NCBI GenBank assembly: GCA_012862575.1
Contig: BLSF01000039.1
Span: 342,842 to 406,841 of the forward strand
DNA length: 64,000 nucleotides
Direction: 5' to 3'
Origin: Parietichytrium sp. I65-24A
Taxonomy: Eukaryota > Sar > Bigyra > Thraustochytrida > Thraustochytriidae
How positions within the stretch are numbered: the first letter of the stretch is position 1; each line of letters starts with the position of its first letter. Below, in pieces: positions 1-64,000 of the stretch. The position numbers and the translations under genes are program-made. A model generated the notes under the pieces. It was given only the letters and a program-made list of their open reading frames with translations. It searched no databases and was not told where the DNA came from.

Positions 1-430
1 CAGTCTCCCCGATTGTCTGTAAAGCCTTCGGCGCTTATCAAGAGAGTCGTGCTGAAAAAGCAGTCTTGAGCTCACCTGAAATTGTTGTCATTTATAAAAA
101 TAAATATAAGATGTCTTTCGATTGTTTTGCACAATGAAAACACACCATGCTAGTACAGAGAACAGAGGCTGGAGCGATGGTCCAGAGGAATCTCGCGTGG
201 GTCTTGTAAAACATGCGCGTCAAGCCCACAGGACAAGCAAGAAAGATATGCTTTTTTTCTTCCATGGCGAGTCTCCGAAACCTGCAGCTGCGAATCAAGG
301 ATGTCTGGATGCGCAAGCTCCGGTCACAGCGAAGGTGTGAAGGATATGCAAGAGAGAGAGAGAGAACTAGCTTTCTATTAGAAAGAATATACGTACATTT
401 GAGCCCTCCCGTTCCGCTCAACTCTGATGT
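1..430. other. non-coding left edge, no gene seen
   Basis: No open frame here has recognisable protein features. The only structure is a short GA run near 350-362. This is probably the 3' flank of the minus-strand gene that ends at 431. Confidence 0.5.
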
Positions 431-1276
431 TCATCTTAAACGCGTAGCACATCGCTGAGCCGGTCCAAGGATACTCTTCCGTTTTGGCATGCGCTTGACT
501 CTTGACTCCTGGCTGTCATCGCTTCCCATACTTGCAAATGTTTGTGCGGGGTCAAAATTTCCTCGTCTCCCTGGGGCTGTTGCAGCAGGGGGAGGGGAGC
601 TTGGCGGGGTTAAGCTTTCTACGTCTACGTTCCTTCTCCAAGTTGTGAAATCCTCTTCATCCAATAAGTCACCTTCTGCATCCTCGTGCACAACGTCTTG
701 GTCGTACTTTCTTTGAATATCCAGACCAAAGTCTTCCAACTTTGGAGTGCGAGGATAGCTGTCAAGTGATTCTGCGTCAGATTCTTTACGGCGGCGATTC
801 ATCACTGGACTCGATGGCGGCGACTCGGCCTTGGCAGGCATCCTACTCTCATACCTTCTCACCACTGGAGATTGCTGCTCAACCGTGAATCCCTGCCGCT
901 GCTCGAAGACAACTTGGTCAGATGCTTCGTTTTGATAATTATCGATTGAAGACAAGGAATGGCTAGGCTCCTCTGTGTAATTCAGAGAATCTACCTCCAC
1001 TCCAGCTTCTGCTTCCACCGCCTCGAGCAACTTGCGCATTTTTTTCTCGTACACAGCAGCCGCGCGCACCAAATCCGCAAGATGAAATTTGGACCTCGCG
1101 TGCAGTCTCTCGCACCCCTCTACGGCCTCCTGCACATCTTCAATTCTGCTCTGGAAAAAGTTCTCCGCTTCTGCTTGCGTCGCCCAGCCTTTCTTGCGCA
1201 GCGACCTCTCCGCCTCCTCCGAACTTCTCGACACCAGCGAGCAGAATCTGTCCAGGAAATCCAGCGGCCCGCTCAT
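431..1276 (-). CDS. SKA3-like kinetochore protein (putative), 281 aa
   Basis: A single-exon gene with an ATG at 1276 in a good context. The first ~95 residues are charged and helical with heptad-like spacing, fitting an N-terminal coiled coil. The rest is low-complexity and rich in Ser, Pro, Glu and Asp. Around residues 170-185 lies the motif TPKLEDFGLD, followed by an LTPPSSPPP stretch. From family knowledge, SKA3 has a short N-terminal helical bundle that assembles with SKA1 and SKA2, then a disordered tail carrying TP-x-L-x-DFGL-type motifs phosphorylated by CDK1 to bind NDC80. Length, layout and motif all fit, but the match rests on a short motif. If correct, the protein acts at spindle-microtubule attachment in mitosis. 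The C-terminus is basic (KRMPKRKS). The alternative is an unrelated coiled-coil phosphoprotein. Confidence 0.5.
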   Translation of the reverse strand: MSGPLDFLDRFCSLVSRSSEEAERSLRKKGWATQAEAENFFQSRIEDVQEAVEGCERLHARSKFHLADLVRAAAVYEKKMRKLLEAVEAEAGVEVDSLNYTEEPSHSLSSIDNYQNEASDQVVFEQRQGFTVEQQSPVVRRYESRMPAKAESPPSSPVMNRRRKESDAESLDSYPRTPKLEDFGLDIQRKYDQDVVHEDAEGDLLDEEDFTTWRRNVDVESLTPPSSPPPAATAPGRRGNFDPAQTFASMGSDDSQESRVKRMPKRKSILGPAQRCATRLR

Positions 1277-1570
1277 CCTTCAGCCTCTCTTAGGCCCTGT
1301 TGCCTCCAATTTCGAGCTCTTGTGTCCGCCCTGCGTACTCCGTGGCCCTCCTATCTCCATTGAACAATCGAAACTTTGGCCCATTTTGCTCATTTCACTT
1401 GTCGTTTTCTGACAGGTTCAAAACAAAGTGGTATAACTGTAGAGGTGTTAGCCGTTTGAAGTTCGTTTCTCGTAGGAAAAGTCTTAGTTCGTGACTCTAT
1501 TGAATATTTAGAGTAACGGGTAGACCTAGCGCTCGCTGTTTGTTTGCATTTTTTTTCCCTTTTTTTGCAT

Positions 1571-1690
1571 TGGTTGACATTGGTTGGCATTGGTTGACAT
1601 TGGTTGACATTGGTTGACATTGGTTGGCATTGGTTGACATTGGTTGGCATTGGTTGACATTGGTTGACATTGGTTGACATTGGTTGACAG
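1571..1690. repeat. 10-bp minisatellite, 12 copies
   Basis: Twelve tandem copies of tggttgacat run in perfect register from 1571. Copies 2, 6 and 8 carry ggc instead of gac, and the last copy ends in ag. The array sits between the 3' end of the thiolase gene and the start of the SKA3-like gene. A 10-bp unit leaves a frame open, which makes a spurious Asn/Gln/Cys/Pro-rich translation on the minus strand. Confidence 0.95.
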
Positions 1691-1878
1691 TCAACGCCAG
1701 TCAACTCACAGCCAGTCTGCTGCTGTATGGTTAGATTGAGTGCCGCGAAGATGTTTTTTGTTTTGCTTTTTGCCAGGGAGTGTAAGTAAAAGAAGTATGA
1801 CACAAGGGCTGGAATGTTGGATTCACGAAGGAAGGGTACTTGCTTAAATTTAAAACGAAACTAATGAAAAAACGTCGC

Positions 1879-3371
1879 TTAGTTGCGCTCGATGAGGGCT
1901 GCGTGTGCCTGGCCTCCATCAGCGCATGCTGCAAGAAGTGCGAGCTTGCCATCCTCTCTGCGGAGGCGGTTCGAAGCGGTGGTCTGTAGAGTTGCAGTGA
2001 ACGAAAGGTTAGAAATGTGTAAACACGAAGAAGGGAGGTGGCAAGAATGGCAAAAAAAGGAAAACTTACGACCAGGCGAACTCCGGTGGCACCGAATGGA
2101 TGTCCGATGGAGAGGGATCCTCCCCACTGGTTGAGTTTATCAGATGGCACACGGCCGATGCGGTCCATACCGACATTCTCCTTGCACCATTTGTCAGAGT
2201 CGAGGGCGGCAAGGTTAGAGAGGACTTGGCCAGCGAATGCCTCATGGATCTCAAACACGTCAATGTCGTTCAAAGTCAAGTTGTTCTGCTTCAAGATGCG
2301 CGCCATAGCGTAAGCAGGCCCAAGCAACATCTCCTCAAAAGGGTCGACTGCAACAAAGTTCCAGGACTTGAGGAAGGACTTTGGAGTGTATCCCAAAGCC
2401 TTTGCCTTCTCCTCAGATGCGATGATGCATGCAGATGCTCCATCAGTGAGCGGGGAAGAGTTTCCTGCAGTGTGGGTGCCGTGCGGCTTGACAAATGCAG
2501 GCTTGAGGGACTTGAGCCTGTCAATCGTGGTGTCGCCGCGGATGCAGTTCTCTTCAAGAGCTCCACCGACTGGGATGACCTCTCCCTTGTAGTATCCCTT
2601 CTCGTGCGCCTTTGCAGCGTTGTGATGAGATGCCATGGCAAACTGGTCCTGCTCCTCGCGGGTGACGCCAAAGCGGGATGCAAGACGGTCGCTAGAGTGT
2701 CCCATCACCTCGCCGGTGGAGAAGTTCTTGATTGCTGGAGGCTCTGGAGCCAAATCAGCAAGCTTGAGGCCCTTGAGAAGCTTTGCAACTCCAGCTGGTC
2801 CCTTCTTCATGGCCTTGCCGGCGTTGATCAGGCGCTGGCGAATTGGCTTGGCTGTGAGTCACCGCAAGTCGTGTTCCAAAGATGAATTAGTGCAAAGGCC
2901 TTGAAATCCGCGAGCTCATACAACATACAATTGCGACAACTTACAAAATCGAATTGGAACATCACTGAAGGTTTCAGAACCTCCAGCCAAAACCACATCG
3001 GCCTGATTCGTCAGGATCTTCTCGGCGCCAGAGCACACAGCTTGGTTGGAAGAAATGCATGCCATGCCCAGGGTGTGCGATGGCACTCCCTTTGGGATTC
3101 CAGCACCGAGAGTGACCTCGCGTGCAATGTTATTGGTGCGCACCTCCTGCACGACGGTTCCCCATGCCACGTAGTCGATTTCCTTTCCATCAATCGCCAG
3201 CTTATCCACAATGCCCTTCGCAGCGAGGCGTGCAATGTCGTACGAGATCAGGTCCTTGTACTGCGTCCCAGCCATAGCAAACGGGATGCGCACTCCGTCC
3301 ACGAACGCAACCTTCTTTGGCGCGCTGGCAGTGGCCGTGGCCAGTCCTCTCTGTGCTCCTTTCTTGAACAT
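1879..3371 (-). CDS. HADHB: 3-ketoacyl-CoA thiolase, trifunctional enzyme beta-subunit type, 437 aa, 3 exons
   Basis: Catalyses thiolytic cleavage of 3-ketoacyl-CoA to acetyl-CoA and a shortened acyl-CoA, the last step of beta-oxidation. Exons are 3371-2945, 2851-2070 and 1983-1879. The introns of 93 and 86 bp have GTAAGT donors, and the spliced frame closes exactly (1314 nt). The second junction restores GVRLV|TTASN. The nucleophilic Cys is residue 105 in GMACISSN, followed by HEAFAGQ, GHPFGATG (His ~393) and the second active Cys ~423 in ACADGGQ. The C-terminal motif is C-A-D-G-G rather than the commoner C-x-G-G-G, close to the CAAGG form of HADHB. The N-terminus (MFKKGAQRGLATATASA) is basic and Ser/Ala/Thr-rich, like a mitochondrial presequence. 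The DVPIRFSKPIRQR stretch and the insert after it resemble HADHB more than SCP2 or ACAT thiolases. A CT-rich run lies just upstream. Confidence 0.93.
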
Positions 3372-4677
3372 CTTATCTTCTCTCGCACCTTGTCAAAACC
3401 TCCTTGTCCACGTCGTGCAATGCGTCGGTCTGTCTCTGTCTCTGCCTCGCTCACTCTCTCTCTCTCTCTCTCGCACTTGCGCTCTATCCAACTATCTATC
3501 CATCTATCTTCGTTGACATTGAGAATGAACATTACAACTCAACCTGACAATCATTCTCAACCAAACTCTTATTACTTTTGCACCAAACTATCCATCGTTG
3601 TTATTGTTGTTATCCCTTTAGCTTTGTAAGCTTTGGGTGTTTCACTGTGATGAGACTAGCCAGCTACTACCATGTCACCATACCGGCCATTACGGCTCCG
3701 AATTTAGACTAGGCGACTGCTTGATTGCTCTGCTCACGTCCTCCGAGTAATAGAGACACTAATGAGCCTGTGCGAGGGAGGGGTGAGGAAGTGTGCTAAG
3801 AGTGGGTAGTGAAATGTATCCTGCCACACATTTCACATTCTTCACATTCCACATTCCGCATTTTATGATTACGATGAGACATCAGCTCAACGATTTCTTC
3901 AACGTGCTTGGAAGCGGGGTTGTGTAATGTTGGTATACACGATGGCCACTGTGCGGGATGACATGGCTTTGACGTTTTGTAATAACGGATACAGGGTAAA
4001 GAGAAGTGCAAAAGCTCAGGTGTGGGTGTGAGGGAAATTACGGGCAAATGAGCTGCACTAAGGTTTTCGCTATTACGCGGAGGAGATTTCCAAGCAATTT
4101 TTTGAGGATTTCAGAGGCGCGCAATATAATACTCATCTAACTAAAATATTAATTGTATTCTCTGAGAAGGTACTCTACTCGTGGTTAACACCCGTGTTTA
4201 GTTATTCAGCTAGACGTCTGGTAAGAGCTTTTTGAAACCTCGTTTCACAACCTTCCTTTCCAGGGAGCAGCTCCTTGATCGCGATCAATCAAAGTTCCTC
4301 GAAAATAGGCGTTGGAGGCGTAAAGCACGGCACTTCGCGAGTATCAACAATCAATTCCGAGAAACCAAATTTGACTGTGAAAAAGTTCAACCAAATGCAT
4401 GTTCTGTTACCTCGTCGTTTCTCGTTTTGATTTGTTTTGTTTGAGAAACCTTCTATTTACGTCGTCCAACCTCGAACAAGTTTGGGGAAGATGAGCTCAT
4501 GATAACTTTGATGAATGAGACTGTCAAGCGACATACTCTTCTTCCGAGTCGAAGACAGCGATGGAGTACTCGTCAAGTTCGCGCTCAAAGAAATAGAAAA
4601 TAAAGCCCTGGTTGGCGGCATACCGTGTGGCGGGTTGTTGCGGTCGGCGCTTGTGGGAAGGAGCCCAAAACAAAACA
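3372..4677. other. intergenic, shared 5' region of two divergent genes
   Basis: Separates the starts of the minus-strand thiolase and the plus-strand WD40 gene, so it must hold both promoters. A (CT)n tract lies at 3453-3472. I see no convincing coding exon or RNA gene. No TATA-like element can be assigned with confidence. Confidence 0.5.
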
Positions 4678-6198
4678 ATGGATGCGAGGCTTGAAAGAGT
4701 GCCAAAGCTCGGCCTGAATGCCACGAAAGAATTTCAAGGATACCGAGCTCGGGCGCCGGCCAATGCCAAGACCCAGAGCGTGCAGTCCGCTCGAGGGCAG
4801 ACGCCAGCGTGGCGTCAGTCGAGAATTGTGGAAAGTGCCAGGACCGATGGCGAATCCAGCGTCGTGCTCCTCAAACCAGCATGGAATATATCGGTCAAAG
4901 TTCCGGACAGTGGCCCGGCGGTCAGGGTGGTGACAAATGTGGACAGCGAGTGGCCCGATCTTGCGACGAAACCCGCGACCAAGCGAAGGTCCCAACTAGT
5001 CCGAAGAGCTGTGGCCGAGGACTGTAAGGTTTCTGAAATGGAGGAGCCGCCCGAGGAAGAATGCCCAAACCTCCCAAGGCTTCATAAAAAGAGAATAAGG
5101 AGCATGACGAAGATCTCCTCCGAGCTATTCTTGTGTTGTTCGGATGACAAAGTGGCTTCACTCATTTGCACGAATCCAAACGGTGGTGGGGCAGAGAGCG
5201 AGCAATACTATAAGGTGTTCGCTGGTCATACGGGGCCGGTTCTCTGTGGAACAAGTTACAACGACGAATGGATTGCGACGGGATCTGAAGACTGCACAAT
5301 ACGTTTATGGAGCACTCGAGATAGTGGGCTGTCCTGGACGTTCAAAGGGCACCAAGACGCTGTCACACAGCTACTTGCGAAGCCAGCTTGCCAAGAGATC
5401 TTCAGCGCTGCCCGGGACGGAACTTGTCGCGTCTGGGATGCGACTTCCCGAACTGCAAAACAAATTATTACTCACGATCTAGACAGCATCATCGAGATGT
5501 TCGTCTTTCCATCTTGGAGTAATTCATTTGGAGCGATCGCTGCGGACGGGACATTATTAGCATGGAACAAAGTCCATGGCGGGAAAACCCTAGAGCAAAA
5601 ACGGAATGAAACATATAATTGCGTGGACCTTTCCCCTGCAGATGGATCCTTGTGCATCGGATCGAAAGAAGGTGCAGTGTTGAACTACTATTTGGAGGAA
5701 GGAGGGGTAGGGGGAGCAAAGGGAACGCTCTCTTGCGCGCTCAACACCGGAGAGAGCATCATATCGATTAAATATTGTGGTCTCTCCTCCTGCGCCTCGG
5801 TGCTCACCGGGCATGTCACCGGTATGTTGCGGAGGTTCGATCTCGCTTCGTCGCAATGCCTGCAGGAGTTCAAAGCGCATAGCTCCTGGGTCATGGACAT
5901 AGACGTCGAGAGATTAGATTTCTTCAACCAAGGGGCATCAGCTTCCTCCATTGCCGTCGCGAGTTGCGGTTTTGATGGGACAGTGCGCATCACTCAAGTC
6001 TGGGATGCTGAGCATTGCGTCTTGTTCGAGGGGAAACCGCACGCTTCCGCGGCGTTTCGCATTCAGATTGTGCCAAGTCCGGATCACAAATACAAGTATG
6101 TCAAGGCGATATCTTCCGGCGCCAATGGCGAGCTTTGTTTCTCCCAGGGAAAATCTCGCCCAGTCCTTTGCAATTCTGCCGAGCCTGCGCTTCCTTAA
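4678..6198 (+). CDS. WD40 repeat protein, 506 aa
   Basis: The frame is open further upstream, but the first ATG is at 4678 in a strong context (aacaATGG), so I use that start. Residues 1 to ~165 are low-complexity, basic and acidic by turns, and probably disordered. From ~178 to the end are WD40 repeats. The clearest ones include FAGHTGPVLCG with ATGSEDCTIRLW, and FKGHQDAVTQL with ARDGTCRVWD. Weaker blades follow, including FKAHSSWVMDI with ASCGFDGTVRI. The repeats are enough for one seven-bladed propeller, a scaffold for protein-protein contacts. No further domain identifies a complex. It could be a regulatory or trafficking scaffold, and I do not assign a function. Confidence 0.85.
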   Translation: MDARLERVPKLGLNATKEFQGYRARAPANAKTQSVQSARGQTPAWRQSRIVESARTDGESSVVLLKPAWNISVKVPDSGPAVRVVTNVDSEWPDLATKPATKRRSQLVRRAVAEDCKVSEMEEPPEEECPNLPRLHKKRIRSMTKISSELFLCCSDDKVASLICTNPNGGGAESEQYYKVFAGHTGPVLCGTSYNDEWIATGSEDCTIRLWSTRDSGLSWTFKGHQDAVTQLLAKPACQEIFSAARDGTCRVWDATSRTAKQIITHDLDSIIEMFVFPSWSNSFGAIAADGTLLAWNKVHGGKTLEQKRNETYNCVDLSPADGSLCIGSKEGAVLNYYLEEGGVGGAKGTLSCALNTGESIISIKYCGLSSCASVLTGHVTGMLRRFDLASSQCLQEFKAHSSWVMDIDVERLDFFNQGASASSIAVASCGFDGTVRITQVWDAEHCVLFEGKPHASAAFRIQIVPSPDHKYKYVKAISSGANGELCFSQGKSRPVLCNSAEPALP

Positions 6199-6990
6199 AC
6201 GGCAAGGACAAAAAATATTCGAGCACGTTGTTTTTTTTCACTTTTCGCATCTTTTGTCCCCTGTTCCCCGGGTTCACAGGCCATTGCCAGTGCCCGACGC
6301 ACGCCAATATGGCGTTGCACAACTCTCTGCGCAGGCATCGGAACTCGCATCATTGTATGTAAACTTTTTGTAAACAGCTTCTCGCAAACCGACATCAGCT
6401 CTCTCTCCCTCTCAAGATCACCAGACCTGTCTCGAGTTTCGGAACACTTTAAGGCTCTTGCAAAATTCGCTGTCCCCAGCCGCCCGTCCACCAACGAAAG
6501 CTTCTTCGAGCTCACGAAATAAGCGCCTCTGCAAAGCGATGTAACGTGCACACGCAACTTTGTTCCTGCGCTTGAGAACTCCAATGACATCCCTCTCGAC
6601 GTGCCGCAGCGCCAATGCGAACCATGTCGCAGATACTCAGTGAGGCACCCTTGACACCCTCAGCACGAGATATATGCACGCCGCACTCGACGTCAAGTTG
6701 GTCTCCATGGTTCCACAGTCTCCGGTCTACGGTCTCCGGTCTCCGCTTCCCACTTTGCCAACCCAAAGACGCTCACTTTCGCTCGCTGCTGTCGCTGCTG
6801 CAACGCGGTCCCCGAATCATTTGGCTTTTCGCACATACACGCAATACACGCGCACACTTTTTACCTTTCACCGTGCAGAGTCCGTCGCCGTCTTGTTCAC
6901 CAAGCAGCAAGGCCTCGTCAAGCCAGTGACAGGCGTGGCCAAAGGGATCTAAGGGATATCGAGACAGGCAAACGAACGTACAGTGGGCCG
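6199..6990. other. intergenic, no gene seen
   Basis: Lies between the WD40 stop and the first LRR exon. Some frames stay open for ~100 codons, but their translations show no domain-like features. It presumably holds the 3' flank of the first gene and the promoter of the second. Confidence 0.5.
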
Positions 6991-7143
6991 ATGGAGCTGG
7001 AGAAGAGGAGCTGGATATGCGCCGGGGAGGAGGTGGATTTGTATGTGGGCGGGACCTACGATGGGTGTCTGCGAGCGTTGCAAAGCGGCGAGAGGAATGT
7101 GTGGTAAGTTTGCCGGCGCAATTGCGGAGCAAAGCTAGACATG

Positions 7144-7183
<40 letters not shown>

Positions 7184-9677
7184 TGACGAACGGGTCTCAG
7201 GGCGGACTGCTCGCGAGGAAATTCGGAGGTCGGGCTCTTACTTCCTGAACTATGCAACGCGGTGTCGCTGGAACGTCTCATGTAAGTCGTCCTGGCCGAG
7301 GCAAACAACAGGGGGTGGACAAGTGGGTTTTGCAGCATGCATGTGTACTGACGTGACGATTGGTTGCATTGAAGCGTGATCTCGAACAATATTGATCACA
7401 ATGCCATCAGCATGCTTTGTCAAGCGATGGCTGGTTGCACTGCGCTGAAATTGCTGCATGTGTCATGCCGCGCAGAATTCGGCGTCGAGCATTTTTGCCA
7501 GTTTTTGAGGACCAATGACTCGTTGACTGCTCTGAGGTAAGTGTGTCTCGCATTTTCTGGTTGCGTTCTTAAAGACCGATTGACCAACATTGCCCCTCTT
7601 CAGCATTCCTACAATGCCCGTCGAGCTAGAAGGAGCGCAGGTAATTGCAAAAGAATTGGAAGAGAACAAGACTCTTCGCAAACTAAAGTAAGTCACGCTA
7701 CCGTCGGAATTGTATTCGCTGGGAAAGTCGGCTTACACTCAACTCTCGCCATTAAACACTGCTCAGCGTTGGCTTCTGCGAAATAGGGACTGAGGGAGCT
7801 AAGGCGATGTTTGAAGCGCTCGAAAGGAATAAAACACTTGAATATCTTGAGTAAGTTTTACGAAAACGAAAACGAAGCTCATATAAATTTGTAAACTGAC
7901 CCCAAGAGCTCTGGGCAGCCTGAGTTGGAATCAAATTAGTGCGCAAGTGGGTGTCAGTCTCTCTCAAATGTTCAAGAAAAATAACACGCTTCAGACGCTA
8001 AAGTAGGTGGCCAACATTTTATTTTGCAGATGATGATTGGTATTTGTTTCGGTTTTAACTTGTTGTAACGTAACGTACCGTACCTCTAGACTCGATAGCA
8101 ACCGGATCGGCGACGAGGGTGTGGCTTCTATGGTTGACGGGCTCCGCTCGAATGTCTCACTGACGAGTATCAGCTTGTCTAACAACATGCTTACAGACGA
8201 GGCTGCGCAGCCTCTATCAGAATGGATTCTGAACTCGATTTCTCTTCGGAATATCTGGTGAGTTTGCCTCGATTTCCTTCTCCAAAGCCAGCAACCGTTC
8301 CTGACTCTACTAAACGTCTGCCAATCTTCACAGGTTGAATAACAATCGCTTTAGTGATGAGGCACTTCTCTCATCCATGGCGAAATCCCAGTCTTTGACT
8401 GCTCTTGAGTAGGTGCTTGGCTGTAAATTTAGCAGCGAAATGTTCCCATCTTTTTTCCAGACTGACTCTTGCTGTACTGTGGAGAATAGGTTGCAAGCTC
8501 AGCATGGAGTGTATCTGAACGTGGCCTCTTTGTTCCCAAATACAAAGCTCGAAAAGCTATTGTAAGTTGCTGAACAATTCGCGAGTATTGTCACTACTTT
8601 CGCTCACTCGGCCCGTTCACTGTTTTCAGATTTACTGGTAGTCAAATCACGCTCGCCAACGCTTTGCGCCTTGGGGAAGGTCTGCGCTCAAGTCAATCGC
8701 TTACATCTCTCTCGTAAGTGCAAAGGCACTAGACCTTAAGTGCTGTATCGATTTTTCTGACTTGCTTTTTGCTTTGAACGCTCAGAATGGCAGCCACTGG
8801 AGTCACGGCAGAAGGGTTAAAGACCATCTGCCTGGCATTAGCAACAGGTTGTACATTGACACAATTTGAGTAAGTTTTCTATTTACGAGGACGTGTGATC
8901 CATTTCGGAGGACGAACATAGCTCACCTTGTTGATGCGCTCCAAGTATTTCATGGAATCCACTGTACAGCGAGGGCGCGACATTGATTGCAGAAGCGCTC
9001 AAGACGAACGATACCCTCACCAAACTGAAGTAAGTTTGAGCTCCTAACCTTCCTGCCGACCAACACTAACACAATTGTGCTGCGCTCCTATTCACCCCGC
9101 AGTTTGAGCGAGTGTGGTGTTGAACTTGAAGGTGCCTCTTCAATTGCAAATCTCCTGAAAAGTTGCACTGCTCTGACTGAGCTCGAGTGAGTTGTTCGGT
9201 TGCATTTTAGCGGGATGGGCAGTGAGAGTTGCTGATGACACCACACACGTTCTTTCTCAGCTTGTCCAAAAACGCAATCGATAACCGGGGTAATGGACTG
9301 CTCGCTGATGCATTGAGGACGAACAAGTCGCTGAGGGTTTTGAAGTAAGTAGGACGTTTCTACACAGGTCTGGTTGGTGGGGCAAAGGCTGTTGGCTCAC
9401 ACTCTGCAAAACTTAGTGTTGCATACAGTAAAGGGAGCACGAGAGACTACATGAAGTACTACCTCAGTGCGCTTGAAGAGAACTATACATTGACGGGTCT
9501 CAGGTAAGTTTTGCGATGACTTCCAAATCAAGCAAAACTAGGTCTGACTGTATTTGCGCCTGAAGCCTTCATGGAGACCCCTCTTATAATGTGGCGGTTT
9601 CTCGCTTGTTGGACAGGAACGCTGAGAAGCTTGGCCTTTCTGACCTTCGCTCAACGGGGTTCAAGCATGGGATTTGA
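6991..9677 (+). CDS. leucine-rich-repeat protein (RNI/NLR-type LRRs), 16 exons, 505 aa
   Basis: Exons are 6991-7103, 7201-7281, 7375-7536, 7604-7687, 7767-7850, 7919-8002, 8090-8257, 8334-8408, 8490-8561, 8630-8713, 8786-8869, 8970-9029, 9103-9186, 9261-9344, 9417-9503 and 9566-9677. The total is 1518 nt with one open frame and a TGA stop. Eight exons are exactly 84 nt (28 codons, one repeat), one is 168 nt (two repeats), and every intron falls after the second base of a codon. Repeats read like LDLSWNQISAQVG..L...KNNTLQTL and LDSNRIGDEGVASMV, the long LRR form of RanGAP, ribonuclease inhibitor and NLR proteins, which builds a protein-binding horseshoe. Introns are 62-100 bp, mostly with GTAAGT or GTAGGT/GTGAGT donors. 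Intron 1 carries a (GT)n run. The 37-codon first exon holds no LRR and has the only plausible ATG (MELEKRSW). There is no signal peptide, so it is probably cytoplasmic. Partners are unknown. Confidence 0.9.
7143..7182. repeat. (GT)n microsatellite inside intron 1 of the LRR gene
   Basis: About 20 GT dinucleotides with one interruption at the left end, within the intron at 7104-7200. Confidence 0.95.
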
Positions 9678-10601
9678 TTTGTTCCATCTGTGTCGATTTG
9701 AACTTTAGTCCGTACGATGCTACAGCGAACTTGACTGGACCTCACGAGAAACGAAAGTTTTCAAGTTTGCTTCCAGTTCCTACAACAACATCGTACGTGT
9801 ATTTACATGCGCACTCGAAACCAAAGAATAAATAGAAAATCACCTTTCATCTCTTCCGTGTGCAGATTTCCTCTCAAATTTCGTCCTAGGAATTGAAATT
9901 GGATCGACGATAAACTCGCTCAAATCAACTGTCATAGAGAATCTGGACATACACATACATACACGCTGTTATTTCGGTCTTGAGTTTTCCTTTTCCTTAG
10001 TACCCTTAATAAAGTCCTATGTTTTGGTCAAATTAGAAGGCGGTGTGGTGATTGTAAAAATGGAAGGTAAAACAAATTACCTGCATAACACAGGTCTTTT
10101 GGAGTCATAGTAAATTCTACTCTTTATCATAGCCCGAATTTTCGGCACCACCATCTTGCAATTCTCTAACCTATCACTAGTTACATCCAGCGCAATTTTA
10201 GGATGCACCTCCCTCCCAGCTGAAACAATTTCTTCGTCCTTCCACCCCTCAACAACACACCACAATCCTACTATTTACCCTATTCACTTGTAGCAAGTCC
10301 ATCATTCTTGTTTACCGAATATGCTAGCCACTCCTACTGGAGGAACAACACAAAAAGTGAATTGGATTCCCTAACCCAACGGTACAACACTCCTACCGCC
10401 CTCCAGCCTCCTCCTTCCCTCACAAGCGCAGCGCGTACCCTCAGTTACCGTACAACCATCCGCCGCGGACCCTTTCCCCCACAGCGCCGAAGAAGCGCTT
10501 GCTCCCATTTAGTCCCAGCGCGTCCCACTGCCCTTCCCGCACTCTCTCTAGGCGGGAAAAGGAAGAACCCACCCCTCCGGCGAGTGGCGTACGCGTAAAG
10601 T
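9678..10601. other. intergenic: LRR 3' UTR and promoter of the PqiA-like gene
   Basis: AATAAA occurs at 9827-9832 and again at 10008-10013. Either could be the poly(A) signal of the LRR gene. The stretch from 10370 to 10600 becomes C/T-rich and leads to the ATG at 10602. No further gene is visible. Confidence 0.5.
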
Positions 10602-13600
10602 ATGCGCGCGCACGGTATCTCGCAGGCCTTACTGGCCCTACTGGCGTTGCTAGGCGTGGCGGCAGCAGAGGGGACAGAGGGGTCGAAGAAGGGGAACAAG
10701 GAAGCGTTCCTGGAGGACGTGAACGCGGCGCTGGGGACCTTGCGAGTGCGCGTGGACACTAGCGGAATAGAGGAGATTCATGCGGATTTGCCACTAGGAG
10801 GAAAGCTTACGGCCAAACTGAAGCCGTTTGCAGAGTGCAGTGGGTTCTCAGTTTCCAATTTGAACGTGGCCGGCGAATTTGTGGAATTGGAAAAATTGGA
10901 TGATGTGAAATTGGAAGATGTGAAATTGGGAGATGTTGTTGATGATGATGATGATGGTGATGATGATGGCGGAATGCGAAGGAGGAGGAAGAGGTTCGAT
11001 GTGAAAGTGGACGCGGACGGAGTGGCGCTGCGGTGCAGCGTGGGGTTGTGCATCTCGACGACGATGATCTTTGCTTCGGAGAACTGCGATGGCAAAATTC
11101 ACATCATCTCGCCTGCTGGAAGTGACACGGCCGTGCATTTGGCGCAGTCCGTGATCAGCGAGGACTTTGCGACGGCACTGCCTTCCGAGTCGCGCGATGC
11201 GGCATCTGCGTGCGAAGACAAGGTGCAGCTGGACGGAGTGCACTTTGAAGGCGAGAAGCTGGCCAAGATTGCCGGCATCGACATTACCAGTCTCATCATC
11301 AGCGAGCTGAACGGTGGAATGCGAGGGTCTACTCTGGACCCTATCTGCCAAGCCGTCTGCGGCTTGTTAGGCGAGGTGAGCGACAAGCTCAGCGAAGTGG
11401 CCGTTCACAACCCGCTGGCTCTCGCTTTGGCAGAAATCATGGAGGAAGAGCAGAAGACCAGTACCAACCCATTGGACCTCGAGCTGTCCTTTCAGGCAGA
11501 TAGTGGCCTGAGTTCAAATCTCCTCAACTTCGAGGAGCATTGGCTCACCAAGTTGGCCCTCAAGAAGGTCCAGCGCGATGGCGCAACTGTGAGCGCTTTC
11601 GATCTGTCTGTTCTGGAGCCCGTTCTCGGTTCCCCTGCCGGAGACCTAACGCTGGTGCTGAATTCTCTCCTAGCTACCAAAGGGCTGGGTGTCAACTCCA
11701 CCGTTGATGCCATCGAGCTTGTGCATGAGGTTGCGGGGTTGAACGCGAAGGACCTCATCAAAGTTCGATTGGAAGATGAAAGTGTTGGCAAGTTTTCTTT
11801 GGACCTTACAGGTGCTCATCTTACGAGAATCCCGATCAAGTCCAATGAACACTCTTCGGCTCAAGCAGTTTTGATCGGAAAGCAGACTTTCCAGACTGAT
11901 CCTGTCGAGCTTGGATCTTTTCGTTTGTCTGCTGAATTCGACCTTGCTGCGGATCTAAATATTGTCGACTTTCCTGGTGATCCGTTTGTGTTTGCCATCA
12001 AAGACTCCTTCCAAATCGACATTGACTTGGACGACGTTGCTGCGCAAGTCGCAGTTGTTTTGGCGTTAGACCTGGACAAGGCCTGGGGTCTAGAAATCGG
12101 TCCTCTTTTTGCAAAGATTGCGGACTGTGTCCTTTCTGCATTTGTCAAGTCACCCGCAATCTCACAAGCTCTTCTCAACTCCAAATCCGCTTCAATCAGA
12201 GCGGACGGCTTTCAGCACGGCGTTGGGAAGCTGTTGATGAGGGTATTCAATGCTGTCGTTCCGATATACGAGAATCTTCTGCCAATCGTAGTTCGCAGCA
12301 CCATCTCACATTCTGCGCGAAACTTGGAGCCGCCGGTCCATGAGTGCCCCTCCGCGACGGGTTCGTCGGACAGCGACGCCTACGACTTTAGTGTTGGCCC
12401 TGTGGCCACCATCAGAAATCTGCTGACGCCTGCTTTCATCAACGGTGCTTTTGGTGCCCAGACTTCGTTTTCGCTCGGCTCGTTTAATCAGAAGCTTGCC
12501 GCCGTTGACCTCTCTGGCCTCGGCCCAGGAAATGTGAAAGGTGAGATATCGTTCTACTTGAACTCCGCCACCGTGGATTTAGCCGATTCGCCGATCGACC
12601 TTTTGCGGATTCTGGAGGTCAACTACACCGATGGGCTCTACCAGATTCTGTCAACCCAGGTTCGAAGCAACCCCGTACAGGTGAAAATCGGGATGACTGT
12701 ACAAGGCGGTGTTGCGAAACAGAACGATTTCACAATCTCGATCGCCGCTGAGAACATCGGCGTCCTTGTTGATATCCTGGCCGCATTTTCCTCCAGAGGT
12801 GTTGAAACCATGCGCCTCCGTGACGCCATCAGTCCGTACTGCTGGGTGGGAAGTTTGAAGCCTTACGGTGGCCTGGTGAACGCGAATTTTGATCTGGATG
12901 GTCTTCATGTAAAGTTGGATTGCACCAATTGCGAGTGGCAACTTTTGAAAGAAATTGAAACCAGACTTGCGCAAGATGATCCTCAAGCAAGCTTGATCTC
13001 CACCGTAGTGGACATGAAGAACCGCGCCCTCCGGCTTGCAGAGTACCAGTTCGAGCAGAAAAACTGGGACTTTAGTGTGCAGTACGCTCGGCAGATGTGT
13101 GACAATCCTGACAAGGAGCCTTCTCTGAGCGGACACAAAGACTACATTCACCTCGAGCACCACGTTCAGATGGCCCCCATTGTGCTTTTGCTCAGCCTAG
13201 TGACAGTCCTGCTCATCGGCGCTGTCACGTTCTGTGCGCCGTGTTATCAGCGCGGGTACAGGTCACAGAGCGAGAAGGTTGATGCCCATGAGCTCTTCCT
13301 GCTCTCCGATTTTGATGAAGAAGGGAGCTCTGTCTCTGTTCACAAGAGGCCTGCTCTTTGCAACGAAAATGGCGTGCCAAGGTTCATGTACTACCTGATA
13401 CCTGCACTTATCCTTTGTGATGGGGCCATGTTTATTCTCGGCCACATTGACATTGTGATTCGTGTGGCATTACTGGGAGAGGTTTTGGGCAACTCTCTGC
13501 TGCTCGACAACTTGACTGAATTCTCGGTGATCACCTCGACGAAGCAACTGTGGGAAGGAGGTGCGTACGCTCTTGCCGCTATGGTGGCGTGCTTTTCTGT

Positions 13601-14654
13601 GGTATGGCCCTACTTGAAACTCGTGATGCTCATGGCTTGCTGGTGCCTCCCTCAGAAGGTGCTTCCGCGAAAGCGACGCGGGACCCTTTTAAATGCGCTC
13701 GACAGGCTCGGCAAATGGAGTTTGATGGAGGTTTTCGTGGTCTTCTTTGTCATCATCATCCTCAACATCCAGGTCAACGCACCGGAGTCTGCAAATTATT
13801 TGCCGGACAATGTGTACTGGGCTAAACTCACTGTTCTCCCACAGTACAATCTCTACGTTTTCATCTGCGCTCTGCTTTTGTCCTTGATCATTAGCAGTGT
13901 TGTCGTCCATTTGCACGACATGGAGGCTAGCCACCTTGCCGCCAGCAAGCTCTCTCTCTCTTCGATGGAGAAGGTGTCCACCATCGAATTCACGTTCTAT
14001 GATCGCCCATGGCTCCGCCGTCTGATTTCATTGGTGGCTGCTCTGGTTATCCTGGGCAGTGTTGCAATCTTCGTCGCAGCATCGACTATGCCGGTTCTCT
14101 ATGTAGATATTATGGGTCTTCTTGCAGCCGTCATGCAGGCCGGCGGTGGAGAGTCCTCGATCGACCTCTCCATGATGGGCTTTCTTGGCCGCGCGTTCTC
14201 GAAGCATAGCAATGGCAACGTTTTTTTTGGAACGGTGCTGACGTTGACTGTCTTTGTCTTCCCAGTGTTGCAGCAGCTCTCCTTGCTTGTCATTCTCTTC
14301 AGAAAGATGTCCTTGACTCAGGCCGTGCAGTTTCACGAATACAGCAAGTTTTTGTGTGCATGGAGTGCCCTCGAGGTTTTTATTCTCGCTACTGGAGTTT
14401 CCGTCCTGGAGCTGAGTGGTCTCACACGCACCTTACTCTCCAAAGAGTGCAAGGGCGTCGAACCTTTGTTGAATGACGTACTTTTGCCCATGAATCTTGT
14501 CGATGTCGAAGACGTCGATGCCGGCTGCTTTGCACTGAGCACCACTCTGCGCCCAGCAGCGTATGGGTTCTTGGCGGTGATTGTGCTGAGCTACATGCTA
14601 TATTTCCCCATCATGCACTGGTATCGCAAGGCTCTTGCTGAACGTCTTTTGTAA
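10602..14654 (+). CDS. signal-peptide protein with large luminal domain and C-terminal PqiA-like membrane domain, 1350 aa
   Basis: Single exon. Residues 1-22 (MRAHGISQALLALLALLGVAAA) form a clear signal peptide. About 830 extracellular or luminal residues follow, including an Asp-rich run and a basic RRRRKR patch near 115-130, with several paired Cys. Hydrophobic segments lie near residues 855-877, 928-946, 989-1012, 1041-1057, 1082-1102, 1140-1162, 1209-1233, 1252-1272 and 1320-1341, i.e. one plus two sets of four. Segment three ends in WPYLKLVML, followed by a Cys-rich loop and LDRLGKWSLMEVFVV. This matches the WPxxKL...LDxxGRWSMxDVF pattern of paraquat-inducible protein A (PF04403), which has two 4-TM halves in bacteria and helps move lipids between membranes. 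The luminal part has amphipathic beta-like stretches and might bind lipid, but that is inference. The membrane domain call is firm; the function in this cell is not known. Confidence 0.8.
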   Translation: MRAHGISQALLALLALLGVAAAEGTEGSKKGNKEAFLEDVNAALGTLRVRVDTSGIEEIHADLPLGGKLTAKLKPFAECSGFSVSNLNVAGEFVELEKLDDVKLEDVKLGDVVDDDDDGDDDGGMRRRRKRFDVKVDADGVALRCSVGLCISTTMIFASENCDGKIHIISPAGSDTAVHLAQSVISEDFATALPSESRDAASACEDKVQLDGVHFEGEKLAKIAGIDITSLIISELNGGMRGSTLDPICQAVCGLLGEVSDKLSEVAVHNPLALALAEIMEEEQKTSTNPLDLELSFQADSGLSSNLLNFEEHWLTKLALKKVQRDGATVSAFDLSVLEPVLGSPAGDLTLVLNSLLATKGLGVNSTVDAIELVHEVAGLNAKDLIKVRLEDESVGKFSLDLTGAHLTRIPIKSNEHSSAQAVLIGKQTFQTDPVELGSFRLSAEFDLAADLNIVDFPGDPFVFAIKDSFQIDIDLDDVAAQVAVVLALDLDKAWGLEIGPLFAKIADCVLSAFVKSPAISQALLNSKSASIRADGFQHGVGKLLMRVFNAVVPIYENLLPIVVRSTISHSARNLEPPVHECPSATGSSDSDAYDFSVGPVATIRNLLTPAFINGAFGAQTSFSLGSFNQKLAAVDLSGLGPGNVKGEISFYLNSATVDLADSPIDLLRILEVNYTDGLYQILSTQVRSNPVQVKIGMTVQGGVAKQNDFTISIAAENIGVLVDILAAFSSRGVETMRLRDAISPYCWVGSLKPYGGLVNANFDLDGLHVKLDCTNCEWQLLKEIETRLAQDDPQASLISTVVDMKNRALRLAEYQFEQKNWDFSVQYARQMCDNPDKEPSLSGHKDYIHLEHHVQMAPIVLLLSLVTVLLIGAVTFCAPCYQRGYRSQSEKVDAHELFLLSDFDEEGSSVSVHKRPALCNENGVPRFMYYLIPALILCDGAMFILGHIDIVIRVALLGEVLGNSLLLDNLTEFSVITSTKQLWEGGAYALAAMVACFSVVWPYLKLVMLMACWCLPQKVLPRKRRGTLLNALDRLGKWSLMEVFVVFFVIIILNIQVNAPESANYLPDNVYWAKLTVLPQYNLYVFICALLLSLIISSVVVHLHDMEASHLAASKLSLSSMEKVSTIEFTFYDRPWLRRLISLVAALVILGSVAIFVAASTMPVLYVDIMGLLAAVMQAGGGESSIDLSMMGFLGRAFSKHSNGNVFFGTVLTLTVFVFPVLQQLSLLVILFRKMSLTQAVQFHEYSKFLCAWSALEVFILATGVSVLELSGLTRTLLSKECKGVEPLLNDVLLPMNLVDVEDVDAGCFALSTTLRPAAYGFLAVIVLSYMLYFPIMHWYRKALAERLL

Positions 14655-14950
14655 GTAAAAATAGATGCTCACAACTTGTTGCCAATATATAATGAATTAT
14701 GGCAGTTCGAGACAGGGCGCATCCGTCGCCGACCTGTCGCACCACTAAATTCGATTTAAAGAAAAAAACATGTAAAGAAACATTTGATATTTATAGCATT
14801 AGTTTTTGAAATCGAAACTCTCTTCTTGTAGCTAGATTCGCTCCCGAGGGCCCACGGCAGCCCAGAACAAAAAGTAAAGATGAACTAACCATTATGTTAG
14901 ATTTCATTTCAATCTGTGTCAATCAAGTTCAATCAGCTATCGTCGTCGGG

Positions 14951-16129
14951 CTACTTGTACAAGCGGTACAAAACTTGTCGAGACCACCATCCTGGATGCT
15001 CCCAGGTGGCCACAAAAGTTCCGGCTGCAGGGGCGGTGACAGACCCAGAAGCATTGCATCCGTTCGAGCATTCATTTGCCGGATAGTCTCTCGCTGCGAT
15101 AAGCGTGGTCTCATCTCCGCTCTCTGGTTTAAATGTAAGCTTGAATGTGATGTTCCCCCCCGCTCGAGTGAAAAACTTGAACTTGCCAACCTCTCCTTCT
15201 TGCACAGTCAAGTGCTCAACGGCAACATCTCCGCTAGACATATTGCTTTCTTTAAACACCCGTTCAGTTGGCAAACAAGCCGGAAAGGAGCCCCCAAGCT
15301 CTGCGGGCAACTGGTCCTCGTCGATGAACTCTGCGAGCCTTGGTTTCCAGGCGTCAGGTCCTCCCAACAGCTCAATTTTGGACGCCGTCCGTGGGTCAAT
15401 AAAGCCTTGAATGATCTTCCAAGCAAACGAGAATCTGTGTTGCTCAAAACACGTACATGGCCAGTTAGTTATCGCATTCATGATCTCAAGACGTACAGCA
15501 GACGCCAAAACTCACATTCCTGGGCTGTTAATGATAAACATTTTCCCCATCGTTTCCGGATAATTGTCCGAGTCCACCTTGGACACAGCTTTCACGAATT
15601 CCAAGGTTTCCGAGGACAGCTTGGCCATCGTGACACCTTGAAGGTCAATGATGCTCAGTGTCTTGTTCACCGTCTTGCCGCTGCGCTCGGTAGCTTCAGA
15701 ATACTTGTCTTGCAGCTCCTCCATGAGGCAGACGTGATATCTCGTGAATTTCGCATCCGTCGTCAAGCAGTGCAGCGCTGGGATATCCACCAGCCCGGTC
15801 TGCTCATACCAGATTGGCCACCCCTCCTTTGAATGCCCTGCGTAGTTTCCTCTGTAGAACTGCGTCACTTCCTCCACATCTGCGCCGAGACAGCCGGCCT
15901 TGCCGTCGGCCAAGCATTGTGCTGCAAACTGCTTTCTCCATGCCACGGCTGCGGAGATCTGTTTGGCCGCAGCTTCCACATTGAACTTCCTAGCTTGCAG
16001 GAATCGCTGCAGCGCATCATCCTCCGGCTCGCCCTTGAAGCACACGACACCAAGTTCCACATTCTCCTGCTCCAAGCGTGCTCTTAGCGCATCTTTCTGA
16101 GCCGCGATGCTTTCCGCTTTGTCTGTCAT
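14951..16129 (-). CDS. SEC14-like CRAL-TRIO/GOLD lipid-transfer protein, 365 aa, 2 exons
   Basis: Exons are 16129-15516 and 15434-14951, with an 81-bp intron (GTGAGT donor, CACAG acceptor). Splicing rebuilds NSPGIFSFAWKIIQGFIDP, the SEC14 core motif. I start at the ATG at 16129 (MTDKAES); an upstream in-frame GTG is not needed. The CRAL-TRIO N domain is near residues 15-75 (LQRFLQARKFNVEAA), the lipid-binding CRAL-TRIO domain spans ~85-250, and a C-terminal beta-rich GOLD-like segment spans ~265-365. Family members extract and transfer phosphatidylinositol, phosphatidylcholine or other hydrophobic ligands and couple lipid state to trafficking or PI-kinase action. A SEC14+GOLD layout occurs in patellins and SEC14L proteins. 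It is encoded convergently with the PqiA-like gene, 296 bp apart. Confidence 0.93.
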
Positions 16130-17370
16130 CTCCACCAACTCCCAACACCCACTTCCCACAAATCCAAGTTCGAAACTCCAAAATGCGAAACGCCTGATTC
16201 AGAACCTAAAGCTCCACCCCACAGGTTAAACTCCAACCTTTCAACCTTTCAAAATTCCAATCTTTCTCCTCGCAAGACAAAAGCTCAAAGGCTCAAAAGC
16301 TGTTCGCCAAATCCCCCTCACAGCAACAGGTTCGTTCTTCCCCTCCACTGACTGATCGCCTCCCACCGCGCAATACCGCAGCTGCCTGCTCGCTGCAACC
16401 CGCAAATTCACCCGCAAATTTGCCGCAGAGGCACTGTGATTCGCAGATTGTGCACCGCCGAAAACGCACCAATTTTGCGCAAAGCTGAACTGGAATCTCT
16501 CTCTTTCCGCACATGTTACTGGATACTCTTAATGACTTTCCTATACGGTCGTTAGGAGTCCCTGCATCGGAAAGTGCAAAAGCAAGACAATGGGTCGCTA
16601 CTGTTATGTGTAAGTGGAGAGGTAAGGGAAGGCTTGGAGTCCTAGATTAGAGCCTATTGCGTGGCTTAAGAGCTCAGCTGAAGACTGGGGGGAGGCTAGT
16701 CGGGTGTATAGCCGCAGCGGTAGGAGTGGAGGTGTATGATGTGGCAAGATATTTCAGTGCAGAAAAATTTAGGTCGCAAAGGTTGGTCACAAGATGAAAG
16801 CAAGTTTTACACTGAAAATCATCTGGAGTTGAAATGAAAGCGTACAATCGAGGACGGGATGCGTACTCTAGTCTCTAGTACTCAGTACGCAGGATGAATA
16901 TGCACGCACGCTTTCAGTGTTGTGTTGGCGAGTGCCGAAAGTGAGTGGAGACGGATGGTGAGTACGAGTACCAAATTCAGAGAGCTTCAGAGATGCATCG
17001 GGAGTTAGGATGGAGTTAGGATGTGTGAATGAATGAATGAATGAAAGTGTGCCTGAAGCTTGCCTTCTTCTGAATGCTACACTCTGAAGTTCTCTAATCT
17101 GATTGGAAACAAAAGAGAGGTCGGCAGCTTATCTTGAAGTCGCTCATAGAGATACATGCTTTTATTCGTGATCAGACATGTGGTTCCATCTGCAAATGTG
17201 GACCTGCACATGAGGAATGAGGCTGGCGGTGAGCGCGCTGTTGTCTCGCTTGTTTCGCTCTTGGTTGGTTCCCCGAAGCATGTAGATGGAAAAACCTTCA
17301 TTCTTGTCTTTTGCTTGCCCTAGCTAGTGCTAAATGTGCAGGACGGGTCGACGCTGTGGTGGCTTTGATG
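16130..17370. other. intergenic, no gene seen
   Basis: Contains the 5' flank of the SEC14 gene and the 3' flank of the membrane-protein gene. A short (TGAA)n run lies at ~17027-17045. Nothing else supports a gene. Confidence 0.5.
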
Positions 17371-19599
17371 TCATGTTCGGTTTCTGGAGCTGCGGTTCTT
17401 GAGCTCTTCCTCGTACGACTCGAAGCTTGCCTCCATTTGCGGCTCAACGACGCCGGAAGAGAAAGAGCCCCGTGACTCCACAATGTCGGAGGGAAGCGGA
17501 AACCCGAATTGTTCTGACATTTTGGCATCTTCGAGTTCGGCTCGCAAATGATTGACCTTGGTCCTTCTTGGGCCTTGAACGATTGAGTTGCGGCGACTGA
17601 CGGTGTTGTCGCCGCAACTAAGACAAGGATTGACATACCGGACGCCTCCTTGCGTGGTCCAGAGGAGTTTGTGGCGTTTGAAAAACAACTTGCCCTTGTC
17701 GATCATACCCAATTTTGCATACATTGGGTTGACGATGACCTGATCAGAGCAGCGGTAATAGCAGTCGTCGTAAAGATAGTCGCCGAACTTGAAGGGATGG
17801 TTGGACGAGCGACCCGTTCGAACCTTTTGGGTGAGTGGAATACGATACAGTCTAGCCGTGGACCGTGCTCGGCACTCGAGCTTGTCCAACTTGAGCATGT
17901 TTGCGATCCAGGTGTTGTACTGATCAATCGCTCGATTCAAGAGTTCGCACGGGAAGTAAAGGCTGAGCGCCAATCTGTTCAAAACTTGAACAAAACTGCG
18001 GGAGGTCAACCCCGAAAATTTGAGAAAGAGCGAGACCGCCAAGAGCATCACCACGGGGATGTCCAATATGATAACAAGAACTGCGCCGAACAGGCCCATC
18101 AGTTGCTCGATGACAGCTAAAGGCACCAGGAGTAAGTTTGGCGCTCTGCCGTAAAAGACTTGGGTCGCCATTTTACAGCTCGCTGGTGTCGTCATCCAAT
18201 AGCATGTCATGCTGCTCGGTGCACCAGGTGAAGCCAGATCAATTTCGTGGCCAAGAAACCTAGTTGCTGCGCCACGCTGCCAGTGCAAAAGTGGTCGATA
18301 CACAGAGCAAAACTCTTCCACTGGTTTCAAATCATCGATCATCTGTCGGAGATATCCAGTTTTTGGAGCGTACATCTTCGGGAAATAAGTGGATGAAGCG
18401 GGGAAGTCAGAGTGACTGAAACCAGCGTAAATTCCTGAGAACGCTGTTTGTGTGAGGCAAATAACGTTAATAGCAGATGCTGCAATGAGAATCAGGTCGG
18501 AGCCAAGAATATGCCAACCCATAAAGTCAACCGGCTGAAGACCCACGGTCGAGGCAATCAGGTTTGCCACTTCCCCGAACGATGCAAAGAGCGAGATGAG
18601 GACTCTCTTCATGGACATGGAAATCCCCGTGCGAAAGTACATATGTAGGGCTAACGACTCGTTTGCGTAAAATCTGGAAATTGCCCCGAAGAGAATGGTT
18701 TGTGGCGCCATCCACTCCTCTCCCGCGATTCCGGCAACGATGATTCCGGCAACGAGGGAAATCTCGTAGTTGTTGAAGTGCAAAGACATGGCACAGCTTG
18801 CCACGATGATGATGATGGCAACCAAAGCGTCCCTCCAACTGTTCTCGTGCTGGTCGCCAAGCCAAACATCCCACTTGCGCTTGCCCTCCTTGGGAAGGTC
18901 GGACACCACCGCGCGCACGATTTTTCGCGGCGCCAACTCGTCCCAGTTGAGGAAAAAGTAGACCTTTTGATAAGCTGAAGCGTATTGCGAGGCATAAGAC
19001 GCGTCATGCGGCCGGGCGATGCGGTGCTGGGCCGTGAGCATCTGGTCGAGCTCCCACACCATCGTGTGGCGGTCGAGTGATCCTTTGATCTCCAGCTCCA
19101 TGTAGTACACTGGCGTATCGTCCCCAATGATATTTTTCGCGTACACGAAGAGAGCAAAGCTTCTGTCTGGCACCATGTTGATTAAAGGACTGCCGAGAAT
19201 TTCCCGCCAAAATTCAAAATCTCTCCAGTATATATCCGTCAGATCCCACGGCGCGTAGTCGAGAATTATGTTGGACTCTTCGTCGTTGTCAGGAGAGTCC
19301 CCTTTGCCAAGCACGCTTGCGATTCCCGCATCCACGACGCGCACGGCGTACCCGTGGCACGACGCCTCCCCAACAACAGCATCTTTAACATGGAGAATAT
19401 CTTGGAGAAACCTCTGTAACCTCCACGGTCGCTCTCTGTTGAGCAACTTCTTCCTGTTGCAATCCCCCAGTTCCATCGTGGCCAGCTCCTGGATCACAGC
19501 CTTCTTCAGCCGGCCATAGTTGCGTACATGCTTGTGTGCTTTCTTGAACGAGCTCTCCTCCGAAGAGCTGAAGCTCTCCACCTTCAAGTACCTCGACAT
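17371..19599 (-). CDS. unknown multi-pass membrane protein, 742 aa
   Basis: I recognise no family. The first ATG in the long open frame is at 19599 (MSRYLKVES). The frame stays open ~80 nt further upstream without an ATG, so a spliced 5' exon is possible. Residues 1-~255 are soluble, starting with Ser/Glu-rich sequence and then mixed alpha/beta with several Trp. They are followed by hydrophobic segments near 256-275 (ALVAIIIIVASCAMSLHF), 282-300, ~340-358, ~372-392 and a double segment around 500-545 (LLLVPLAVIEQLMG..VLVIILDIPVVMLLAVSLFL). The tail of ~190 residues is polar, with CLSC and a Ser/Glu-rich end. That gives roughly six membrane passes with cytoplasmic or luminal tails. It could be a transporter, channel-like protein or ER/Golgi scaffold; the sequence does not decide. 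Confidence 0.75.
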   Translation of the reverse strand: MSRYLKVESFSSSEESSFKKAHKHVRNYGRLKKAVIQELATMELGDCNRKKLLNRERPWRLQRFLQDILHVKDAVVGEASCHGYAVRVVDAGIASVLGKGDSPDNDEESNIILDYAPWDLTDIYWRDFEFWREILGSPLINMVPDRSFALFVYAKNIIGDDTPVYYMELEIKGSLDRHTMVWELDQMLTAQHRIARPHDASYASQYASAYQKVYFFLNWDELAPRKIVRAVVSDLPKEGKRKWDVWLGDQHENSWRDALVAIIIIVASCAMSLHFNNYEISLVAGIIVAGIAGEEWMAPQTILFGAISRFYANESLALHMYFRTGISMSMKRVLISLFASFGEVANLIASTVGLQPVDFMGWHILGSDLILIAASAINVICLTQTAFSGIYAGFSHSDFPASSTYFPKMYAPKTGYLRQMIDDLKPVEEFCSVYRPLLHWQRGAATRFLGHEIDLASPGAPSSMTCYWMTTPASCKMATQVFYGRAPNLLLVPLAVIEQLMGLFGAVLVIILDIPVVMLLAVSLFLKFSGLTSRSFVQVLNRLALSLYFPCELLNRAIDQYNTWIANMLKLDKLECRARSTARLYRIPLTQKVRTGRSSNHPFKFGDYLYDDCYYRCSDQVIVNPMYAKLGMIDKGKLFFKRHKLLWTTQGGVRYVNPCLSCGDNTVSRRNSIVQGPRRTKVNHLRAELEDAKMSEQFGFPLPSDIVESRGSFSSGVVEPQMEASFESYEEELKNRSSRNRT

Positions 19600-21436
19600 C
19601 CCGCGTACGAACTCCAAACGGTGGTGCTGAATCGGGGTTTGGCGCCAGCACGACTCGTCTTTCGCAGCCGGGATCAACCCGACTTTGGATTCTGCAGAGC
19701 ACTTGCCGGACTTGGATCAAACACATGCCCTTTCTATAGGTACTGGTAAGTAGGTACACCGGTGCACACTCTTCGTTCTCTTTCGTTTCTTTCGTTTTCA
19801 GATCAGCCACAACCGAAAGCCAGGCAAGGCATTGAGAACTCACACGTCAGTATTCTGCAGCAACTGGAGGCTTCGAGCAGAACGATTCGAAAGGCAAACT
19901 GCTTTTGACGAAGCAGAGATAGCAGAGAGCCGTGCTCCCCAAAATTAACAAACCCGAATCTTTGCAGCGATGAAACTGGAAACTATCCAACTAATCCTCT
20001 CCGACATGCAGCCCCGGACGAGGCTCGCAACCGAAGCGAACCGCCTGGTTCGTGACTCTTAAGCCACGGCCACGCATGGCCCATGTCTAAGTCAGCGCAC
20101 GTTAGAGCAGTCTCCTTTTGCACCCGTCTTTAAACAATACTCGAGCGCACACTGCTCCGACTTTTCTTTGATCGCATCGATCGCGTTTGGTAGTACCTAA
20201 CTTGGGTCAAGGCAGATGCATCAAGCTGCACGTTCGTCCGCTTGTAGCTCGAATGAACGCGAGCTTACGCGACGCAGGTGCAACAAGCGTTAAATAAAGT
20301 ATAAGATCGCCTTGGAGATGCAGCGGAAGATACAGCGGAGCGGAAGGCGTTCGCAGCTCAAGATCGATACAGCGTGAAGACCGTCATTTATGAACGACAG
20401 TGATACGTTTCATTCGAAAGTTTCACCTCGATTCTCAATCGAGAGCGACTGTAAATGAGATTGAAAATGAAGCGGAGCGCGACGAAGGTACGAGTGATAG
20501 CGAGTGATCCTATGGGAAGTCGGGGTGGATTGACAGTGACTTTGAATCGAGTTACGGCAAGGTTTTCAGAACAGATGTTTTATGCCACTTTGCAAGCTGG
20601 CCGAGGGCCTTGTATCCCGAGAGAAGAACATTGATTCTTCTTTCAAAATTGCAATGGAAATAATTACAATCAAAATGCATCAACTCAAATCAATCAAATA
20701 CAATCAAATACAATCAAATCGACACTTTACTGTCGATGAGGAGCCCGCTCCACACTGTGTCAACTTTGAAAATCATTCACAGTGCAATCCACTTTTGTTG
20801 ACAGTGACAAGAAAGAGACGAAACAAACAAAGATGCGACCATCGCTGGCGAGAGAATCTCTTGTTACACTACCGTCTCACCCATTCAAAACATTAATACC
20901 CTTCTTTAGTGGAGCAGAGAAGCTTCTCGAGCTCGTGACTGATCGTGATCAATAGAACAGCTCCTTGACGGTTAACGGCACTAGTAGAAGCCTTAGGTAG
21001 TGCCGGTATTTGATCACTCACCGTGAGAGTCAATAGAGTCAATCGCATGAATTATACGCAAAATGAGAGTCTGCCAGTCTTTTGAGGTCTTTCTTTCCAA
21101 AGTTGAAAGCACTCTTGAAAGACAAAAATCTCCACGAAAGAAAACTATTGGAAAACGCGAGCTCTAAAAACAAATCAAAACCAATTGGCAGTCAATGCTT
21201 CAGAAAGCTGCTGACTCAAAGCACCACCGACGTCGATTGCTGCTCACAATCAGACCGAGTCAAGCTCAGTGATGAATGGAAAGAGACTTCGTGGAATTTC
21301 TTTCTAACGACGCGAATTAGCGAGTCATATTTTGAGGTCTTGGGTGAGTTGGGATTGACGTGGGAGTGCGAATCGTGCTCGCCTTGGCTTCCCAGCGTTG
21401 GAACGATCATTGCTTCACTGCGAACGTCAAAAGGCA
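19600..21436. other. intergenic between divergent genes, no gene confirmed
   Basis: About 1.8 kb between the starts of two divergent genes. The frames at 20582-20896 and 21082-21498 look like chance: no ATG-led protein with recognisable composition. A short CAATCAAATA-like tandem run lies at ~20690-20715. A missed 5' exon of either neighbour could lie here. Confidence 0.45.
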
Positions 21437-23683
21437 ATGGAAGCCTCGTGGCGGAGGCAAAGCGTTGCCCTCGGGGAGCGGAGTCCCCGAGAGAATGAGA
21501 AGGCGTCCTGGTTGGGCAGATTGAAGGAAGATGTGTGCGCGAGCATGGAGTGGCAGGCGCTCACGCAGATTATGTACGACAAGGTACAGGATGGGCTGGA
21601 ACAGAGCAAGATTGCCTACTTTGCGGACCTCTCAGCGGAGGAGAAAGCGCTTATGCTGGACGATATCCAGGAAACCATTAGCGCAGGGGCGGTGTATCGC
21701 GGCTTCACCAACGTGCTGTACGAAAAGCTGGAGAGGGCGATCGCACAGGAGGCGGACAATTCGACTCTGGATGTTTTGTCGCATGCGAAAGCGTCCAAGA
21801 CCGAGCGCGTTTCGGCGATTGCGGCTCGTGAGCTCGGGCACGTGCTGCGGCTCATGCCGGTGAAAATATCGAGGATTCGGCTGCTTCTAAATCAGAATCT
21901 CCCTATGATTCTCCGACGACAGGTCTGGGACCTCTTTCTGCAAGATCCCGAGGCTGCGAATGGTTATAAGGCAAGAACCACCACTCGCCGAGTCGGGACT
22001 ATTTCTGAGATGGACAGTAAAGTAACGGAGCGATTTCAGGAGCTCATGGAAGCAGAATTTAGTGACATAAAGGACTCTGCATCTATTGTCATGATCGGCA
22101 AGTCGGTGCTCTCCTATCGCCTTGCAACCTTAGGGTCGCTTGAAGACTGTGAATATTACCTTGTTTTACCCCTGGTCCAGGTATTTGCTCAAGGATATAG
22201 CGATCTGACCAAGGTAGTGGAAACACTGAATGCTCTCACAAATCTCCCCAGACCACGTTGCAAATCTAACCTGTATGACGAAAAAAGCTTGCTCGATCAG
22301 AGCAAGCTCACTGGAAGTGTCTCAAATCAACTGCACAAGATAGACAATGAGTTAATGTCCCACGTATTGGAAACCGCCAAATCAGGCGATAAAAGCAGCG
22401 TTTCAGGCGAAGATGGGGGAGCTGTTGATCGGCCTGAACCAACACTCTCCATGGCATTAGGCTCTTTATTCAGCGAGGCGGTGGAAAATTTATTCGTCGG
22501 AACCCTCTCTTACGAGACCTGTTTGTATGCCTGGGACCAGTGTATACTGGTTGGTTTTGACCAAATGGTGGTTCCACTATTGGCATGTATAATGGTCCTC
22601 TTGCGCGATCAAATACTGTCAAAAAGCACGATTCAAGGAATTCAGCAGGTGCTCAAGCACCAGGCAAAATCTATCACGGTGTCATCTCTCTCTGCAGAAA
22701 TGGAAAATTCTGCTCTAAAGGACATTAGAAACGCAAATGACCTATCCGTGCGAAGACTCTCGCACTGGAAGATGGGCCCCGTGGAGCCTGTAAACTTGGA
22801 GAAAGTGGCTCAACGCGCTGAAACAAGGCGCCAACTGCGTGTTGAACTCTCACAAAAGGACCTCAGGGGCGCGGATGCGGAAGGAGTCGGGAAAAGCTCT
22901 GAAGAGGTAAAGTTAAGGCTCGAGGAGAAATATGCGGAGCTTCATCCTCCTGGGCATGAACCCGAGCCGCAGAGTGAAAAAAAGGGAGAAGAGGAACAAG
23001 CAGAACCCGGCAGTCATATTACGGAGCCATCCGAACATCGAGAAGAAAGGAGCATAGAGCTCCCTCCCATCGATCTCAAATTGCATCGTCTAGCAGATTC
23101 TTTGAAGCGCGCAATAAGTATGAACCCTGGGTCGTCAGCAGATCGTTTGTGTTCGGCATTAATCGAGCAAAACCCATCATTTGCAAATCAGAACCCAGAC
23201 GATCCAGTTTTAAAGGTAAGCGTAGAGGATCGAGAGGCTTTCTTTCGACCCGTAGAAGGATCGGAAGACAATTCACTCGCAGAAACGATCGTCCGACATG
23301 AGTTCAATAGGCTTGGATGCAGCGAAGAGCGTGTGCAGAAAGTCGCAAAATTGCTGGTCCGTTTCTCCGAAACAGCTTCGAGACTCAAGAAGAAAGACGA
23401 TGCCGACGCAGGCTCCCCGACCAAGCAAGGAAGCAACAGGGAACCTGAATCTGGACCACTAGAAACTCCAAGGGAATCAGCGCGTGTCTCTCCAAGGCCA
23501 GAGGTCGGCGCCACAGAAGCGAGCATTCAAAGCCATCGCTCAGATGGCGAAAAGGAGCTTGTCGCTGCGAGGAGCGATACAGCTTCCTCGGATGAGAATA
23601 CACAACAGAAGGCAGCAGCGGTTGAGGCCATTATTTTGCAAACGCTGGATTCAATAAAGCGGCTGAGGAAGTGCAAGCCATAA
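21437..23683 (+). CDS. TBC-like (degenerate RabGAP) protein, 748 aa
   Basis: I use the ATG at 21437 (MEASWRRQ, context ggcaATGG); upstream in-frame codons are only TTG. Residues ~1-130 are helical. At ~148-170 comes LLLNQNLPMILRRQVWDLFL, like the start of a TBC domain (P..LR..VW.L). At ~350-390 is LFVGTLSYETCLYAWDQCILVGFDQMV, like the TBC C-half (L...W D......G). In TBC RabGAPs catalysis uses IxxDxxR and YxQ. I see neither here: the matching segments read KVTERFQEL and EYYLVLPL. The domain is therefore probably inactive as a GAP and may bind Rabs or act as a scaffold. From ~430 on the protein is charged and disordered (Glu, Lys, Ser, Pro), with a short helical stretch near 545-660. The assignment rests on pattern, so I keep it moderate. 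Confidence 0.6.
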   Translation: MEASWRRQSVALGERSPRENEKASWLGRLKEDVCASMEWQALTQIMYDKVQDGLEQSKIAYFADLSAEEKALMLDDIQETISAGAVYRGFTNVLYEKLERAIAQEADNSTLDVLSHAKASKTERVSAIAARELGHVLRLMPVKISRIRLLLNQNLPMILRRQVWDLFLQDPEAANGYKARTTTRRVGTISEMDSKVTERFQELMEAEFSDIKDSASIVMIGKSVLSYRLATLGSLEDCEYYLVLPLVQVFAQGYSDLTKVVETLNALTNLPRPRCKSNLYDEKSLLDQSKLTGSVSNQLHKIDNELMSHVLETAKSGDKSSVSGEDGGAVDRPEPTLSMALGSLFSEAVENLFVGTLSYETCLYAWDQCILVGFDQMVVPLLACIMVLLRDQILSKSTIQGIQQVLKHQAKSITVSSLSAEMENSALKDIRNANDLSVRRLSHWKMGPVEPVNLEKVAQRAETRRQLRVELSQKDLRGADAEGVGKSSEEVKLRLEEKYAELHPPGHEPEPQSEKKGEEEQAEPGSHITEPSEHREERSIELPPIDLKLHRLADSLKRAISMNPGSSADRLCSALIEQNPSFANQNPDDPVLKVSVEDREAFFRPVEGSEDNSLAETIVRHEFNRLGCSEERVQKVAKLLVRFSETASRLKKKDDADAGSPTKQGSNREPESGPLETPRESARVSPRPEVGATEASIQSHRSDGEKELVAARSDTASSDENTQQKAAAVEAIILQTLDSIKRLRKCKP

Positions 23684-24010
23684 AATCAGGTCTGAATTGA
23701 AAGTATTTACTCGAAGAGCCATGAAAAGGAGGGTTTGTTAACAAACTGCTTTCCCTTTGTTAGAATGTAAGAGAGGAGCAAAGGCAGCAGGACGAAGCGG
23801 AAAGGTGTACAACAAAATGGGGCGATTGATAATTCTTTTTACGATAATCGAGTGATGAAAGTAGAAAACAGCTCGAAAATATCACAAACAGCCTTCGAAA
23901 ATAAGCCCCCAAGGCGATGGATCATCCTGCAAATTGAAAACGCAAACTGATCCAACGCAAAATGCACTGTCGCGATGTGTGTTCGGTAAAAGCTCACGAA
24001 CAACTCACTC
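23684..24010. other. short intergenic gap between convergent genes
   Basis: 327 bp shared by the 3' ends of the TBC-like gene and NF-YC. It is A/T-rich in parts. No gene is present. Confidence 0.6.
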
Positions 24011-24727
24011 TTATTCCGTTTTAATGCGTGGTTCGGGGCCGTCCATACTCTTCAGCTGCTGGTGTTGCTGCTCAATTTTAAGTTGTCTCTGCTCAGCTTC
24101 GATAGTTCCGTCAAAAACATCCACCAAAAAGTCAAACACATCTGCTTTCAAGATTGCAGCATGAATGTCTTCCTTTTGCAGAGTCCTCCGCTTGCAATCT
24201 TCAGCTTCGAGCCAGGCTCTCTTACTTAAGTCCAAGATGAACATTCTACACGCCCTAGCGAACATCACGGGGGCTTCCGCGCTAACCATCCGCACATCTT
24301 CGTCTGCTTTCATGATCCTCTTTATGCGGGCAAGAGGCAGATCGCTGTGCGTCTTGAAGTCTGTGTTCGGGACATCGAGTGTCTCGTTTTCATGGGACAT
24401 CTCCACCCAGAACGGCGCGAGGGCCTCGTCTATCATCTGCTGCGTAACGTTCGATTGGGTGCGCGGTTGTGCAGGCGGGCCTGTGCCTCCCTGCGAGTCC
24501 GAGGGCTCCGCAATGTACAACTCCTGGTTTCCTTGCATACCCATTCCATTCACTTGATTTACGTCCTGCATTCCCATCCCGGCGCCGTGAGGCTGATATC
24601 CGCCGCCGACGACGTATGGCTGATTGTGATACTGCTCCGGGTATCTCTGATCCTGCTGCTGTTGTTGCACCTGCTGATTTGGGTCTAGCATGCCGCCTGG
24701 CGGACCTCCGTGGTGTCTTCCGTTCAT
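24011..24727 (-). CDS. NFYC: NF-YC (HAP5) subunit of the CCAAT-binding factor, 238 aa
   Basis: Single exon. The first ATG is at 24727 (MNGRHHGGP). Residues 1-~95 are Gln/Gly/Pro/Met-rich, an activation-domain-like stretch. The conserved core starts near residue 105 with FWVEMSHENE, then LPLARIKRIMKADEDVRM, APVMFARACRMFILDL, WLEAEDCKRRTLQKEDI and FDFLVDVF, all diagnostic for the NF-YC histone fold. It pairs with NF-YB through this fold and with NF-YA to bind CCAAT boxes in promoters. The tail is Gln/Glu-rich. Core residues match the family closely, so the call is firm. The gene is convergent with the TBC-like gene. Confidence 0.97.
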   Translation of the reverse strand: MNGRHHGGPPGGMLDPNQQVQQQQQDQRYPEQYHNQPYVVGGGYQPHGAGMGMQDVNQVNGMGMQGNQELYIAEPSDSQGGTGPPAQPRTQSNVTQQMIDEALAPFWVEMSHENETLDVPNTDFKTHSDLPLARIKRIMKADEDVRMVSAEAPVMFARACRMFILDLSKRAWLEAEDCKRRTLQKEDIHAAILKADVFDFLVDVFDGTIEAEQRQLKIEQQHQQLKSMDGPEPRIKTE

Positions 24728-26993
24728 CTTCGCTTCGAGTGAAAGATGTCTCAAGACTTTTGTTGTTGTTTTTCACTTTGTCCAAATAGATAGGCTTCTT
24801 TTCTGGACTCCGTCGAGCGTCAAGGATTTCTGACAAGTTGGCGGAACAATCGGTCTCGATCTTCCCCGTCGACACAATCCTTCAACCACGACCACAACTT
24901 GAACCTTGCAGCGAATGCTCTTGTCCCAATCTAAATGCCCCTGACTGATTTCCCTACAAACGCATGCACGCCCTTTTCCACATGCATAAAAATGTATATG
25001 TCTGTACACGTATGTATTCTATGCACTGCGTATGTATCTAGTCCACACTTCCTTCCTTCTTTCCTTCTTTCCCAACAGAGTATCCTGCCACACCAGACTC
25101 CCCCAACGTCGAGCGACGAACTGCTCCTCTCGGCGAATCACTCGCGCTGCACGTTCCACCGTTGGGTCGCGCACGGCGAAATCAAACCGGCAAAGTTTCC
25201 CCGGCCGCGCACCCTTTTCCCGCAGTCTGCTCCCCCTCTTCCTTCTCCTTCTCCCCTACCTTCTCCTCGCCTCTCGGAGAGTGCGCCAGTGGGCCAGCTC
25301 GCTCCTTCTCTTTCCCGTGGGATACCCTTGACTGAAAGGTTAGGTCGCTTGGTAGTTGTCCCCGCGGACAGGGTGATAGCGAGGTCGTTAGAAGGAATGG
25401 TGAGATCGGCCAATGTCCGCTTGCCCACTGTGGATTACGGTGTGTGTAAATGTAGATAGGGATTACAGTGGGAGTCCGACGGTGGTAGCGTCATCGCTGG
25501 GAGAGGCCTAGTCGAACTGCTGTGAGGGGATAGCAGGTGCTAGTGGAAACGTGTAGGAGGAGATGGATACTTGTGATCCAGGAAAGCTTAGCGATGAATA
25601 CTAATGAATAGTAGCCCCTTCCCCTGAAACTTGAAAATAGTGATAAACTTAAGACCTCGATAGCATTTGGCAAAACTGAATTTCGTAAGACATACACTAG
25701 TAGGAACTGTGGAAATGGCGGGAAAGAGAAGGGAGCGTGGGTCTACAGTAAAATCTATGTATACTATCCTATTCACCGAATAATCAACGGCTACTGTAAA
25801 CATTAATACATTGACTAGTATAACCAGTAACGCTCTTCGCTGTGAAGCAAAAGCTGGACACTTCTAGTTCACCCCACCTTCCGATAGGGTTTGTTTACGC
25901 TCTCACTTCGTGGCTTCCTTCTAGTTGTCTTTTCCGGTTTCATTCACTCACTGCGAACGAGTTGTTCACCGTTCAAGTCCGTTCATCATTCCATGTTCAA
26001 GTTTGAATTTATTTGATTGATTGATCAAATTGAGAGGAAGACATTGTGATTTGTGATGAATAGCTTTCAAAAAGCCAAGTTATAACGCGATCAAGAAGGC
26101 CAAGCCCAGAATCCAGGAGCTGCTTTGAGTGAGAGGCTCTATTATGACTCCCGAATACGAAATAATTAATCCAGAATCCAAAATACGAAATGCGAAAATG
26201 CGAAATGCAATGCGGGATACAGTCCAACGTGCGACTGCTTTCATGCAAGTTAAAAAAAATCGCTATCTTGTTCTGAATTTCTGACTCCTGAAGTCTGTTC
26301 AAACGAAGAACGAAGAGCTCGCAAAAAAGTCTTGCGTGTAGTTGGAGTCAAAAAGGTCAACGTTTCTCTTTACATTGATTTTAATAGCAGTAAGCTTCCG
26401 GTCAATGCTGACCACAGTTTGGCCTTTGGTGTGCATTGCGTGCATTGCTGTGACAACTTCAAAGCCAGCTTCTACATTATCGTAAATTCTCAAGTTCCGA
26501 AGCCGAAAGATTGCAAACTTGTATCAAAACGTTTGCAGTTTTGAGCTGTTTTGGACCGTTGAAAAACGATGGCGAAGTGCGAGCAAACACGGGCCACTCC
26601 TTTGCGCAGCCGTGGTGTTGTCGGATGCAGCTGTGGCTAGCAAGCGATCCAGCTTGTGTGGCTCGTCAGAGATCAGCAAGCCAGTCAGTCAGTCAGTGCT
26701 TGCTAGCAGGCACAATCTTTACTCTTGCTTCCTTCCAAGTGCCATCAAGTGCCATGAGGGCCTCTCAGCGTGCAATAGTGGGTGGAGGAGAGCGGCGGGC
26801 GAAACTGTAACTGGACGTCGACGTTGTGTGCCTTCAATTTGCGATGGGCAGGAGCTCGCTGCGACTGGCTAGGCACAAGGTAGCGTCCTCCAGCACTCCT
26901 GTTTGTGTAGTGCAGTCAATGCTTGCACGCTTGGGGACTAATACATAGTCCCGGACGCGGCGATACTGCACATCGAGCGCCACCTTCCGGATG
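24728..26993. other. intergenic, no gene seen
   Basis: About 2.3 kb. Open frames exist (e.g. 24935-25459) but translate into compositionally odd sequence without domains. Small repeats include a ttccttctttcc run at ~25048-25072 and cagtcagtcagt at ~26685-26697. It probably holds the NF-YC promoter and the 3' flank of the OGT-like gene. Confidence 0.45.
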
Positions 26994-29690
26994 TCAATGA
27001 GACTGTACCGGTACCGGTACAGCGCAAGTCAAAATCGAGCTCCACTCTTCCAGCAGCCCGGACAGGTCCGGCGGAACGTTTGCTTCCGAAAACACGCCTG
27101 AACGCCTCGCAGCGTGCTGAAGTTGCGTGGAAATTTTCTCTCGGAGCAAGCTGTCCGAGGCAATTTCTATAGCCTTTTCCACGTATTCAGAAACAGAACG
27201 CGTGAGAAGTTCGCGTATCAGAATGGCATCAGAAGAGTTTGGAAAGGATCGTATCAAGTACTCATAGATTCCTGGTGCGTATTGCGGAATCCATGGGATT
27301 CCATGCAGATAGATGACCACAGGTGCACCAACCGCCAGCGCTTCAAAGTGGCTAACGCCTCCGCCGAAGGGAAAAGTATCCAAGACTACGTCTGCGACGG
27401 CTCCGAGAAGAGTCAAAAATTGATGACGTGGCATTGGCTCGAGCGCCACTACTCTTAAAGGCAATGAAGATTCCTCTCGCTGTGGGCGCAGCTTCTCTCT
27501 AATGCGCTCAGAAATCGCTTCGTTCCAGGCCGTATGCTCGCTGCCAATGATTACCAGCAAGGCCATTGGGTCTTGGTTGAGGATGTCGGCAAGGGCGCGG
27601 TCCATGAGGGGGTGGAATTTATACAAGGTCTGTGGGCAGAGGTAAAGCCGTGCCTTCATGATCCAAGGGTGGTTTGAGAAAAATGCGGCCCTCGCTTGGT
27701 TGCGATCCATAGACGCGATGGCCGCCGCGTCCTCTGGCATTGGAAAGACTGTGGAGAGACCTTTCATGAGCCACAGCTTTTCGGAGTATTTCGGCCCATC
27801 CCTCTCCGGATCCCATCCACGCTCAAAGAGTTGCGAGCTCACAAAGTAATCGATGCTTTTCGGTAGGCCAGAGGTGACAGGATGGCCCCAAAACATGAGC
27901 TGAGCTGGGGCCATCCGCCCGTGAGCCAAAAAGTACGTGAGGAGCCCCATGCCGACTTCCCCAAACACGAGCGCGTCGAGTTCTGCCCTGATCAGCTGGT
28001 CTCTGGCTAAAAGTACACGACCAATGACGGTCGGACTTGCAGACAAGTCAATAATCTCAAACTTTTGAACCACGCTTCGCAGGGACTCAACGAAATTGTC
28101 TTGTCTCGTACTAGAAGGCGCGAACACTGTGACGTGATAGCGCTGCTCCGGGTCCTCGGCAAGCGCGCGAATCGTGTTAAATAAGAGCTTGGAAACAGAG
28201 TGCTCCGCAAAGTACTCGCTAAAGAACCCAATGCGAACTTGCCGTCGATCACCACTCTGGGCCCACGCCTGCCACTGAGTGGTCTTATTGCGAATCCAGT
28301 TGCGCGCATTCAACGAGCCATCATCTGATTTGCCGTTATGGTAATAATAGTCACACGCACATTCTCCTCGCTGCCGCCGCGCTCCGCAGACTGCTTGATG
28401 CTCAGGCACCGTTTGCACATATTTTTGGTTATCCAATCTCGGTTCCAGCAGCGTGTATATCCTCGCTTGCCGCAGCCGCGCCTCCAGATTGGAAAATCCC
28501 AGGTACGCGAAATAGAACCCCACATCCGTGACGGCATCGGCAAGGATATCTATCGACTCTGACTCTGAAACAGTGTCTCTGCCGGCCGCCATCATCCGAG
28601 CCACGCTCTTCACAGCAAGTCGCCACTCCATTTCCTGCCCGGCCAAGAGATGCTCCTCAGCGGCCAGCTGAACCTGTCGCAATCCGCCTCGCAGCGCCAC
28701 TCTGGGCACCGCGAGCGCGCGTCTCACATCGATGGCATCCGCAGCGTCTTGTTTACCATTCGCCCGCGCAGCACTGGCCGCCAATCCGAGCCACCGCGTC
28801 GCCTCGACCATCTCTCCACTTTCCAGCGCCAAATTACCCAGCGACGCCAGCGCCGGCCCACACCCCGGGTCAATCTCCACCGCTCGCATGAACGCCGCTC
28901 TCGCGCCCATACTCTCCAGCTCTATCTCCACATCTGCATCGCTCTTCACGCCTTGCTCAACACCGACAAACTGCTCCCTGTCCTCAAGCAAACTTGTTGT
29001 ACTTTGCCCGACCTCGACATTGACATTGACATCACCCAACTTTTGTTCCCTGTCCTCAAGCAAACTTGTTGTACTTTGCCCGACATCGACATTGACGTCG
29101 ACATTGCCATCGACATCACCCAACTTTTCCACATTCTCTTCACCAGCGCGAGAGCTGCGTCCCCCGATCTCATATGCGGAACCCTGCGCCGGTCCGCACG
29201 AGAGCGCTCGCGCGCTGTTTCTAGTTCCAATTCTGTTTCCTCCGCATGGATCCGCCGCCGATTCCCGTTCCCGCTCCCGTTCCGGTTCCGGTTCCATCGC
29301 CCATGCTGGCATCTCGAACGGCACCTCCGAGTCCGCGACCAGCTGGGTGTCCGCGGCGAGTATGGCCAGCCCCAAGTTGTTGTACGCGGCCGCGCTGCGT
29401 GGCGCAAGGCGTGCGCCGCGCTTTGCCACCCGCAGTCCGAGGTGCGCGCGGCCAGTGCGCGCCAGGATTGCGCCGAGATTCACCGCCGCGCCGGCATGAT
29501 TCGGGTCGTGCACGAGTGTACGCGCGTACGCTTCCGCCGCAAGATGCCAAAGTCCGCGCTCGTCCAGCGACAAGCCGGACGAGAATGCCGTGCTAGCGAC
29601 GTCCGCCGCGGACACAGACGCGACCGCTGCGAGGAACAGGAACAGGAACAGGAACAGCAAGTTGAAGAGGGAGGAGAAGCAGCGGACCAT
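26994..29690 (-). CDS. TPR/OGT-like glycosyltransferase (GT41) with signal peptide, 898 aa
   Basis: ATG at 29690. Residues 1-29 are strongly hydrophobic and end in Ala/Ser (FSSLFNLLFLFLFLFLAAVASVSAA), a signal peptide. TPR-like repeats follow at ~35-120 (HLAAEAYARTLVHDPNHAGAAVNLG) and ~260-330, broken by a low-complexity insert (~130-260) that holds a duplicated segment. The GT41 part starts near residue 490 with VRIGFFSEYFAEHSVSKLL, like the IGYVSxDFxxH start of OGT. It continues with FWGHPVTSGLPKSIDYFVSS, LYLCPQTLYKFHP and DTFPFGGGVSHFEALAVGAPVV, equivalents of the UDP-sugar-binding motifs. OGT and SPINDLY add O-GlcNAc or O-fucose to nuclear and cytosolic proteins. A secreted or luminal copy is unusual, and its donor and acceptor are unknown. 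Confidence 0.85.
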   Translation of the reverse strand: MVRCFSSLFNLLFLFLFLFLAAVASVSAADVASTAFSSGLSLDERGLWHLAAEAYARTLVHDPNHAGAAVNLGAILARTGRAHLGLRVAKRGARLAPRSAAAYNNLGLAILAADTQLVADSEVPFEMPAWAMEPEPERERERESAADPCGGNRIGTRNSARALSCGPAQGSAYEIGGRSSRAGEENVEKLGDVDGNVDVNVDVGQSTTSLLEDREQKLGDVNVNVEVGQSTTSLLEDREQFVGVEQGVKSDADVEIELESMGARAAFMRAVEIDPGCGPALASLGNLALESGEMVEATRWLGLAASAARANGKQDAADAIDVRRALAVPRVALRGGLRQVQLAAEEHLLAGQEMEWRLAVKSVARMMAAGRDTVSESESIDILADAVTDVGFYFAYLGFSNLEARLRQARIYTLLEPRLDNQKYVQTVPEHQAVCGARRQRGECACDYYYHNGKSDDGSLNARNWIRNKTTQWQAWAQSGDRRQVRIGFFSEYFAEHSVSKLLFNTIRALAEDPEQRYHVTVFAPSSTRQDNFVESLRSVVQKFEIIDLSASPTVIGRVLLARDQLIRAELDALVFGEVGMGLLTYFLAHGRMAPAQLMFWGHPVTSGLPKSIDYFVSSQLFERGWDPERDGPKYSEKLWLMKGLSTVFPMPEDAAAIASMDRNQARAAFFSNHPWIMKARLYLCPQTLYKFHPLMDRALADILNQDPMALLVIIGSEHTAWNEAISERIREKLRPQREESSLPLRVVALEPMPRHQFLTLLGAVADVVLDTFPFGGGVSHFEALAVGAPVVIYLHGIPWIPQYAPGIYEYLIRSFPNSSDAILIRELLTRSVSEYVEKAIEIASDSLLREKISTQLQHAARRSGVFSEANVPPDLSGLLEEWSSILTCAVPVPVQSH
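28974..29130. repeat. ~70-bp imperfect tandem duplication within the OGT-like gene
   Basis: Two copies (from ~28975 and from ~29046) begin ttccctgtcctcaag or tccctgtcctcaag and end in cacccaactttt. The second copy carries extra gac/gcc triplets. In protein this is two copies of a KLGDV..VDVGQSTTSLLEDREQ module in a low-complexity insert. Confidence 0.85.
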
Positions 29691-30139
29691 GGGGGGTGCG
29701 CGGACTCAAGGACTGCAAGTAATGCAAGGACTGCGAGGACTGCAAGACGGACGACAAGGAGATGGAGTTATGAGAATGATGGATGATTTGGTGTGTGCCT
29801 GTTCTGTAGAGAGGGTGGATGGATGGATGGATTGAAAGGCTTGCGGCTGGCTTGACTTGCATGTTCCTCGGGTCGTGCGAGTTTGTGTGACAGTTTGTGT
29901 GTTTGTGTGTGTGTTTGTGTTTGGTTTTATGTTGTGTGCTGGACGGTGTGCTCTCTTTGAACTGGTTCTAAAGAAGACTTGCCCTGATTTTAAAAACATA
30001 CCAATCAAGCTTTTGTCGGGAAAGCGTGCGGTGGAACCATACCTGAATACTGAAGAAAAAAAAAAAAAGCTTGGTTATTATGTAAATGAAAGTAAGAAGG
30101 AGAGAAAGAAAAGTGAGATTTGAAATGGGTAGATTTGTT
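29691..30139. other. intergenic gap with GT-rich and GGAT runs
   Basis: Holds the 5' flank of the OGT-like gene and the 3' flank of the next. Contains tggatggatggatgg at ~29816-29830, a GT-rich stretch at ~29880-29920 and an A-run at ~30055-30068. No gene seen. Confidence 0.6.
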
Positions 30140-31753
30140 CTAAGAGAACATCTTTAGCAGGATGGCGGAGAGCTGCTCCAGGGTCACCGAGTGCTTTTGC
30201 AGGATTGCAATCAACTCTGGCATCGTGGCGACATCGTTGAGCGCACCTTTAATCTTGTCTGCAGGAGCGTTGGTGACGCCGAGATAAAGGCCATATTTGG
30301 AAAGGACATCCCTGATCTTTTCGACCTGGTATGCTTCTTGCAAGATTTCGAAGACGGTAGTAGAGTCGATCGGAGGCTGTGCATCAACTGAAGAATCCTC
30401 TTCGTCAACATTCTCCCCCTCTTCTTCACCGGAGCCGAGCTCGTTTTCCTCTTCACCGGAACCATGCAAGTGTTCCTCTTCGTCGCCACTGAAAATGTAC
30501 AAGAGCGCACCTTCTGCTTGCTCAAAAGTCAGATTCCCCTTTTCCAAAATTTCGTTCAACTCTTCGTTGTCGTGAAGCGCAGCAAGAACGACAGGGAGGT
30601 TCAAGATGTCGATGGTGAACTGGCCGTCTTTGTAAGCTCCGAGACCTTCCAAGATGAGAAGGAGGGGCTCACTCTTCCGAATTTCGTCGATCAAGAATGC
30701 CACTACCTTTTCAGCATCGCTAATAGTACCATTACCCTCGCCTCCAAAGTGTTCTAGCACTAAGCTCATCAGCTGCTCCTTTGTCAACCCAATCTTTGTG
30801 AGAATCTCTTGCATTTCAGGCGCGGCAATGAGGGCCTCGAGAACCAATTGAACATTCTCCAAAGAATAGTCAAAGCCGGATGCGGTTGCATTGAAGGACA
30901 GCAGAATGTTGGTGAGAGTCTCGCTCTTGAGAATTTCAGACATGATGACTTCGAAAGGGTCAGCATCCGGGTCAACAATATCGCCTCCGTCTCCGAAAAA
31001 TGCTGCCAGCATCTCCTTGGACACCCCGTACTTTGCTAGAATTTCCAGGATGGCTTCCTCTTCCAGGACCTCCAAGATGATTATGCGAAGCATGCCCCAG
31101 TCGATCATGTCCAGGCTAATGCCGTGCTTGTCTAGGATAGTTTGCACCTCGGGCACCTCCAAGATCTCAGTAACCACCTGCTGGACCACTTCAAACGTGA
31201 TTGGCTCGTGTTCGAAATCTTTATCGGACCAGTAAGTGTAGTCCTCCTCCGCAGGCGAAGTCGTGGTTGGAGCCATGGTAACCTCCTCCGATTGTGCATC
31301 GGACACGGTCGGCGCAAAGGTAACCTCCTCCGATTGTGCATCGGACACGGTCGGCGCAAAGGTAACCTCCTCCGATTGTGCATCGGACACGGTCGGCGCA
31401 TCGGTAAGAGGCGTCTCGCCCTCCTCGCTAGCGCCCAATTCCAACCCGTCGCCCACGCCGTCCCCCTCAACCGGGTCGACCGCAATGTAATTCTCCATCA
31501 TATCCTCGCACGTCTGCACTTCATCGGGCACCTCCACGGCCACCTTAACCCCGCCGTCCACGCACGAGTACTGCTCGGAGACTTTCTCCACCGTGCACAT
31601 GAAGCACAGCCCGTCCATTTCGTGCATGGCCTCCTCCCCCAGCGGGCATTGAGCGCCGCGAGGATCGCACACCAGCGTTCCAATGTCGCCAGACTCCGGC
31701 AAACGCAGTGCACTGCGTGCGAACAGCGCCGTAACTGCGCCGCGGAGCTTCAT
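30140..31753 (-). CDS. probable secreted protein with degenerate helical repeats, 537 aa
   Basis: Single exon, ATG at 31753. The N-terminus (MKLRGAVTALFARSALRL) is a weak signal peptide or anchor. A Cys-containing segment follows (residues ~28-85, Cys in CDPRGAQC, CFMC, SCVDGG and TCEDMM), then an acidic linker with three near-exact 14-residue repeats of APTVSDAQSEEVTF. From ~185 on come about seven weakly similar helical units of 45-60 residues, each with an ILxxHG[IV]SLExL-like end. Examples are VQTILDKHGISLDM, ILEILAKYGVSKEML, MQEILTKIGLTKEQL, LIAILQKHSVTLEQL and the diverged IRDVLSKYGLYLGV. A Gly/Glu acidic spacer splits the last units. I know no family with this repeat. It may be a cell-surface or vesicle protein; function unknown. 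Confidence 0.75.
   Translation of the reverse strand: MKLRGAVTALFARSALRLPESGDIGTLVCDPRGAQCPLGEEAMHEMDGLCFMCTVEKVSEQYSCVDGGVKVAVEVPDEVQTCEDMMENYIAVDPVEGDGVGDGLELGASEEGETPLTDAPTVSDAQSEEVTFAPTVSDAQSEEVTFAPTVSDAQSEEVTMAPTTTSPAEEDYTYWSDKDFEHEPITFEVVQQVVTEILEVPEVQTILDKHGISLDMIDWGMLRIIILEVLEEEAILEILAKYGVSKEMLAAFFGDGGDIVDPDADPFEVIMSEILKSETLTNILLSFNATASGFDYSLENVQLVLEALIAAPEMQEILTKIGLTKEQLMSLVLEHFGGEGNGTISDAEKVVAFLIDEIRKSEPLLLILEGLGAYKDGQFTIDILNLPVVLAALHDNEELNEILEKGNLTFEQAEGALLYIFSGDEEEHLHGSGEEENELGSGEEEGENVDEEDSSVDAQPPIDSTTVFEILQEAYQVEKIRDVLSKYGLYLGVTNAPADKIKGALNDVATMPELIAILQKHSVTLEQLSAILLKMFS
31277..31402. repeat. 42-bp tandem repeat, 3 copies, in coding sequence
   Basis: Three consecutive 42-bp units start at 31277, 31319 and 31361. 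They are identical except for the last two bases of copy 3. In frame they encode the 14-residue repeat of the secreted repeat protein. The near-identity suggests recent expansion. Confidence 0.95.
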
Positions 31754-33454
31754 TTCCCTCTTCGATCTTCAATCTTCAATCTTCAATCTTCGATCTTATC
31801 CTGCTCTTGATCTTGCTCTTGATCTTGACCTTGATCTTGACCTTGATCTTGCGTCTCCGTAACACCGCCGTCTTCCGCGTTCCGCGTTACGGGTCTGCGG
31901 CTTGTGTAGCGCTGCATCGCGATTCGCAAAGTCCTCCGCAACGAGATGAGGGCTGGTAGTGCTGGCTAGGGTGTGGCGTAGGAGTGGGAGGTGTGGGGTA
32001 GGGACGGTGCTGGCGAGAAGCCTAGGAGTGGGAAGAGAGCGTGAATAGCGTGAATAGCGTGAATGTTGTCTTTTGTGTTGTTGTTTGTTATCTTTTTGCG
32101 AGTTGGGATGAGTTGGAAAGTTGGGATGGATTGTCGGCGGAGAATGTGGGAGTGAGGATAGGAAGCGTGTGTGTGTCGAGGATGAAGACGAATTCTTTTC
32201 AGGATTTTTCTGTTTGGAGCGTTTTCTGTTTTTGGTTGCTTTTTATTTATGGATTTTGAAAAGGCGTCGTTTGGTTCAGCGTTTGCGGTGAAGATTAGCG
32301 TACTTGGACTCACACTCTCACAATCGCTCACCACGGTTTTTACTAGCTGGGCCGAAGAGAAGGCAAGCTAGTATGGTATTGCTTAATCATGTATTAGTGG
32401 ATCTCCCTGTCCCACTTTTTCGAATCTTAGTGATTAATTACCGGCGGCATTAACACCTTGACGAAGATCTATCAATCCATATCAATCCAACAAGTGTTCG
32501 GTCTAGGACTTGATAGCTCACTTTTACTGATTATAAATTACGCTATAGAAGGAGTACGCATTATCTCTTCGAACAACTATGCTTCTACAGTAGTATTAAA
32601 ATTGGTAGGTCTTCCTTAGTAGTAGCTGCCTACAGACAAGTAGCTGTGGATGATGGCATTTTACAGTGAACTTGTCTGCTTCGTTTTGTTCATGAACATG
32701 AACGAATAAAATTTTAAACACGGTCTTGTGGCGATGTTGAAATCATCAAAGAGCAATGTTCATTTTGAAAAGGCAAACAAAGGAAGCAATCATGTTTGGA
32801 GTGCCAATGCAAGGACGCAATCTCATTCAGGTCATTCGTTCGCAGTGCTTTGGGGGATGGCCCGGTGTGAAAAGCGAACCTCAACAGAACCGGAGACCGC
32901 GAGGCGAATGTGTTCGGCACTCGCCGATCGTTGCCCTTTCGGCTTTCGCAACCGTGTTGGTCGCACAATGTGGAAGGGGAGGTTTTGGGCTCTTCTCCAG
33001 TCGCGAAATGAACGGTGAAAAGGCAGTCAAATGCGTGGAGCTGGCGGGTATCGTGGCATCGCGAGCGCGGAAGAACCAGTGAAATGCTAACTCATCGATG
33101 GTGGCAAAAACGCACATTAATTTCTTGCAACGGTGTCGTAGAATAACTACCTTCGCAAACGATACCTTTCAGGAATCAGTTTTGCTCGGAAGGCAATGCT
33201 AGAACCACATCCTCGTTGCAAAGCTCATGTCGGTCATCACGACGAACGATTCAAAGACAAGCAGCTGTGTGGTTCATCTTTGAGTAATGGCAAATCGTGG
33301 CCATCAGAGCAGCAAAGACGTTCGCCGACAAGAGGAGAACCTTTCGGAACTCAGAGCACTACACTCGTCCTGGAGTCGGACGCCATTAGAAACCTAGCGA
33401 TAGAGTGGATATGAGTTTGCTCAAGTTACGTTGGCGATTCGCGTGCGGTCCGGG

Positions 33455-33490
33455 CCACGCCACGCCACGCCACGCCACGCCAAGCCACGC
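33455..33490. repeat. (CCACG)n microsatellite
   Basis: About seven copies of ccacg with one variant (ccaag) near the right end. Confidence 0.9.
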
Positions 33491-33535
33491 CCGGGCAAGC
33501 AGTGAACGGCTGCCGGCTGGCGAGTTTTATTGCAG

Positions 33536-33564
33536 TCAATCAATCAATCAATCAATCAATCAAT
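33536..33564. repeat. (CAAT)n microsatellite
   Basis: Seven consecutive caat units. Confidence 0.9.
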
Positions 33565-34283
33565 GCAAGAATTAGTTGCATTCGGCTTATGGCCTGTAGA
33601 CGCAGAAACAAATGTTGGTCAATCATTCGGTGCAATCCACAAAAAACGCACGAATGCAGTGCGATCTTTGGGAGCAGACTGGCTCACAATTAGTTCGAGT
33701 GGAGTCATCATCTCGGACCTAATCGCCGGAACCCGGATCGGAGAATCCACATGAACTACCGGGACAGTCGCCAACATAGAAGCGATGATTGCCACCAGGG
33801 CCGCATCACTGTACACGCCTATCATCGCGCCAGAGCATGCCAGAGCTGGCGAGTCTGGTCCTGTATGGCGGGCCTCCCGTTCGCCCTCGAAACTTCGCGT
33901 TCGGACTTGCGATAGACAATCAATCTTGGTCAATCAACAATCAATCTCAAATCAAAGGACTTGAGAAAGAAAGAAAAATGAAGAATACATTTCTTGTGCA
34001 CACCTCTCGCCTCTCCCATTCCCACCACAGGTCTATCATAAACCTTAGGACAGGGGGGGGGGCGTGCCCGCGGTGCGTGCCCCCCTTCCTGCCTTTCATT
34101 GGCACAAAAAGACCGCCTTCTTAGCGACGAGCCAACTGAAACTGTAAGGAGGGCCGAGGATGCGTGTGTGCGCTGCGGCTGCGATCGTTTTCATCGTGGT
34201 GCAATGCCATCCGCAAGGTTATGTTTCATGATAGCTGAGGAGCCTTCTCGCCAGCGAGTCGATGAACCCGTCGGCATGCAATG

Positions 34284-34316
34284 TTCTCGTTTCTCGTTTC
34301 TCGTTTCTCGTTTCTT
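34284..34316. repeat. 7-bp tandem repeat (ttctcgt)
   Basis: Four and a half head-to-tail copies of ttctcgt, the last ending in ttctt. Confidence 0.85.
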
Positions 34317-35737
34317 GTGTTTTGTTTCTTCGCGGTCAGAAGGAAAAGGGATGCAAAAGGGTTGGCACGAAAGACTTGGCGAGTTGTTACATTTCAGTGT
34401 TCACAAATGAATGAATGAGTGAATGAATGAACTGCAAACGATGGCAAGATGGAACCGATGCTCGAACGCCAGTGTTGACGGTACTTTGAGCTCGGCACAT
34501 TGTGTCCGGGCGAACTTTGAGGCAAGGCTTCGAACAGACTTTCAGGACAAGGCTTGGAAGCCTGCGTCTGCGTCTGCGTCTGTATCTGAGACTTTCAGAC
34601 TCCGCGATCAATGGACCAAACAAAAGCTGGCACACGAGACACGACAGTATTCTGACGTGATTCAGACTCACAAAACGATTCTGTCTTGCAGCGTCGGGAG
34701 GTACCGGTACATGTACTTTCTGCATCCACTGCCGCGATGAGTCTGTGCAGACGTAAGGGTTAAATGTAACTGCTTTCCTTTCAACAACGCTTTCCAAATC
34801 AAGCAATCGATCAATCGAGAAAGTTGTTTGACTTCTTCCAGGCTTACAGTAAATTTTAAAACATTTTACTTTGATGAGTTACTCGGCGAATCATCGAAGG
34901 CAAGATACTTCTTCCATTGTAGCGAAACGATCTGACTTTACGCACTGCCTTTTCCATGCCACTTTCAAGACGCTACACTAGTCGCGCTAGATGACTCGTA
35001 CTCTATATACGGTCACTGTACTCAACTCTAGGCTGGTCCAAAATTCGCAGGTACTCGAGGTGCTATTATTTTGCTTAGCTGAATGTACACCCATAGCATA
35101 GCACCGAGCTAGGCGACATTATAACGTACTAGTACACAACAATCCCCACGCAATGGGGAGAGCATAGTCACTGATTAGACGGTCGGCTAGTGGACGGGTA
35201 GTGGTAGCAGGGGTGAGAGGGGAGAAAAGAAATGAAAGAATCCACCCCTCTCCATCCCTCTCCCCTCTCACGAACAACATAGCATTTCACTATCTCTATG
35301 GCTACCGTTTTAATTATATAAACCCAATGCCGCATAGTCCTCCCATTGTATTGTGTGCGAGAGAGAGAAGAACAGCCCAAATTGTCCAAACCCGAATTCT
35401 CCTGAGTCCATTTACAGATCGGCATAGCCCTTCCTTGGCCGAGAATGAGCGAATCCTATCGAAAACGCTACTTAAAAAACCGCCCCTGCTTACTCGCACT
35501 AATCGGCAGGAACCTACAGCCTAGCTAGCACTCCCTACCCAACCGTAGCATTGCCGCTGTCCATGGCCCTCGGCCCTACTAGCTTATCTAACGCGATACA
35601 TAGCAGTCCAATTAGCAAGACGCTAAGCACCTTCCCGTTCACTACTATGAACGCCTATGCGCTGATAAGGACCTGTACCCTTCCCTACGGCAGAGACGAC
35701 CTTCTTCTTCTATGTACCAGCGTAGAACGCCTTAGCC

Positions 35738-36060
35738 AAAACACACACACACACACTACACACACGCTTTTTCTCTCTCTCTCATTCTCTTCTCTCTCTC
35801 TGTCTCTCTCTCTCTCTCACACACACACATATTTCACCTTTTCATTCATTCATTCATTCGTTCATCTGAGCAATCAGTGCAATCTGTGCTTTGATTGACT
35901 GTGAATTGATAGAGTTGATAGCATTCATTGTATTCATTCATTGTCTCATTCATTGTCTCTCACGCACTCACCCACTCACCCACTCACTCAATCGCTCACT
36001 CACTCAATCACTCACTCACTCACTCATCCGCTCGCTCGCCCACGCTCTCCCAATCTCTCC
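35738..36060. repeat. composite CA / CT / TCAC simple-repeat tract
   Basis: (CA)n at ~35741-35765, (CT)n at ~35772-35818, cattcattcattcatt at ~35838-35860, and then cactcactcactcaatc-type sequence to ~36030. Almost purely pyrimidine plus A, upstream of the RhoGAP/DH gene. Confidence 0.85.
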
Positions 36061-36388
36061 CAATCTCTCCGTCTCTCTGTGACTCTCACACAGCGCGCCA
36101 GCCTGTTGCCTGTTGCCTGTTGCCAGTTGGCTGTTGCTCAGAGCGCCGGCAGCGGTCTCTTGCGTACGGGTGCGTGCTTGGCAGATCTCTGCGACGTGGA
36201 CGTTGGGTGTGCAACTTTCATCTCGAAAGTGATCGTCGGAGCGTGGTTTTGTTGTGTGCGCGTGGCCCTGCGAGAGGCGGTGTCGCGGGCGTTGGTGCGA
36301 CGTTGGCCGTCCGGAATTGGGGAACTGAGGATTTGAGGATTTGAGGAATTGAGGAATTGGGGCGCCGTGAGAAGCTGGAGAAGGCGAC

Positions 36389-38380
36389 ATGTCTTCGGCG
36401 GGAGATGAGAGGGAGTATTTGACTCCGAATCAGCTGGGCAGGCTGCTGCCGCTGATACCGTCGATTCTGGCTTTGCTCAGGGAGACAAACCCCATGGCTG
36501 CCGACTTGTTCTTGGAGGGCGAGGATGTGGACAGGAAGACCACAAACTACCTAATGACCGAGCTGCTCAACACACTCAACTTTAATGGGGACATGTCCAT
36601 GATGGAGCTCAGATTTAGTTTTGCTAGCTACAAGATCCCCGTGTGGCTCGGCGTCCTCCGCGAGATCCTCACAGGATGTTGGCCGAGGATCGTGCCTGAC
36701 AAAATCGCCGCGGAGCTCCTGGCTTGTCTCAACAGCCTCACTACTGCACAATCCTCCATGGAGTGTGCGTACGCTCTGGGCCCGCTCTTGGACAAGATCC
36801 CGCGTACCAGATACCGAATTCTGGCAGAGTTTTGCGCATTTATCCGAGACACCTCCTCTTCACCGGAGGACATGGCTTGCTTGACCGGCCCATTCTTGCT
36901 CTGCCCGAGCACGCTCCTCACAACTCAGGGCACATCGCTCATTGCTGGACAGACTGCAGCCTCTGCTGCCATCATGGACATGCTCATTCAGGAGAGCGAG
37001 CTCTTGTTTGGGCGCTGCGCTGCTTCTGCACCTCGCAACTACCCTCTTGGAGTGCGCCCAAACGTGGCCAAGCCAACCAACCACCGCCGCTCTCTGAGCG
37101 GGTCCTTGTTGAAGAGGTTCTCTTTCGGCAAAAAGTCCCCCGCTCCGCCTCCACCAGGCCTTGGACCTGCGCCGAGCACCAACAAGGTCGGTAGACGTGC
37201 GCCGCCACCTCCTCCTCGCGTAAAGGGTGGTGGCAGCGGAAGCACAATGAGCAGCGCCAGCAGCGTCGCCAGTGGGTCGTCTGGCTCGACCAACGGAAGC
37301 AAATTGACGCTACAGGAGAAACGCAAGCTCGGATTGCGTGTGTTTTATCAGTGGCGCGACCCTCGCCGCGCTGACCGAGTGGATATTCTCTTCAACAACT
37401 ACGAGTTTGAGGAGATCGCTCTTGCCATTCAACGCAAGTACTACATGCTCCCGCCTGGCTGGAAAGAGCAGCTCGACTACCTCCACATGACCGGAAACCC
37501 AAATTTGGGCTGGTTTGCGCGCCTCAAGCAAGGCATTCTCCCTGCCCCTGTCGAGCAGGACGACAGAAACACTCAGCCACAACAAGAAACCAAGATTGAC
37601 AAAATTATTAACGAAATCGCTGACACCGAACAAAAGTTCAACAAGATCCTTTTGGATCTGATGAACTTGTACGTCAACAGGATCAAGGGAGTTGCCGAAG
37701 GATATCAAGGCCAGGCTGCTCAAAAAGCTCTTGGGCTCAACGTCAACCAAGTGGAGCACATATTCGGTCAGCGCTTGGTCAAGATTGTCGAATTCAGCAA
37801 CAATCTTCTCTCCGACCTTGAAATTGTCACCCTCGTGCGTGTACAACCCAAGTCTGGCAAGAGCCGCATCGAGCTGGTCTCGCGCGTCTTTATGGAGAGC
37901 AGCCATCAACTTCTTTCCCTGTTTGGCCCATTTGCGTGCGCTCACAAGACCTCTGTGACCTACCTCAGGCAGGCCAAAGAAGTCCTTATGGATGGCCAGC
38001 AAGGAGGTGGTGCACTCCGGAGGCTAAACTCTTTCCTCGGCGGAGGCGACAACTCCAAAAATTTCCTGGAGATCTGGGACGACGCCAGTGACAAGAGCGA
38101 ATGGCTCAGAGGACAAACCCTGGAAAGTGTTCTGATCATGCCTATTCAGCGTGTTCCTCGCTACAAGCTATTGCTGCAAGAACTTCGGAAAGCCACTCCT
38201 GAGTCTGACCCTTGCTACACTCAGCTCGCTGAGGTTGTTGACGTCGTTGGTGCCCTTAATACTGACATCAACGAGGCTATTCGCAGCCACGAACGATTGA
38301 TGAGACGCTTTGGAGACGACTTTGAGGCTCCGCAAGCAAGTCGCGGTGGAAAGGGCGGGGTGAAGAATGTTTACGGGTAA
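36389..38380 (+). CDS. RhoGAP-like plus DH (RhoGEF) protein, 663 aa
   Basis: Single exon, ATG at 36389 (gcgacATGTC). Residues ~10-185 read like a divergent RhoGAP domain: LFLEGEDVDRKTTNYLMTELL in the place of the IFRxSG arginine-finger loop, then LPLIP- and WPRIVP-like sites, and YRILAEFCAFIRD..SSPEDMACLTGPFLLCPS, matching the LxxLxxHLxxV...N.MTxxNLAxxFGPxLL helices. The finger Arg appears replaced by Leu. A basic/Ser segment and proline-rich runs (PAPPPPGLGP, APPPPPR) lie at ~225-290. A DH domain spans ~400-640: IDKIINEIADTEQKFNKIL (CR1-like) and ESVLIMPIQRVPRYKLLLQEL (CR3, residues ~575-600). There is no PH domain after it; the protein ends ~30 residues later. It probably activates a Rho GTPase by nucleotide exchange, with the GAP-like part as a binding or regulatory module. 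Confidence 0.85.
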   Translation: MSSAGDEREYLTPNQLGRLLPLIPSILALLRETNPMAADLFLEGEDVDRKTTNYLMTELLNTLNFNGDMSMMELRFSFASYKIPVWLGVLREILTGCWPRIVPDKIAAELLACLNSLTTAQSSMECAYALGPLLDKIPRTRYRILAEFCAFIRDTSSSPEDMACLTGPFLLCPSTLLTTQGTSLIAGQTAASAAIMDMLIQESELLFGRCAASAPRNYPLGVRPNVAKPTNHRRSLSGSLLKRFSFGKKSPAPPPPGLGPAPSTNKVGRRAPPPPPRVKGGGSGSTMSSASSVASGSSGSTNGSKLTLQEKRKLGLRVFYQWRDPRRADRVDILFNNYEFEEIALAIQRKYYMLPPGWKEQLDYLHMTGNPNLGWFARLKQGILPAPVEQDDRNTQPQQETKIDKIINEIADTEQKFNKILLDLMNLYVNRIKGVAEGYQGQAAQKALGLNVNQVEHIFGQRLVKIVEFSNNLLSDLEIVTLVRVQPKSGKSRIELVSRVFMESSHQLLSLFGPFACAHKTSVTYLRQAKEVLMDGQQGGGALRRLNSFLGGGDNSKNFLEIWDDASDKSEWLRGQTLESVLIMPIQRVPRYKLLLQELRKATPESDPCYTQLAEVVDVVGALNTDINEAIRSHERLMRRFGDDFEAPQASRGGKGGVKNVYG

Positions 38381-39202
38381 TCTCACAGATGTCTGCCTGG
38401 GGGTAGAGTTTGGTGCGCCACTATATCTTGCTGCAAAAGCGGTGGGGGGCACGAGGAGGCTGAACGCATTTTCGAGGCGGAGTTCATTCACCTTTCCTTC
38501 TGTTCTTTCCGCCCCGCCGGTTGATTTTTCTTCGTGTGTGTGTGTGTCAGACGCTCTGTTGTGTTGCTGTTGTTGATGTGTATGTGCGCTTGCGCGTGAT
38601 CTGCTCCTCCGCCAAGCAGCACTATTTGTGCTTTAAAAAAGCGTGGGTCGGTTCGACCCTCACGAATGATCTGAATCCGTCGAAGATTGAAGCGGCGTGC
38701 GCCGTCCTTCGTCAGATTCTCTATCTCTTTTTTTTTTTAATAACCAAAGAAGAAGTTGCACTTCCAAAATCCTCCCAGTACCGGTAATGTCTTCCTTTCT
38801 TGGCTCTCCACAGCTCACCAACCTCCTCGCAGGTTGTTTCGTGTGTGTGTGTGTTCTCTTGCACTCCTCAGATCTCATATAGGAAATGTTCGGATCTGAC
38901 TGACTGTGAATACAATCTTCTGCCTGACTCTTAGGTGTTGGTGAGAGACCATCATACAGTGTCTCCATGCTGCAACATGCGTGACCACCACACAGACACT
39001 ATTCAAAGTCAATAACTTGGGTAGAGGAGAGACACAGTATAGACACAGACACAGACAGAGACACAGAAAGAAAGGGACAAGAGAAAGCAGAGAGAGCAGA
39101 GAGCAAAGAGTCGAGAAGAGGTTTCATCCTTCGAAATTGGAGCTAGCGGCGTGTGAAGAGAAAGAGAGAGAAGAGGAGGAAAGGAAGAGCGGAGAGGTGA
39201 AA
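38381..39202. other. intergenic between two plus-strand genes
   Basis: Contains GT runs (~38535-38549, ~38840-38854), a T-run at ~38729-38739 and a purine-rich AGAGAC/ACAGAC tract at ~39025-39190 directly upstream of the MRI1 start. No gene. Confidence 0.6.
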
Positions 39203-40371
39203 ATGTCGGAGGAGCGGAGGACAGTGTTCTGGGTGGGAGACGCGCAAGAAGGTTTTGTGCGCACGATAGACCAGACGAAGCTCCCTGCGGAGCTGGTGTA
39301 CTTTGTAAGTTGGGCGAGGGCGAGTGTGAAGCGCGCAGCTTGATTGGCAATGTGAGCGCTGACAGATGGCGCGCTGCGCGAGATTGCAAACAGGACGCAA
39401 AGACCGTCGAAGAAGCTAGCAAATGCATCGCAGACATGGTTGTTAGAGGGGCGCCGGCCATTGGAGCTGTGGGCGGCTTTGCAATGGCCCTCGCGGCGCA
39501 GCAAGCGAAGGGCCTGGATCTGGAAAAGCAGATCAAGGCTCTCCAGCAGGCCAAGCTAGACCTGGATGCGTCACGGCCAACGGCAGTGAATCTCATGTGG
39601 GCAACTGAGCGCATTCTCGCTCGTGCCAAGACTGTCACAGACCAGAGTGCCATTCTTGAGACTGTATGGGCTGAGGCGCAGGCTCTTGCTGACCAGGACG
39701 TGGAAATCAACCTTGCCATGGCCAGATTTGGGGCGTCGTTGGTCAAGCAAGGAGCCAATATCTTGCACCACTGCAACACGGGTGCACTCGCAACCGTAGA
39801 CGTTGGCACCGCACTTGGCGTCATATATGAGTGCCACAAGCAAGGAAAGAACATCCATGTTTGGGTGGACGAGACCCGCCCGCGTTTGCAGGGCGCAAAG
39901 CTTACCGCTTGGGAACTCATGCGCGAAAATGTGCCAATGCACCTCATTACTGACAGCGCCTCTGGCATGCTCATGCTGAACGGCAAAATTGATATTGTTT
40001 TCTACGGCGCTGATAGAGTTGCTGCGAACGGCGACGTTGCAAACAAGATCGGAACTTACAAGCTCTCTGTTGTAGCCCGCGAGAACGGCATCCCGGTGTA
40101 CCCAGTCGTGCCAACATCGACCATTGACTTGAATATTGCAACTGGCGCGGATATCCCTATCGAGGAGCGCAGCTCCGAGGAGGTGACCACGATTGGGGGC
40201 GTGCGTATTGCGCCAGAAGGTGTTCAGGTTTTCAATCCTGGCTTTGATGTGACTCCAAACAAATACATCACCGGAATCATCACCGAAGAGGGCATCTGCT
40301 ACCCACCCTTTACCGAGAGCCTGCGCGCTGCCAAAGAGCGTGCAGAAGCTAAAATTCTGGCACGAAAGTAA
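39203..40371 (+). CDS. MRI1: methylthioribose-1-phosphate isomerase, 359 aa, 2 exons
   Basis: Converts 5-methylthioribose-1-phosphate to 5-methylthioribulose-1-phosphate in the methionine salvage pathway. Exons are 39203-39304 and 39394-40371, with an 89-bp intron (GTAAGT donor, AAACAG acceptor). The join gives [37 protein letters not shown], with the spacing of the family between the DQ-LP motif and VRGAPAIG. Other acceptors break frame or spacing. Catalytic residues are in place: Cys ~161 in HCNTGALAT and Asp ~241 in [45 protein letters not shown] and NPGFDVTP are all conserved. Length is normal. It shares the fold of eIF2B alpha/beta/delta, but the Cys/Asp pair identifies the isomerase. 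The second exon alone would look like a truncated gene. Confidence 0.95.
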
Positions 40372-40896
40372 AAGCTCAGATCGCATCTTTTGTTTTAAGC
40401 CTTCAAACCAAATATTCTTCTACATTTTTTTCTTGAGAAATTACCCTTTTGCGAGCGATCCTGAAGAATTAATTGCAAAAGTTTGGGATTTTGAGAAACT
40501 AAATTGCAAGTGGAAGCAATCATATTTTATAGTACAGGTTAGGTAGCGAAAACAATAGTACTAGGTAGGTCAGAAGCATAACTAACTTCTATTTCGGTTA
40601 GGTTAGCCAAAATTGCCATTAGTTTCACCAAATCGCTCGCGTTTTTTTTCTTTAACACGTTAGATAGTGGGTGAACTAGAATGAAACCGCACTGGGAAAA
40701 ACAGGAAGCCACATTATTCGTTCTATTTTTAAAGCTTTCGATCGACCAAGATTATTTCTTGTCAAAAAAAAATTAAGAGGCGGTTTTCAACAAAGGAAAT
40801 GGCTCTTTAAAAGAGACGTTAGAGCAACTGGCAAGTGGCGGGGAATGGGAAAACTCGGAGGGAGGAGTATACAGTTTGGAGCTTCAAAGCGCAGGT
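40372..40896. other. A/T-rich gap between convergent genes
   Basis: 525 bp separating the stops of MRI1 and HMG-CoA synthase. No gene seen. Confidence 0.6.
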
Positions 40897-42390
40897 TTAG
40901 CGGACCAAACGACGCATCATTTGCAGAGGCATTCGGATGTTTGCCATGCGAGACCCAGGCAGTCTAGGGCTGATTGCTGTGTGAAGAGCACGCGCTCCGA
41001 TGACTGTTTGATCAGTCAGGGTGCGAGCAGCTTCGGTTTCGCTGCGTGTGTAGGTTCTTCGGGCGCCAGAGTCGACTCCTTGAAGGTAGAAGGAGCCAGC
41101 TGCAAGCTTGTTGGGCGCGCCAGCCACTTCAAAGTTGTTCGCGCTGTGGAATTCTTCACGCTCTTTGAGAGCTGCTACAAATTCATCCACGCTAGCCTCG
41201 TGGCGCTCTTCCAAGCGCTGAAATAGGTTGCAAGTCTCGCGCTGTTCCTTCAAAGAGCCTTGCACGGTCAAGGAAAACATGGTCGCTGCGAGTCCTGAGC
41301 CATACGAAAACATGAGCAGCCGCTCGTTGCTGAAGTCCGTTTTATCAGATTGTGCAATTAAGCTCAATAATCCAAAGTACAGCGAACCAGTGTAGCTGTT
41401 GCCCAGATTGCGGCAGGCTTGGGTGTAAGGAAAGACGCGGCTGTCGTATTGCTCCTTGCTGGCCTTCACGCACACCTTGTCGATATCTCGATTCACGTAC
41501 GAGTCCTCCTCAGAGATGTCCTTAAATTGCTCAGCAATTGCTGCCAGGCTTTCGTCCGCAACACCACGCCTCAGGTCATTGTACAAAAGGCGGCCGAAAG
41601 ACTTTTGCACCAGCTTGCAGTAAGGTTGGTGGAACAGAAAACGCTGCGCCTTTCCGGTTGCATTGCCAAACACGTCAAATTTCTCCCCATACACCCTTTC
41701 AAACTTGTTGGCGTAAAGCTGGTAGCACTTGTCCACCGCGCGCAAGTAGCAGCTGTTGCTCAGCTGCCCGTCGACGCGTGGATATTCGCTGTGCAAATCT
41801 GGCTTGTAAAAGTCGTACACATCCTCAAAGTGCGATGCGCGGAGACGGTTCTCAAAGACGAGTGGCGCGTCTGGTCCGATCAGCATAGCCACAACGCCTG
41901 CCCCTCCGGTGGGCCTTGCTGGGCCAGCCTCGTAGACGGCAATGTCTCCCGTGATGACCACACCGTAGCGGCCATCCCAGGCGGAAGACTCCACCCAATC
42001 AATCGTATTGAAGAGAGCAGAAGTGCCTCCGTAGCAGGCATTCTTGTTGGTCACTCCAAGCACGTCAGAGTTTCCGCTCTCCTCGAAGAGTCTCATGAGG
42101 GTCGTCTTGGAGCTTTTGCTCTTGTCAGGGATCGTCTCTGTGCCGACTTCCAGGCGGCCGATATCATTGTAGCTCAGCCCGTACTTGTCCATCAGGTTGT
42201 GCAGGGCTGACATCATCATACTGTTGATGTCCTCGCCCGCGCCGGTGAACGCCATCTTGTCCTGGCCGAGCCCGACCCTGTACTTTCCCGCGCTCACGCC
42301 ATCCGCCTGCTCCAACGCCTCCTGGGACACAAACGTGCTCGGAAAGTAGCAGTCCGAAGCCACGATACCCACTCTCTTTGCGCCCGACAT
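40897..42390 (-). CDS. HMGCS1: hydroxymethylglutaryl-CoA synthase, 497 aa
   Basis: Condenses acetyl-CoA with acetoacetyl-CoA to HMG-CoA, the step before HMG-CoA reductase in the mevalonate (sterol/isoprenoid) pathway. Single exon, ATG at 42390. It starts directly with KRVGIVASDCYFPSTFVSQ and has no mitochondrial presequence, so it is probably cytosolic. The catalytic triad sites are visible: Glu in FTGAGEDINSM, the nucleophilic Cys ~119 in NACYGGTSALFN, and His in FLFHQPYCKLVQKSF. VGTETIPDKSKSSKT, GPARPTGGAGVVAMLIG and SYGSGLAATMFSL are also conserved. Length fits the family (about 460-520). An intact gene implies a functional mevalonate route in this organism. It is convergent with MRI1. Confidence 0.97.
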   Translation of the reverse strand: MSGAKRVGIVASDCYFPSTFVSQEALEQADGVSAGKYRVGLGQDKMAFTGAGEDINSMMMSALHNLMDKYGLSYNDIGRLEVGTETIPDKSKSSKTTLMRLFEESGNSDVLGVTNKNACYGGTSALFNTIDWVESSAWDGRYGVVITGDIAVYEAGPARPTGGAGVVAMLIGPDAPLVFENRLRASHFEDVYDFYKPDLHSEYPRVDGQLSNSCYLRAVDKCYQLYANKFERVYGEKFDVFGNATGKAQRFLFHQPYCKLVQKSFGRLLYNDLRRGVADESLAAIAEQFKDISEEDSYVNRDIDKVCVKASKEQYDSRVFPYTQACRNLGNSYTGSLYFGLLSLIAQSDKTDFSNERLLMFSYGSGLAATMFSLTVQGSLKEQRETCNLFQRLEERHEASVDEFVAALKEREEFHSANNFEVAGAPNKLAAGSFYLQGVDSGARRTYTRSETEAARTLTDQTVIGARALHTAISPRLPGSRMANIRMPLQMMRRLVR

Positions 42391-44678
42391 TTTCCTTCTC
42401 CTTTCCTGTTGTGCTACGCTACAGCCACGCGAACTTTTCCGTCACAAGAATCTCTCCGCTCGCCTCTATCTCCTCGACTCGCCCGGCGTCCGATGTCTGA
42501 CGACTTGCACTCGACGCACAAGCTTCCAAGCTTCCAAGCTTCTTCCCACTGTCCTGTCCTGCTCGTAGATCGCTAAGGTTCACCACCGCTGCCTACTTTG
42601 TCGTTAGGTGACGCCTGTCTCACAGTCTGACTACACAGTCACACAGTCTCACAGTCAAAGTTGAAAGAGAGTTTGGGGTCTGCCGCCGCCATCATTGGCG
42701 GCATGATCTGAGGAGAGATGGCCTCTCAAGTCAAGGAGGAGGGTCAACGAGACTGAGCCAATAAACTCGAGCCCATCAAGTCCATTTGTGAGTGGGTGAA
42801 TGAGTTAGTGAGTGGAGCTTTGCGGAGAGTGCAGTGTTTGGTTGCGCCTCTCTCTTTCTCACGGCTTGCTGCCGCTGGAGGTATCTTTTATTTAAACATT
42901 AAAATATTTTTCTAAAAAATCAAGTGAAAATTCAATCTTTCTTACAGAAGTCAGAACAGGTCACTTTTCATTTCTTTCTCTCGCGACTCTCGCGCGCGAA
43001 CCTTTTTTAATTAAGAAATCGCTCACAACAGTTTGTTGGTTTGTTTGCGCCTGCGGTCAAAAGTGTTTACGCTATCTGCTCGGGCAGCTTGAATTCTGCA
43101 ACTGTGGACAAAGGGTGCCACGGCAAAGTCTGGCCAACTTGTAGAGCAGAAGCAATTAGTAGCCGACTCCGAATCCCCGAATTTGTAAAGCGTGAGTGAG
43201 AACCAAGTGTTGCTTCTCGGGGTCGGCCGTGGCTTGAACGCCCTCTGCGTTCATGTACTTTCTATTTCAGGAGTTTTATTTATCATGACCTCCAAGCACC
43301 TCAAACGTCACGATACAGCGGTGATGTGGTCGCGAAAGTGGCCTTGTTGCGTGTCGCTGCCGCTGTTGGAAGTCGTCCAGGCAGAGGGATGATTGCGGAT
43401 TCATTCTTCCCAGTTCATTTCAGTACGTCCAGTCCTGGCGGAGAAGTCAGATTCAGAGATGTGTGCAAGGCCGGGCGTTTGATGTTTTAATTAAATGTTA
43501 TGGCAAGCGCAGAAAAGCAGAGATGCCAGTTAGTTGGCTGTGCTTTGCTTTGCTTTGCTTGACCAAGAGCGTATTCATCTTATCATCACTCGTGGCCATC
43601 GTCAAAGTGTGGAAACTAGGATCGCATGCTCTGCTTTGGAAGATATCGTTGACGACGCCTTCACCGGTGACCTTGGCTCCGACACTTGTTTACTTGCAAA
43701 GATAGAAAAGTTCACTGCGGCGACAGTTTGGACGGGTGCACCCCCCGAAGCGCAAGCTTTTCAATATCAGGATTCCTTTCTAAGATCTCGCCACCGCTTC
43801 GATCTCTAACAGAGCAAAGCGGAGAGCGTTTGTCTGAAATTCCTCGGCAGGCAAGCAGGCACGCTGAACATTGCTGAACACGCGGAAGAAGACACTGGAG
43901 TAACGAAAGGAAAGAAATGCTTGTTTTAAAAAAAATGTGGACGAACGAACAAACCCAAACATCAAAAGTTCACGTCTCGCGGACTAGTTGCATAGGAGTT
44001 GCCGCGCGGACTAGCCAGGAAACCGGTCCGTCTGCTAGGAGATTGTGTACTACCGAAGCTCAAAATCGGCCAGATGACGACGCTAAGAGGGTGGGCGTAG
44101 GAAATTCGATGACGAAGCGCTAACTAACTCATGCGGAAGGTGACGATATCAACTGCCTAAGCGCTGGCAGCGATTGCGCGATCCTGTTGTTGACGCGATC
44201 CGCGAGCAGATCTTTGATTCAACCTAATGAGAAGCAGCCCATCCATCGGCCGCGAGGCAGCAGCAAAGTTCTAGCAGAGAGAAAAAGGCAACCCAAATGA
44301 GAGACAAATTTGACGTGTCCGCTTGACACTGCAAATTCGAGTCTGGGACTCCCCTGCGCCAAAATTCGCTGCTTTGCGTCATGTGGTTGCTGCTTCTCAG
44401 TGCCAACTGATCCTCTGGGTTGCTCTCTTATCTTTAGTATCTGTTTCAGCTGTCAGGTCAAGTTAGAATCTTCTTGTACTCACAGTCAGTACCGCCGGTC
44501 CGACACACAGAGTATTTGACGAAGGTTCGCTCTCTTCGTTGAAGCTCCTCATCTGCTCTTGTTTCTGATGGCGGTGAACTCTCAAATTGAACACGAAGAA
44601 GTGTGGTGCTTGGTGAAGCAAAGTTAGAAATCAGTTTCGTAGTATTTTTGAAGCATGAATCATAGTTAGCAAAACTTG
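42391..44678. other. intergenic, no gene seen
   Basis: About 2.3 kb between two minus-strand genes. The first part is CT-rich and presumably the HMG-CoA synthase promoter. It has a run of aagcttcc repeats at ~42520-42543. Open frames (e.g. 43463-43965) show no domain features. Confidence 0.45.
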
Positions 44679-47600
44679 CTATTCGAAAGTGTACCGAAGA
44701 AAGTGCTCAATATGATTCGACGAAAGCATTTCGCGAATGTGTGGATGGATGGCATTTTCGTCAGCGCCCAGCACGGAGGAGAGCTGCTCTTTACATTGCT
44801 CTGACAGTGATTCGGGCATTTGCAACAAGGCCAAGAAAAGATCACGGTAAATTTCCGGATGAAACGTGACACCGCCAAACCAGACAGTGTTTCGTTGAAT
44901 CTCCCTGACCCTGTTGAGAGTCTCTTCATCCAGTCCAGTATCCTTCCTGTCACCTGCTTTTCCTGGTGATTGGCTCACATGCTGAACGACATATGATTCC
45001 AACAAAGGTTCTGCGTATACATTGTCCGGCTCGAACAAGAAGAGATCTTTTGCTCCGAGGCCAAGGTCACGAACCCCGGATTGTTCAATGTGGCGCAATG
45101 AATCTTGCAAACTTGACTGCCCCAAAACGGCCTCGCGGATCTTTGCCCACTGATTGGGCTTAAAGACGGCCTCCACGTGCTTGAAAGTTGCCACGAGAGC
45201 CAGCGGCTCGCTGACAGAATACTCGCGGCCTTGCAGCTCTGGAACTGATCTGTTTGCGATGACCACCGCTTCGTACCGCACACTATCCACCTCGTCCTGA
45301 AGAAGAGCCACGAGAGCTCCCCAGGTGTAGAATTTCGCGTCGTCTGTTGAAAGAGAGTGAGTTTGGTCCTCAGACGCGAGAAGCCGTGATTGCCCCAGTG
45401 CCAAGCACGCAACCATTCGTAGAGCAGAGGTTCTCCGTGGGTGGGAAGCTTTGTACACTCTCTCAGCCAAGGTCTCGGGCTCTCCACAGCCATGCCCACA
45501 AAGTGAGCCAAGGAGACCTAGTGCCGAGCACTGGATAGCCTCGCTAGTGGCTGAATCGTATATGCCGAGGACAGTATCGCTCACCCTGGCAAGGTCGAGG
45601 TCACCTTTCAAGGTGTCGAGTATCTCAGGCTGTGCAGAAGACGCTAAACGATTGAGAGCTTTGTGAATGAGCTCAAGGCGGCCTTTGAGCTCCGGCGCGT
45701 ATTCATCTGGCGAACTTAACGTAACATGCACCAACGCTTTTAAAGACTCAACGAGGCCTTGCCCATGCAGCAGCTCCTCGAAGTTTTGGTCCAGAGAACG
45801 TATTGCTGCGAGGCGTGCAATGCAATCTGGGCTTGTAAGAACCGAGAATGCGGTTTCAGGCACGAACAGGCAACTTATCGCGAGCGGCTTCTCGCGCACC
45901 TGAGTGTGCTGGCTCTTGTCCATGGCCACATGGGTGATGTACTGAAAGAGGTCTTCTTTCATTGGAATTGCCGCGAGCTGAGTTCGGCGTAGAGTTGCCC
46001 ATGCCTGCGCAACGGCCCAGACTGAATCGCTTGTGAGGGTGCATGGCAAACCAGCGACCGGAGAGTCGCAGAGTTTGTGTGCAGCAATAATGGCTGATTC
46101 TACTTTTCCATCTAAAATCAAAACAACCTTTTCCACAGGTCCTCCCGATTGCAAAACGGTCTCTCCTAGCTCCTCTTTGATGTCTGCAAACACCTTCCGA
46201 TGCTTGATAGCTCTGATCAGGTGCAAGAGGCATTGCAACGTCCCGTGTAGCACATTTTGTGGCACACGGCTCCCCGTGCTCTGCTCTGAAACTATGGCGT
46301 CAACGATTTGAGTAACAAGAGGCAAAATGTGATCATTTGGAACTATAGCGCCAAGCGCCCTCGCAGCCATTGCGCGACTCAAGCCTTCGTGGTTGACGCT
46401 GCAATTTAAAAGAAGCGGGACGAAAGGCCCCACGTCGGCGTTGCCTTCTGCCCATGATGCTGCCTCTGCATCTGTCTGCCCTATGCTCAGAAAGGCACGC
46501 GCACTTCCAAGAAGGTATTGAGGTTCGAGTCGCGACAGAAGCAGCAGCCACGGGTAGAGCCTCGGCTCCGAACGGTTTGGCTGCTTCGCAGCGGATGCTA
46601 AGCCCTCCAACACAACTTGCCTCACTCGGGCAAATCTTTGGAAGAAAAAGGACGCAGAAATACGCGCTCCCACCGAGTCTTCGTCTCCTTGATGGTTCCC
46701 GGTCATGACTCTACGTACAAGTTGAGCAAAAATCATCATGGAGGAGTTGCGAACTTGCCAATGTGCGGAACGGAAACCGTCCATGGCCAGAATAAATACG
46801 TCGTTCAAAATTTCCCCGTCTATATCGCCGTGTAAGGTTGCATCCAACACCATTTTGATAATATTTAAGGAATGCACCTTGGTTCCCACGCCAACCTCAT
46901 CTGACGCGGTTGCAAAGTACAAGAGCTTTTCTAGCATCAAGTTGAGCAACTCAGACTTGTAAAACCATGGCTCTGCCCTTGCGATTGCCAGAAAGGCTCC
47001 CGCAAACCCTCCAGATCGGCGCAAGATAAAGCCTTGTGAGCCTTTCTCGAGCTTTGAGAGCAGGCCAAGCAGCCACAAGCGAGGAAGTTCGGAAACATGA
47101 GTGACTTCGGTTGAGGAGCGCTCTTGCGATTTGGTCTTGCGCTTGACCCCCAAGAGACGGCCACAGACACCTTGGAGAGCAGTGATGGTAAAACCAATCG
47201 CCCCAGAGTGCTTTAATTGGCCAAGTGTCATCAAAAGCCAGTCCCCTATCTTCTTCGAGTTGGCAAAAGATAGAATATAATCATCTTCGCTGTTCGCAGA
47301 CTCTTGGAGGGTAGAGTGCGCGACAATAGCGTGCAGGAGCTCGCTTCCGTCGCGGATTAGCATCCAAGTGCTTGTGACGACTCGTGAAGCTACGGAGTGC
47401 GCCCTGTCCGCTTTGTTTGACGTGGCGTCTGCATCAGGGGTACCAAAAAGGCCGTGAATTGGACCGGCGGCAAAGAGAGACGATGCGCCACTATCCTCGC
47501 CGGATGAGGAGGAAGAATTTGTACTTGCGCCCATCACGGTACGGGCCATCTCCAACGCCTGGAAAACGATGTCAAGTAGAGCTTCCACCAACGGGCGCCA

Positions 47601-50600
47601 TTCAGTGGTAAAGTGGTCGGTGTCCTCCCAGCAGTACCGCATCGCGCGAAGAATACCATAAATGGAAGCATCAGGAGCTGCAAGCAGAGAGAACTTCGAG
47701 CCGTGCTCATGCAGTATGTTGTCTTCCCCTCCGTCGTCGTCATTGTCGTCCTCGTCCTCAGCTCCAGCTTCGTTTCCTTCTTCGCCGGTAGGCATTCGAG
47801 GTTCCTTCAGGGCTAATTGCAGTTCCCCTACGCTCTTGGACAGCACACCTACCAACTGCCACATAAAGTGTAACTTTGCAAGATTGCGAGGCATTTCGCA
47901 GCCCTTCGATTGAACTGCCACGGTGCGCGATTCTTCTTGAGAAAGTGGGCGGTTGGGAATGTCTTCCTGTCCAGGAAACAAAAACATGTTCGGCTCCATG
48001 CACCTCCGCTGGAGCCGAGCATCTGTGAGATAGTCAACCTGAATGCCAGCAGATCGGAGCTCCTCTGTTCCTGTGCACGTAACAAATTTGGAGGGTTCTT
48101 TCACTCCGACAACGACCCTCTTCACCTTTGCGGCTATGCAGCGCGAGGTGCAAGGTCGGTTCCCCGAAAGCCTCACGCTGCAGGGCTCCATCGTGGTGTA
48201 AATAGTGCAGCCTTGCGCCCCTCCTTCCGAAACGTCGTCCAGCGCAAGCTCGGTGGCCGGATCCTCCAAAACTGTGTCTCGGGTGGCCCTCCCAATCTTG
48301 ACAAACGCAGTCTCCTCTGCGTGAGTGTTTCCAGGGAGTTCGCGGCTAAATCCACACGCGATGTGGTCTTCATAGCCATCCACTCCTCTGGTTACGATAG
48401 AACCCACACAATACGCCTTCTCGGACCGCTCGCACTTTTCAGCCTCATCACATGCCAGGTGCATGATCGCCGTATCAACGGAGTTTCTTATCTGGTGCGC
48501 TACCCCTTGTGCAGACGAGGCCGAGAACGGCTCGACAACGTCCCTGAGCGGGGAGGTCCAAGATGGCGACTCGCTTTTCGGGACGTCGATCGCCCATCCT
48601 AATCCGCAAACGTACTTTTTGTAAAGCAGGCGGACCATCGTCGCTCCCGCATCGGCGTCTCTGAAGCGGGAGTTGGACATGAGCACAACCATCCAATGCA
48701 GCCAGGCTTGGACAGCTTCTCGAGTTTGTAGACCGGCAAGGGGTGCCGGAATGTAATCAAGGCACGAATACGTAAGATCATGGCTCCGCTCGTACGCGTT
48801 TGTCAGCATATTTATGAGTGTGCAAATTGAGTCTTTCGCCTTGGAACCAGGCTCATCCATGCCAGTCAACGGGAAGAGGAAAGAGGCATTGGCGCACACC
48901 TGTGCAACGACTGCATGGGAGGGTGCAGCGGAAGCACTTGATAACACAGCAAGCATTGCCTGCAAGAGCTCAAGCCCCATACCGCAGCGATCAAGAGGGG
49001 CCAATGGGTAGCAACACGAGATCATTTCCAACTGAAACCAATGTGTGAACTCCAAGGCAGCAAGCACTCTCTCGGGGTTTGTTTTTGCAAGTTTTTCACT
49101 GCCGCATGCAGTTGAAATCCATTCGAAAAGCTTTGTGACTGCCCTCGCCACACGATGGCGCAAGCTCGCATGCGGCCACTTGGTGGTTCGCTGGAAAAAG
49201 TACTTGCAAAGGTCTAGTTGTTTGCTTGATGGCAAATACAGCTTGCCCCTATCGAGAGCAGTCAGTAAATCAAGCGCTTTGATGCAAGTTGCGGCGTCGT
49301 TGGCAACCACAGCTGAGCGAAGGTCCTCGGCTGGAATCTGCACAACTGAATCGCCGGTTTGAATATCAGCATCCAATTCGCCTTGTTCCACGTAAGACAA
49401 TGGGAAGCCAGCATCCTTGAAGCTTGTCCATATCGTCAATTTCTCCAGCAATCCAGCTCTAGTGCCAAATGCGTCTAAAAACGCAGTGCCAGTCAATCCA
49501 GGAATACTTTTGACCAATGCGGGAAGGAGTTTTGTGGAGATTGCTTCCATTACAAACTCGCTCGCGTCTCCAGTCATCGCCTGGACAAGAGGATGCAACC
49601 ACATTTCTCTTGGCCGCCCAAGGGCTTCCAAGTCTTGTGCCGCCTGCACGAAAACAGATGTAGCAATGCGCCCGACATGAGCGTTCTCAGCAAAGCTGTT
49701 GACAAGTCCCTGAATGACCCTTCGATCCAACGCTAACAAGCTCTCGATGCCATCCCTCTTGATCATATTCGCAAGAATAGGAAGAGCAGCCTTTAAGTTC
49801 GTTCGCATTCTCTTCGGATCATTCTCCACCACTTCCCTCATCAGGCGTCGGGTGATGTCCACATGCAGCGCTTGCAAAGCAGCTCTGTGTGTCGTGACCT
49901 CAGAAGCTCGAGTTTCCAAGTCGCCGCCGTCCTCTAGATACTCTAGTCTAACAAAGTCGAGTACATCCAAAGCATTCTGCAGCAAAGGCTCCAAGTGGTA
50001 TCTAGCTTTTCTCTTGCCGTGACTCCAATTTGCCAAGACATATTCGATCAACTCTTTGCAAATGGAGCATGCTGAGGCCACCCAATAGTCCCAAACAAGC
50101 GACTGCACTTTAGAATCTCGAAATCCAGCCTGAATTTGTCTACACCACGTGCTTAACCCCTCCATGCATGCCGTTTGCACGCTCTCGTCAAATACAAAGT
50201 CGTCGGAGAGTTTTCGAAAGGTTTCAACAAACAAACTTCCAACAAAGTACTCGCCACCGTCGACGGTGTCGCTTTTAAAGAGAACTTGGAGAGGCATGGC
50301 CCCTATTGATTGGTGTAAAAGGGTGGAATGCACCTGCGCTGTCATCGTCTGCAGGGTAAAAGGAGCAAAGAACCCAACTCCACTCACTTTGGTGTCCGGA
50401 AACCAGTGCAATATCGACCTACGTAGAGCCCCTATCGTCTCTTGCTCTTCATCCCGATGGCATGCGAGAATATTCATTCTTGTCAGCGCCACAGCAGCAT
50501 GGTTTCTAAATGGTTTGTGTGTTTGCGAATCCGATATTTCTGGTGTGCAGAGAGCCGGGAGAAAAATTCTGTCGCGAAGGCCTTCCAAATCATCGTACAA

Positions 50601-51434
50601 AGAGGGAAAACGAGTACCCGCTTCTTGAGCGGCCTGCAGCTGATCCAGATAGGAAAGAAGGAAAAACAGAATCCCATCCAATCGTTCAGCATTATCGCCT
50701 TGGGACGCAGCTGTAGAAGGCACGTCTTCCTCCACACTTGGGCCCAATGCCCGCTTAGTCAGGGCCATGAGAATTCTGCTGGTGACTGGTAAAGCTTGTG
50801 AAGGAGGTAGTGCCTGCATCACATTTTGGCGGGTGCACTGACAGCTCATAAGATGGCGGAGAGAGGAGCCAAGGTGCTCCAAGGCTAACTCTGTCTCCTG
50901 CGAGGCATCGAGCTCAAGGAAGACATCCTCGTCGACCCATTCGAGCAGAGTATCCATCTCCTCAACAAACTGTTCCGCCCACTCATCAGACTTAAAAATT
51001 GCAGCATTAAACTCTTCACAAACCAGCAGTAAGGCAGCGGCGAGGCGACGGAGCTTCTTTTCACAAGGGGAAAACATTATCGCCAAAGCAAATTTTGCGG
51101 TCCGCAGGAATGCAGGGCAAACGAGTTCATCGACTTGTACCGCACGTGATTCGCACCAGCAATCCGCTCCGCATCGGATCTGCCCCTTTTTCATGCCATC
51201 CTTGAGCGACCCGATTGCTCTTGCCTGAGCATTTACATCCCCATGATTTTTCAAGAACGCCAAGATCGCACTTCCAACAGACTCAATAGGCTCGCTCAGC
51301 TCCAAGATTCGCTGCCTCCTGTTTGCCAAGTATGACGCCAGCCTGTCGCTGGACACTGCTCGCGACCCGTCAAAGGCACTCAAAACGAGAACTTTCGCAG
51401 CTCTGCCATTTCCAGCAGCGCTTTTCTTGCCCAT
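44679..51434 (-). CDS. THADA: THADA/Trm732-like protein with an embedded RIB2-type deaminase domain, 2251 aa
   Basis: A single uninterrupted frame of 6756 nt. I start at the ATG at 51434 (MGKKSAAGNG); the upstream extension begins with GTG. Residues 1-~985 are alpha-helical, HEAT-like. At ~990-1165 is a zinc-dependent deaminase: EKCERSEKAYCVGSIV, GFSRELPGNTHAEETAF (zinc ligand His and catalytic Glu), then TTMEPCSVRLSGNRPC (two zinc Cys) and VKEPSKFV. This is the form of the deaminase of fungal RIB2, which acts on the pyrimidine intermediate of riboflavin synthesis. From ~1190 on are THADA/Trm732 (DUF2428) signatures: LRRSGGFAGAFLAIARAEP (~1475), VHSLNIIKMVLDAT, WQVRNSSMMIFAQLVRRV (~1563) and SRAMAARALGAIVPNDHI. 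Trm732 is the partner of the Trm7 methyltransferase for 2'-O-methylation at tRNA position 32. All deaminase active-site residues are intact. The fusion is unusual; see findings. Confidence 0.92.
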   Translation of the reverse strand: MGKKSAAGNGRAAKVLVLSAFDGSRAVSSDRLASYLANRRQRILELSEPIESVGSAILAFLKNHGDVNAQARAIGSLKDGMKKGQIRCGADCWCESRAVQVDELVCPAFLRTAKFALAIMFSPCEKKLRRLAAALLLVCEEFNAAIFKSDEWAEQFVEEMDTLLEWVDEDVFLELDASQETELALEHLGSSLRHLMSCQCTRQNVMQALPPSQALPVTSRILMALTKRALGPSVEEDVPSTAASQGDNAERLDGILFFLLSYLDQLQAAQEAGTRFPSLYDDLEGLRDRIFLPALCTPEISDSQTHKPFRNHAAVALTRMNILACHRDEEQETIGALRRSILHWFPDTKVSGVGFFAPFTLQTMTAQVHSTLLHQSIGAMPLQVLFKSDTVDGGEYFVGSLFVETFRKLSDDFVFDESVQTACMEGLSTWCRQIQAGFRDSKVQSLVWDYWVASACSICKELIEYVLANWSHGKRKARYHLEPLLQNALDVLDFVRLEYLEDGGDLETRASEVTTHRAALQALHVDITRRLMREVVENDPKRMRTNLKAALPILANMIKRDGIESLLALDRRVIQGLVNSFAENAHVGRIATSVFVQAAQDLEALGRPREMWLHPLVQAMTGDASEFVMEAISTKLLPALVKSIPGLTGTAFLDAFGTRAGLLEKLTIWTSFKDAGFPLSYVEQGELDADIQTGDSVVQIPAEDLRSAVVANDAATCIKALDLLTALDRGKLYLPSSKQLDLCKYFFQRTTKWPHASLRHRVARAVTKLFEWISTACGSEKLAKTNPERVLAALEFTHWFQLEMISCCYPLAPLDRCGMGLELLQAMLAVLSSASAAPSHAVVAQVCANASFLFPLTGMDEPGSKAKDSICTLINMLTNAYERSHDLTYSCLDYIPAPLAGLQTREAVQAWLHWMVVLMSNSRFRDADAGATMVRLLYKKYVCGLGWAIDVPKSESPSWTSPLRDVVEPFSASSAQGVAHQIRNSVDTAIMHLACDEAEKCERSEKAYCVGSIVTRGVDGYEDHIACGFSRELPGNTHAEETAFVKIGRATRDTVLEDPATELALDDVSEGGAQGCTIYTTMEPCSVRLSGNRPCTSRCIAAKVKRVVVGVKEPSKFVTCTGTEELRSAGIQVDYLTDARLQRRCMEPNMFLFPGQEDIPNRPLSQEESRTVAVQSKGCEMPRNLAKLHFMWQLVGVLSKSVGELQLALKEPRMPTGEEGNEAGAEDEDDNDDDGGEDNILHEHGSKFSLLAAPDASIYGILRAMRYCWEDTDHFTTEWRPLVEALLDIVFQALEMARTVMGASTNSSSSSGEDSGASSLFAAGPIHGLFGTPDADATSNKADRAHSVASRVVTSTWMLIRDGSELLHAIVAHSTLQESANSEDDYILSFANSKKIGDWLLMTLGQLKHSGAIGFTITALQGVCGRLLGVKRKTKSQERSSTEVTHVSELPRLWLLGLLSKLEKGSQGFILRRSGGFAGAFLAIARAEPWFYKSELLNLMLEKLLYFATASDEVGVGTKVHSLNIIKMVLDATLHGDIDGEILNDVFILAMDGFRSAHWQVRNSSMMIFAQLVRRVMTGNHQGDEDSVGARISASFFFQRFARVRQVVLEGLASAAKQPNRSEPRLYPWLLLLSRLEPQYLLGSARAFLSIGQTDAEAASWAEGNADVGPFVPLLLNCSVNHEGLSRAMAARALGAIVPNDHILPLVTQIVDAIVSEQSTGSRVPQNVLHGTLQCLLHLIRAIKHRKVFADIKEELGETVLQSGGPVEKVVLILDGKVESAIIAAHKLCDSPVAGLPCTLTSDSVWAVAQAWATLRRTQLAAIPMKEDLFQYITHVAMDKSQHTQVREKPLAISCLFVPETAFSVLTSPDCIARLAAIRSLDQNFEELLHGQGLVESLKALVHVTLSSPDEYAPELKGRLELIHKALNRLASSAQPEILDTLKGDLDLARVSDTVLGIYDSATSEAIQCSALGLLGSLCGHGCGEPETLAERVYKASHPRRTSALRMVACLALGQSRLLASEDQTHSLSTDDAKFYTWGALVALLQDEVDSVRYEAVVIANRSVPELQGREYSVSEPLALVATFKHVEAVFKPNQWAKIREAVLGQSSLQDSLRHIEQSGVRDLGLGAKDLFLFEPDNVYAEPLLESYVVQHVSQSPGKAGDRKDTGLDEETLNRVREIQRNTVWFGGVTFHPEIYRDLFLALLQMPESLSEQCKEQLSSVLGADENAIHPHIREMLSSNHIEHFLRYTFE

Positions 51435-52581
51435 CTTGAGTCCTAGCTCACACAACTTCAATACCACGCACACCAGCAGTCAGGTTTGTGCCGACAGACC
51501 CCACTTCCCGACCCACTGCACAGCAGAAGAGCAGAATCCCAACTTTCGAAAACTCCAAACTTTTCCGATCCTAAGTTTCCGACAGTTCCGCTATTTGAGC
51601 TCAAGTTGCCACTCACCTGGCCAACGCCCGCGCTTTCTCCCGTCTCGCTAAGAGTTCGTGTTTGCACAGAACCCAACCGCTAAAGCCGACTGCCCAGTAT
51701 GGTCAGATGCCGCGGTGTATTGTTTGGGATCAGATCTCTCGAAACCTCCCGTGTTACTTTTCACAAAGTCTCTTTCCACTCTTTCCTCTCACAGCAAGCA
51801 GACCACGAACCAATCGCTCCACAGATGCTTAGTAGCAACTACTAACCAGTAGAGTACAATTCTTTGAACGCGAACAAGGTACTAATCTCTATGAGTTTGA
51901 TTATTGATTGTAGTAATATGACGCTGGTTATGGAGAATGGTAGCTCGCTTCCGAAAGTGATCCGTTGACGGAGGATTTGACACCAAGTCAAAATAGCAGA
52001 ATTCAGAATTCAGAAGTGCAGGTTTTAACACTGACAAAGTTTAAACTATTTTGGAAAGTGGAGAAATTCGGAGCACGTCTGGTTCATCGTACCCGTATCG
52101 CTGCAAGGGATGACTTGGGAATCCACACAAGAGCAAGAGAGAAGCTCAACACTCAGAGTGAGGGCCGTATAGGTCTCGTGAACAGCTCAGTCATTCTTTA
52201 AAAAATAGAACATCATTCTTTAAAAAATAGAACACTGGAGTCCAGAATTCAAAGTCAAAACAAATGGTTCACATGTCAGGATCAATGCCGGCAAAGAAAA
52301 ACTCTATACTTGTACTAGCGCAGAGACTTGAACCGAGCCCAGTCCGCCTTACTAAGTAGAAGCAGCACCTGCACACACAATCCAAGCTCATCCACTCGCA
52401 CACTCGCAAGTGACAACGCGGGCAAGGCTTGATTGCGCATTGCAACCTGAGAGCAAAGTTGATCCTTATCCAATTGCTCTGGCGCAGGCAAGTCTTGCCT
52501 TCTCTGAGACACGCACACACACTGGCGAAGTGAATACCGAAAGGTGATAGCGAAAGCGCGAAGCGTCAGGAAAGTGCGACA
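51435..52581. other. intergenic between divergent genes
   Basis: About 1.1 kb that must hold the promoters of the THADA-like gene (minus) and the coiled-coil gene (plus). Contains a 22-bp tandem duplication at ~52192-52233. No gene seen. Confidence 0.5.
52192..52233. repeat. 22-bp direct tandem duplication
   Basis: cattctttaaaaaatagaac occurs twice, separated by at. Confidence 0.9.
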
Positions 52582-53790
52582 ATGAGCAGCCACGTGGTCC
52601 GGCCGCCGTGGGCAACCGTGGACGATGCGAGCTTGGGCGTGAGATCAAGGACAGCGAATTCCAAGGACGCGGAGAGGTACAACCTCCAAGCGCCGTGGAC
52701 AAAGGCTGGCAACGACCCGGACGCAGAAATGAAACGCAATCGACAGGCATGGGACGTGCGTGCCGAGCGCAGAGCGGAAAATGCATGCAGGGACAGGGCT
52801 CTCCGCAACATGTCCAGGGTTTCCAATGAGGATCACGCGGAGAGGACGTCAGAGTTTCGCAAAAATCGAGCCAAGAGCGTGCACGAAGAGAACGCCGCCG
52901 CGACGAAAGAAAGGCGCATGAGCGTGGAAAGCCACAACTGTCAAATCAAGGAGCTTCAGGCGGAGCGGAAAAATGGCGAAAAGCTGGATCGCCAGCGGGC
53001 GGTGTCTGAAGCACAAGAAGCGGTGGGCCGCAAGAAGCTCATACAAGCTCAGGAGAAAAACGAACTCGCTCAAGATCGACGCAAGGCGGCCATGAGTGGG
53101 CAGCGAGCTGCTCAAGCCACATTGGCCTATCAAAAGTCTCGTCGCGAGGGAATCCTTGCCGATCAGACCAAGCACATGAAGGACGCCGAGGCGAAGCAAC
53201 GGGCAGCGGCACATCTTGCTAGAGAGCAGCGTCTGCACGAGGAGAAGGAGGCGAAACGGCTTCGCGAGCAGCACAAAACGAGAAATCAGGTCCGCGCCGC
53301 ATGGGCATTTGAAGAAAAGCAAGAGCAAGCATTCGTGTTGGAGCAAAATATTCGCGAGAAAGCTCAGGCTGCTGAGCAGAGAAGGTTGGCAGCGAGGGAG
53401 CAGCGAGCAGCAGACTATGAGGCAAGCCAAGCACATCGCATGGAGCGACAAGAACAGGCGGCTCGCTTGAAGGAGATGAAGGCCCGACAACGAAACGCAT
53501 GGTCTGAAGAGCGCGAGGCAAAGCAGAACGAGATCCTCAAGCGTGTAGAGGCTGGGCACCTTCGAGCGGCCGAGAAAGTCCAGCTTCGGAAAGAAAACTA
53601 CAAGGAACGCATTGAGGAGCCACTTCGAAGGCGAAGCGATTTTGGGGCTCAGAGGAGGCAAGACGAAAAAGCTGCAAATGAGGCACATCAAGCAGCTATG
53701 GCCGCAGAGCTCGCGGAGCGCCGACAGCGCCTTGCTGAGTCTCACCGTCAGGAGCGCTCTCAGACGAAGCAACCATTTGTTCTTGGCTGA
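52582..53790 (+). CDS. charged single-helix / coiled-coil protein, 402 aa
   Basis: Single exon, ATG at 52582 (gacaATGAG). After a ~45-residue start with Pro and Trp, the rest (45-395) is almost entirely Ala, Arg, Glu, Lys and Gln, with very few Leu or Val. That is typical of long charged helices such as those in trichohyalin/plectin-homology and flagellar proteins. The sequence repeats weakly (QRAAxxLAREQR, EKRRLAAREQRAA types). The short C-terminus is TKQPFVLG. It might be an axonemal or microtubule-associated protein, but composition alone drives that idea. An EF-hand gene lies 430 bp downstream on the same strand, with no evidence of linkage. I assign no function. Confidence 0.75.
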   Translation: MSSHVVRPPWATVDDASLGVRSRTANSKDAERYNLQAPWTKAGNDPDAEMKRNRQAWDVRAERRAENACRDRALRNMSRVSNEDHAERTSEFRKNRAKSVHEENAAATKERRMSVESHNCQIKELQAERKNGEKLDRQRAVSEAQEAVGRKKLIQAQEKNELAQDRRKAAMSGQRAAQATLAYQKSRREGILADQTKHMKDAEAKQRAAAHLAREQRLHEEKEAKRLREQHKTRNQVRAAWAFEEKQEQAFVLEQNIREKAQAAEQRRLAAREQRAADYEASQAHRMERQEQAARLKEMKARQRNAWSEEREAKQNEILKRVEAGHLRAAEKVQLRKENYKERIEEPLRRRSDFGAQRRQDEKAANEAHQAAMAAELAERRQRLAESHRQERSQTKQPFVLG

Positions 53791-54220
53791 CAAACGCCGG
53801 GCTCCGAAGAGCCAGTGCCGTTCGCAAACAGTTCGACTCGGAGAGAGCGAGCCACACATTACAACACATCACATTTCCCAAGATACCTGGATTACCTGGA
53901 TTCTGTAAAGATTGAACTCTATTCTGTTTTCAAAACTTGTCTCGTCTGCAACTCTCAACATACTCCTCACATCACATTTCCCTTTAAGATATCTGGATTC
54001 TGTAAAGACTAAACTCTAATCTGTTTTCATTGAACTAAACTCGTCTCGTCTGCAACCAGAGGCATAAAACCTGGCTCAACATACTCGCCACTTTCAGCCA
54101 TGCTCAGGTACAATAGTACCTAGCCCTCTTATTGATTGGTGTAGTGGCGAGTGCTTTTGTCCAAGGAGTTGTGACAGTTGTGACACCACCGCCGCGTACT
54201 GACTGCGAGTACCCTGGAAG
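53791..54220. other. short intergenic gap with a diverged tandem duplication
   Basis: Contains two imperfect copies of a ~100-115 bp segment (see the repeat entry). No gene. Confidence 0.7.
53867..54087. repeat. imperfect direct repeat, two ~100-118 bp copies
   Basis: Copy one is ~53867-53965 and copy two ~53969-54087. Both begin catcacatttccc, contain ctggattctgtaaaga and ctgttttca, and end with a shared ctcgtctgcaac and tcaacatactc. Point changes and small indels separate them. Confidence 0.8.
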
Positions 54221-54688
54221 ATGCGCTCGAGTGCGTGGAGCAGCGTACTGCGCCGTTGCGTGGATGATTTCTGCGGCGCAGACGCTCAAGTCCTTAACAA
54301 GTGGGAGGTGAAGGTGGTGATGACGGCTCTCATAGGGCTCCGACCGAGCAAGTTTGAGGTGGAGCAGCTTCTGTTGCACTACGGCAGACCAGTGGAAGGC
54401 GGGCGAGAGGCTGCCACGGTAATTGAGAGGGCCAATTTCGAGGCTGTGATGGAGGAGAAGCTGCTGTGCCTGGACTCTGACGACCTCGTGCGGCAAACGT
54501 TCCGGGCCTTCGATGTTCAATGTCGAGGGTTTCTGACTTTGGAGGATACCATGGAGACGTTTCAGGGCGTGTTTCCAAGCATCTCGCCAAAGGTTTTGCT
54601 GGACGCTTTTCGCTCTGCGGACCGCGACGGTGACGGCAGAGTTGGTTTTGCAGAGTTCTCGCGGATGATGGCGTCGCTAGAATTTTGA
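54221..54688 (+). CDS. EF-hand protein (EFCAB11/centrin-like), 155 aa
   Basis: Single exon, ATG at 54221 (MRSSAWSSV). The protein has a calmodulin-like layout of four helix-loop-helix units, but only the last loop is canonical: DRDGDGRVGFAE at residues ~134-145 (D, D, D, R backbone, G, E). The third loop (DVQCRGFLTLED) has lost key acidic positions, and the first two are degenerate. It should bind one Ca2+ with confidence and may act as a Ca2+ sensor or as a light chain. Spacing resembles EFCAB11 or centrin relatives more than calmodulin. Its partner is unknown. Confidence 0.8.
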   Translation: MRSSAWSSVLRRCVDDFCGADAQVLNKWEVKVVMTALIGLRPSKFEVEQLLLHYGRPVEGGREAATVIERANFEAVMEEKLLCLDSDDLVRQTFRAFDVQCRGFLTLEDTMETFQGVFPSISPKVLLDAFRSADRDGDGRVGFAEFSRMMASLEF

Positions 54689-54906
54689 AACAACTCTGAG
54701 TTCCAGTACTCTCTCGTGCATTTGAGGTGAAGTTTCAGAGTTTCGCACTCATGGTTTCCACTCGCTCTTTCCAGCTGGGTAAGCAGGAAGAGCAAGCACA
54801 AGCCTCGGAGGCTCTAATGAGCCGACAAAAGGACAGGCGAGCCGACGAAAGTTCTGATGACATCGATGATGAATTAATGGGAAATGGTCGGTCTATGAAG
54901 TCACCC

Positions 54907-57180
54907 TCACTCTACGTGATCTTTTACGAATTTGACAAAACGAGCAGCGTACTTTTTGGGGTTGACAGAGGAGATGGAGCGGTCTCCGCCTTCTACCAGG
55001 CTTTTAAGGATATTCTCAGCGCGCTTTTTCGCATTGTATTGTTGCAGGATATCAATCACTCCAAAATAGTATATTTCAGTGCCGGCCTTCCCATTATCGT
55101 AGCTCTCTACCGGCGAAAATTTTGTGTCGGGCTGTGTCGGGGCCATTTCGTCCTCTTCTTCGTCGCTGTCTTCGTTGAAGTAGTCATCAGCATCCTCAAG
55201 TTCGAATGGCCTCTGGCGTTGCCACGATTTGAAGCTGTAACTTCCACCCCCGTAATCGAAAGATGGGCTGTTCGCTTCGAACAAGTCGGAGTCTCCTGTC
55301 GCTTTCCCGTTCTCTGCGTGGACTGCGCCGGCAATAAAGTCGTCCACGACCGGAAGTTCCACTTCTTGGCCAGCAACACATTGCTTCGGGGAAGATGGAA
55401 AATTCTGAGCGCTCCTGAAAAGCATCTGCGACCTGTACTCTTGAAGCCACTCTTTTCGGCGGCGCAATCCCGGCATAGTACTGGAGCGAAAATTGCGAGA
55501 ATGATGGTTTCGAGGTTTCACTGGAGATGCAGCCCTCTCTGTTCCGGACAAACGCCGCGAAGACCCAGACCCATTCTGCAACGTCTGCAGTGCCCTGGAC
55601 GACTGACCCGTAAGTAGGTCCACTGATTTTGCGACTGGAGGAGCAATTTTGTTGTGTATGCCCACCAAGAGAGAGTAATCCATGATGTGCAGCTGCGCCA
55701 GAAACTTCGCGTCCTTTTCTATTTGCTTCAAGAATGCTTCCTTTTTGTCACCGAGCTTGAACTTTTGGCCGTTCCGAATGAGATCCATATCTTTGAAAAC
55801 AGCTTCACCTGCTTTAGCAGAACGCCCGACCGTGGAGCCTTTCAAGTCGTAAACCGTGTGTATTTTCCGTGACGCCGCGTTACAGTACACGCTTTTAAGA
55901 ATCACAAAATGCATATTCTTGCCGAGGTGGGAGAGACGCACACGATGCATGCCGCATATTTTTACTAACAGAGAGTCCTCATTCTCCGACATGTACATGT
56001 AGTAGCGGGGAAGAATTTGCCTCATAAACTTTGATTCCGCCTTGCTCTGTGTCTTGATGAGGTAGTGCCCGTCGTTAGAATAAAAGAAAAACTGCCCCGA
56101 TTTCGAGTTGGAGATGAACTCGATATAGTTGTACTTGCCGCAAAGTGAGAGCATATAGTCCATATCGTCAATCCCAAACTTGCTTCGAAGCTGGCGAAAT
56201 ACCTCAGGGGCGTAGTCCTTGAATTTGAAGCGTGCGCCGAGATGGAGTGGAGGCGTTTTGCTAGAACCCGAAGGATCAAAGATGAGTCGGTCCACATGCA
56301 TAAAGTCATCGATGGTAAGAGACCGTTTGCGCATCGGTGAAGTGCGGGGCATGAGGCGATTGACCTTTACGGGGCTCTTTCTGGACACCGAGAATCTGAT
56401 CCCGAGCATCATACAATAGGTGATGTTGTATTGTTCATGTTCTTGAGTGATTTCCCCTTTCTTCTTCTTCCGCTCATACCTTGACCGCCCCATGCGCTTC
56501 ATGCCATGCTTCTTGTTTAAATTCTGCTGTATGCGAAGAGCCTCTTCGAATGGCGAACCAGGTGGAGGTTCAATCTCCATAGACATGGACATCTCGATCG
56601 AGCGCGAGAGTCCTGTGGGGTCCGATAAGGTCCGCCGAAAGAACCTTCCTTCGCGCGGCCGGAGCACCGCTGATGGTGCGCGGTCAGTAGCAATACTATC
56701 GTTCAAAAAACTCTGGAAGGAGCTATTGTCCAAGCGAAGGCTCGGACGGGACTTGTTCTTGGACATGCTCTTAGGTGAGGATTGCAACAAGTCCAGAATT
56801 TCATCTCTAGACCTAGCATCTGGTATTGAACACCCAGACTGTCGGTCGTTTGTTTCGTTCTCGTTCTCCGTGTTGTCGTCACTGTCCGCTCCATCGTCAT
56901 GGCTCACGCTACGGCGGCTTGGCCGCGATGATGACTCCCTGTAAAGACCATCTTCCTCCTCCACAGAGTTTACGGCTCCCTCTTCAGGCGCGCCTTTGGC
57001 AGTCTGGCTTTCCTCCGAGAAAGAAATGGTCCTCATTTTGTAGCTTCGCATCTCCTTTGTACTGCTGCTACTGCTTCCAGAGCTGACAGGCGACGCCACA
57101 TCCCTTTCCGCCTTCCTCGCGGCTCTCCCGCTGTTCACTTTGGAATGCTTTCCCTTCATAAACATCCCTCCCAAGGACAT
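54907..57180 (-). CDS. phosphatidylinositol-phosphate kinase (PIPK), 757 aa
   Basis: Single exon. The first ATG is at 57180 (MSLGGMFMKGKHSK); the frame upstream has only GTG. Residues 1-~270 are Ser/Glu-rich and probably disordered and phosphorylated. The kinase starts near ~295: YCMMLGIRFSVSR, FKFKDYAPEVFRQLRSKFGI (~323), SGQFFFYSNDGHYLIKTQSKAE (~365, glycine-rich loop and catalytic Lys), LPRYYMYMSENEDSLLVKICGM, YDLKGSTVGR and MDYSLLVGIH (~503). A ~190-residue insert follows, then YFGVIDILQQYNAKKRAENILKSL (~705) with ISSVNPKKYAARFVKFVKDHVE at the end. Such kinases make PI(4,5)P2 from PI4P (type I) or PI5P (type II) at membranes; type cannot be read safely here. The long insert before the C-lobe end is larger than in animal enzymes. 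SEC14 in the same window works on the same lipid class, but the genes are not linked. Confidence 0.95.
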   Translation of the reverse strand: MSLGGMFMKGKHSKVNSGRAARKAERDVASPVSSGSSSSSTKEMRSYKMRTISFSEESQTAKGAPEEGAVNSVEEEDGLYRESSSRPSRRSVSHDDGADSDDNTENENETNDRQSGCSIPDARSRDEILDLLQSSPKSMSKNKSRPSLRLDNSSFQSFLNDSIATDRAPSAVLRPREGRFFRRTLSDPTGLSRSIEMSMSMEIEPPPGSPFEEALRIQQNLNKKHGMKRMGRSRYERKKKKGEITQEHEQYNITYCMMLGIRFSVSRKSPVKVNRLMPRTSPMRKRSLTIDDFMHVDRLIFDPSGSSKTPPLHLGARFKFKDYAPEVFRQLRSKFGIDDMDYMLSLCGKYNYIEFISNSKSGQFFFYSNDGHYLIKTQSKAESKFMRQILPRYYMYMSENEDSLLVKICGMHRVRLSHLGKNMHFVILKSVYCNAASRKIHTVYDLKGSTVGRSAKAGEAVFKDMDLIRNGQKFKLGDKKEAFLKQIEKDAKFLAQLHIMDYSLLVGIHNKIAPPVAKSVDLLTGQSSRALQTLQNGSGSSRRLSGTERAASPVKPRNHHSRNFRSSTMPGLRRRKEWLQEYRSQMLFRSAQNFPSSPKQCVAGQEVELPVVDDFIAGAVHAENGKATGDSDLFEANSPSFDYGGGSYSFKSWQRQRPFELEDADDYFNEDSDEEEDEMAPTQPDTKFSPVESYDNGKAGTEIYYFGVIDILQQYNAKKRAENILKSLVEGGDRSISSVNPKKYAARFVKFVKDHVE

Positions 57181-58585
57181 TCCACCGCGCCTTTTCACCA
57201 AAACCGACTTTGGCTGATTGGAATCCTCTTCCCTCTTCCCTCTTCCCTCCTCTCTCGCGTCCTGCGCAGGCAAGTTTAGGCACAGCTTGCGAGCTGCGCA
57301 CACGAAGTTTGTTTGCACTCACACTCAGTACAGCGCAGTATTGACAGAGTGGGTACTTTACGAACCTCCCACTGCCTGGTGCGGGGCGAATGGGCGAATG
57401 CGCGAATGGTACGTAGAGCTAGTGAAGGGTACGCCTCCCTTTTGGCTGTGGGCCAGGTGCTTCACTTCACCCGCCAGCCACTATTCGCCGCCGTCCGCGC
57501 GCCTTGGCTGCTGCTCCTCTTTTGGACAGACTCTCTTTTTCACCACCTAAAGAATCCCTCAGGACTGCGTGTGATGGTATTGTTTAGGGGCACATTTTGT
57601 CCGCAGTCTGTCTTGGCCTGGTATCACTCGCACGACCAGTAAGAGGAGTGTATGATTAGAAGCTCCTTAGCACATCGATAAGGTACAATAGAAAGTGTGC
57701 CATGTTTTGTCACAGGCATGTTACCACAGTTGATTCACTATAATTTGCAATGCATCGATTTGCCGTTTCAAACATGTGTAGTATTGTATTAGTAATAACA
57801 ATGAGTAGTAAAACAGAAAAGCAAATATTTGCGCGAATATAGGGGGAGGTGTGTCTGAGTGGGTGATATGTCCTTACAGCTAATGCTCGCATAGGCCTCC
57901 CAGATGGAGAATTGTGGTACCGTTGCAAATGCACACCTCCGAGGAGAGCTCCCTCGGGAGGGAATAGCTGAAATAAGAGTTTGTTTGTTTCCTGTAGGCT
58001 TACCACATCAAAGATTCGTGACACTGGAGACTTTGACATTCATTTACATTCGCAGTGAGTACACTGTCAGCCACAAGATTCTGGATTCTGGATTCAGAAT
58101 TCCAACACGGAGGTGCGCGCAGCTCTAATGTATTCCTTTCAGGAGAGATGATTTTCGTTGCTGGGTACTAGTATGTGTAGCTTGATGACAGAATAGACTA
58201 TGTACAACCACGAAGAGGTGCCCGCCCCCCCTCTGATACAGCATCTTGCTGTCCTACAGGCGATCCTGGCGTCGGAGACATCGCGGGAGGAGCTTGCCGC
58301 GGCGTATATTAAGAAGCCATGGTCAAAAATTTGGAAAGGAGAGAGATGTACCAAAAGCTGAAATTCGGAAGTTGTATTTGCGGTTTTGGCATTTGGTGAA
58401 TGGCCAGTTTCACCCTGATAAGCTACAGTGCTTTGGGAATATTAAAGTTCGTCTGTGCCGTTTGGCCAGATAACCGCGGCATCAAGATCAAGAGAGTATC
58501 ACCCGGTGCTGCCGCATACTCAACACAAATAGACTGAACTGAATTATCTTGTGTTATATATATGTCTATCGAAAGGTCATTCAGG
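57181..58585. other. intergenic with a possible DnaJ-like remnant
   Basis: About 1.4 kb. The 5' flank of the PIPK gene lies at its left end. A weak J-domain-like fragment is noted at 58246-58473. No intact gene. Confidence 0.45.
58246..58473 (+). pseudogene. possible DnaJ/J-domain fragment
   Basis: One plus-strand frame gives AEIRKLYLRFWHLV followed by HPDK, which resembles the helix II-HPD segment of a J domain (xxIKKAYRxLAxxxHPDK). The flanking sequence in that frame is basic and unlike a J protein. Another frame upstream (ILASETSREELAAAYIKK) reads more like the preceding helix, so a frameshift would be needed. There is no clear start and no repeated support. It is either a decayed copy or chance. 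Confidence 0.25.
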
Positions 58586-59260
58586 TCACTTGAAAAACTT
58601 GAACTTGCCAATACCAAACTTAAACTAGCAGAGCGCGGAAACACAAACAAAGTCACGAAATTTGAGTCGATGAGTGATCAGCGCGCAAAACAACCAGCAA
58701 CACCAAATACTCCTGCTTACCTTGTGCTTGTACCCTTTGTGCTTGTACTTTTTCGGCTTGTACCCCTTCGTCTTGTATGCTTTTCCAGGCTTGCCCCCCA
58801 CAATGACGGTTGAAGTTGTTGGAACGTGGCTGTATGTGCTTTGAATTGGTCTCGGAGGTGGCTGCTGAACGTAAACTGCGCTCGGAGCTCCGTAAACCTG
58901 CGGCGGGGGTGCGCCGTAGTGAGGTGGCGGAGGTGCTCCATAGGCAGGTCGAGGAGGGGGAGGGGCCCCATACGTAGGCTGTGGTGGAGGAGGGCCTCCG
59001 TACCCGTGCTGAGGCGGCGGCGGTGCACCGTATCCGTACGTCTGCTGTGGAGGAGGCGCTCCATATCCTGGTGCAGGTGCTGGAGGGTACGGTTGCGCAC
59101 CAGGACTGTTTCGACCGCCACAGTGCTTGTTAGACAAAGTTTCGGATTTCACCGAGCAAGAGCATACAATGGAGCACGAAAACACTCACCCATGGAGAGC
59201 GTTCTGATAGAGCTCTCGTCCCACCGTCGCTTGTTGCGCGTAAGGATTGTAGCCCGACAT
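58586..59260 (-). CDS. Pro/Gly/Tyr-rich protein with Lys/Phe-rich tail, 164 aa, 3 exons
   Basis: Exons are 59260-59190, 59105-58721 and 58624-58586, with introns of 84 and 96 bp (GTGAGT and GTAAGC donors). The frame closes exactly at 495 nt. The N-terminal exon encodes MSGYNPYAQQATVGRELY. Exon 2 carries about eight YGAPPPP- or YGGPPPP-type repeats, then a basic stretch of KGYKPKKYKHKGYK. Exon 3 adds FKFGIGKFKFFK and a stop. The layout (short head, GYxPP repeats, Lys/Phe/Gly tail) recalls plant glycine-rich protein A3 and other XYPPX-repeat proteins, which are low-complexity and often membrane- or stress-associated. No signal peptide is seen. The function is unknown. Unspliced, the gene would look like a 3'-extended frame ending at 58625. 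Confidence 0.8.
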
Positions 59261-59558
59261 CCTTGGGCTCGCAGTGGTCAAGGAGCGACTGGCGCAACAA
59301 TCCTCCTGCACTGCGAGTGTACTTTGCGATACTCACCTGGCGCGCTTGAGCAGGCGAACGTTTGAGCGCTCAAGTCAAGGTAAACTCGTGGAATTTTGGA
59401 CTTTTGGTGCACCAGCAGTCTGTCAGTTTATCTTTTCTTCTTTTCTTCTTGTCGGGACGGGATGGGAAAAGACATCAGCAACTTGCTAGTAGCTAAGTAG
59501 CTAGCTACTAGCTAGGCTAGAGATGCTACTGTCCCTGGCAGATAATGCAATAGAAGGA

Positions 59559-59715
59559 CTGTTAAGAGTAGGAGATTGTTAAGAACTTCTTCAATGCTGC
59601 TCTTAACCCGTACGGGACCGAGTACTTTGTGGGTTCNCTGTTAAGAGTAGGAGATTGTTAAGAACTTCTTCAATGCTGCTCTTAACCCGTACGGGACCGA
59701 GTACTTTGTGGGTTC
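59559..59715. repeat. exact 78-bp direct repeat flanking a single N (likely assembly artefact)
   Basis: Positions 59559-59636 and 59638-59715 are identical (ctgttaagagtaggag ... tgtgggttc). The undefined base is at 59637. This is what a scaffolder leaves when two contigs with overlapping ends are joined without merging. Confidence 0.9.
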
Positions 59716-60658
59716 GGGTTCTGATGATCAATTAGTTGGTTCCAATGGGTTCTGAGCAGGTTCTTGTTTTGCATAATTCATGCTTTGATCTCTTCAATCC
59801 TGACTCGCCAGCGAGAAGATGTCTTGGAGTCACAGACTGGGCGACTGGACCTGATTGTGAACAAAATTGTTCCTGAAACGTAGATCTCGCCGATCGGCGC
59901 GCCTTTTGTACGTGAAACATCACCGTTTGTCGACCACAAGGTAAAGTTTATATAAAGTTTTCTATTTCGTTCTCCATCATCGTGATTAGATTAACCATCA
60001 AATTAATATTGCAGCTTGAGTGGCTCAAAGCCTCTGCGCTGGTGTCGAGGATTCGGTAACGTCACCGGGGCTACCGAGGCCGGTGGAGCCATTGAAAGTG
60101 TCGCATTCAATGAGTACGACCAAGAAGGTCGCAAGTCTAGCTTTGCTCGTTTTCCAAGGCTAGGTGCAGGAAGCTGTGGACTAGACAAAGTATCAATTCG
60201 GCGTCAATTATGATGTTCACTGCCCGACTTTTGAAATCTTGGACGGCGAACGTCGTAAAAAGCTTCTGAAGGAAGTTTGAGCCAATGTACGCAAAGGCCT
60301 CACGTGCAAAAAAGCCATCACCAATTCCTCAACTGGCTGCAAAGTGAGAATCGGTGGATGGCGACAACGATGTTTTAATCGATCCAATGTGCAATCCAAA
60401 GATGAAAGTACGCTATTCCCGCTTGAAAGAGTGAATTGGGAGAAAAGGTCCTAACAGTGTGAAACTCACTGCTCGTCAAGAGCGTAAGATTGTATCTGCA
60501 ACCTTTAACTCCCCCCTCTCTCCACGTGTTTGTGCGTAAACTCCCGTATGCGTGCTCGTATTTCAAGCCATCAACTTAGGGTTTCCCATGAAGGCCCTTT
60601 GAAAAAGCTGGAGTGATCTCGAGAACGTGTACTCGAAGACCAGGGTACCGGTAGGTGG

Positions 60659-60814
60659 ATGAGAGCTGCACCTGCTTGCGACATCCTTCCTTGTTGCGAT
60701 TCAGCAGGCGTGCAGTGCGTGGGAAACACTCGAGCGCACCGTGACAAGGAGATCTTCACGCTCAAGAGCTGCAAGAGCACCTGTCTTGGCAAATGCGCAG
60801 CTGACGGCAAATAG
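60659..60814 (+). CDS. hypothetical small Cys-rich protein, 51 aa
   Basis: A short ATG-led frame (MRAAPACDILPC...) with six Cys in 51 residues (AC, PCC, VQC, SCKSTC, GKC), ending KCAADGK. No signal peptide and no known pattern. It may be a chance frame or one exon of a larger gene. Confidence 0.2.
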   Translation: MRAAPACDILPCCDSAGVQCVGNTRAHRDKEIFTLKSCKSTCLGKCAADGK

Positions 60815-62092
60815 AGCTGTCGCGGCAGAAAGGATCGGGCAACTGGTTTTGACAGTGATTCAAACGTAGTTGCACCTGGACGATCTGTACATTAAAGCTT
60901 GCTTAACTTGAAGAGAAGATGTCGCATTCGTCCTTTGAAATCTTATAGTCGCTTTTGCATTTGGAAGCCGCATGCTGACAGCAAGTGCTATATGTACACT
61001 ATACCTCTGAGTGGGTCGTCACTCTGCGTCGATGAGGTAGGTCCAAAATTAAGAACGCCATTTGTCGGCGAGCGTCATCAACTTGACGCGCGCGCAGCAT
61101 GGATGTTCTCCGAGATCGTTTTTCGCGGATCTCGAGCGCCTTGTGTTGCACGTCGAGGCATAGGTTTGCCTAATCTGCCGTTCTCTGTTTTTCCAATCAT
61201 CTCTTCAAATTTGAGCTGCCCACATCTTCACAGTTCTTCCTGGGAGTGTCACCCATCTTCACCCTGAAGACTTGTTAAACGCCACTAATAGAACTCTAGT
61301 TGACCACTACCACTGACAGTGAAGAAATGTCTTGCATTTACTGTTAACTCTCAAAAAATAGAGAAGACGGACAGCGGGACAAAGTCCATGGAAAGTGGTG
61401 GGACCATCGATGCAGCAGAAGGAGAAGTATGTTTGTTAGGTGACCGACTCGGACTGTGAGCACGCATGTCTTAGGCACGGTGTCGAACAAGAGCCTTCCA
61501 GCACAGTAATACTAATTTTGACAGGAGGAGCAGTTCAAGCGGTAGAATTTCACAGTGGAGCGAAGCCGTGGTCGCAGAGCGTCGGTTGACGGGGGAAAGC
61601 GCGGGCTTGGAGAAACTGGACTTACAGTGTTAATCACTTGAGCAAGAGTCAGTGCGGGCAAGGGGCGCAGATGAACTCGACATGCTGAGTCAAAAGTGCG
61701 GAGAAGATGCGTTTTTCAAGCGCTTGTATTGGGGAAGAAAATGGTGCTTCGGTGTTCAAAATAGTTGTACGCGACATTCTCATTGTCGAGACGCGTTTTG
61801 CCAAAACTCGACAAAGGAGTGCAAGAGGCATGAGATTCTCAGATCTCAGATCTCAATTCTCGGATATCGTAATTCACACTGTCAGTTGTTCACGAGATAT
61901 AGTGATCAACTCTGTAGCCTACTTCACAATGAATACATTCTGTGAGTAAGTGCCGAGAGCGTGAGTCACGCAAATTCGAGATTTGTGGCACCAAAACCAA
62001 AAGAGGACTGTCACATTTGATTCATCCCTTCGAGCACGCGGAAAGTCGCAAGTCGATTACGGTCACTTTCCCAGGGTTTGTCACTTCTCGTG

Positions 62093-63373
62093 ATGGCGGC
62101 AACGGTGGGGACGGAATTTCCGACGGAGTGGGGGCCGGACGAACTGCAGTACTGGATGGTTTCTGAGTTTCGGGAACAGTGGGAGCTCATGAACGATATA
62201 CTCAAGAACAATGGAGTCGTGGATGGCGCAACTTTATTGGAGAGAATCGATGCAATTGAAGTTGACGAATCGCTCAGCGACCTCCTTTCTATTCTTTTAT
62301 GTGCAGTTGAGCGCTTGCGTGAAATTGCGAGATGCCATAGCTTTTGCGCAGCCCTGAATGTTCAACGCGTGGAAGATGAACAGGGGATTGATGAGGATGT
62401 TGTTCAATGCGTCACGGACATCCTCTACACGAATCTTGTTTGTGACACCTTGCCTAGAAAATATGATCCTGTTGGATTGTCTGGCTCTAGTGAGTTTCTA
62501 CCAGAGCCGGCATGTGAGACGAGTGATTGTAGTGCATGTCGTGAAGAGGTCTCGATTGTGGCCTTTTCTGAATGCCATCATACGTACTGCAAAACTTGTC
62601 TTCGCAGCCTCTTTGATGCCACTATGAGTGGCGACAGAGACGTACGCGTTAAATGCTGTAAGCAAACAGCTCTGTCCCTTGGCGAAGTTGCCAAGGTTGC
62701 CACTTTCGATGAGCTTCAGGAATACGTCAGGAGGATAGAGAGCCAATCTCAAACCTACAAAAACCGTTTGTTCTGTCCTAACCGAGAGTGCTCATATCCC
62801 ATTCCGATTGGTGTTTTCGGCCCCACTGCTCCAAGAAGCTTGGAATGCCCGAAGTGCCTCTTTGCAATCTGTGCTACTTGTCGTGAAGCTTGTCATGGGG
62901 AACCGTGTACCAAGGGAGAGGAGATTCAAGAGCGTAATATCATCGTCGAGAACGGATGGCAACGATGCCCCTCCTGCAATGCAGGGGTGGAGAGGACATT
63001 TGGATGCAACCACATGTTCTGTATCTCATGTCGCGCAGAGTTTTGTTACGCTTGTGGTAAAGAATGGGGCGGTGCTCAACCCTGTTCTTGTGGGCTTGGG
63101 CTCGTTGATGATGGTCCAGACATCCGTGCAAACCAAGGCTACCAACGACACCATTACGAACAGCATATTCACGCTGAGACGACTGAATGTCCGCACATAG
63201 ATTGTTTCGAACGCGAGTTTCGGCGACCGAAGACTTCAAGTGGCTCTGTGCGGCAATGCGACAGATGCGACAATTTGATCACAAGTTATGCATGGGAGTG
63301 TTCTGATTGTTCCAAGAGATTTTGCTGCAGTTGCAATCGTCATTTTAGTAAACGGCGCCTGGAGCGAGTTTAA
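62093..63373 (+). CDS. RBR-type E3 ubiquitin ligase, 426 aa
   Basis: Single exon. I use the ATG at 62093 (MAATVGTE); the frame upstream only has TTG. Residues 1-~140 are acidic and helical, with no UBL or UBA domain that I can see. RING1 starts near 146 (CSACREEVSIVAFSECHHTYCKTC), then an IBR (~225-285: CPNRECSYPI..., LECPKCLFAICATC...CHGEPC), then RING2 near 292 (RCPSCNAGVERTFGCNHMFC...CRAEFCYACG). In RBR ligases the Cys of the GCNHM motif accepts ubiquitin as a thioester from the E2, and it is present. Further Cys/His pairs to residue ~420 (CDRCDNL, CSDCSKRFCCSC) could form an extra zinc site or regulatory region. Substrate unknown. Confidence 0.92.
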   Translation: MAATVGTEFPTEWGPDELQYWMVSEFREQWELMNDILKNNGVVDGATLLERIDAIEVDESLSDLLSILLCAVERLREIARCHSFCAALNVQRVEDEQGIDEDVVQCVTDILYTNLVCDTLPRKYDPVGLSGSSEFLPEPACETSDCSACREEVSIVAFSECHHTYCKTCLRSLFDATMSGDRDVRVKCCKQTALSLGEVAKVATFDELQEYVRRIESQSQTYKNRLFCPNRECSYPIPIGVFGPTAPRSLECPKCLFAICATCREACHGEPCTKGEEIQERNIIVENGWQRCPSCNAGVERTFGCNHMFCISCRAEFCYACGKEWGGAQPCSCGLGLVDDGPDIRANQGYQRHHYEQHIHAETTECPHIDCFEREFRRPKTSSGSVRQCDRCDNLITSYAWECSDCSKRFCCSCNRHFSKRRLERV

Positions 63374-64000
63374 TCGCTATCTACGAGCAAGGAGTTTAGA
63401 ATCGGTCCATTTTTTTTCCTTTTTCTTTTAAAATGTCTAAGCGAATTTCACAATCTGCGATGAAGCTAACCGAAGGCCGCATAGAGGAGAGGAAAGCCTC
63501 TTGCACTCCTCTCGCCTTAGGTTAGCCTAATTCTCAAAGCTCTTCAATCTATCAAAAACCCAGTCTTTACTCCCTCCGCAGAATGTCAACCAATCCCTTC
63601 ACTCCCAATAGCAGGAAACGCGCGTACGCAAGGTGGGAAGTTGGGCGTTCGTGCTAAACGCCTCGAGACTTTGTGGCTTCGCTGGCTTGGTGTCTGCGGC
63701 CAAGTGAGGCAGGGAGGAGGGTGTGACTGCCAGAGTCAGTCTGACCGTTCGCAAGCAGGGGAAAGTAGAGTTCACGTAGGTTAGGCGTTTTGAGTTTATG
63801 TGTTTCTTGTGATACGAACGAGAATTCCGTCTCAGGAGCTGCTAATGTGCCGGCTTTAAAGTCTGGAAGGCATGCTGCTCTGTTGACAGCCCAGGCGTAT
63901 TTTCGTTTGAACTCTTGGTTCCTCCTTTGCATTCAAGCTAGTTCATTCTCTTTGGCATCCAGAAGAGCAAATTTTGCTATTGCTTTTGGAACTATATATA
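63374..64000. other. non-coding right edge
   Basis: 3' flank of the RBR gene, with a T/A-rich stretch near 63410-63430. No gene seen before the window ends. Confidence 0.5.

Follow-up and report, generated by a model that had tools for sequence, protein, structure and literature searches.

What does a deaminase do inside a tRNA-methylation factor? The question is raised by a gene in a 64,000-nucleotide stretch of DNA from Parietichytrium sp. I65-24A (hereafter, the window), in which an earlier note had read a single frame of 2251 codons that combines the DUF2428 core of THADA/Trm732 with a complete deaminase near residues 990–1165. The note proposed that this domain, which it assigned to the RIB2 type, could edit a tRNA base at or near position 32, or could serve riboflavin synthesis alone and simply ride on the protein. 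Here, we compare the gene with its relatives, with the remaining deaminases of the same genome, and with known Rib2 and THADA proteins.

Gene layout and conservation of the fusion

The open frame runs without interruption over 44679..51473 on the minus strand and encodes 2264 residues from a GTG. Its first ATG is residue 14 of this GTG-started frame, and the frame of 2251 codons plus stop was thus recovered exactly as the earlier note had it, at 44679..51434. Residues of the window protein are counted from the GTG, and the assembly that was searched comprises 42.5 Mb in 172 contigs. The features of the gene are:

44679..51434, minus strand: whole gene, THADA/Trm732 with an inserted Rib2-type deaminase, 2251 residues from the ATG (open frame, Pfam, shared domain pair)
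48594..51434, minus strand: N-terminal THADA part, residues 14–960 (profile match to human THADA, 8y2o_A)
47874..48575, minus strand: insert of 234 residues (967–1200), linkers plus deaminase (alignment)
47979..48476, minus strand: Rib2-type deaminase domain, residues 1000–1165 (Pfam and best solved relatives)
48312..48326, minus strand: THAEE motif with zinc ligand His1051 and catalytic Glu1053 (alignment)
48150..48191, minus strand: MEPCSVRLSGNRPC motif with zinc ligands Cys1098 and Cys1108, and with Arg1101, Leu1102, and Ser1103 (alignment to A. oryzae Rib2)
48096..48098, minus strand: Glu1126, equivalent to A. oryzae Rib2 Glu136, a ribityl O2' contact according to excerpts of PMC8256712 (alignment)
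46755..47591, minus strand: DUF2428 core of THADA/Trm732, residues 1295–1573 (Pfam and alignment to human THADA)
46221..46751, minus strand: Trm732 C-terminal repeat domain, residues 1575–1751 (Pfam and alignment)

The motifs quoted in the earlier note, for both THADA and the deaminase, are all present in the translation. DUF2428 is matched at residues 1295–1573 with 113 bits (Pfam cut-off 27) and TPR_Trm732_C at residues 1575–1751 with 80 bits (cut-off 27). The deaminase is matched by PF18785 at residues 1037–1149 (87 bits, cut-off 26.5) and by PF00383 at residues 1000–1123 (42 bits, cut-off 25), and H1051, E1053, C1098, and C1108 confirm the reading of intact zinc and catalytic residues. The GC content at third codon positions is 0.60 in the insert versus 0.52–0.56 in the remainder of the frame; hence, composition does not change sharply at the insert.

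A protein search with residues 960–1760, in which the 8000 candidates sharing most words were scored, returned 15 proteins. Nine of these carry both PF10350 and PF00383, i.e., the combination of DUF2428 and deaminase that the earlier note had suggested looking for, two are THADA proteins only, and four are CFAP74/ASH-type proteins that match via their deaminase. The fused relatives include proteins of Mucochytrium quahogii and Hondaea fermentalgiana, both members of the Thraustochytrida (Labyrinthulomycetes), so that it is not the case that all close relatives have a THADA-only protein, although such a protein does exist as a paralogue on another contig of the Parietichytrium assembly (C47; see below). 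Fused proteins are already present in sequence databases, labeled, for instance, “CMP/dCMP-type deaminase domain-containing protein” or “Thyroid adenoma-associated protein.”

The position of the insert is identical in all nine fused relatives: it follows the stretch aligned to YKKYVxxLGW and precedes the stretch aligned to FMWQLV. The insert columns hold 164–285 residues in the ten fused proteins versus 18–72 in five deaminase-free homologues from outside the group. An assembly error, which the earlier note had considered at ~47900–48500, or an unrecognized intron could in principle have joined two separate genes. The chance of this is negligible since the same joint occurs in 9 of the 15 returned proteins, which are independent sequences, and the frame is open from end to end; we therefore rejected the artefact. 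Judged by these alignments, the fusion is real and conserved in thraustochytrids and some of their relatives.

Divergence among the fused proteins varies from part to part. Across the nine fused relatives, identity to the window protein is 45–74% in the deaminase, 15–31% in the N-terminal THADA part (13–38% when all 15 other aligned proteins are considered), 25–43% in the DUF2428/Trm732_C part, and 14–30% in the remaining C terminus. By this measure, the deaminase is the most constrained part of the protein, as would be expected of a catalytic domain without possible replacement.

Outside the insert, the long part of the window protein has human THADA (8y2o) as its best solved relative. A profile of 11 THADA-type sequences, both fused and not, covers positions 103–876 and 919–1890 of the human chain, and the deaminase site falls in the unmatched stretch between them (chain positions 877–918, about residues 849–890). 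The excerpts of PMC12145424 give three human motifs, Leu1100–Gly1107, Ala1157–Pro1165, and Asn1401–Leu1408, which begin at chain positions 1128, 1185, and 1429, respectively, a constant offset of 28; Arg1105 and His1106 as named in the same excerpts would instead fit an offset of 27. Alignment to human THADA makes motifs 1 and 2 recognizable in the DUF2428 core as QLKHSG and LRRSGGF, whereas motif 3, described as FTSJ1-binding in the excerpts of PMC12145424, is recognizable as QNVLHGTL in the Trm732 C-terminal domain. The motifs are not identical to the human ones, and in motif 1 a Lys replaces the Arg before the His. Human THADA thus has DUF2428, the Trm732 C-terminal domain, and motifs 1–3 in common with the window protein but lacks the deaminase. 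FtsJ-family matches are present in the assembly.

Type of the deaminase and the riboflavin pathway

The best solved relatives of the deaminase are structures of A. oryzae Rib2 (AoRib2; 7drz and 7dry, E 2–3e-13), followed by RibD proteins, in agreement with the RIB2 type proposed earlier. The HAE and PC...C motifs with the catalytic Glu (H, A, E, C, and C) are found in all ten fused proteins. We mapped 13 AoRib2 positions onto these proteins, taking the zinc, DARIPP, and water contacts from excerpts of PMC8256712. Twelve positions (53, 59, 61, 62, 63, 100, 102, 105, 106, 107, 112, and 136) are invariant in the ten fused proteins, and 11 of these 12 carry the AoRib2 residue, position 53 being Ser for Thr. 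At position 26, a backbone contact, the fused proteins have Tyr for Phe. Apart from these two substitutions, the zinc site and listed contacts are shared with AoRib2 (7dry, 7drz, 7ds0, and 7ds1). The ribityl-phosphate contacts Asn59, Arg105, Leu106, Ser107, and Glu136 (A. oryzae numbering) are kept in ten of ten; in the contact list from the excerpts of PMC8256712, Arg105, Leu106, and Ser107, which are Arg1101, Leu1102, and Ser1103 of the window protein, contact the phosphate and ribityl moieties. The same excerpts describe the region of Arg105, Leu106, Ser107, and Glu136 as recognizing ribitol and phosphate in a manner unlike that of bacterial RibG.

A search for standalone relatives, which covered proteins of about 103–327 residues, yielded 505, of which the best 120 were considered and 119 aligned (P0062 was left out). 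In these 119 proteins, the contact positions are constant except for positions 26 (Tyr in 94, Phe in 25) and 106 (Leu in 92, another residue in 27). A regular expression for the contact motifs that requires Leu at position 106 is less apt than the alignment count and matches 90 of the 120. Those among the best 120 of 505 that carry names come from fungi, where some are called “DRAP deaminase,” and from oomycetes. One named relative, from Phytophthora infestans, is itself labeled “Invertebrate-AID/APOBEC-deaminase.” Kinship to AID/APOBEC, as implied by the Pfam name “Inv-AAD,” was set aside for the window protein because its solved relatives are Rib2 and RibD and because the named standalone relatives belong to fungi and oomycetes. 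Identity as a bacterial RibD/RibG was rejected as well: TIGR00326 (RibD) matches the window protein with 49.5 bits (cut-off 156) and over model positions 1–120 of 343 only, and the RibD_C reductase is encoded in a separate frame on another contig.

Across the assembly, PF00383 gives ten matches in eight genes, the window gene included. The seven others comprise a 181-residue frame on C99, which we take to be TadA/guanine-deaminase-like; a two-domain frame on C9; a cytidine deaminase on C31; a degenerate cytidine-deaminase-like domain within a large frame on C16; a frame on C34, which we take to be Tad3-like, with the catalytic Glu replaced by Ala; a presumably Tad2-like gene on C29, in two pieces separated by an in-frame stop, presumably an intron; and a frame without class on C8. 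None of the seven scores as a Rib2 or a full RibD (the best TIGR00326 score is 33 bits, with a cut-off of 156), and the Arg-Leu-Ser stretch is absent from the four of them that were aligned. Three further searches of the assembly, each with a single candidate scored, led to the window gene only: PF18785 has one match, the window deaminase stretch as query returned itself, and an Aphanomyces Rib2 query with E values up to 10 returned two pieces, both at the window locus. The search for a second RIB2/RibD deaminase that the earlier note had called for thus found none, within a search that took one exon at a time and scored few candidates, and to the extent that the assembly is complete.

RibD_C is found in one gene of the same assembly, and the four solved proteins most closely related to it are annotated as 2,5-diamino-6-ribosylamino-4(3H)-pyrimidinone 5'-phosphate reductases (Rib7-type). 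The presence of a Rib7-type reductase alongside the fused protein resembles the setting of the fungal Rib2 DARIPP (DRAP) deaminase. Two matches to the GTP cyclohydrolase II family, one of them strong, were found, as were matches to the DHBP synthase, lumazine synthase, and riboflavin synthase families. As the other riboflavin enzymes that were tested have matches and a second Rib2 or RibD was not found, the deaminase in THADA fills the sole gap among the tested steps, which besides deamination are those of the reductase and of the four enzyme families just named. Together with the conserved contacts, this favors the earlier note's alternative that the domain serves riboflavin synthesis and rides on the protein.

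A deaminase-free paralogue and the origin of the fusion

A second THADA gene of up to 2240 residues, with DUF2428 and Trm732_C, lies on contig C47 (L012:508-7230); Pfam gives no deaminase match in it. Between the same flanks, 234 residues in the window protein correspond to 34 in the paralogue, and these 34 lack deaminase motifs. In a tree based on THADA columns with the insert removed, the paralogue and the window gene are sisters (100/100) within the fused clade. When the ten fused sequences are constrained to form a clade that excludes the paralogue, the log-likelihood drops by 211 units (AU p = 8e-6); this test used LG+G4 without mixture, gave long-branch warnings, and was set up once the first tree was known. 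A tree under a mixture model agrees on the placement (SH-aLRT 99). Based on the sister position and the AU test, the idea that the paralogue represents an ancestral, never-fused state was rejected. Its nesting among fused genes makes secondary loss probable, that is, the fused gene was probably duplicated, after which the C47 copy lost its deaminase. A search with the paralogue as query returned three distant proteins and was insensitive, as it missed even the known fused relatives.

The end branch of the fused copy is shorter than that of the paralogue (0.45 versus 0.79), and motif 1 reads, by eye, Lys-His in the fused copy and Gln-His in the paralogue. The shorter branch and the basic motif 1 residue suggest that the fused copy still performs THADA work. 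One could also imagine a division of labor, in which the C47 copy took over guidance of 2'-O-methylation at position 32 (Nm32), leaving the THADA portion of the fused protein as a mere scaffold for Rib2. We consider this unlikely: the two genes do coexist in one genome as mutual sisters, but it is the fused copy that evolves more slowly and keeps Lys-His in motif 1, and in M. quahogii and H. fermentalgiana the gene that was found is the fused one.

Oomycetes, whose Rib2 is seemingly standalone, are stramenopiles, which makes a free Rib2 the likely starting state before the fusion. In a quick deaminase tree, four proteins of 169–207 residues (P0016, P0017, P0018, and P0020) are the nearest standalone relatives of the thraustochytrid-type fused proteins (support 89), and fungal and oomycete standalone proteins lie further out; in a smaller, more careful tree, the joint with these four proteins lacks resolution. 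In the THADA tree, five deaminase-free outgroups are separated from a side that holds all fused sequences plus the paralogue (97/99). Deaminase-only trees split P0007–P0009 from the rest, and a grouping of all ten is not rejected (p = 0.30). Because of the THADA tree and the identical insert site, we favor a single fusion event shared by P0007–P0009 and the thraustochytrids.

Possible roles of the fused protein

In yeast, Rib2 is the enzyme that forms pseudouridine 32 of cytoplasmic tRNA. As the earlier note had stated and the excerpts of PMC8256712 confirm, it consists of two domains, a pseudouridine synthase and a deaminase, and thus resembles the window protein in having the same deaminase family on a tRNA-modification protein. 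The partners differ, being an N-terminal RluA-type pseudouridine synthase in yeast and, in the window protein, THADA with the deaminase as an internal insertion; PseudoU_synth_2 has seven matches in the assembly, none of which is on the contig of the window. AoRib2, in turn, is a free protein, whereas the window deaminase is embedded in THADA and flanked on each side by a linker. A Rib2-type deaminase on a very large protein also occurs in CFAP74/ASH-like proteins, whose partner is unrelated to THADA (P0011 from Naematelia, P0014 and P0015 from Kwoniella, and P0012). The deaminase is at the C terminus of P0011 and P0012, both of which were checked, and these proteins may be gene-model fusions. 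The CFAP74/ASH partner, together with free Rib2 in moulds and seemingly in oomycetes, indicates that fusion to a tRNA factor is not a rule for Rib2. The suggestion in the earlier note that two independent fusions with position-32 modifiers may not be a coincidence is weakened accordingly; that Rib2 has two tRNA-modification partners is still a striking coincidence.

In all, we regard it as very probable that the domain inserted in THADA is the organism's Rib2 DARIPP deaminase for riboflavin and that the two halves of the protein are independent. The gene would be a labyrinthulomycete (thraustochytrid-like) THADA/Trm732, a putative partner of Trm7/FTSJ1 for tRNA position 32, in which a whole Rib2 deaminase is inserted immediately ahead of DUF2428, in a segment that separates two conserved stretches and is presumably a surface loop. 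In the fungal order of reactions, Rib7 would first reduce the product of GTP cyclohydrolase II, and the THADA-borne domain would then deaminate DARIPP to ARIPP as the third step. The THADA part would still guide Nm32, and the fusion would yield at most co-expression or co-localization of halves that work independently. That the fusion has been retained while THADA sequences diverged so widely might point to some functional cause that this explanation does not cover.

If the protein were a tRNA editor, THADA would offer the anticodon loop and the inserted deaminase would convert C to U at or near position 32. Such a geometry is conceivable, as excerpts of PMC12145424 describe human THADA as holding the tRNA with C32 near the methyltransferase center of FTSJ1, and there is a precedent in Vibrio cholerae TrcP, in which, according to excerpts of PMC9553926, C32 deamination is fused to a tRNA modifier. 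Like the window protein, TrcP joins a deaminase to a position-32 modifier, but its deaminase, which acts on tRNA, is not linked to known deaminases by BLAST and perhaps evolved independently of them, according to its authors in the same excerpts. The fused deaminase, on the other hand, keeps the contacts to the riboflavin intermediate, and if the sole Rib2 that was found had switched to another substrate, the riboflavin pathway would be interrupted. Neither is the domain more basic than standalone Rib2: its net charge is negative in nine of the ten fused proteins (−6 in the window protein; +2 in P0006), with a mean of −3.7 versus −3.1 for the 119 standalone proteins. Moreover, the C47 paralogue dispensed with the deaminase. 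A role of the deaminase in tRNA editing, one of the two options in the earlier note, thus seems highly improbable; the domain probably does not edit tRNA, even if a second substrate is, strictly speaking, compatible with Rib2-type contacts.

A true coupling, in which both activities are real and mutually dependent and the fusion ties flavin supply to Nm32 methylation, has a minor but appreciable chance of being correct; binding of the riboflavin intermediate might, for example, alter THADA, or synthesis might be co-localized. The likewise fused yeast Rib2 with its pseudouridine synthase domain (excerpts of PMC8256712) speaks for such a coupling, as does the persistence of the fusion at one site while the THADA parts diverged to 14–43% identity. 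However, Rib2 is a bare deaminase in moulds according to the same excerpts, the named oomycete relatives (among the best 120 of 505 in the range of about 103–327 residues) are proteins of 142–166 residues, and the Naematelia and Kwoniella Rib2 domains are joined to a protein unrelated to THADA. The C47 paralogue, furthermore, retains a 2240-codon open frame without the deaminase. A regulatory link from flavin synthesis to tRNA methylation is possible. In a bolder form of it, which we think distinctly unlikely, the fused protein would be a switch by which the flavin precursor state sets tRNA position-32 modification, or tRNA occupancy sets riboflavin synthesis, and the Rib2–pseudouridine synthase of yeast would be an independent invention of the same link.

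As far as the searched literature shows, the fusion has not been described. In the CC-licensed literature in PMC, among the titles and openings of abstracts that were listed, we found no description of a THADA–deaminase fusion and no papers on thraustochytrid riboflavin biosynthesis or labyrinthulomycete THADA; where DUF2428 and deaminase occur together in that literature, the deaminase is merely an assay reagent. In a 2026 review of Trm7/FTSJ1 (PMC13299246), the words deaminase, Rib2, fusion, and riboflavin do not occur.

For thraustochytrids, which are marine protists, the fusion marks where the riboflavin deaminase is very probably kept, namely inside an unexpected protein, and annotation that expects RIB2 as a protein of its own could show their riboflavin pathway with a missing step. 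For the Rib2 family, it would add to the yeast fusion a second instance of this metabolic deaminase carried by a tRNA-modification protein. The Parietichytrium genome offers a natural comparison between a THADA with the deaminase and a THADA that has probably lost it.

Rib2-type deaminases on CFAP74/ASH-like proteins

Four of the database proteins that match the window protein through its deaminase (P0011, P0012, P0014, and P0015) carry a Rib2-type deaminase together with CFAP74/ASH-like domains and have lengths of 1800–2100 aa. They originate from Naematelia, Kwoniella, and one source without a name. In the two that were checked, P0011 and P0012, the deaminase is C-terminal:

P0011, residues 1691–1812: Rib2-type deaminase

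All four deaminases retain the side-chain contacts, the exception being Thr at position 106 (numbering of Aspergillus oryzae Rib2). The joint between the CFAP74/ASH-like and deaminase parts may be a gene-model fusion.

Other deaminase-like genes and the neighboring gene

Three further deaminase-like loci lie in the genome assembly of the window:

Contig C8:733597-733926: unclassified deaminase domain in a 674-aa frame (L008)
Contig C34:344144-344575: Tad3-like frame (L009)
Contig C16:72521-72739: degenerate cytidine-deaminase-like domain, found by family match (L036)

The L008 domain has the motifs HAE and EPCDAC and is followed by a long segment that appears Nudix-like by eye and for which no Pfam match was found. 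In L009, the HAE motif reads HAA, with Ala replacing the catalytic Glu, a change shared with the inactive subunit that pairs with Tad2 in eukaryotes. The L036 domain is part of a very large frame, and its zinc motifs, judged by eye, seem to be gone.

Within the window, the following frame neighbors the main gene:

Window 40897-42390, minus strand: 497-aa frame, presumably hydroxymethylglutaryl-CoA synthase-like

GTP cyclohydrolase II with a LOV/PAS domain

The stronger of the genome's GTP cyclohydrolase II matches (L014) has a LOV/PAS domain N-terminal to the enzyme, in a single 499-aa frame:

Contig C6:678942-679430, plus the upstream part of the same frame: GTP cyclohydrolase II match

Among solved structures, 1n9l matches the LOV/PAS part best (E 4.5e-21); this entry is annotated as a putative blue light receptor. 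The Cys of the CxFLQG stretch is present. A paper search on the subject gave two papers, one of which has the terms solely in a citation. GTP cyclohydrolase II is the first enzyme of riboflavin synthesis, and riboflavin is converted to FMN, the ligand of LOV domains.
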